In this document: piece by piece, positions 1 to 26,372 of the stretch
How the letters are laid out: every line of letters begins with the position of its first letter
Numbering within the stretch: position 1 is the stretch's first letter
Source: a virus
Virus record (IMG/VR): IMGVR_UViG_3300024518_005991
Span: 1 to 26,372 of that record
Strand: one strand, 5' to 3'
Length of the DNA stretch: 26,372 nucleotides
Translations under genes and position numbers: made by a program
The notes under the pieces: model-generated
Seen by the model: the letters and a program-made list of their open reading frames with translations, nothing else
Database searches by the model: none
What the model was told of the DNA's origin: nothing

Positions 1-360
1 GCTGTGCGCGATGCTGTGCGCGATGCTGTGGACGGCGCTGTGCGCGGCGCTGTGGTCGATGCTGTGCGCGATGCTGTGCGCGGCGCTGTGGGCGGCGCTG
101 TGGACGATGCTGTGGACGGCGCTGTGGACGGCGCTGTGCGCGGCGCTGTGGACGATGCTGTGGGCGGCGCTGTGGACGATGCTGTGCGCGGCACTGTGGT
201 CGATGCTGTGCGCGATGCTGTGCGCGATGCTGTGCGCGGCGCTGTGGACGGCGCTGTGGACGGCGCTGTGCGCGGCGCTGTGGACGGCGCTGTGCGCGAC
301 GCTGTGGACGGCGCTGTGGTCGGCGCTGTGGTCGGCGCTGTGGACGATGCTGTGGACAGG
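1..360 (+). repeat. 30 tandem copies of a 12-bp repeat
   Basis: Thirty consecutive 12-mers fit GCTGTG followed by a variable codon and GAT or GGC, with no indels. The first six bases are invariant except in copy 17, which begins ACTGTG. Codon 3 is CGC in 12 copies, GAC in 12, GTC in 4 and GGC in 2. Codon 4 is GGC in 17, GAT in 11, GAC in one and AGG in the last. No stop occurs in any of the frames I checked. Copies 4-7 and 16-20 share the same order of variants (RG, VD, RD, RG, with one extra RD in the second block), which points to duplication of multi-unit blocks. The window begins exactly inside the array, so the array may be longer. Confidence 0.97.
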
Positions 361-1056
361 TCCTGGTATTACCGTTTCGGCGGCTCTTGGTGGCTATCCT
401 GGCAAGCATACGCCGGTTTCTTTCGCGATATCTGTGGACTAGAGCTGTCTGGTGACATCTGGGAACGCGAGCGTGCGTACGCGAAGCCCCAGTCTGCCGG
501 TGGTTGGTGGTGGCCACACAAGCAATTCGTGATAGTTTCCGACAGGCCGTCAGAGATTCATCTGGAGCAAATCGCGCCGCGTGGCTGGGGCTCTCACCGC
601 CTGCACAAACGAGACGGGCCGGCGCTTGCCTACCGCGATGGCTGGGCGCTGCACTTCATCGAGGGCACGCGGGTCGACGCGCGCATTGTCCAGCAGCCCG
701 AAACCATTACATCTGCCGAAATAGGCCAAGAGCAGAACGCTGAGGTCAAGCGCATTTTAATGCAGCAGTACGGGCCCGGGTTGAGTGGCCCACGTGACGA
801 CGAGCATGACGGCACGTGGGAGTACCTGCGCGATTCGGGCTCCGAGTTGCTGGAGTTTGACGAGGGGGTTGGTGTGCTTGGATCAGCCCCGCGCATGCTG
901 GTTAGGCATGCAACGGGCGAACGCTATCTGGTCTGCACAGATGGTTCCACGCCCGGTATTTATGCGCTGCGGGTAGGGGAGGGTGTTAAGACCTGTGAAG
1001 AAGCATACGCGGCACTGACGGGGCTTTCTCAGGGCGATTGCATTGCCGAGTGCTAG
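1..1056 (+). CDS. DUF6745-like protein with N-terminal AVx(D/G) tetrapeptide repeats; 5' end missing
   Basis: The frame is open from the first base and ends at TAG 1054-1056, so the gene is cut by the left edge; a GTG at 4 is only one repeat codon among many. Codons 1-120 are 30 tetrapeptide repeats Ala-Val-(Arg/Asp/Val/Gly)-(Asp/Gly). The rest is an aromatic-rich globular part with the pattern I associate with DUF6745: SDRPSEIHLE (from about 538), RLHKRDGPALAYRDGW (from 598) and EQNAEVKRILMQQYG (about 727-774). From memory of that family, Val-Ala-Asp-rich repeats in front of the domain are common in its members. No function is established. The period of four suggests a helix with an Ala/Val stripe, but this is inference. 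It stands alone on the plus strand and converges on the minus cluster ending at 1075. Family call moderately sure; role unknown. Confidence 0.75.
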   Translation, partial: AVRDAVRDAVDGAVRGAVVDAVRDAVRGAVGGAVDDAVDGAVDGAVRGAVDDAVGGAVDDAVRGTVVDAVRDAVRDAVRGAVDGAVDGAVRGAVDGAVRDAVDGAVVGAVVGAVDDAVDRSWYYRFGGSWWLSWQAYAGFFRDICGLELSGDIWERERAYAKPQSAGGWWWPHKQFVIVSDRPSEIHLEQIAPRGWGSHRLHKRDGPALAYRDGWALHFIEGTRVDARIVQQPETITSAEIGQEQNAEVKRILMQQYGPGLSGPRDDEHDGTWEYLRDSGSELLEFDEGVGVLGSAPRMLVRHATGERYLVCTDGSTPGIYALRVGEGVKTCEEAYAALTGLSQGDCIAEC

Positions 1057-1074
1057 CTAGTCGGGGTCGGCGCG

Positions 1075-1338
1075 CTAGCCCTTCCGCACTCTGGGCCGCC
1101 CCGACCCTGACTTCTTCTCCTTAGCCGGCTCCGCATCCTTGCCATCGTACTTCAACGCTTCAGCGTTGCCTGGGCTCTTCATCACGAGCGTATGCGACAC
1201 CCCGCCGTCTTCCCCTAGTTCCGCGTGGAACGACTTGAGCGGCGTCTGCCCACAATACAACCCATCCGGCGCCAGTACGATCGTAAGCACAATCGCACCC
1301 TCGGGCAGCTTGACGGGCTGTTCTTCTGTGTCTGCCAT
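1075..1338 (-). CDS. Hypothetical protein, 87 aa, basic C-terminus
   Basis: The gene starts with ATG at 1336-1338, directly abutting the TAG (1339-1341) of the gene upstream, and ends at TAG 1075-1077. I do not recognise a family. The N-terminal two thirds (residues 1-60) reads as a small beta-rich domain (GAIVLTIVLAPDG, then VSHTLVMKSPG). The last 20 residues are rich in Lys, Glu and Arg and probably disordered. It is the last gene of the leftward cluster and converges on the DUF6745-like gene, with 18 bp between the two stops. The tight spacing and consistent strand make it credible as a gene. Confidence 0.65.
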   Translation of the reverse strand: MADTEEQPVKLPEGAIVLTIVLAPDGLYCGQTPLKSFHAELGEDGGVSHTLVMKSPGNAEALKYDGKDAEPAKEKKSGSGRPRVRKG

Positions 1339-1545
1339 CTAGTTCATCCCCCTGGTTTGCTTATTCAGGTCTTCAATTGCGGTGATTAGAGCAATGAATC
1401 CCCGCAAGGTTGCTGCCCGCCCCCGCATCTGTTCTGTCAGCATCAGGTGGGAAGATGTTTTCTCCACGGGTGCGACCCCCATGGCGTTGATCTCAGAGCA
1501 GCAGTTCTCGAATGCCATCTCAAGATCCTTCTTGTCCTGAGTCAC
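1339..1545 (-). CDS. Hypothetical helical protein, 68 aa
   Basis: The start is GTG (1543-1545), overlapping the TGA of the gene before it by 4 bp (GTGA), which suggests translational coupling. The sequence is mostly predicted helix with two Cys in tandem (NCCSEINAMG) near residues 13-22 and a C-terminal amphipathic stretch (GFIALITAIEDLNKQ). I see no known domain. It lies fifth after the spike in the leftward cluster, between the Cys/His-rich protein and the terminal 87-aa protein. The role cannot be read from the sequence. Confidence 0.6.
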   Translation of the reverse strand: MTQDKKDLEMAFENCCSEINAMGVAPVEKTSSHLMLTEQMRGRAATLRGFIALITAIEDLNKQTRGMN

Positions 1546-1796
1546 TTCGTTCTTCCCCCTGCACTAGACCCACCACGTGCCGCCTGGGCCAGCAGTATCC
1601 TATACCGCCTCATGGCTTCCATGTGGTCCAGCCCGCTGTTGTTCATCTGCGCGAGTATGTTCTCGTAAAACCCGACCTTGGGACTAAGGATTTGGAACGG
1701 CAGGCCGTGCTCCTTGCAGGCCGGGTGTTCGTCCGCCCAAGGGTGGATCGTACAACCCATCGGGCACACGCCAATCTGGTAGTCGCCACTAGACAA
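1542..1796 (-). CDS. Small Cys/His-rich protein (possible zinc binder), about 84 aa
   Basis: The residues CPMGCTIH, followed by H, C and H within about 16 residues (pattern C-x3-C-x2-H-x5-H-x2-C-x2-H), look like a metal site near the N-terminus. The remainder is helical with a Gly/Ser/Lys tail. No ATG precedes the motif. The start given is TTG 1794-1796, which overlaps the end of the sulfotransferase (stop TAG 1789-1791). A second TTG at 1815-1817 would add seven residues, and an internal ATG lies just inside the motif. None has a clear Shine-Dalgarno, so the start is uncertain. It sits between the sulfotransferase and the 68-aa protein, and the overlap suggests coupled translation. Metal binding is inference from residue spacing only. 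Confidence 0.55.
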   Translation of the reverse strand: MSSGDYQIGVCPMGCTIHPWADEHPACKEHGLPFQILSPKVGFYENILAQMNNSGLDHMEAMRRYRILLAQAARGGSSAGGRTK

Positions 1797-2661
1797 TCCC
1801 GTCCCCGTTCCACCCAAAGTTTGACTGATACCACCCCATCATAGGTCCATATTCAGGACTGGCAAAGAGCCCGGCCATGACTTCCTCCGGGATATGGTCT
1901 TTCCATTCGTGGACATCTGCCGGCTTCAGCGCCCGTGGCTCCCCGTCCTCGGTGCGGTGGGGATAGAGGCTCATGGCTGCTGAGTCCGGGTCTGTGGCTG
2001 TCTGCTCGATCGAGTCGAAGTCATGCTGGAACTCCGGTAGCTCGAGATGGGCCCGCGCCCGCTCCAGGTAGAGCTCCGGCAAGCAGCTCCAGATCTCGTA
2101 GCGCAGGAACAGCGGGATCTTCTTGGACTTGTCTTTCAGCATCATGGTGCGGATGCCCAGGATCGCGTTGCCGATCAGGTTCCCTGGCGCCAGCCAATAC
2201 GCCATCCGCTGGTCCACGCTCACGATCTCCGGCGGCACGATGTAGAGTTCGGGGTTCATCGAGTACCGCTTCTCGCAGCTCCCCATTACCCCGCGCAGGT
2301 CTCGCACCGCACACACCCACCGTGGCCGCGCGTAGTACTCCAGCATCTGCTGGGCGATATGGGGGAAGCCCCGGGACTTGTCTACCGTGTATTTCTCTTC
2401 GTGCTGGGAATACGAGCCCTCGATGGCCCGCCGCACGGTCTCGAGCCGCCGCTCCTTCTCTGCCAGCTGCCCTTGCTGGTGCCGCCCCTGGGCGGGCCAG
2501 CCGGAGAAGGTGGTGGCAAGCTGGGCCACGATCTGGGGCGTCTCGGACTCAGACATGGTGTGGGTGTCGGGATCCTGGGCAAGGATATCCACAAGCAGCG
2601 TGGAGCCGCTGCGGGGCATGCCGGTGACGCTGCGGTGTACTGTGGGTGCTTCCTCTGGCAT
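1789..2661 (-). CDS. Sulfotransferase family protein (PAPS-dependent type)
   Basis: At 290 aa this matches the usual length of the Sulfotransfer_3-like proteins seen in environmental phages. GMPRSGSTLL at residues 14-23 is the loop that binds the 5'-phosphosulfate of PAPS in sulfotransferases. VDKSRGF at 93-99 and AVRDLRGVMGS at 118-128 (Arg120, Ser128) correspond to the family's second conserved block and the 3'-phosphate site. The ATG at 2659-2661 has AGAGG about five bases upstream. The enzyme class moves sulfate from PAPS to a hydroxyl or amine; the acceptor here is unknown. It lies four genes after the fibre/spike in the same transcript direction, so modification of a virion protein or a host surface glycan is possible, but that is inference. 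No frameshift or missing key residue was noticed. Confidence 0.85.
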   Translation of the reverse strand: MPEEAPTVHRSVTGMPRSGSTLLVDILAQDPDTHTMSESETPQIVAQLATTFSGWPAQGRHQQGQLAEKERRLETVRRAIEGSYSQHEEKYTVDKSRGFPHIAQQMLEYYARPRWVCAVRDLRGVMGSCEKRYSMNPELYIVPPEIVSVDQRMAYWLAPGNLIGNAILGIRTMMLKDKSKKIPLFLRYEIWSCLPELYLERARAHLELPEFQHDFDSIEQTATDPDSAAMSLYPHRTEDGEPRALKPADVHEWKDHIPEEVMAGLFASPEYGPMMGWYQSNFGWNGDGIV

Positions 2662-2668
2662 GTGGCCT

Positions 2669-2923
2669 CTAGCGCGATGTGGGCTTGGGGACCTTGTCTA
2701 GGATCGACCTTAGCTCTGCGACCCTGCGTCGCAACTCGGTTTGCTTGGCCTGGTTGTCTGCGATCTGTTCGGCCAGCCGTACGAGCTGGCTGTTCCAGTC
2801 GGAGCTTTGCCTAGCCAGCACATCCCTCGGCACGGCACGCGCTGACACGGGCTTCTCTGGGGTCGTCTCTGTGGCCACTCCGGCAGCAACCGTGATGTTG
2901 TCTACGTTGAACCGCTCAGTCAT
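2669..2923 (-). CDS. Hypothetical coiled-coil protein, 84 aa
   Basis: ATG at 2921-2923 lies three bases after the TAA (2927-2929) of the preceding gene. The N-terminal 45 residues are low-complexity Thr/Val/Ala/Pro. Residues 45-80 form a clear heptad-like helix (RLAEQIADNQAKQTELRRRV) ending in a short basic tail. No domain is recognised. Its place between the small spike-domain protein and the sulfotransferase suggests an accessory part in the fibre/spike cluster, for example oligomerisation, but that is a guess. It is credible as a gene because of the tight packing and amphipathic pattern. Confidence 0.65.
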   Translation of the reverse strand: MTERFNVDNITVAAGVATETTPEKPVSARAVPRDVLARQSSDWNSQLVRLAEQIADNQAKQTELRRRVAELRSILDKVPKPTSR

Positions 2924-2926
2924 TGG

Positions 2927-3397
2927 TTACCCCGTCGTGGAGACAATCAGCACATGACACACCCATTGAATCGTCTTGGCGTTCTCGCCAGTGCCGTGGA
3001 ATGTGATGGCGTCATTGGTGTCATCTGCAATGCAGTTAAAGGCCCAGCCGCCCGTATCCTCGAAGTCGTCCTGCGCGTTACCCGTGTACCCGCCGGCAAA
3101 GGCAACGACAGTGGAGGCGTCCGTATCAATCAGCCCGTGCATCCGATAGCCGCCGCTTTCGCCGTCCGCGTCAGTGCGCCGGGCCACGCAGTTTGCGTGA
3201 AAGTAGTAAGTGGTGGAGGCTGCCAGGCCAATGCGCTGTGAGCCCGCGTCCCCGTCGATGAATAGCTCGGTCTGGGTATTGTTGTCGGTCTCGCAGGTGA
3301 GAACGAACTCTCTTACCTCGGCGTCGTGGTCTGCTGCGAAGTTGGGCCCGCGCAGCGTGCGGTTACCTCCCTGCAAGGTGTAGTCATCGGTCGGCAC
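2927..3397 (-). CDS. Small tail-fibre-associated protein, 156 aa, homologous to the spike C-terminus
   Basis: The protein consists almost wholly of a beta domain also found at the C-terminus of the neighbouring 655-aa spike. Shared landmarks are TQTELFIDG versus TETELFFTG, a YYFHANCVARRTD / WAYDVTVVGKSD strand, a DDTNDAITFHGTG versus NSTNDALQIWVTG block, and a final IQWVCHVLI versus IEWLAFVRL strand. The start is GTG 3395-3397, sharing one base with the TAG that ends the spike gene, so translation is probably coupled. It may be a second knob or a cap that sits on the fibre. The domain type occurs, as I recall, in tail-fibre proteins of marine and environmental phages; its exact function is not known to me. 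Confidence 0.7.
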   Translation of the reverse strand: MPTDDYTLQGGNRTLRGPNFAADHDAEVREFVLTCETDNNTQTELFIDGDAGSQRIGLAASTTYYFHANCVARRTDADGESGGYRMHGLIDTDASTVVAFAGGYTGNAQDDFEDTGGWAFNCIADDTNDAITFHGTGENAKTIQWVCHVLIVSTTG

Positions 3398-5364
3398 TAC
3401 GTATTGATCTCAGTTAGCCTGACAAATGCCAGCCACTCAATGGCTTCGGTGCCAATGCCGGTGACCCAGATTTGCAGGGCGTCGTTCGTGCTATTGGCAT
3501 CAACTCGACACAGGTAGCCAGCGGCATCTCTCAGCGTCTTGTCCGCGACCCCAGACCCGCCAGTAACGAAGTTGAGTGTGCCGGCGACGTTCTGTAGTGC
3601 GCCCTCAAAGCGGAAGTAGGCGATGTTGTCGCTGGTATCGGACTTGCCAACGACAGTAACGTCATACGCCCAGACCTCACCAGCAGCTATGGCCAGCCGA
3701 CCAGACGAGCCAGTGAAGAACAGCTCCGTCTCCGTGGTATCGGAAGTTGACGCCCGCAGCACATTCTGTGTCGTCTGCGCGTCTTCATCCGCCGAGAAGT
3801 TTCCCGCACTCTGGGCCAGGGTGCGGACGCGCCTATGTAGCTGCGTCCCGCCCGTCATCCAATGGTCGCCAGAACGGACCGTGCCGGGCACACCGTAGAA
3901 GTTGAAACGAAGCTCTGCACCCATGCCGATCGACTTGGGCATGTCGTTCGTGCCTTCGCCAAGCTGCATGGAGGAGACGCCGCCGTTGGCGATCACGCCG
4001 GCATTGATAGCCCTGCCAACCGCCATGCCACCATCGCTGTTCTGTACCAGTACCGATTGTCCATGCGACGCCATCCCAACGAGCAATGAGCCGCTGCTAC
4101 TCAGCACTTGGAAATATCCCGTGCTGGTGTTGACTCCCGCCTTTCCAACCGCCAAAGACCCCTGACAGCTATTGTTTATCTGAGCAGACCCGCGCCGCAC
4201 ATAGCCGAACATCCCACAGCCCTTGCCATCCACGTAGGCCGTGCTGTCGATGTTCCGGGTAATCCCGCAGATCGTCATGAGCGAGCCCTTGGCGGTGAGC
4301 CCCATCTCTGCTCTGAAGTTCTTTGGGTTCGAGGCCGGCGAGTCGGCATAGAACACCATCATGCAGCCCTGGGCCAGGTTCCTGATTTGGTGGTATCGAC
4401 TTGCGGCAGCATGGGCGTAGCCAACCATGGCAGAGCCCTTGGCGGGCGTTACAGACGAGCCCAGCAGCCCAATGATGTCCCCGCCTGCGTCTGCATCGAG
4501 TTGTGTCACCATGAGGTTCCCGGCCCCATGTGTTTGCGCAATGACCGACCCGACATCGGAGCACGTAAACGATCCGGCCACGAGCGACCCACGCGCGTAG
4601 TTGGCGAGGCTGGTGCCCTGGTTGATATTTGCACCATCAGCGTATACCACGGCCGCGTTGCCCTGCCCAAATGCGTAGAAGTCCGCGCCGCCAACCGCCC
4701 GGATAGCGGTCATTGCACCGCGCGACTCGGGCTGCACGACAGTGTTCGCCCCGGCCATGGACACGGCGTGTACCTGCCCACCGCTGCCCCCGTTGGCGCC
4801 GGTCAGGGTGAACTCTGCATACGCAGAAACATCGATCGCACAGACCTGTGCAAGCCCGCCAGAGATCGATATATCACCATCGTAGTTGTAGCCAGCGATC
4901 AGACTAGAGACCGCGCCTGCGGTTGATGTGGTTGTCTGGCCGTAAGCATATGCGCCGAGTGCCACGAGGCTGGAGGCGCCGGTCGAGCTAAGAACCAGAT
5001 TGCTCCCGTAACTTATGCCGCGCATGGTGGCGATGGCACCTACACCGCTGTTGGTGAGCGTTGACGTGTACCCTGCCGTCTTGATCCAGGAGGCGCCAGC
5101 GGTAATGGCCGCTTCTCCAGAACTCGCGACTGTGCCACCCGCGTAGTCCGTACCCCCATACGTGTATGTCGGCGCAATGGTGAGAGACTTGTTCGTGCCA
5201 GTAACTGCCGGCCTGAGCGCCCCCCTGTCCTGGATGATAACCCCGGCAAAGGTGTTGATCTTGTCCCAGGTGTTGGCATTGGTCCGAACATTGATGGGCA
5301 GCCAATCGCCACGGACGGGGGACTTGGGCTTCCAGAAGTTCTTGAAGAAGTCGGATTGGGGCAT
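3397..5364 (-). CDS. Tail fibre / tailspike-like protein, beta-helix type
   Basis: This 655-aa protein has a short N-terminal segment (MPQSDFFKNFWKPKSPVRGD). It is followed by about 400 residues of Gly/Ala/Ser-rich short repeats of the kind G-S-x-x-x-G-x-A (for example GSLVAGSFTCSDVGSVIAQ and GSAMVGYAHAA), typical of parallel beta-helical or trimeric fibre shafts. A conserved QLGEGTN...SGDHWMTGGTQLH junction follows, then a C-terminal beta domain shared with the next gene. The ATG at 5362-5364 is preceded by AAAGGCGG. A TTG at 5395-5397 would extend it by 11 unlikely residues. It is transcribed away from the terminase genes and is the best candidate for the receptor-binding protein, since the plus-strand fibre gene at 23650 is only an anchor. 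No catalytic depolymerase motif was recognised. Confidence 0.8.
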   Translation of the reverse strand: MPQSDFFKNFWKPKSPVRGDWLPINVRTNANTWDKINTFAGVIIQDRGALRPAVTGTNKSLTIAPTYTYGGTDYAGGTVASSGEAAITAGASWIKTAGYTSTLTNSGVGAIATMRGISYGSNLVLSSTGASSLVALGAYAYGQTTTSTAGAVSSLIAGYNYDGDISISGGLAQVCAIDVSAYAEFTLTGANGGSGGQVHAVSMAGANTVVQPESRGAMTAIRAVGGADFYAFGQGNAAVVYADGANINQGTSLANYARGSLVAGSFTCSDVGSVIAQTHGAGNLMVTQLDADAGGDIIGLLGSSVTPAKGSAMVGYAHAAASRYHQIRNLAQGCMMVFYADSPASNPKNFRAEMGLTAKGSLMTICGITRNIDSTAYVDGKGCGMFGYVRRGSAQINNSCQGSLAVGKAGVNTSTGYFQVLSSSGSLLVGMASHGQSVLVQNSDGGMAVGRAINAGVIANGGVSSMQLGEGTNDMPKSIGMGAELRFNFYGVPGTVRSGDHWMTGGTQLHRRVRTLAQSAGNFSADEDAQTTQNVLRASTSDTTETELFFTGSSGRLAIAAGEVWAYDVTVVGKSDTSDNIAYFRFEGALQNVAGTLNFVTGGSGVADKTLRDAAGYLCRVDANSTNDALQIWVTGIGTEAIEWLAFVRLTEINT

Positions 5365-5417
5365 GGGCCGCCTTTGGGCGCAGACTTGCGCAACCAACTA
5401 CCTCCAGGTAATGGGAA
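5365..5417. promoter_or_regulatory. Divergent intergenic region between spike and small terminase
   Basis: Only 53 bp separate the divergent starts at 5364 and 5418, so the two transcripts must begin here or inside the neighbouring genes. The segment contains an 8-bp palindrome TTGCGCAA at 5386-5393. I cannot define -10/-35 boxes or a phage RNA polymerase promoter. The regulatory role is inferred from the gene layout only. Confidence 0.3.
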
Positions 5418-6005
5418 ATGCAAGCCGGGGAGCCCATGCCCACACTCAAGCAGCCAGACCGCGAGACTTTCGCCACCGTGTACGCCCACACTGGGGACTT
5501 TGAGAAGGCATATATCTCAGCGTATCCGGACTGCAACCCCATACGGGCCGGGGAGTTGGGGGTCAAGCTCCTCGCCAGCCAGCCCACACTCCAGCGGCGA
5601 GTGGCAGAGAAGAGGGCCGGCGATCTCGAGGCGATTACAGATAAAGATCTATCAAACTGGCTGGTGAAGGAGAAGCTGGTCGAGGAGATGTGGGAGCTCT
5701 ACAAGTATTGCAAGGAGAAGGTGGCGGTCTACAACCGCTCTGGCGAGCACATCGATGACAAGATGCGCAACGAGACCGAGGCCAAGAACACGCTCGAGAT
5801 GCTAGGCCGGGCGCTTGATACCGGCTCCCCCTTCATCAAGGAAACCAAGACAGTCAAGGTAACCAACCCGCTCGAGGATCTGTCGCTGAAGGAGCTGGCG
5901 CTATTGCGGCTCGAGTCGGCCAAGCGCGTTGTCGGGTCAGAGGTGATAACAGTTGAGCAAGTCCCAGCAATTGCTGGAGGCGGTGGAGTTCCTACAAAGG
6001 ACTGA
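5418..6005 (+). CDS. Terminase small subunit
   Basis: A 195-aa protein directly in front of the large terminase. The N-terminal third resembles the helix-turn-helix DNA-binding domain of small terminases: a helix with RETFATVYAHTGDFEKAYI, a YPD turn, then LASQPTLQRRVAEKR, matching the family's pattern of a repeated 'new element joins, last element excluded' helix. The middle (residues 70-130) is a charged helix fit for oligomerisation. The small subunit recognises phage DNA and presents it to the large subunit. The start is ATG 5418. A second in-frame ATG at 5436 has GGGGAG three bases before it and is nearly as likely. The last 53 bp overlap the large terminase gene, which suggests coupled synthesis. 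Confidence 0.75.
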   Translation: MQAGEPMPTLKQPDRETFATVYAHTGDFEKAYISAYPDCNPIRAGELGVKLLASQPTLQRRVAEKRAGDLEAITDKDLSNWLVKEKLVEEMWELYKYCKEKVAVYNRSGEHIDDKMRNETEAKNTLEMLGRALDTGSPFIKETKTVKVTNPLEDLSLKELALLRLESAKRVVGSEVITVEQVPAIAGGGGVPTKD

Positions 6006-7431
6006 CGACGAGTACGCACTACTCGACTACCACCCCTATCCAAAGCAAATGGAAATGCACGCCGCGGGGCTTACCTTTCGCGAACGAGGGGCCATCTGTG
6101 CCAACCAAGTCGGTAAGTCTACAAGCGGCGGCGCCGAGGTAGTCTTCCATACAACCGGCCTATATCCGGAGCCAGGCACGCCGGGATGGCCCGATGGTTG
6201 GCCTGGTCACAAATTCAAGCCTACCAAGGGCAGACCACTTGTTGTCTGGGTATGCGGCAAGACGGCGACAGCAGTCCGCAATACGCTCCAGCGTAAGATT
6301 ATGGGACCAGAGGGCGCATATGGGTCTGGGCTTCTGCCGGCCCATTGCATCCACGGAACCACGCGCACCAGAGGCGTCGCCGAAACCCTAGACAAAGTTT
6401 ATGTCAATCACATTAACGGCTCCATTTCTGAGATAGAGTTTCACACCTACGCGGAGGACGTGGAGACCTGGTACGGCGTGATTGTGGATTTCTTCCTGCT
6501 AGACGAGGAACCGAAGCCGCTCCATTACGACGAAGCCATGCTGCGGATGACCAATGCCTTGGACCGGGGCCGCGCGCTCCTCACCTTCACCCCGCTTGGC
6601 GGCCAGACCAATGTCGTAGACCGCTTCTATCCCACGCCCGATTCCCAATTTCGTCACCTCACCGAGATGGAGTGGAAAGACGCTCCCCACATTTGGGACC
6701 ATCCCGATGTCATGGCCGAACTCCTGGCCGGCATCCCCGAATGGCAGCGCGACGCCCGCACCAGGGGCATCCCCCTTATGGGTGAGGGCATGGTGTTCGA
6801 GTTCCCGGAAGAAGATCTCAAGTGCGAGCCCTTCTCCATCCCGAACCATTTCAAGCAGATCATCGGTATGGACTTCGGCTGGGACCACCCCACCGCCATC
6901 ATGAACCTGGCTATCGACCGGGGTGATGACGGCCTAGATCATGTCTATGTCACCCATGTCTACAAGCAGTCTCGTCAACCGCCCGTTATCCATGCCGAAT
7001 TCCTTAGGCAGCTAGGCATTTGGAAGCCCGTGTCCTGGCCCCATGACGGCAATAGGGCCGCCTCCACAGAGGGTAAGAACGCGGGCAAATCCTGGCGCCA
7101 GCTCTACGCAGAGCTAGGGGTCAAGATGCTGCCCCAGCATGCAACCTACATAGGTGGTGGCAATACTATCGAACCTGGGATAGTTGACATGAGGACCCTC
7201 ATGCAGACCGGCAGGTTCCACGTGTTCAGTAACTGCGACCTGTGGTTCGATGAGTACCGCGGTTACCACATGAAGGACAACAAGATAGTAGACCGCAACG
7301 ATGACCTTATGTCCGCCACCAGGATGGCTTGCATGATGAGACGGTTGGCCCGTACCAACAGCATGGAGGCCGGGCAGATGCGTGTAGCCGATAGCGACTG
7401 GGATCCATTTAGCATGGAGTACGGCACCTAA
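5953..7431 (+). CDS. Terminase large subunit (DNA packaging ATPase/nuclease)
   Basis: The protein is 492 aa, somewhat shorter than T7 gp19 (586 aa). The ATPase domain holds a Walker A loop ANQVGKS (residues 50-56) and a Walker B with catalytic acid FFLLDEEP (D184-E185). The RNase H-like nuclease domain shows IIGMDFGWDHPTA with Asp307, SWPHDGN with Asp365, and RNDDLMSATRMA with Asp450/451, the usual three acidic sites. It pumps genomic DNA through the portal into the empty head and cuts it. The start is TTG 5953 with GAGGTG seven bases upstream; the first in-frame ATG (about 6050) would remove part of the N-terminus. It overlaps the small subunit by 53 bp and the following gene by 1 bp (TAATG). 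Confidence 0.93.
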   Translation: MSKSQQLLEAVEFLQRTDDEYALLDYHPYPKQMEMHAAGLTFRERGAICANQVGKSTSGGAEVVFHTTGLYPEPGTPGWPDGWPGHKFKPTKGRPLVVWVCGKTATAVRNTLQRKIMGPEGAYGSGLLPAHCIHGTTRTRGVAETLDKVYVNHINGSISEIEFHTYAEDVETWYGVIVDFFLLDEEPKPLHYDEAMLRMTNALDRGRALLTFTPLGGQTNVVDRFYPTPDSQFRHLTEMEWKDAPHIWDHPDVMAELLAGIPEWQRDARTRGIPLMGEGMVFEFPEEDLKCEPFSIPNHFKQIIGMDFGWDHPTAIMNLAIDRGDDGLDHVYVTHVYKQSRQPPVIHAEFLRQLGIWKPVSWPHDGNRAASTEGKNAGKSWRQLYAELGVKMLPQHATYIGGGNTIEPGIVDMRTLMQTGRFHVFSNCDLWFDEYRGYHMKDNKIVDRNDDLMSATRMACMMRRLARTNSMEAGQMRVADSDWDPFSMEYGT

Positions 7432-7982
7432 TGCCTACCGTATTTGACCTAGTCCCGCTGCCATCTCCAACGAAGGTTGGCAAGTACGGCGCCAACCTGG
7501 ACGATCTAAACCGGGAAATTGAAAAGCAGTTTCGCACCAGCGAGCTGAACCGTTTCGAGGCGTGGCGCATCAAGCGCGAGGAGAAGACCGGTACACCATT
7601 CGATGAGGCCGGACTGGCAAATTTCATAGCTGACGACCTGGGCCTCCGGTCCGCAGACAGGACCACACCCGAAAGCACGCTGGCTGCAATCAGGGCAGCA
7701 CTTGGCACGGTGCCGGACGACTTCATGCCCAGCACGGACGCGGGCAAAGGTCCGGGCACATTCGTAAGCGGCCAGGAGAAGAAGGCCCGGTTTGGGGATC
7801 AGGCCATCACGGCCCTGGCCACCCAGGCCGCTCGCGTGGAGGAGGCGGGATCCGAGGGTGAGGTGGCGAAGCGCAGGGCCATCGCCAGGAACCAGGCCGG
7901 GCGCGGCGGGACGCTTCTCACTGGGCCGATGCGCGCGATAGATGAAGACACGCTGCTGGGCAGCAAGAGTAAATTGGGGTAG
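7431..7982 (+). CDS. Hypothetical virion-associated protein with C-terminal TLLTGP...TLLG motif
   Basis: 183 aa, coupled to the large terminase through a TAATG overlap. No catalytic domain is visible. The N-terminal half is charged and helical. The C-terminus is Gly/Arg-rich and carries GRGGTLLTGP then DTLLG. I recall this paired motif at the ends of small podovirus proteins encoded near the portal, where it may dock to the connector or tail, but no function is established. The next gene carries a version of the same motif. The position between the terminase and portal supports a packaging or head-neck role. Gene call sure, role unknown. Confidence 0.75.
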   Translation: MPTVFDLVPLPSPTKVGKYGANLDDLNREIEKQFRTSELNRFEAWRIKREEKTGTPFDEAGLANFIADDLGLRSADRTTPESTLAAIRAALGTVPDDFMPSTDAGKGPGTFVSGQEKKARFGDQAITALATQAARVEEAGSEGEVAKRRAIARNQAGRGGTLLTGPMRAIDEDTLLGSKSKLG

Positions 7983-7984
7983 CC

Positions 7985-8212
7985 ATGGCGTTCTCTGATG
8001 GTGGCGCAGAAAAGCTCGCAATGACCGCGGGCCTACGGGCCGATGTAGAAGAAGCCAAGACCAAGTTTCTGCGGGAGCGCTCCGAGGCAGCGTCAACCCT
8101 CCGCCGCCGTGCCCTTCGCCGCCGCTCCGGCACCCTCCTCACCAGCCCATCCGGCGTAGAAGACGAGGAGGAAGATCTCCTTTCACAGCGGGGGACACTC
8201 CTAGATGCCTAA
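7985..8212 (+). CDS. Hypothetical 75-aa protein sharing the TLLT-P motif with its neighbour
   Basis: Starts at ATG 7985, two bases after the previous stop, with TTGGGGT before it as a Shine-Dalgarno. Residues 1-45 are a charged helix (FLRERSEAASTLRRRALRR). The rest reads RSGTLLTSPSG, an acidic spacer, and RGTLLDA at the very end, a diverged copy of the ending of the 183-aa protein upstream. It overlaps the portal gene by 8 bp. Likely a small structural or adaptor protein; no known family was recognised. Confidence 0.7.
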   Translation: MAFSDGGAEKLAMTAGLRADVEEAKTKFLRERSEAASTLRRRALRRRSGTLLTSPSGVEDEEEDLLSQRGTLLDA

Positions 8213-9830
8213 CGCCAAGGCCCATGAAGTGCTGGACATGCTGTCCACACTCAAGAGCGAGCGCGCAAACTTCGAGCACACCTGGCAGCTCATTGCCGAC
8301 AACATCCTGGGCTACAGGGACTTCGAGGTAGAGCGCAACCCCGGCCTCACTCGCAATACCCTCATCTACGACAATACCCCGGCCATGAGCCTGCGGCGCC
8401 TGGCAGACGCCCTGGACTCGATCCTCACCAACCGCTCCACCCGCTGGCACGGGCTCGCCACCAAGAACAAGAAGCTCATGGAGCTCGATGGCGCCCGTGA
8501 GGCCCTGGGGCAGATGGAAGACATCGTGGTCTCGGAATTCGACCGTCCCGCGGCCCGCTTCACCCCGCAAATGCACGAAGCATATATCGATATGGTGAGC
8601 TTTGGGAATTGCTGCCCATATGTCGAGAGCGACGATGGCGACGGCGTCTTCTTCTCTACCCGGCCAATGAAGGAGATGTACTTCGTTGAGAACTCGAGGG
8701 GCCAGGTCAAGGAGGTCTTCCGGGAATTCGAGCTCACCAACAAGCAGGCCCTCGAGAAGTTCCCAGACGCGCCACTGGTCAAGATCAGGCAGAAAGCATC
8801 GGGTGAGCCATTCGAGCGAAGCACCTTCATCCACTGGGTCTACCCGAATCTGGACCAGATAGAGGGGAACCTGGATGAGTCCGGCATGGCCTTCGTTTCG
8901 CAGTACATCTCGGAGGACGAGGGCGAGATCATCAAGGAAGAGGGCTACCACGAGATGCCCTATATGCCGGCGCGCTGGATCGTAGACGCCGGCAACACCT
9001 ATGGGATCGGCATTGGCAACTTCATGCTCCCCGATGCCAAGACCTTGAACGTGATGGTGAAGACCATCTTGCGCGCGGGCATCAAGGCCGTGGACCCGCC
9101 GCTGCTGGTGCAGAACGATTCCATCGTGGGCAATGTCAAGACCGGCCCCAACACGCTCACGGTCTACAACCCCACCGGTATCGACCAAGTCCCCATCCGC
9201 GAATTTGCCAATGGCGGACGCATTGACATTGGGATAGAGCTGATCGAGCGGCAACGTGATCAGATCCGGACGACCGCCATGTTCGAATTGCTTCAGCTAG
9301 CAAGCAAGAAGAATATGACCGCTACAGAGGTCCAAGAGCTCTCTGACACAATGAGGCAACACTTTTCCCCAATATCGGGGCGCCTTGAGGTCGAGCTCTT
9401 GAGTCCTTTGGTCAATCGCGTAGTTGGGATTCTTGCGCGTCAAGGCAAGTTCGACCACATCCAGTTCCCCGAGGAGTTCTACGATGAAGATGGGTTCGGG
9501 GCAGAGATAGAAGTCGAGTACATCTCGCCAGTAGCAGTGGCACAGAAGCGCGGCCGCGCCCAGGGCATCGTGAATACACTCACCATCGCAGCCAACCTGG
9601 CCCAGGTGTTTCCGGAGGGCTTGGACAACTTCGATGTGGACTACGCGCTGCGCGAATACTCGGCCAGCAATGGCAACCCGGCAGAGATGCTGCGGCTCAA
9701 GGCTCTTGTGGCCCAGATCCGTGAGCAGCGCGCCCAGCAGCAAGCCGAACAGCAGCAACGCGAGCAGGCCATGCAGGCAGCACAAGCAGGCGGCGACCTC
9801 GTGAAGAACACGGCGTCGCTACGCCAGTAG
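8205..9830 (+). CDS. Head-tail connector (portal) protein, T7 gp8-like
   Basis: 541 aa, close to T7 gp8 (536 aa). The pattern fits the podovirus connector family: an N-terminal helix (LSTLKSERANFEHTWQLIAD), NTPAMSLRRLADALDSILT, MVSFGNCCPYVES, a YGIGIGNFMLPDAKTLN segment, and FELLQLASKKNMTATEVQE. The tail is Gln-rich (residues 508-535). It forms the dodecameric ring at the capsid vertex, through which DNA is packaged and ejected and to which tail tubular A attaches. ATG 8205 lies within the end of the upstream gene (overlap ATGCCTAA). The following gene begins 13 bp later. No truncation seen. Confidence 0.92.
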   Translation: MPNAKAHEVLDMLSTLKSERANFEHTWQLIADNILGYRDFEVERNPGLTRNTLIYDNTPAMSLRRLADALDSILTNRSTRWHGLATKNKKLMELDGAREALGQMEDIVVSEFDRPAARFTPQMHEAYIDMVSFGNCCPYVESDDGDGVFFSTRPMKEMYFVENSRGQVKEVFREFELTNKQALEKFPDAPLVKIRQKASGEPFERSTFIHWVYPNLDQIEGNLDESGMAFVSQYISEDEGEIIKEEGYHEMPYMPARWIVDAGNTYGIGIGNFMLPDAKTLNVMVKTILRAGIKAVDPPLLVQNDSIVGNVKTGPNTLTVYNPTGIDQVPIREFANGGRIDIGIELIERQRDQIRTTAMFELLQLASKKNMTATEVQELSDTMRQHFSPISGRLEVELLSPLVNRVVGILARQGKFDHIQFPEEFYDEDGFGAEIEVEYISPVAVAQKRGRAQGIVNTLTIAANLAQVFPEGLDNFDVDYALREYSASNGNPAEMLRLKALVAQIREQRAQQQAEQQQREQAMQAAQAGGDLVKNTASLRQ

Positions 9831-9843
9831 GCCAGGGGAAGGT

Positions 9844-10134
9844 ATGGAACACAGAGAGGATCGGTACGCAGACGAGCCCACGCCCGCAGAGCAGCAAGAG
9901 CAGGTAACCCAGATAGTTGCCAAGCGTGCGGCGATGTCTGCCAAATACAAGCTCGTATTCGACGGGTCGCCTGTTGCCATGGAAGTCTTGGCAGATATAG
10001 GCGACCGCTGTTTTTTCGGCAAGAGCGCATTCAAGATCGGGCAGGCGGATGGTCTCGTTCTGGCCTTTGTTGAGGGAAAGCGTGATCTGTTCGCCTATAT
10101 GCAGGAGATGCTGAAGAAAGAAGAGGAGGAGTAA
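9844..10134 (+). CDS. Bbp19-like phage protein
   Basis: 96 aa. AMSAKYKLVFDGSPVAMEVLAD, then CFFGKSAFKIGQADGLVLAFVEGKRDLFAYMQEML, fits the short domain named after Bbp19 of Bordetella phage BPP-1: Y-x-x-x-F near the start, G-x-R/K-D then an I/M-x-x-x-L end. It is usually encoded between the portal and the scaffold or capsid, as here. The function is not known; a head-assembly role is inferred from place. The start ATG 9844 is preceded by AGGGGAAGG. The stop shares a base with the next ATG (TAATG). Confidence 0.75.
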   Translation: MEHREDRYADEPTPAEQQEQVTQIVAKRAAMSAKYKLVFDGSPVAMEVLADIGDRCFFGKSAFKIGQADGLVLAFVEGKRDLFAYMQEMLKKEEEE

Positions 10135-11138
10135 TGTCATCAGAATTCATAGCGCCCGGCGGTGATGTGGTCGCGGCAACGGCAGAACCCACCGCCACGG
10201 AGCCTACCAACGTTGAACCCACTACTACCCCAACTCCAGATCCGACCGTGGAACCTGGGCTCGAGACCACCGTTGTCAGCGCTACCCCTTCTCCCATTGC
10301 CGGTCAGCCTTGGCAGACCGATGAGTGGAAGGCCCAGATAAATACGCTGACAGACGATCGGCGCAGCGCCACCTCGCTCATCAATTCCAAGAGCTTCGAT
10401 GACTATGTGGATCAGGTGGAGAACCAGGCCAAGGCCCTGGGCGTTGGCAAGAAGGGCATCGTCCCCGGCAACCCCGAAGACCCCACCGACATGGGCCGCT
10501 TCTATACTGAAATGGGCCGCCCCACGGAGCCAGGGGGGTACGAGTTCTCAGCGATCCCAGAAGGCATGAATCTGGCCCAGCCCATGGTTGACTCCATGCG
10601 CCAGAAGATGTTTGACCATGGCCTGTCCAAGGATCAGGCCGAGGGGATCTACAACGACTTCCTCGAGATGCAGGGGCAGGTGGACTCCATGGTCCGCCAG
10701 CATCAGGCCGGGCAGAACTTCGCAGCCAGGGAAGAGCTCAAGAAGGAGTGGGGGAACAAGTACGAGCCCAATCAGCAGTTTGCCAAGGCACTGCTCGAGA
10801 AGTACGGGGCAGACAGCGCCGCAACTCTGGCCCTCCTCGAGCTGAAGGATGGCACCTTTCTGGGCGATCACCCTGATATGACTCGGCTTATGGTGGGTTT
10901 CGGGCACCGTATGAAGGAAGGCCAGCAGGTGGCTGGGGAGATCAAGCCGCCCATGGGTAACACCCCCGCCGAGGCCAAGAAGAAGTACGACGCCATCGTG
11001 GGTGGCGACATGAATAGCGCCTACTACAACAAGCGAGACCAGGGCCACGACAACGCGGTTGCGCAGGCTAGTGCTTTGCTGCTAGAGATGGAAGGCGTAC
11101 AGGTTATCCCGGGCGTAGGCCCGGACATTATCGGGTAG
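10134..11138 (+). CDS. Capsid assembly scaffolding protein
   Basis: 334 aa, acidic and helical, immediately before the capsid gene. Residues 1-55 are a disordered Thr/Pro/Glu-rich segment. The central part (about 65-210) has GRFYTEMGRPTEPGGYEF followed by long charged helices (QKMFDHGLSKDQAEGIYNDF and EELKKEWGNKYEPNQQF), a pattern shared by podovirus scaffold proteins. The scaffold guides coat subunits into a procapsid and leaves before or during packaging. Length and composition are comparable with T7 gp9 (307 aa). It is coupled to the Bbp19-like gene by a 1-bp overlap. There is no sign of a protease fused to it. Confidence 0.8.
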   Translation: MSSEFIAPGGDVVAATAEPTATEPTNVEPTTTPTPDPTVEPGLETTVVSATPSPIAGQPWQTDEWKAQINTLTDDRRSATSLINSKSFDDYVDQVENQAKALGVGKKGIVPGNPEDPTDMGRFYTEMGRPTEPGGYEFSAIPEGMNLAQPMVDSMRQKMFDHGLSKDQAEGIYNDFLEMQGQVDSMVRQHQAGQNFAAREELKKEWGNKYEPNQQFAKALLEKYGADSAATLALLELKDGTFLGDHPDMTRLMVGFGHRMKEGQQVAGEIKPPMGNTPAEAKKKYDAIVGGDMNSAYYNKRDQGHDNAVAQASALLLEMEGVQVIPGVGPDIIG

Positions 11139-11171
11139 CGAGTCTTGCAAGTAAGGCCGTCCGGTTGCTAG

Positions 11172-11187
11172 CAGGTTAAAGAACCTG
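11172..11187 (+). other. Hairpin in the capsid mRNA leader
   Basis: CAGGTT and AACCTG form a perfect 6-bp stem around the loop AAAG. No T-run follows, so it is unlikely to be a terminator. It lies about 100 bp ahead of the capsid gene, where T7-like phages often process or stabilise the capsid mRNA. Function is inferred. Confidence 0.4.
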
Positions 11188-11274
11188 GGACATAGCACCT
11201 AAGCTATAGAGGGGTCCGTACCTCCACACGGGGTAGAACGGGTAGCCACTTCGAAGTTGTTCAACATACACTTT

Positions 11275-11279
11275 GGAGG
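11275..11279 (+). promoter_or_regulatory. Shine-Dalgarno GGAGG of the capsid gene
   Basis: A perfect GGAGG ends eight bases before the ATC codon at 11288. This is the ideal distance for an initiation codon there, and it cannot serve the TTG at 11273, which it overlaps. It decides the start chosen for the capsid gene. Confidence 0.7.
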
Positions 11280-11287
11280 CTACGGCT

Positions 11288-12181
11288 ATCTCTACTCAAA
11301 TTACGACTGCTCACGTCAAGCAGTTCTCTGCCAACGTGATGCACCTTGCACAGCAAAAGAAGTCCCGCCTTGCGGGCGCTGTTCGCGTTGAGAATATCAA
11401 CGGCGAAGAGGCGTACTTCGATCAGATAGGTTTGTCTGCAATGACTCTCCTAACTTCTCGACATGCCGATACCACGATAACAGATACTCCTCACGCCCGA
11501 AGACAAGTAACAACTTCTACCTACGGCAACGCAGACCTTGTGGACATCGCGGACCTTGTCAGAACCATGATGGATCCAACCTCTCACTACGCCAACAGCT
11601 TTGGCAGTGCGACCGGTAGAACTATCGATGACGTACTCATCGACAAGTTCTTCGCGACCGCGAACACCGGCAAGGCAGGTGGGACTACGGAGACATTCAA
11701 CTCCGACTCGGACACCGAACTGGGAACGCAGGCCCCGGACCTCGTGGCGCTTGCCGAAGTAAGGCAGATGCTCCAGGTGAACGAGTTCGACGAGGACGAG
11801 GGGTACAACTTCTGTGGCAACGCAGAGGTAATCAGGCAGCTCCTCACCGAGAACATCACCACGGCAGGCGGCGCAGCCTCGAGAGAGTTCGGGGCAATGG
11901 GCGGCCACGCCAATGCCAATAGCATCATCACCGGAGAGCTCACTCACTACTACGGGTTCCATATCCTCCGCAGTGAGCGGCTCGACAATGATGGGACCAA
12001 CTGGCTGTGTCCGGCATGGGCAACCAACTCGATGCTCCTGGCATTCGGCCTGAACCCGAGGCTGGCAGTGTCGAACCGTTCAGACAAGTGGAACAGCACC
12101 CAAGTGGCCATGCTGCTTGATGTTGGCGCCACGCGGATGGAGCACAAGGGCGTTATTAGATGCCTCTTCATCGACATCTAG
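11288..12181 (+). CDS. Major capsid protein
   Basis: About 297 aa from the proposed start. Motifs typical of podovirus coat proteins with a predicted HK97-like fold are present: STQITTAHVKQFSANVMHL at the N-terminus, GEEAYFDQIG, TDTPHARRQVTTSTYGNADL, VDIADLVRTMMDP and GRTIDDVLIDKFFATA. It is not obviously like T7 gp10; I believe it belongs to the coat family common in environmental podoviruses, not T7 itself. It forms the icosahedral shell around the connector. The only standard start nearby is TTG 11273, which sits on the Shine-Dalgarno. Known relatives, as I recall them, begin MSTQITTA, and the codon at that place here is ATC. The gene ends at TAG 12179-12181 and is followed by a strong terminator. 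Confidence 0.88.
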   Translation: MSTQITTAHVKQFSANVMHLAQQKKSRLAGAVRVENINGEEAYFDQIGLSAMTLLTSRHADTTITDTPHARRQVTTSTYGNADLVDIADLVRTMMDPTSHYANSFGSATGRTIDDVLIDKFFATANTGKAGGTTETFNSDSDTELGTQAPDLVALAEVRQMLQVNEFDEDEGYNFCGNAEVIRQLLTENITTAGGAASREFGAMGGHANANSIITGELTHYYGFHILRSERLDNDGTNWLCPAWATNSMLLAFGLNPRLAVSNRSDKWNSTQVAMLLDVGATRMEHKGVIRCLFIDI

Positions 12182-12195
12182 TAAGTAAGTGAATT

Positions 12196-12245
12196 GCCCG
12201 GGAGCGGGGGGTGCGGAGTGTCCGGCTGCCGCCCCCGGGCTTTTT
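12196..12245 (+). terminator. Rho-independent terminator after the capsid gene
   Basis: GCCCGGGAGCGG pairs with CCGCCCCCGGGC (one mismatch in 12), with an inner CGGA/TCCG hairpin in the loop, and the stem runs directly into TTTTT. It stands 14 bp after the capsid stop, the same place as T-phi after gene 10 in T7, where partial termination keeps coat mRNA far above tail mRNA. Confidence 0.9.
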
Positions 12246-12260
12246 GAAAGGTAAGAATTA

Positions 12261-12785
12261 ATGTCTCTTAAAGCCGTTGTGTCGACGGAAATTAGCAACA
12301 CCTATGCGAGCCCCGTTGTCGTCAATGATAACCGCCAAGACCACGGCGTTGTCCATTGCAAGTCTGGGACCATTGCGTGGGGGGCCAACGATCTAGACAA
12401 CTCGATCTATCGTTTGTGTCGCTTGCGAGCCCATGACTCTGTTAAGTCGATCAGAATCTTCCACGACATAGCAAACACCACCTTTACCTTTGATCTCGGG
12501 ATCTTCCCGCAGACCCAAAGCGCATCCGTGGTTGTTGCCGACGCAACCGACCCCGATGCCTACGCGAGTGCCCATACTCACACCACGGCAGATACCACCG
12601 GTCTCGAACACGCATTCGAGGCGCGCAATATCACCGCCATTAACCAGCGTGTTTGGGAAGACGCGGGCGTTGCGACTGATCCGGGCAATATCTGGTACGA
12701 GCTGGTGATCTCCCTCACGGCAGCGCTTAACTCCACATTGGGTGGCGATCTCTCCTTTGTCGTTCTCTACACGTCCGGCGACTAG
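12261..12785 (+). CDS. Small capsid-associated (decoration-like) structural protein
   Basis: 174 aa, start ATG 12261 with AAAGGTAAG upstream. The sequence resembles a family commonly found just after the capsid gene in environmental phages: WGANDLDNSIYRLCRLRAHD, then VKSIRIFHDIANTTFTFDLG, a Tyr/Val-rich middle, INQRVWEDAGV and a final TAALNSTLGGDLSFVVLY. The predicted fold is all beta. These proteins are thought to decorate or stabilise the shell, though I know of no direct proof. It lies between the capsid terminator and tail tubular A, so it would depend on read-through or its own promoter. Confidence 0.65.
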   Translation: MSLKAVVSTEISNTYASPVVVNDNRQDHGVVHCKSGTIAWGANDLDNSIYRLCRLRAHDSVKSIRIFHDIANTTFTFDLGIFPQTQSASVVVADATDPDAYASAHTHTTADTTGLEHAFEARNITAINQRVWEDAGVATDPGNIWYELVISLTAALNSTLGGDLSFVVLYTSGD

Positions 12786-12833
12786 CACCACCTTGTTTCT
12801 CTCTGCCTTCCGTGTGGGGAAGTCAGTAGAGAA

Positions 12834-12868
12834 GGTGCGGGGTGGGTCCTTCCTCCCTGCCCCGCACC
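12834..12868 (+). other. GC-rich hairpin between decoration and tail tubular A genes
   Basis: GGTGCGGGG and CCCCGCACC form a perfect 9-bp stem with a 17-nt loop. A smaller hairpin CTTCC/GGAAG lies just before it. There is no T-run after the stem, so mRNA processing or stabilisation is more likely than intrinsic termination. The rest of the 101-bp gap holds only the Shine-Dalgarno (GGAAGGG) of the next gene. Confidence 0.5.
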
Positions 12869-12886
12869 GCTCTACGGAAGGGTTGA

Positions 12887-13465
12887 ATGGCATCTGATAC
12901 TGAGATTGCAAACCTCGCCCTAGACAAGCTCGGGGCGCGTTCCATTGATTCGCTCGATGCGGACAATGACCGAGCTCGTCTCGTCAAGCGCTTCTTCCCC
13001 CTTGTGCGCGACCGGGTCCTCCGCTCCCACAACTGGAACTTCGCTGTCACCCGCGTCACGCTCACGGCAGACACGGCTACCCCGGACTGGGAATACGACT
13101 ACCAATACTCCCTACCCGAGGGCGTGAACAAGTGCCTGCGGGTCATCGAAGTCGAGAACGAAGACTTCCACGAGGGCACCTGGAAGGTCGAGGGTCGCAA
13201 GATCGTCACCGACAAGGGCGGCCCGATCAAGATCAAGTACATCAAGCAAGTGGTCAACTACGGCAACTGGGACGGCCTGGCTGTGGAGATGTTCGCTGCC
13301 CATCTGGCCGCCGACATGGCCCAGTCCATCGGCCCCAGCAACACCACCCAGGCCAACCTGGTGCAGATCGCGCGTGAACGCACCGCCGAAGCCAAGGCAC
13401 TGGACGGCCAGGAGGGGATGCCGGAAGTCATCGTCAATGATGAGTGGATTGATGTGAGGCACTGA
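12887..13465 (+). CDS. Tail tubular protein A, T7 gp11-like (gatekeeper)
   Basis: 192 aa, close to T7 gp11 (196 aa). It shows the family's opening pattern TEIANLALDKLGARSIDSLD, followed by RARLVKRFFPLVRDRVLRSHNWNFAVTRV split over two helices, a YSLPEGVNKCLRV strand and a C-terminal helix starting GLAVEMFAAHLAADMAQSI. The protein forms the ring under the connector that joins the head to the nozzle. ATG 12887 has GGAAGGG eight bases before it. The stop overlaps the next start (TGATG). Confidence is high from motif order and position. Confidence 0.9.
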   Translation: MASDTEIANLALDKLGARSIDSLDADNDRARLVKRFFPLVRDRVLRSHNWNFAVTRVTLTADTATPDWEYDYQYSLPEGVNKCLRVIEVENEDFHEGTWKVEGRKIVTDKGGPIKIKYIKQVVNYGNWDGLAVEMFAAHLAADMAQSIGPSNTTQANLVQIARERTAEAKALDGQEGMPEVIVNDEWIDVRH

Positions 13466-16400
13466 TGGGCCGCCAGCGAGTAGCCCAGAACTCAATGAAC
13501 GTAGGCGAGCTCTCTAAGAAGATGGAGGGCAGGGCCGACATTGACAAGCACGCCAACGGCCTTCGCACCCTAGAGAATTGCTTCATCGACCCCCGCGGTG
13601 GTGTCGTCTCCCGCCCTGGCACCAAGCACGTCAAAGAGGAGATGGACAGCTCTGTCAAGGGCCGCCTCATCCCCTTCCGCTTCTCCAACACCCAGGCATA
13701 CGTCATTGAGCTGGGTAACCTGAAGGCCCGCTTCTTCAGGAACAATGCGCAGATAGAAGCTGATGACGTGGTGACCATTGCGGCTGCCGTTGACGCCACC
13801 GCGGACACCATTGAGGCCAGGGATGCCGACGCAACCGGCACCGCCGTCAGCCACAGCCTGGCCCACAACCAAGGCCCGCTCAGGCTCACCACCACCGACA
13901 CCCTTCCTGCCGGTACTGATGGCACGACGGATTATTATGTGAAGCTCCCGCAAGAGCACACATTCGTCAACACAGACATCACAGTAGGCACGGACGAGAT
14001 AGCCATAGCCGCCCACCTTATCGAGGACGGCGAGGGCCCGTACATGCTGAGGACCACGGGCGAGCTGCCCGCGGAGCTTGACACCAACGACGAGTATTTC
14101 ATCAAGACCTCAACGTCCGGGGCCAACGCCATTGAACTCGAGTTGTCGGTTGGTGGCGGGGTTGTGGATATCGTCACAGTCGGTGCAGCAGGCGGCACCC
14201 ACACCCTCTACCCCACCGACGCCTACAAGAGGCAGAAGTTCCAGCTTGCCGCAGCAGCAGATGGGGCCGCGGTAAACATCACCGACCAAGGCGTTGGCAC
14301 CCACACCCTGGGCGCAGCCCTCGGTATCACGCCAGCTGCCGAGCTAGACACCCCTTATCTCACTGCCGACCTGTACGATATCCAATTCAAGCAGCTAAAC
14401 GATGTCGTCTACATAGTCGGGGATGGTTACCCGGTCGGCAAGATCTCCCGCACCGGCCATGCCAAGTGGCAGTATGACGAGGTGACGCTGCTCGATGGCC
14501 CGTACTTCCTCGAAAGCGAGGGTGAGCTAACAGAAGGCACCACAATCACACCCTCAGCAGCCAGCGGCAACGACGATGCCGCAGCCCGCATTACCCTCAC
14601 TGCCAGCTCCGCCCTGTTCTCGGCCAGTGACATAGGCCGGCTGGTGCGGCTCGAGGATGACGCTGATGGCGATGCAGCCACTGAGGCTTGGGGCTACTGC
14701 GTAATCCGGGAGTTTGTGAGCACTACGGTCGTCCGCGTAAACATCCTTCAGGCCTTCGTGGGCACATCCGCGGCCAACAAATGGCGCATGGGCGTCTTCG
14801 GATCAGCCACCGCCACAGGCTACCCCAAGGTCATTGGCATGACGGGTGACCGTGTCTATTACGCCGGGGCCTCCGGCAGCCCCGACTCCTTCTATGGCAC
14901 CCGTGTTGGCTTGTACGAGGATATGACCCCCACAGACATAGGCGTTGACGGCAACGGTAACGTGTTCGATGACCACGCCGTCAGCTTCACGCTCCAGAAG
15001 GGCCAGGCCGATGCCATCAATTGGATCGAGACGGTCCAGTCCATGGTGGTGGGCACCAGCGATGGCATCTGGGACGTCAAGGCCAGCATCTTCCGCGACC
15101 CCATCACCCCGTCCTCCATCCAGGCCAATGCCAGTCTCGAGGACTCTGCCTCCACCGTTCAACCCGTCGTATCCGGCAGCGAGGTCGTCTACACCTCGGC
15201 CGACAAGCGCGAGGTGCTTGCCATCGCCTACGCGAACGAGACGGAGGTGTACCAGAACAAAGAGCTCACCATCAACGCCGACCACATCACCTACTCTGGC
15301 GTCCAGCAGCTTGCTAAGCAGCGCTACCCCTGGCGGGCGATCCATGCCCGGCTAGACGACGGGACCGTTGCCGTTCTCTGCTATGTGAATGAACAGGGCA
15401 TCCAGGGTTGGGGCCGCTTCATCTACGGCGCTGACGACACGTCTGCTGCCGTGGTTGAATCTCTGGCCGTCATACCCAATGCCACGGACACGGGGGATGA
15501 GCTCTGGCTGTCCGTGAAGCGTACCTTCGAGGGCTCCACCTACCGCTCCATTGAGTACATGGCGGCGCCCTGGGATGGAGAGAACGACAACATCGAAGAC
15601 GCCTACTTCCTTGATTGTGGCGTCACCGTAGACAACGGCGCCAATAGCCGCACCATGGTCCCCATCACGAACGAGATCGACTTCCTGGCCGGCGACACGG
15701 CCCATGTCGTTGCAGACGGCATCTACCGCGGCACCATTACCGTCTCTGCATCTCTTGATTTCGTAGCGGGTGATGTCAGCACGGTCAACAACGAGCTCAC
15801 CCTAGACCACTCCTCTGGCGCGACCCGCGAGAATCCTGAAGACGTGTACCCCGTGAGCTTCAGCAACTCCAACGGCGCACTGCCTGCTGGTCTCACCGCG
15901 GGCATACCCTACAAGCTGATCGAGAACACACCAGATGATTTCGAGGTCCACACCTACTGGCAGGAGTTCTCTGATGGCCACGTGGATACGGGCGCAGAGA
16001 CTATCACGCTAACAGCCCACGGCATGGCAGATGATGGTGTAGACAGCCCGATCTACTTCGTGCTCACGGCGGGACCCGTGCCGGGCTACACAGACCCCTC
16101 TGGCACCCATACGTTCAGCCTGGGTGTAAAGTATTGGGCCAACATCCAAGACGCCAACACAATCAAGATCTCCCTTACCCAGGGTGGCTCCACGCTGAAC
16201 CTCACCACCGCCGGCTCTGGCACCTGGCACATCATCACCCCCAACCTGGCCCGGGTCACCGTATCCGACACCGGCTCCGGCACTCACCACCTCAACTACG
16301 GCGCCTATCTGGATCGAATCACTGACACGGTCCATGTCGGCCTCTACGCCAATCGCAACCTCGAGCCGTTCCAGCCATCACCTCCAGACCGAGCAGGCAG

Positions 16401-16671
16401 CACAGAGGGGGCACTCATCAAGCAGGCCCACTCGTACCTCCGGGTCCTCAATACGTCCTCATTCAAGATCGGCCCCGACTCCGACAGCCTTTCCCCTGTG
16501 GAGTTCGAGGAGAATACATTCGACACCCAGGAGCCGCCCGAGAGCGGGATCAAGGATGTGCAGGTGGAGACAGGCTGGTCACGCCGGCCATCTATCTACA
16601 TCCAGCAAGACGAGCCGCTGCCGTTCTTCATCCTTGGCCTCATCGCAGACATCAGGAACAGCGACAAATGA
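13465..16671 (+). CDS. Tail tubular protein B, T7 gp12-like nozzle, with extra inserted modules
   Basis: 1068 aa, much longer than T7 gp12 (794 aa). The N-terminus has the family signature: MNVGELSKKMEGRADIDKHA, GLRTLENCFIDPRGGVVSRPGT, then FRFSNTQAYVIELGN and KARFFRNNAQ. The middle has TGYPKVIGMTGDRVYYAGAS and WIETVQSMVVGTSDGIW, also typical of nozzle proteins. The extra length lies in two blocks of Ig-like beta modules, about residues 100-285 and 760-930, each with repeated H-x-x-x-x-G-x-G-P...LPA...Y...G-THTL patterns. The protein forms the hexameric tail nozzle that opens on DNA ejection. It is coupled to tail tubular A and, via ATGA, to the gp13-like gene. Confidence 0.9.
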   Translation: MGRQRVAQNSMNVGELSKKMEGRADIDKHANGLRTLENCFIDPRGGVVSRPGTKHVKEEMDSSVKGRLIPFRFSNTQAYVIELGNLKARFFRNNAQIEADDVVTIAAAVDATADTIEARDADATGTAVSHSLAHNQGPLRLTTTDTLPAGTDGTTDYYVKLPQEHTFVNTDITVGTDEIAIAAHLIEDGEGPYMLRTTGELPAELDTNDEYFIKTSTSGANAIELELSVGGGVVDIVTVGAAGGTHTLYPTDAYKRQKFQLAAAADGAAVNITDQGVGTHTLGAALGITPAAELDTPYLTADLYDIQFKQLNDVVYIVGDGYPVGKISRTGHAKWQYDEVTLLDGPYFLESEGELTEGTTITPSAASGNDDAAARITLTASSALFSASDIGRLVRLEDDADGDAATEAWGYCVIREFVSTTVVRVNILQAFVGTSAANKWRMGVFGSATATGYPKVIGMTGDRVYYAGASGSPDSFYGTRVGLYEDMTPTDIGVDGNGNVFDDHAVSFTLQKGQADAINWIETVQSMVVGTSDGIWDVKASIFRDPITPSSIQANASLEDSASTVQPVVSGSEVVYTSADKREVLAIAYANETEVYQNKELTINADHITYSGVQQLAKQRYPWRAIHARLDDGTVAVLCYVNEQGIQGWGRFIYGADDTSAAVVESLAVIPNATDTGDELWLSVKRTFEGSTYRSIEYMAAPWDGENDNIEDAYFLDCGVTVDNGANSRTMVPITNEIDFLAGDTAHVVADGIYRGTITVSASLDFVAGDVSTVNNELTLDHSSGATRENPEDVYPVSFSNSNGALPAGLTAGIPYKLIENTPDDFEVHTYWQEFSDGHVDTGAETITLTAHGMADDGVDSPIYFVLTAGPVPGYTDPSGTHTFSLGVKYWANIQDANTIKISLTQGGSTLNLTTAGSGTWHIITPNLARVTVSDTGSGTHHLNYGAYLDRITDTVHVGLYANRNLEPFQPSPPDRAGSTEGALIKQAHSYLRVLNTSSFKIGPDSDSLSPVEFEENTFDTQEPPESGIKDVQVETGWSRRPSIYIQQDEPLPFFILGLIADIRNSDK

Positions 16672-17117
16672 TACTCCCCTGCACACGCGAGCACCTGCTC
16701 GAGATAAACGAAGACCTGCAACAGTCCCAGATCGACGAGGCATTCGACAGCCGCCTGCTTGTCACAGACGAGGAGTGGCTGAATAGCTGGGCCCGCAGCG
16801 TTGTGGTAGATGGCAAGGTGGTGGCCTGCATGGGGATCGGCCCGCTCTGGGAGGGGGTTGGCCAGGCATGGGCCCTGATCTCACGCGAGGGCTTCGAGAG
16901 GCACGGGGTCGCCATAGGCCGCCACGCACGCCGCCTACTTGCAATGGCCCTTGATGACGGGTACTTCAACCGCATACAGGCCACAGCAGTTGAAACCCAC
17001 CCCCGCCACCGGGAGTGGTTGCGGTCCATGGGCTTCACCTGCGAGACGCCCAACGGGATGAAGTGCTACGCGCCCCACACCCATAGCACTTCGTTTCTAT
17101 ACTCGAGGCACAACTAA
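16668..17117 (+). CDS. gp13-like internal virion/assembly protein with GNAT-type fold
   Basis: 149 aa, comparable with T7 gp13 (138 aa), and in the gp13 place between gp12- and gp14-like genes. The pattern is that of the acetyltransferase-like gp13 family (formerly DUF2833, as I recall). A strand pair reads VVVDGKVVACMGIGPLWEG then AWALISREGF, followed by a helix with GRHARRLLAMALDDG, then IQATAVETHPRHREWLRSMG. The last part matches the usual 'N/H-x-x-S/H-x-x-W/F-L-x-x-x-G-F' end of the GNAT fold. The acetyl-CoA loop is not well preserved, so a structural or assembly role is more likely than catalysis. Start ATG 16668 overlaps the preceding TGA. Confidence 0.75.
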   Translation: MILPCTREHLLEINEDLQQSQIDEAFDSRLLVTDEEWLNSWARSVVVDGKVVACMGIGPLWEGVGQAWALISREGFERHGVAIGRHARRLLAMALDDGYFNRIQATAVETHPRHREWLRSMGFTCETPNGMKCYAPHTHSTSFLYSRHN

Positions 17118-17533
17118 TGGGACCGGAAGTTCTAGCGCTATCAGCAACCCTCTTCTCGGCCGTGTCTTCCGTGGGCATGGGCATTGCCGGAATGAGCCAA
17201 GCCAAGAATGCCGCCTCCGCCCAACGAGACGAGGCCAGGCGGCAAGAAGAACTCCGCATCCAAGACCTCGAGCGCCAGCGCAAGGAAATGCAGGGCGCGT
17301 TCATCGCACAGGCCGGTATGAGCGGGGCCGGCGGCACTTCCCGCGCCGACATCCTGGGGCAGATGGGCAGGGACACCCTCGAGAACATCCAGCGAGTCCG
17401 GGCCCAGACTGATGTCACCTTGGCCAGCATTAAGGCAGACCAGAGCTCTGCAACCATCGGTGGCGTAGGCACGCTGCTGGGCGGGATTGCTACCGCTGCT
17501 GGCGGTGTTGCTGATTATGAGGCGGCTACCTGA
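17117..17533 (+). CDS. gp14-like internal virion protein
   Basis: 138 aa, shorter than T7 gp14 (196 aa). The N-terminus is a hydrophobic Ala/Gly-rich helix (LSATLFSAVSSVGMGIAG), then a charged helix (RRQEELRIQDLERQRKEMQ). A conserved FIAQAGMSGAGGTSRADI follows, which fits the gp14-type pattern of a small Gly/Ala loop with 'G-x-x-G-x-S'. The C-terminus is a second hydrophobic Gly-rich segment (IGGVGTLLGGIATAAGGVA). In T7 this protein is ejected into the outer membrane to form part of the DNA channel. It is coupled by 1-bp overlaps to both neighbours. Confidence 0.75.
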   Translation: MGPEVLALSATLFSAVSSVGMGIAGMSQAKNAASAQRDEARRQEELRIQDLERQRKEMQGAFIAQAGMSGAGGTSRADILGQMGRDTLENIQRVRAQTDVTLASIKADQSSATIGGVGTLLGGIATAAGGVADYEAAT

Positions 17534-19716
17534 TGCCCCGCGTGCCTAGCAGAATCCCCATCATCGACCCCGGTAGTGCGGTTGGGCCCGGTGCTAATCA
17601 GGCCACAGCCGGGCTGACACGCCTAAACCAGGGGCTTCAGCAACTGGGCGGCACCATCGCTGCCATTGCGCAGGCTCGTGTGGTGGACGCTGCGGAGCTC
17701 GAACTCATCCGCATGCAAAGCGACTACATGGCCGGGGTTGATGAGATTGAGCGGGATCTGAAGGATGAAGGGTTCACGGTAAAGGGTCGTGAACAGGCCA
17801 GCAAGAAGAACGAGGAGCTGCGCGATCGCGTGCTCGGCAGCACGGATAGCGGCCTTGCCCGAACAAAGTTCAAGAAGACATCGCTTGACATGCAGGGTCG
17901 AGCAAATATACGGATCGCCAACCAGGACCATCAGAATTTTGTCGTGGCGCGCAGGGGGCAAGAGGCGCGGGCCGTTGAGGGGCTGACAACAGTTGCCATG
18001 TCTGCCACTACCGAACGGGAATACCAGGAGGCCGTTGACCTGATAGCCGGGGCCCTACTGAACAGCCCCGTCCGCACACCACTAGAAGCCGATGCGGCAT
18101 TCAAGGCCGCAATGATGACAATCGATACGCGCAAACTAGACGCGGCACTGATGGGGACCACCACAGAAATCCGAGACGCCCTACAGCAGATGGAGGAAGG
18201 GGAGTTCGAGAACCTACCGCCCGAGGAGTCGGACAAATACAAGAAGCTCCTAGTTAACCAGCTCAGCGCGGTGGAGCAGGGCGAGCTGGAGGTTCGTATT
18301 GACGCGGACATAGATGCGGGCCGCTTCGCGAATGCACGCGCCACCATCCCCGAGATTGACGCCCGCCAGGAGCTGAGAAGGGATGATGCCAGGTGGATTT
18401 CTGCCGCAAAGGCAACGGCACTCAAGAGGAAGATCGGCGACGCCGGTAATGCGCACGACGAAAAGGGCCTAAGCCTATTTCGTGCAACAATGAGGGTGCA
18501 GAACAAGGAGGCGTGTTTCGCCAGAGATCCCGAGTGCAAGAAGGACGCGAGTCTTTGGTATGACACCAAGCTGGCCCAGGCAGGCTACGCCAAGCACGAT
18601 CCACGCAACATAGACTTCGCGCTGGAACACATAGACGCGGTGGGGTTCCCGCCGGATTCTGCGCTAAACGAGCTAGCCGCTGGGCTCGCGTCATCAAGCG
18701 ACCAGCACCTCCTTGCCTCCACCGTTTCCTATCGCAAGCTTCTCAATGTCGCGCCCGTTTACGAGGACATCATTGGCAAGGGGGTGGCCGCACTAGCCAT
18801 AGAAACAGAAAAGCTCATGACGGCACACGGCACAAATCACGACCCGGCCAACCCCGCCAACATCGCGCTTGCCAAAGAGGCCAGAGCGGTGCTGCTGCCA
18901 ACTGGTGCAGAGGGGCTGGCAGAAAGAGATAGGCGAGAACGGGCGTATGTGGATAACGCAGACACGTACTTGGCCAACGGGATTCAGGCCGTGGAGGATG
19001 CCTTTGATCCAAGCTGGCGACATCTCGTTGCCGACATCGAGCCCAATGACCCCATCGCCACTGATATAGCCACGCTGCTCCACTCCTACATCCTGTTGCA
19101 TGGCAACGAGGAGGCCGCATATAAGCACATGGTCGACACGATCAAGGCCACTCACGCCTACACCAACATCGGGACCAAGAATGGCGAATGGGGATACCAA
19201 AAGCACGGCGTTCGCCTATATCACCCGCAAGGCGGAGATGGCGAGTGGATAACAAAGCAGCTCGCAGCCGATGTGTTTAAGAAGTCGGTTGGCGACCTAA
19301 CACAGGACAATATCGATGAGGCAGCCAAGCTGGAACTCACGATAGATCGCACAACACTGGAGGGGCCCAAGGACGGGTATCGCTGGTTCATTCAGGAACG
19401 CGACGAGGAAACGGGGCTCCCGCTGCCGAAGACCTTTGCTGATGGGGAGATAATCCCCACCTTCTATCCAGACTACGGCCTGACCAAAGAAGCAGAAGAG
19501 GCAGCAACCATCAAGGCTCGCAATGATGCAAAGGCCGCAGAGATAGGCAAGTCATATGAGGGTTCCGACTTTAAGAACGATGTCGCATGGTCTGCCATGC
19601 AGGGACGGGTTGCCAGGGCCAAGGCAGAGACGCGAACAGATGAACAGATTGAGGCCGACACCAATAGGCGGGAACAGGCCAGCCGTCATGGCTTCGGCTC
19701 GATAGCGGGTAGGTAA
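17533..19716 (+). CDS. gp15-like internal core protein
   Basis: 727 aa, close to T7 gp15 (747 aa), and in the same place. Predicted almost wholly helical. After a Pro-rich start (MPRVPSRIPIIDPGSAVGPG) comes a helix LTRLNQGLQQLGGTIAAIAQ, then KFKKTSLDMQGRANIRIANQ and other long charged helices, and a C-terminal region starting GRVARAKAETRTDEQIEADT. No enzymatic motif was seen. In T7, gp15 is part of the head core and moves into the host periplasm to form the ejection tube with gp16. Sequence likeness to T7 is not obvious, so this call rests on length, composition and order. Confidence 0.7.
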   Translation: MPRVPSRIPIIDPGSAVGPGANQATAGLTRLNQGLQQLGGTIAAIAQARVVDAAELELIRMQSDYMAGVDEIERDLKDEGFTVKGREQASKKNEELRDRVLGSTDSGLARTKFKKTSLDMQGRANIRIANQDHQNFVVARRGQEARAVEGLTTVAMSATTEREYQEAVDLIAGALLNSPVRTPLEADAAFKAAMMTIDTRKLDAALMGTTTEIRDALQQMEEGEFENLPPEESDKYKKLLVNQLSAVEQGELEVRIDADIDAGRFANARATIPEIDARQELRRDDARWISAAKATALKRKIGDAGNAHDEKGLSLFRATMRVQNKEACFARDPECKKDASLWYDTKLAQAGYAKHDPRNIDFALEHIDAVGFPPDSALNELAAGLASSSDQHLLASTVSYRKLLNVAPVYEDIIGKGVAALAIETEKLMTAHGTNHDPANPANIALAKEARAVLLPTGAEGLAERDRRERAYVDNADTYLANGIQAVEDAFDPSWRHLVADIEPNDPIATDIATLLHSYILLHGNEEAAYKHMVDTIKATHAYTNIGTKNGEWGYQKHGVRLYHPQGGDGEWITKQLAADVFKKSVGDLTQDNIDEAAKLELTIDRTTLEGPKDGYRWFIQERDEETGLPLPKTFADGEIIPTFYPDYGLTKEAEEAATIKARNDAKAAEIGKSYEGSDFKNDVAWSAMQGRVARAKAETRTDEQIEADTNRREQASRHGFGSIAGR

Positions 19717-19723
19717 CAGCAAG

Positions 19724-22700
19724 GTGGCACCCCTTTCAACTCCCAGGGTTCTAATCCCCGAAACGGACGCACCGCCGCCCGAAGCCACGGCTACGATTGA
19801 GGCCCCCGTTGTCGAGGCACCGGCCGAGGCCGCACCGGAAGAACCCGCCGGGGCACCGGGGGCAACACCCGAGACAGCGCCAGCCACCGAAGAAGAGGCC
19901 CCGGTACAGGTGGGGGCTCGCGAGAAGACACATGCAGAAATTCACGGCCCCTCACATCTTGACATAGCCAAGGCAGCGTTCCAGCGTGAGAACACCCTGG
20001 TCAGCGGGATAACCAGGATCTACGAAACGGCTGCCATGACACACGATGTCGACCCGGACTTCGTTATCAGCGATCGCGTTAAGGGAACCATCCTCGAACT
20101 CGAAGAGTTCTCGAGGTTCCAGTACGGCGTGGAGAATGAGCACGACTTTGCAATCGTAGAAGCCAGGCTCATGCGCGAGTACAACCAAACCCAAACCCTC
20201 GCCAACGCGGGCTGGGAAGGGTTCGCGCTGCAACTGGCTGCTGGGTTCGCTGACCCAGTGAACTTCATCCCTGTTGGTGGCGTTGCCATACGCGGGGCAA
20301 GGCTGGGCAAGACCGTGCTCGGCGGGGCCAAGACCGCAGTGAGGGCGGGCGTTCTCTCCACCGCCGTTTCCGAGGGTGTGCTCCATGTCTCGCAAGACAC
20401 GCGCACGGGTAAAGAAAGCGTCATGAACCTGGGCGGGGCCGTGATACTGGGCGGCATTCTCGGTGGGTCCGCGGCCGGCATCGGCAGATTCTATCGTGTC
20501 CGTAAGGGAACAGACACCCCGGTCTACGATCCGGGCGGCACAGTCGGCCGGGAGGCCACGGATGCCGAAGTGACCAAGATGATCGGTGACGACATCGTTG
20601 CCAGCATGGACACGTCACGCCACATGGGCGGCCTCGATGATGAGATCGAGCTCACTTCCAATTCCTACTATGAAGCCGAAGACGTGCTCGACCTTACCCC
20701 GATAGACGACTCGCTTGGCACTATCAAGCATGAGGATGTGATAACCGGCGAGCTGATCGAGTCCCCGATGACCCCGGCCCTAGCAGAGCTCGAGCCCTCT
20801 CTCGGCATGGCCAAGCTGGGGGCCATGCTCAATGTCAGCCCGATGCTGCGGATCTTCGCGCTGCGCAGGAACCCATGGGCCAGGCGCCTTGCCGGCTCGA
20901 TGTTCGAAATGTCTGCCAAGTTCAGTGACGAGGTTCTGGCCCCGGGCGGCGCTATGCAGACAAGGGCGAAGAACCAGCAATGGACCCTGATTGAAACACG
21001 TAAGGCCCGCGTATCGTCCTTCGCTGATTACAAGACCCGCCTCGGCAAGGAGGGCCAGCCCCCGGACGGCCGCCTCTCCGAACGGGAATTTGGTGAGGAC
21101 ATCTTCATTGCCATAGACAATGGCAACGTGGTGCCGGACTGGCGCGGACCCAGGTCGCAGGCGGCCAAAGCGGAAATAGAGCAAGCCGCCAAGGTATACA
21201 CAGATCTCGGATACGCTCCGTACACCAAGCGGCTAGAGGGTGTTGAGCGAATACAGAAGGGCTGGACAAAGGACCACTCAGAAGCATACGCGCCCCATAT
21301 GTGGGACCGGCATGAGGTGGAACACGGTGTGCTGCCGGACGGCAGAAAGTTCGATGACGTTGCCGCGGAGGAGATTCGGCGAGACATTGCCGGAGACGTT
21401 GCAAAGTACAATGAAGAGAACGCTGTACATAAGAGCCAGCTTCGCCACGATCAGGGCGAGCTGAACAAGTCCAAGACCGAACTACGGAAGGCCCAGAACG
21501 AACACAAGCGCAATAACGCAGCCGCGGAGAAGCTGGGCCGGACAGACACACCGGAAAAGCTTACGGCCCAGGAGGCCAGGACCCGGGCCGAACGTGATGC
21601 GCTTCGCAAGGCACATCAGGAAGACAGCCGGGCCCTATCTCGAGCTATGGCCAAGAAGACGAACAAGCCCACCCCGGAGGAGCTCGCCACACTACGGGCC
21701 CGTGCTGGTGCGTCAAAGAAGGCATGGCAGAAAAAGCGCGCCGAAAACACCAGGGACAAGACTCGCCTCGAGAAGCGGGCCCGGCTGAAGGAAGAGGCAG
21801 AGATCAAGGCGGCCCAGGCCAAGAGCGCGGAGAACGTAAAGACGCTCAAGGCCAAGGTGCGAGAACAAGAGGGCGGCATCACCGCCACCCGGAACAAGTT
21901 CAACAAGGCCCACGAAGACACGTTCAAGACCATGCCAAACGAGGACGGGATCAAGATCCGCGTGGGTCAGATGAAAGACCACATCCTTGGCGAGTCACCG
22001 GAGCGCATACCCAGCTCCCGCATCGCGAACGCAGGCCCGCACACGAACCACATGGGCACCCGGACTGTCCGCTGGGGCATGGAGCAGAAGAGCCCCTGGC
22101 TCATCAAGGATCCCGACGTGGTGCTCGAGTCGCAGCACCGTACGATGGCATTCGACATTGAACTCCTCGAGAAGTTCGGCTCCACCAAGCCCGAGGATTG
22201 GGCCATGTGGAAATACATGACCGACTGGTACGACGAGGCAGCCGCTGCCGCACCCAACGTGAAGGCGCGCAAGCGCATAATGAAGGACAAGGAAAACGAG
22301 ATATACGACATCACCGGGATGCTTGCGATGGCCCGCGGTCGCGGTGGCCTGGCCTCCAACGGCAGATGGGAGCGGGCCCTGAAGGTCGTGCGCCAGTTTA
22401 AGAGCGCCACCTCTATGGGCCGCATCGTCTTCTCCTCGATCTCTGACCCTGCCCGTATCACAATGACGCAGGGTGTTGTCAGGACATTCGGCGGCACCGT
22501 CAAGGTGCTGGCTGGCGGGATGAAGCACATCGAGGGTGATGTGAAGATGGTTTCGCTTGCCGTCGACAAGACGCTCATGGAACGCATGGCCGCGATGATG
22601 GATGTTGGCACGGATTTCGGCCAAAATGCGGGCAAGTTCTCCCAAGCCGGCGACTGGATGGCTACCACGTCAATGAAATATTTCGGCGGCAACCATTGGA

Positions 22701-23653
22701 ACGCTGGCGTCAAGACCCTCACCGGCAATGTACTCCAGCCCCGGTTCATCAAAAACGTTCGCTCATGGGGTAGGGGCACGCTTAGCAGAAGCGAGCTGAG
22801 GTATATGAAGGGTCTCAATATCAATGAGAAGATGCTTGACCTAATGGCCGAGCAGGTTTCAATCCATTCCCCCAAGAAAACATTCTGGGACGTGGGCCGC
22901 GTGGATCTCTGGGCAGAAAGCGGGCCGAAGGGCATAGAGGCGCAGGTCGCCTGGAACGCGGGCATGCGCAAGGCCGTTGACACAATCATCGTCACACCCA
23001 CGGTCGGCGACCTCCCGCTTGCGATTTCCTACGGGCCGAAGAGCGCAGAGCTCAAGACCATCTTCCTGTTCAAGTCCTTCCTCCTGGCCTCCCATGCGCG
23101 CGTCATTGTCCCAATGGCCCAGTCGTTTGCCATGGTGGGACGCGGTGGTGCCGGTGACGCAGCAGCACATCTATTCGGTGTAGCCAATGCTGTGGGATTG
23201 GGGATGTTGGGATATGCCCTGGCAGAGCTGGCGGCTGGCCGGGAGGTGGAGTGGGGCAACCTCCCCAAGTTGGTAGCAGAGGGCGTAGATCGTAGTGGCG
23301 CTATCCCGTACCTGATGCAGGAGCCCATGAATATGCTGGACCGCATCTTCCCCGTCTACGAAAACGTACTTGGCATATCCAGCAACAGCAGGTATGCCAA
23401 TAGGAACATGGCCTCAACGCTAATGGGCCCAGCATCGGGAACCTTCTTCTCGGACATCCCGCGCCTCGGTGGTGCCACCGTGCGGGGCGTTATGGGCGAG
23501 AAGCCTACAAGGGAAGAGTTCCGCCTTGTACGTAGAAACATCCCCTTCAACCAGACCTTCTATCTCCAGAACGGAGTGAACTTCCTCGAAGAACAGGCCG
23601 CAGACGCACTGGGCCTGAGAAGCAGCAAGTCCCGCGGAAAGGCATCACTATGA
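19724..23653 (+). CDS. gp16-like large internal virion protein (ejection motor/channel), no transglycosylase domain seen
   Basis: 1309 aa, almost the length of T7 gp16 (1318 aa). Residues 1-70 are Pro/Ala/Glu-rich and disordered. Residues 165-255 are a hydrophobic Gly/Ala-rich membrane-active region (EGFALQLAAGFADPVNFIPV, later NLGGAVILGGILGGSAAG). Residues 565-735 are an uncommonly long Lys/Glu/Arg/Ala coiled coil. The C-terminal third has WNAGVKTLTGNV, SIHSPKKTFWD, LKTIFLFKSFLLASHARVI and a hydrophobic HLFGVANAVGLGMLGYALAE, as in other podovirus core proteins. I see no soluble lytic transglycosylase motif, which T7 gp16 has near its N-terminus. The start is GTG 19724; AGGTAA lies about 10 bases upstream. 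It overlaps the fibre-anchor gene by 4 bp. Confidence 0.8.
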   Translation: MAPLSTPRVLIPETDAPPPEATATIEAPVVEAPAEAAPEEPAGAPGATPETAPATEEEAPVQVGAREKTHAEIHGPSHLDIAKAAFQRENTLVSGITRIYETAAMTHDVDPDFVISDRVKGTILELEEFSRFQYGVENEHDFAIVEARLMREYNQTQTLANAGWEGFALQLAAGFADPVNFIPVGGVAIRGARLGKTVLGGAKTAVRAGVLSTAVSEGVLHVSQDTRTGKESVMNLGGAVILGGILGGSAAGIGRFYRVRKGTDTPVYDPGGTVGREATDAEVTKMIGDDIVASMDTSRHMGGLDDEIELTSNSYYEAEDVLDLTPIDDSLGTIKHEDVITGELIESPMTPALAELEPSLGMAKLGAMLNVSPMLRIFALRRNPWARRLAGSMFEMSAKFSDEVLAPGGAMQTRAKNQQWTLIETRKARVSSFADYKTRLGKEGQPPDGRLSEREFGEDIFIAIDNGNVVPDWRGPRSQAAKAEIEQAAKVYTDLGYAPYTKRLEGVERIQKGWTKDHSEAYAPHMWDRHEVEHGVLPDGRKFDDVAAEEIRRDIAGDVAKYNEENAVHKSQLRHDQGELNKSKTELRKAQNEHKRNNAAAEKLGRTDTPEKLTAQEARTRAERDALRKAHQEDSRALSRAMAKKTNKPTPEELATLRARAGASKKAWQKKRAENTRDKTRLEKRARLKEEAEIKAAQAKSAENVKTLKAKVREQEGGITATRNKFNKAHEDTFKTMPNEDGIKIRVGQMKDHILGESPERIPSSRIANAGPHTNHMGTRTVRWGMEQKSPWLIKDPDVVLESQHRTMAFDIELLEKFGSTKPEDWAMWKYMTDWYDEAAAAAPNVKARKRIMKDKENEIYDITGMLAMARGRGGLASNGRWERALKVVRQFKSATSMGRIVFSSISDPARITMTQGVVRTFGGTVKVLAGGMKHIEGDVKMVSLAVDKTLMERMAAMMDVGTDFGQNAGKFSQAGDWMATTSMKYFGGNHWNAGVKTLTGNVLQPRFIKNVRSWGRGTLSRSELRYMKGLNINEKMLDLMAEQVSIHSPKKTFWDVGRVDLWAESGPKGIEAQVAWNAGMRKAVDTIIVTPTVGDLPLAISYGPKSAELKTIFLFKSFLLASHARVIVPMAQSFAMVGRGGAGDAAAHLFGVANAVGLGMLGYALAELAAGREVEWGNLPKLVAEGVDRSGAIPYLMQEPMNMLDRIFPVYENVLGISSNSRYANRNMASTLMGPASGTFFSDIPRLGGATVRGVMGEKPTREEFRLVRRNIPFNQTFYLQNGVNFLEEQAADALGLRSSKSRGKASL

Positions 23654-24153
23654 CAGTCACATCAAGTTCCTCAAGACTCCAATTCACCGGTGACGGCACC
23701 GAGGCCTCACTAGCCGTGACCTTCGAGTTCTTCGATGCCGCCGACCTGGCCGTCACCCGCCGGCTGCTCTCCACTGGTGCCGAGTCAACCATGGTGCTCA
23801 ACACGGATTACACCGTGACCGGCGGAGGAGGATCAACTGGCACAGTAGAAGTGGTGGATGGGACAACTGACTTCCCCCTCGACGACGTCACCTGGACCAT
23901 TACCCGCAGCGAGCCCAAGACCCAGACCTACGACCCGGCCCAGAGTTCGGCCATCAGCACCACGGCCCTGTCCAACCAGCTCGATAGGATGACCATGCGG
24001 ATGCAGCAGCTCCAAGAACAGATCGACAGATGCCTCAAGTATCCGATAACAGATGCCACGGCCCGGGAAGACATTCTTGACAACAGCGTAGACCGGGCCT
24101 CGAAAGACTTGCAATTCGATGCCAGTGGCGATCCAACATCAGCCACACCTTAG
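23650..24153 (+). CDS. T7-type tail fibre N-terminal anchor domain, stand-alone
   Basis: 167 aa. Opens with a beta domain typical of the tail-attachment part of T7-like fibres: LQFTGDGTEASLAVTFEFF, VLNTDYTVTGGGGSTGTVEV, DVTWTITRSEPKTQTYDP. Then comes the helix with STTALSNQLDRMTMRMQQLQ and the closing RASKDLQFDASGDP. In complete fibres a shaft and receptor domain follow this point, but here the gene stops at TAG 24151-24153 after six more residues. It should bind the tail and serve as an adaptor for another receptor-binding protein, most likely the minus-strand spike at 3397-5364. Start ATG overlaps the TGA of the gp16-like gene (ATGA). Confidence 0.85.
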   Translation: MTVTSSSSRLQFTGDGTEASLAVTFEFFDAADLAVTRRLLSTGAESTMVLNTDYTVTGGGGSTGTVEVVDGTTDFPLDDVTWTITRSEPKTQTYDPAQSSAISTTALSNQLDRMTMRMQQLQEQIDRCLKYPITDATAREDILDNSVDRASKDLQFDASGDPTSATP

Positions 24154-24161
24154 GAGAAACC

Positions 24162-24470
24162 ATGTACACCAAGTTCACCTCTTTGATTCTCGCCGCCATC
24201 CTGGCCCTGTCCCTGGGCTGCTCCACGCTCGGGGGTGTCGCTGGCAATGCCGTCGACTGTGCCAAAAACGGAAACTGTGACGCCACCGCATCCGACATCG
24301 ATGCCGGAGGGTCCGCCACCAAGTCCGTGCTGGGGTCCGTCTCAAAGGTCGTTGAGGTGCTGGGAGTCGCAGTCGACGCAGGTACTGGTGTGCTTGGTGG
24401 TAGTGTGGTGAGTATCGGTTCCGCCATCTCCAAGATCTTCGGCCTGTTCAGCGGAGACGACGAGGACTAG
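24162..24470 (+). CDS. Putative small lipoprotein, 102 aa
   Basis: ATG 24162 follows AGGAGA at a good distance. Residues 1-19 form a signal peptide ending LSLGC, with Cys20 as the likely lipidated residue; Ser and Leu at -3 and -2 depart from the lipobox consensus. The mature part has two further Cys, then a long hydrophobic Gly/Val/Ser-rich segment (about residues 55-95), and ends in an acidic SGDDED. It could be a lysis or superinfection-exclusion lipoprotein. It lacks the Pro-rich form of an outer spanin. It opens the presumed lysis region, and its stop abuts the next start. Confidence 0.7.
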   Translation: MYTKFTSLILAAILALSLGCSTLGGVAGNAVDCAKNGNCDATASDIDAGGSATKSVLGSVSKVVEVLGVAVDAGTGVLGGSVVSIGSAISKIFGLFSGDDED

Positions 24471-24728
24471 GTGACCAAACTGCTCGAGGACCCCACCGAT
24501 GCCTGGCCCGTGCTGGTGGGTGCTATGGTGGCCCTGGCTAACGAGGTGAGACGATGGGTCTCAAGAATACGAGGGCAGCCGTTACCAGAGGCAACCCCCA
24601 TGTCTGACAGCGAACTCGAGCGGCTGGTGCGGCTCGAGGGGCAGCTTGACGAGTGCCGGAAGATCCTTGACCAGCTCCTCATCATGACCCGCAAGCTGCT
24701 CCGGGATCACCAGCACATAGGAGAATGA
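24471..24728 (+). CDS. Small membrane protein with one helix, possible holin
   Basis: 85 aa. The start GTG 24471 follows the lipoprotein TAG directly and has GAGGA six bases upstream. Residues 10-30 (DAWPVLVGAMVALANEVRRW) make one hydrophobic helix with a basic end. The C-terminal half (from an internal ATG at 24600) is a charged coiled-coil-like helix (RLVRLEGQLDECRKILDQLL). A single membrane helix plus a soluble helix near the endolysin could be a holin of the T7 gp17.5 type, but there is no sequence match I can claim. The next small gene begins one base after its stop. Confidence 0.6.
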   Translation: MTKLLEDPTDAWPVLVGAMVALANEVRRWVSRIRGQPLPEATPMSDSELERLVRLEGQLDECRKILDQLLIMTRKLLRDHQHIGE

Positions 24729-24729
24729 G

Positions 24730-24819
24730 ATGGTTCTCATCGCCGTTCGCGCCGCCTGGATAGCTGGGCTAGTCTGTGCCTTGATATGGTCCTCTCTTAC
24801 CATGGCTGGCGTCATCTAG
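24730..24819 (+). CDS. 29-residue single-pass membrane peptide
   Basis: A short frame from ATG 24730 to TAG 24817-24819. It has a strong Shine-Dalgarno (AGGAG, seven bases upstream), better than that of most genes here. Residues 1-7 hold one Arg; residues 8-27 (AAWIAGLVCALIWSSLTMAG) are wholly non-polar or small, enough for one membrane span. It starts one base after the preceding stop and overlaps the FN3-like gene by 34 bp. Size and site suit a small holin or lysis regulator. Because it is so short it would be missed by most gene finders. Confidence 0.55.
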   Translation: MVLIAVRAAWIAGLVCALIWSSLTMAGVI

Positions 24820-25277
24820 TTATCCGGCAACTCATCCCGGGAATACTCCTGGCGCTCATTGTCTTACTGGGCCTAGTCAGGGTCAGTCTCGCTGCCAACC
24901 ATGCCAGGGCAAGCTTTGGCGATGGCAATGGTGTATTCAGTTTTGCTGCCGGCCCAGACCCAGAAGAGGTCCAGGCGGTGGACAAGATATGCTTCTACAA
25001 CTTGATCGATGGGCAGAGCAGCTTGCTCTTCTGTGTGTTCGCACCTTGCGACTGCTGCGAGCAGGTATTCAAGGGCTCAGTCGAGATACCTTTCGACGAG
25101 TCCAAGATTGGTTCGCGAGTCAAGGCAAGGGCCTGGAACGCGGAAGGGTTCAGCGAGCCATCGGGTATGGAGTACCATCTCATCTGGGTATCGGAGCCGC
25201 CCATGCGAGTGGGCATGATGGCGGGACTGGCGGCATTGGCATATATGAATTTGGCGCAACAAGCACCTCGCGACTAG
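24786..25277 (+). CDS. Membrane-anchored or secreted protein with one FN3-like domain
   Basis: 163 aa. An N-terminal basic stretch is followed by a hydrophobic segment (residues 16-31) and SLA-A at 34-37, a possible signal peptidase site. The mature region looks like one fibronectin type III-like sandwich: GVFSFAAGPDPEEVQAVD, ICFYNLIDGQ, and VKARAWNAEGFSEPSGMEY, where 'A-x-N-x-x-G-x-S-x-P-S' is typical of FN3. It has two close Cys pairs (APCDCCEQ). A second hydrophobic stretch ends the protein (VGMMAGLAALAYMNLA). ATG 24786 lies inside the 29-residue peptide gene and has no clear Shine-Dalgarno, so coupling is likely. Its end overlaps the endolysin frame. Confidence 0.6.
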   Translation: MVLSYHGWRHLVIRQLIPGILLALIVLLGLVRVSLAANHARASFGDGNGVFSFAAGPDPEEVQAVDKICFYNLIDGQSSLLFCVFAPCDCCEQVFKGSVEIPFDESKIGSRVKARAWNAEGFSEPSGMEYHLIWVSEPPMRVGMMAGLAALAYMNLAQQAPRD

Positions 25278-25654
25278 CCACCTGCGAGGTAGGGCTACAA
25301 GAGCTGTTCGCAGCAATAGTACGGGACTACGATTGCACTGTGCTCTGTGGCCACCGCAATGAGGTGGAACAAAATGAAGCCTTCGACAACGGCCGCTCCG
25401 ACCTGCAATGGCCCGACAGCAACCACAACACCAATCCTTCCCGGGCCATCGACGTAGCCGTGTACCACGCCGACAAGGACCCGCACATCAATTGGGCTGA
25501 CACTCGGGGCTTCTACCACTTCGGCGGCTACGTCCAAGGTGTTGCGCGTGAGATGGGCATAGGTCTCAGGTGGGGCGGAGATTGGGACAACGACCGGGAT
25601 CTCGGAGACCAACAGCTTTTCGATTTGGTGCATTTTGAGCTGGTAAATGTTTGA
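25241..25654 (+). CDS. Endolysin, M15-family peptidase (VanY / L-alanyl-D-glutamate type); start unresolved
   Basis: The frame carries a full M15 domain: GHRNEVEQN, then SNHNTNPSRAIDV with zinc ligands His (codon 25424) and Asp (codon 25451). RWGGDWDNDRD follows, then DLVHFEL with the catalytic Glu region and last His (codon 25631). These enzymes cut peptides in peptidoglycan and act as phage endolysins. Relatives, as I recall, begin with M-x-x-F-G-x-T-S-x-x-R-L-x-T-C. Here the matching residues IYEFGATSTSRLATC start with ATA at 25241. No ATG, GTG or TTG occurs between there and 24989, where an ATG would add 84 residues read out of frame with the FN3-like gene. So start could be ATG 24989, ATT 25235 or ATA 25241. 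Stop TGA 25652-25654. Confidence 0.85.
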   Translation: MYEFGATSTSRLATCEVGLQELFAAIVRDYDCTVLCGHRNEVEQNEAFDNGRSDLQWPDSNHNTNPSRAIDVAVYHADKDPHINWADTRGFYHFGGYVQGVAREMGIGLRWGGDWDNDRDLGDQQLFDLVHFELVNV

Positions 25655-25961
25655 CCCCATCCCACTCATGCGCGAGCAGTTCCAGCTACACGGAGGGTGG
25701 ACAGATGGGTTTGAAACAGAAGCTAAGAGGCTATGTGCTGAATACGGCCTGGCAATGGCTCTTAGAGGAGCTTCGCAAGTACGGCCGAGGCTTACAGCAT
25801 GGGTTCAAGCAAACGCTGGAAGGCGTGCATCTCATACCGAAATCGCTGAAGAAGTCCACGCAGCGCGCGAAACGGTCTCGAGAGTTGCGAAGGCGCTTGA
25901 GAAAGAAGGGGTGATTGTCCGGCACAAGGGGGTTGTGTCGAGCTATGAGTTGGCCGACTGA
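25647..25961 (+). CDS. Possible helix-turn-helix protein, 104 aa (dual-frame region)
   Basis: ATG 25647 overlaps the end of the endolysin. Residues 50-95 fit a winged helix-turn-helix of the Crp/MarR sort: SHTEIAEEVHAARETVSRVA, then LEKEGVIVRHKG, with recognition helix R-E-T-V-S-R and the L-E-x-E-G-x-I wing. That would make it a transcription regulator. Against it: third-position GC is low in this frame, and no strong Shine-Dalgarno precedes it. Most of the same DNA is also open from 25705 in the next frame with a perfect Shine-Dalgarno. Either frame, or both, may be used. Confidence 0.5.
   Translation: MFDPIPLMREQFQLHGGWTDGFETEAKRLCAEYGLAMALRGASQVRPRLTAWVQANAGRRASHTEIAEEVHAARETVSRVAKALEKEGVIVRHKGVVSSYELAD
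25705..25914 (+). CDS. Alternative overlapping small basic protein, 69 aa
   Basis: ATG 25705 has GGAGG eight bases upstream, and third codon positions are about two-thirds G/C, more like the true genes around it than the competing frame. The product is helical with aromatic residues (LRGYVLNTAWQWLLEELRKY) and a very basic end (RAKRSRELRRRLRKKG). No family was recognised. The basic tail could simply reflect reading a GC-rich gene in another frame. It is given separately because the two lines of evidence disagree. Confidence 0.4.
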   Translation: MGLKQKLRGYVLNTAWQWLLEELRKYGRGLQHGFKQTLEGVHLIPKSLKKSTQRAKRSRELRRRLRKKG

Positions 25962-26167
25962 CGCCTTTCCTCGGCATGGTACCCAGAATGGCAATCGCGG
26001 CAAAGCCACCGAACAGCCAGCGGCTTGCTATAGTCATCGTGATGGCCATCGATGCGCCCGCCTCCCCCGCACTTGCTGCATGAGGTGGGTCTACTTATTC
26101 TCCCTTGAGTTCCTCCGCCTCTTCTTCGAGGCGCTTCAGCAAGGAGAGCGCGTCGTCGTTCTTCCAC
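25943..26167 (-). CDS. HNH-type zinc protein (HNH endonuclease-like), start uncertain
   Basis: The core is CSKCGG, then DGHHDDYSKPLAVRWLCRDC and a closing HSGYH: two C-x2-C pairs around a paired His, the layout of short phage HNH nucleases. The D-H-H-x-D-Y-x-x-P-L-x-V-x-W-L-C string is very characteristic as I recall it. HNH proteins next to terminases or in early regions nick or cut DNA, sometimes to aid packaging. The only standard start in frame is GTG 26165-26167, which makes the gene overlap the MazG-like gene by 73 bp and gives an Arg-rich, probably untranslated lead of about 30 residues. The stop TAG is at 25943-25945, converging on the HTH frame. Confidence 0.7.
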   Translation of the reverse strand: MEERRRALLAEAPRRRGGGTQGRISRPTSCSKCGGGGRIDGHHDDYSKPLAVRWLCRDCHSGYHAEERRQSANS

Positions 26168-26253
26168 CCGCTCTTGTGATCGTTGGCCCTGAGCCGAGCC
26201 TCCATTTCTGCGGCGAATCTGAGCACGGCGGGGCGGATAGTGGCGTTGGTCAT
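26095..26253 (-). CDS. Short MazG-like phage protein, 52 aa
   Basis: ATG at 26251-26253 has GAGGAG about six bases upstream, so it is preferred to a start further right. It overlaps the preceding stop (ATGA). FAAEMEARLRANDHKSGWK, then LLKRLEEEAEELKGE, fits the opening helices of MazG-type nucleotide pyrophosphohydrolases and of small phage proteins annotated that way (M-E-x-x-L-x-x-N-x-H-K-x-G-W ... R-L-x-E-E-x-x-E-L). At 52 aa it is too short for the full four-helix enzyme, so it could be a truncated or partner form. The family call is by pattern only. Confidence 0.6.
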   Translation of the reverse strand: MTNATIRPAVLRFAAEMEARLRANDHKSGWKNDDALSLLKRLEEEAEELKGE

Positions 26254-26372
26254 GATTTCTCCTCGTCGGGGGGCGGGGTGGGGGCTACCATGTCGCGTGC
26301 GTGCCACTCCAAAAACCCCTCCTCCACTGCGAAATAGAACAGCGCCGCGATTAGCTGTCCCCCCGCCCGGTG
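26250..26372 (-). CDS. C-terminal fragment of an unknown protein, cut by the right edge
   Basis: Forty codons are open from the right edge to TGA 26250-26252, which overlaps the MazG-like ATG by 4 bp. The fragment has a helix with GGQLIAALFYFAVEEGFLEW, then a Pro-rich end (APTPPPDEEKS). The coupling to a well-placed downstream start is the main reason to call it a real gene. The start and family lie outside the window. It is the first visible gene of a minus-strand group coming from the right. Confidence 0.55.
   Translation of the reverse strand, partial: HRAGGQLIAALFYFAVEEGFLEWHARDMVAPTPPPDEEKS

Follow-up and report, generated by a model that had tools for sequence, protein, structure and literature searches.

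A tetrapeptide-coding minisatellite with two variable residues per unit in phage DUF6745 genes

Overall, an in-frame array of 12-bp units, each encoding four residues, was the usual state of phage genes for DUF6745 proteins, and the array is almost certainly real and general. Its best explanation, which has about an even chance of being right as a whole, is a coding minisatellite shuffled by recombination, in which diversifying selection acts on two residues of each unit and which may form an exposed variable binding surface. The window from which the analysis started is a complete IMG/VR record (26,372 bp) whose left end falls inside such an array (Table 1).

Table 1. Features of the window discussed in the text
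Feature	Coordinates	Strand	Remarks
Gene for the array-bearing DUF6745 protein, 5'-truncated	1..1056	+	351 aa present; N-terminal domain off contig
Tetrapeptide array AV-x-(D/G)	1..360	+	29 complete 12-bp units and a degenerate 30th; cut by contig start
Folded region C-terminal to the array	361..1053	+	residues 201-250 of the window protein modelled by AlphaFold at a mean pLDDT of 90-95
DUF6745 (PF20530) match	481..774	+	profile positions 33-123 only, of 206; C-terminal part divergent
Sulfotransferase-like gene	1789..2661	-	PF13469, 1.5e-9
Gly/Ala/Ser-rich protein	3397..5397	-	666 aa; no Pfam match

The array and its gene in the window and in related phages

Tandem Repeats Finder reported a 12-bp tandem array at 1-355/357 of the window with 29.6 copies and 0% indels, and a unit-by-unit reading showed that the unit following the last complete one degenerates to GCTGTGGACAGG (AVDR), in agreement with the indel-free AVx(D/G) repeats announced by the original prediction. 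As the contig begins within the array, 30 copies is a lower bound, and the N-terminus of the protein is missing together with its N-terminal domain. Among the window units, bases 2-6, 9 and 10 were invariant and base 1 deviated only in unit 17 (ACT). Codon 3 was CGC in 12 units, GAC in 11, GTC in 4 and GGC in 2, and codon 4 was GGC in 17, GAT in 11 and GAC in 1. With Asp encoded by GAT and Gly by GGC, base 12 was also polymorphic in the window, a slight departure from the other arrays. The partial repetition of variant order described earlier can be seen on inspection. No repeated block was longer than 3 units, however, a length that 46% of shuffles reached (p = 0.46), so that the order was no more repetitive than in shuffles and the block duplication proposed with it was not supported for this array. 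An exact search with 38 bases found no phage closely related to that of the window.

The array is in frame with a DUF6745 domain (PF20530; Pfam 2.6e-23; 82.8 bits versus a cut-off of 27), confirming the family suspected from the sequence, and the gathering score of this profile was also passed by 41 of the 50 related records. About 70-130 aa precede the array in complete relatives, where the gene consists of a conserved N-terminal domain, the array and a C-terminal DUF6745 region. In the AlphaFold model of one such relative (L174), the N- and C-terminal domains were predicted confidently and the array as a low-confidence helix, with which the model of the window protein agreed (pLDDT of about 35-60 over the array in both). 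Given this low confidence, no binding surface could be seen in the array. Searches for a known fold, in which the domains were modelled as parts of longer proteins, returned no Foldseek match in the PDB at E<=0.001, and every VIA-align Z stayed below 5; the absence of a match does not prove a new fold. In a viral structure library, the only matches at E<=0.001 were other DUF6745 proteins or uncharacterised phage proteins. A literature search on DUF6745, STM4015 and tetrapeptide repeats returned nothing relevant, and since no mention of DUF6745 was found in the literature searched, the family appears undescribed.

Three other assignments of the array were rejected. The Gly-zipper_OmpA profile (PF13436) was passed over the array only (38.6 bits versus a cut-off of 27), but the maximal 19-residue Kyte-Doolittle mean was 1.33 in the window and exceeded 1.6 in 5 of 77 arrays, which is too low for a transmembrane glycine zipper, and the match was judged compositional. 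A single weak PADLOC match to a defence family (PDC-S29), on the array of a relative, looks compositional as well. G-quadruplexes were discarded after inspection of the sequences, where G runs occurred in QV, SV and QL units and none in AV units.

A search with the C-terminal domain recovered 43 viral loci, most of them with a period-4 array built from QVx(D/A), SVx(D/A), QLx(D/G), SLx(D/G/S) or AVx(D/G/V) units. The general unit across phages is [A/Q/S][V/L]-x-[D/G/A/S], in which the first dipeptide is a fixed scaffold and the last two residues vary. When AVx(D/G) repeats were searched for as an exact pattern, 48 other phage loci were recovered, 47 of which had DUF6745-gene sequence beside the array (the exception being L154). 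The combination in a phage had been called odd; arrays turned out to be present in most phage DUF6745 loci. The window fell within the AV clade of a C-terminal-domain tree, and repeat type followed this tree (21 changes versus about 49 in shuffles).

Actinobacterial chromosomes encode DUF6745 proteins (PF20530) with the same C-terminal domain and the same small partner gene (see last Section), yet, unlike the phage genes, nearly all those sampled are without an array. When 84,980 species genomes of bacteria and archaea were scanned, the best 80 loci, almost all of them actinobacterial, included a single array, located in a Singulisphaera metagenome bin (L056). A scan of genome contigs with the window domain alone gave no matches. 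The array-less chromosomal lineages were nested among array-bearing ones in the C-terminal-domain tree, and array-less relatives have a non-repetitive segment at the place of the array and are presumably functional. The absence of arrays from the chromosomal relatives sampled indicates that the core function does not need the array.

Additional repeats and neighbours were observed around a few copies. Plasmid copies of the DUF6745 gene (L006, L007, L010) adjoin genes of the STM4011-STM4015 families, and a Deinococcus copy possesses, in place of the array, leucine-rich-like repeats N-terminal to the DUF6745 domain. Phage proteins at two loci (L053:220-720 and L054:3860-4192) have LHREDGPA-type repeats resembling a single GPAxxYxDG unit inside DUF6745.

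Variation within units and along the arrays

The position of variation within the unit was surveyed in 70 arrays comprising 1,977 units; some of these arrays came from related phages or alleles, so that not all of them are independent. Every array was polymorphic at base 7, 65 were so at base 11 and 44 at base 8, while bases 1, 2, 3, 4, 5, 6, 9, 10 and 12 were polymorphic in 1, 1, 2, 0, 0, 3, 1, 4 and 2 arrays, respectively. Two codons per unit varied in nearly all arrays, so the initial description of units variable mainly at one codon understated the variation. The synonymous bases (3, 6, 9 and 12) were nearly fixed within each array but differed strongly between arrays, and the DNA of the scaffold changed with the type (CAGGTC, AGCGTC, CAGCTC or GCGGTG) while the amino-acid pattern was kept. 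The comparison of synonymous and replacement changes suggested with the original prediction gave a contrast, with homogenised repeats, synonymous sites included, alongside polymorphic replacement positions. Copies and recombination history are common to every base of a unit, so this contrast suggests either selection acting on the protein or site-directed mutation, and diversifying selection at the protein level on positions 3 and 4 is the likely cause.

Residue x was about 34% G, 28% W and 27% R in the QV, SV and QL types, and about 31% G, 31% R and 23% D in the AV type. Positions 3 and 4 assorted nearly independently, and the order of units was close to random, with little correlation between neighbouring units and a mild lack of identical neighbours; no code is evident in an order so nearly random. 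An excess of identical position-4 residues four units apart was noted in QV, SV and QL arrays (z about 3), and it persisted after removal of four arrays. A simple simulation suggested that duplication by itself produces more local repetition, unless units are often replaced; this is no more than a hint, since short-read assembly disfavours repeated blocks.

A random order with a stable composition is also what would be expected if the array were a spacer, either flexible or helical, or a condensate-forming segment of low complexity, in which order and length are free and selection keeps only the composition, namely a V/L scaffold combined with W/R/G or G/R/D mixtures and D/G/A. The low-confidence helix predicted for the array and the folded domains on both of its sides fit such a spacer too. 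However, a disordered linker would not usually show a strict indel-free four-residue phase or an almost invariant V/L, and the array-less relatives presumably function with a non-repetitive segment in its place. This alternative is considered unlikely, though worth keeping in mind.

Turnover of copy number and unit order

The ease of expansion and shrinkage anticipated for the array was confirmed in relatives with near-identical flanks. Prophage alleles of Mycobacterium abscessus had 46 (L004), 19 (L016), 62 (L019) and at least 21 units (L017, a minimum, since the contig cuts this array), in different orders. The upstream 330 bp were identical in L004, L016 and L019 (330/330), and 743-750 of 750 downstream bp were identical when L017 was included; a separate comparison of these alleles gave 99.8-100% identity over 600-bp flanks. 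Similarly, two Nocardia farcinica arrays, L014 (presumably strain IFM 10152, judging by its IMG number) and L183 (NCTC 11134), had 15 versus 38 units of mostly different types, with 618 of 620 downstream bp identical. Copy number and variant order were therefore not the same in all relatives, although the arrays of three metagenome contig pairs were identical over their overlap, which indicates that the array is not always in flux. Taken together, turnover of units by recombination is very probable.

The array ran to the contig end in 32 of 43 AV-type loci. As contigs often break at arrays, copy numbers from short reads are unreliable, and short-read assembly could distort some of the differences between alleles. 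Eight records had the locus in two pieces (L155/L162, L150/L151, L156/L163, L148/L157, L149/L160, L139/L176, L140/L164 and L168/L170), with the paired array pieces lying for the most part at the two contig ends, as though only the array had escaped assembly. These breaks would favour the view that differences in copy number and order are mostly artefacts of short-read assembly. Against it, the two N. farcinica arrays differ, many distinct arrays assembled right through, and the GD102 prophage project on M. abscessus had 300-base reads, with Nanopore reads in some strains (PMC8092301). This view is improbable, and artefacts are not the whole explanation.

Genomic neighbourhood and comparison with known systems

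A small protein with conserved His-containing motifs (phrog_27831) was encoded in 41 of the 50 phage records, in all 41 of them next to the array gene and on the same strand, either upstream or downstream. A profile built for this protein found it in 79 of the best 80 chromosomal loci, and no significant Pfam or NCBIfam match was obtained for it. It was absent from the window contig, where the missing partner gene may lie beyond the left end. By contrast, phrog_210 (DUF2303), found beside one copy, was rejected as a partner, being not conserved. An ERF annealase was present in 9 of the 50 records, always within about 6 kb of the array gene and on the same strand, and genes for a DnaB helicase, a ParB-like protein and a DUF669-like protein were nearby in single records, as was a RuvC-like gene in some records. 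In the window, the sulfotransferase-like gene follows the array gene but is encoded on the other strand, and the Gly/Ala/Ser-rich protein, which contains degenerate repeats, may be a tail-fibre-like beta-helix.

The presence of ERF, RuvC-like, helicase or ParB-like genes near some copies, together with the ready recombination of repeats, would be in line with an array acting mainly at the DNA level, as a recombination site, a replication signal or an unstable minisatellite, with the protein sequence secondary. This is hardly probable, as the reading frame is kept throughout the arrays, synonymous and replacement sites behave in opposite ways, and the scaffold DNA varies by type under a constant amino-acid pattern. 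The least probable alternative is a diversity-generating retroelement or similar targeted mutagenic system rewriting bases 7, 8 and 11, which would suit two to three variable bases per unit that are near-random and nearly independent between units, but no reverse transcriptase was detected in the 50 related records or in the window (51 records in all, many of them fragments), arginine was encoded by AGG or CGG and never by both within any of the 23 arrays with enough arginine codons, whereas random mutation at base 7 would have produced both, and position 11 mostly took two or three bases, unlike the outcome of random adenine mutagenesis.

Under the favoured explanation of a recombining minisatellite with selected residues, unequal exchange, annealing or conversion among the 12-bp units would add, remove and reshuffle units, and diversifying selection would keep positions 3 and 4 mixed. 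The array might then act as an exposed, multivalent binding surface for a changing target, such as a host factor, a nucleic acid or a competing element; a binding or recognition role of this kind is proposed tentatively. The array protein might also act with the small phrog_27831 protein, in some phages near recombination or replication genes. A more speculative and rather improbable extension is a modular phage recognition surface with one fixed and one variable dipeptide per recombination-reshuffled unit, with phrog_27831 completing a two-gene module for recognition or counter-defence.

Several known systems offer points of comparison. TAL effector repeats have 34 residues, with a constant scaffold and a variable residue pair that follows a one-to-one base code. 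The phage units likewise combine a constant scaffold with a variable residue pair, but they have four residues, with neither a code nor DNA binding in evidence. By analogy, and without homology, two eukaryotic cases evolve in the most similar way known. The HNWD NLR receptors of Podospora anserina carry WD40 repeats of high internal conservation, with a known fold and HET-C as ligand, and share with the phage arrays homogenisation by concerted evolution, length polymorphism, a few hypervariable codons per repeat under diversifying selection and difficult assembly (PMC12222747); the phage arrays differ in their four-residue units, their phage-borne location and the lack of a known fold or ligand. 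The zinc-finger minisatellite of the eukaryotic PRDM9 is also coding, with fast turnover and variation at specific codons, which in PRDM9 are the recognition codons of zinc fingers with known DNA contacts (PMC3890296).

For practical purposes, these observations are a warning that phage assemblies often break at array-bearing DUF6745 genes. For the family itself, the arrays would add a widespread phage family to the few coding minisatellites that pair fast copy-number turnover with diversifying selection at fixed positions, in this case with very short units and a partner gene that is conserved.
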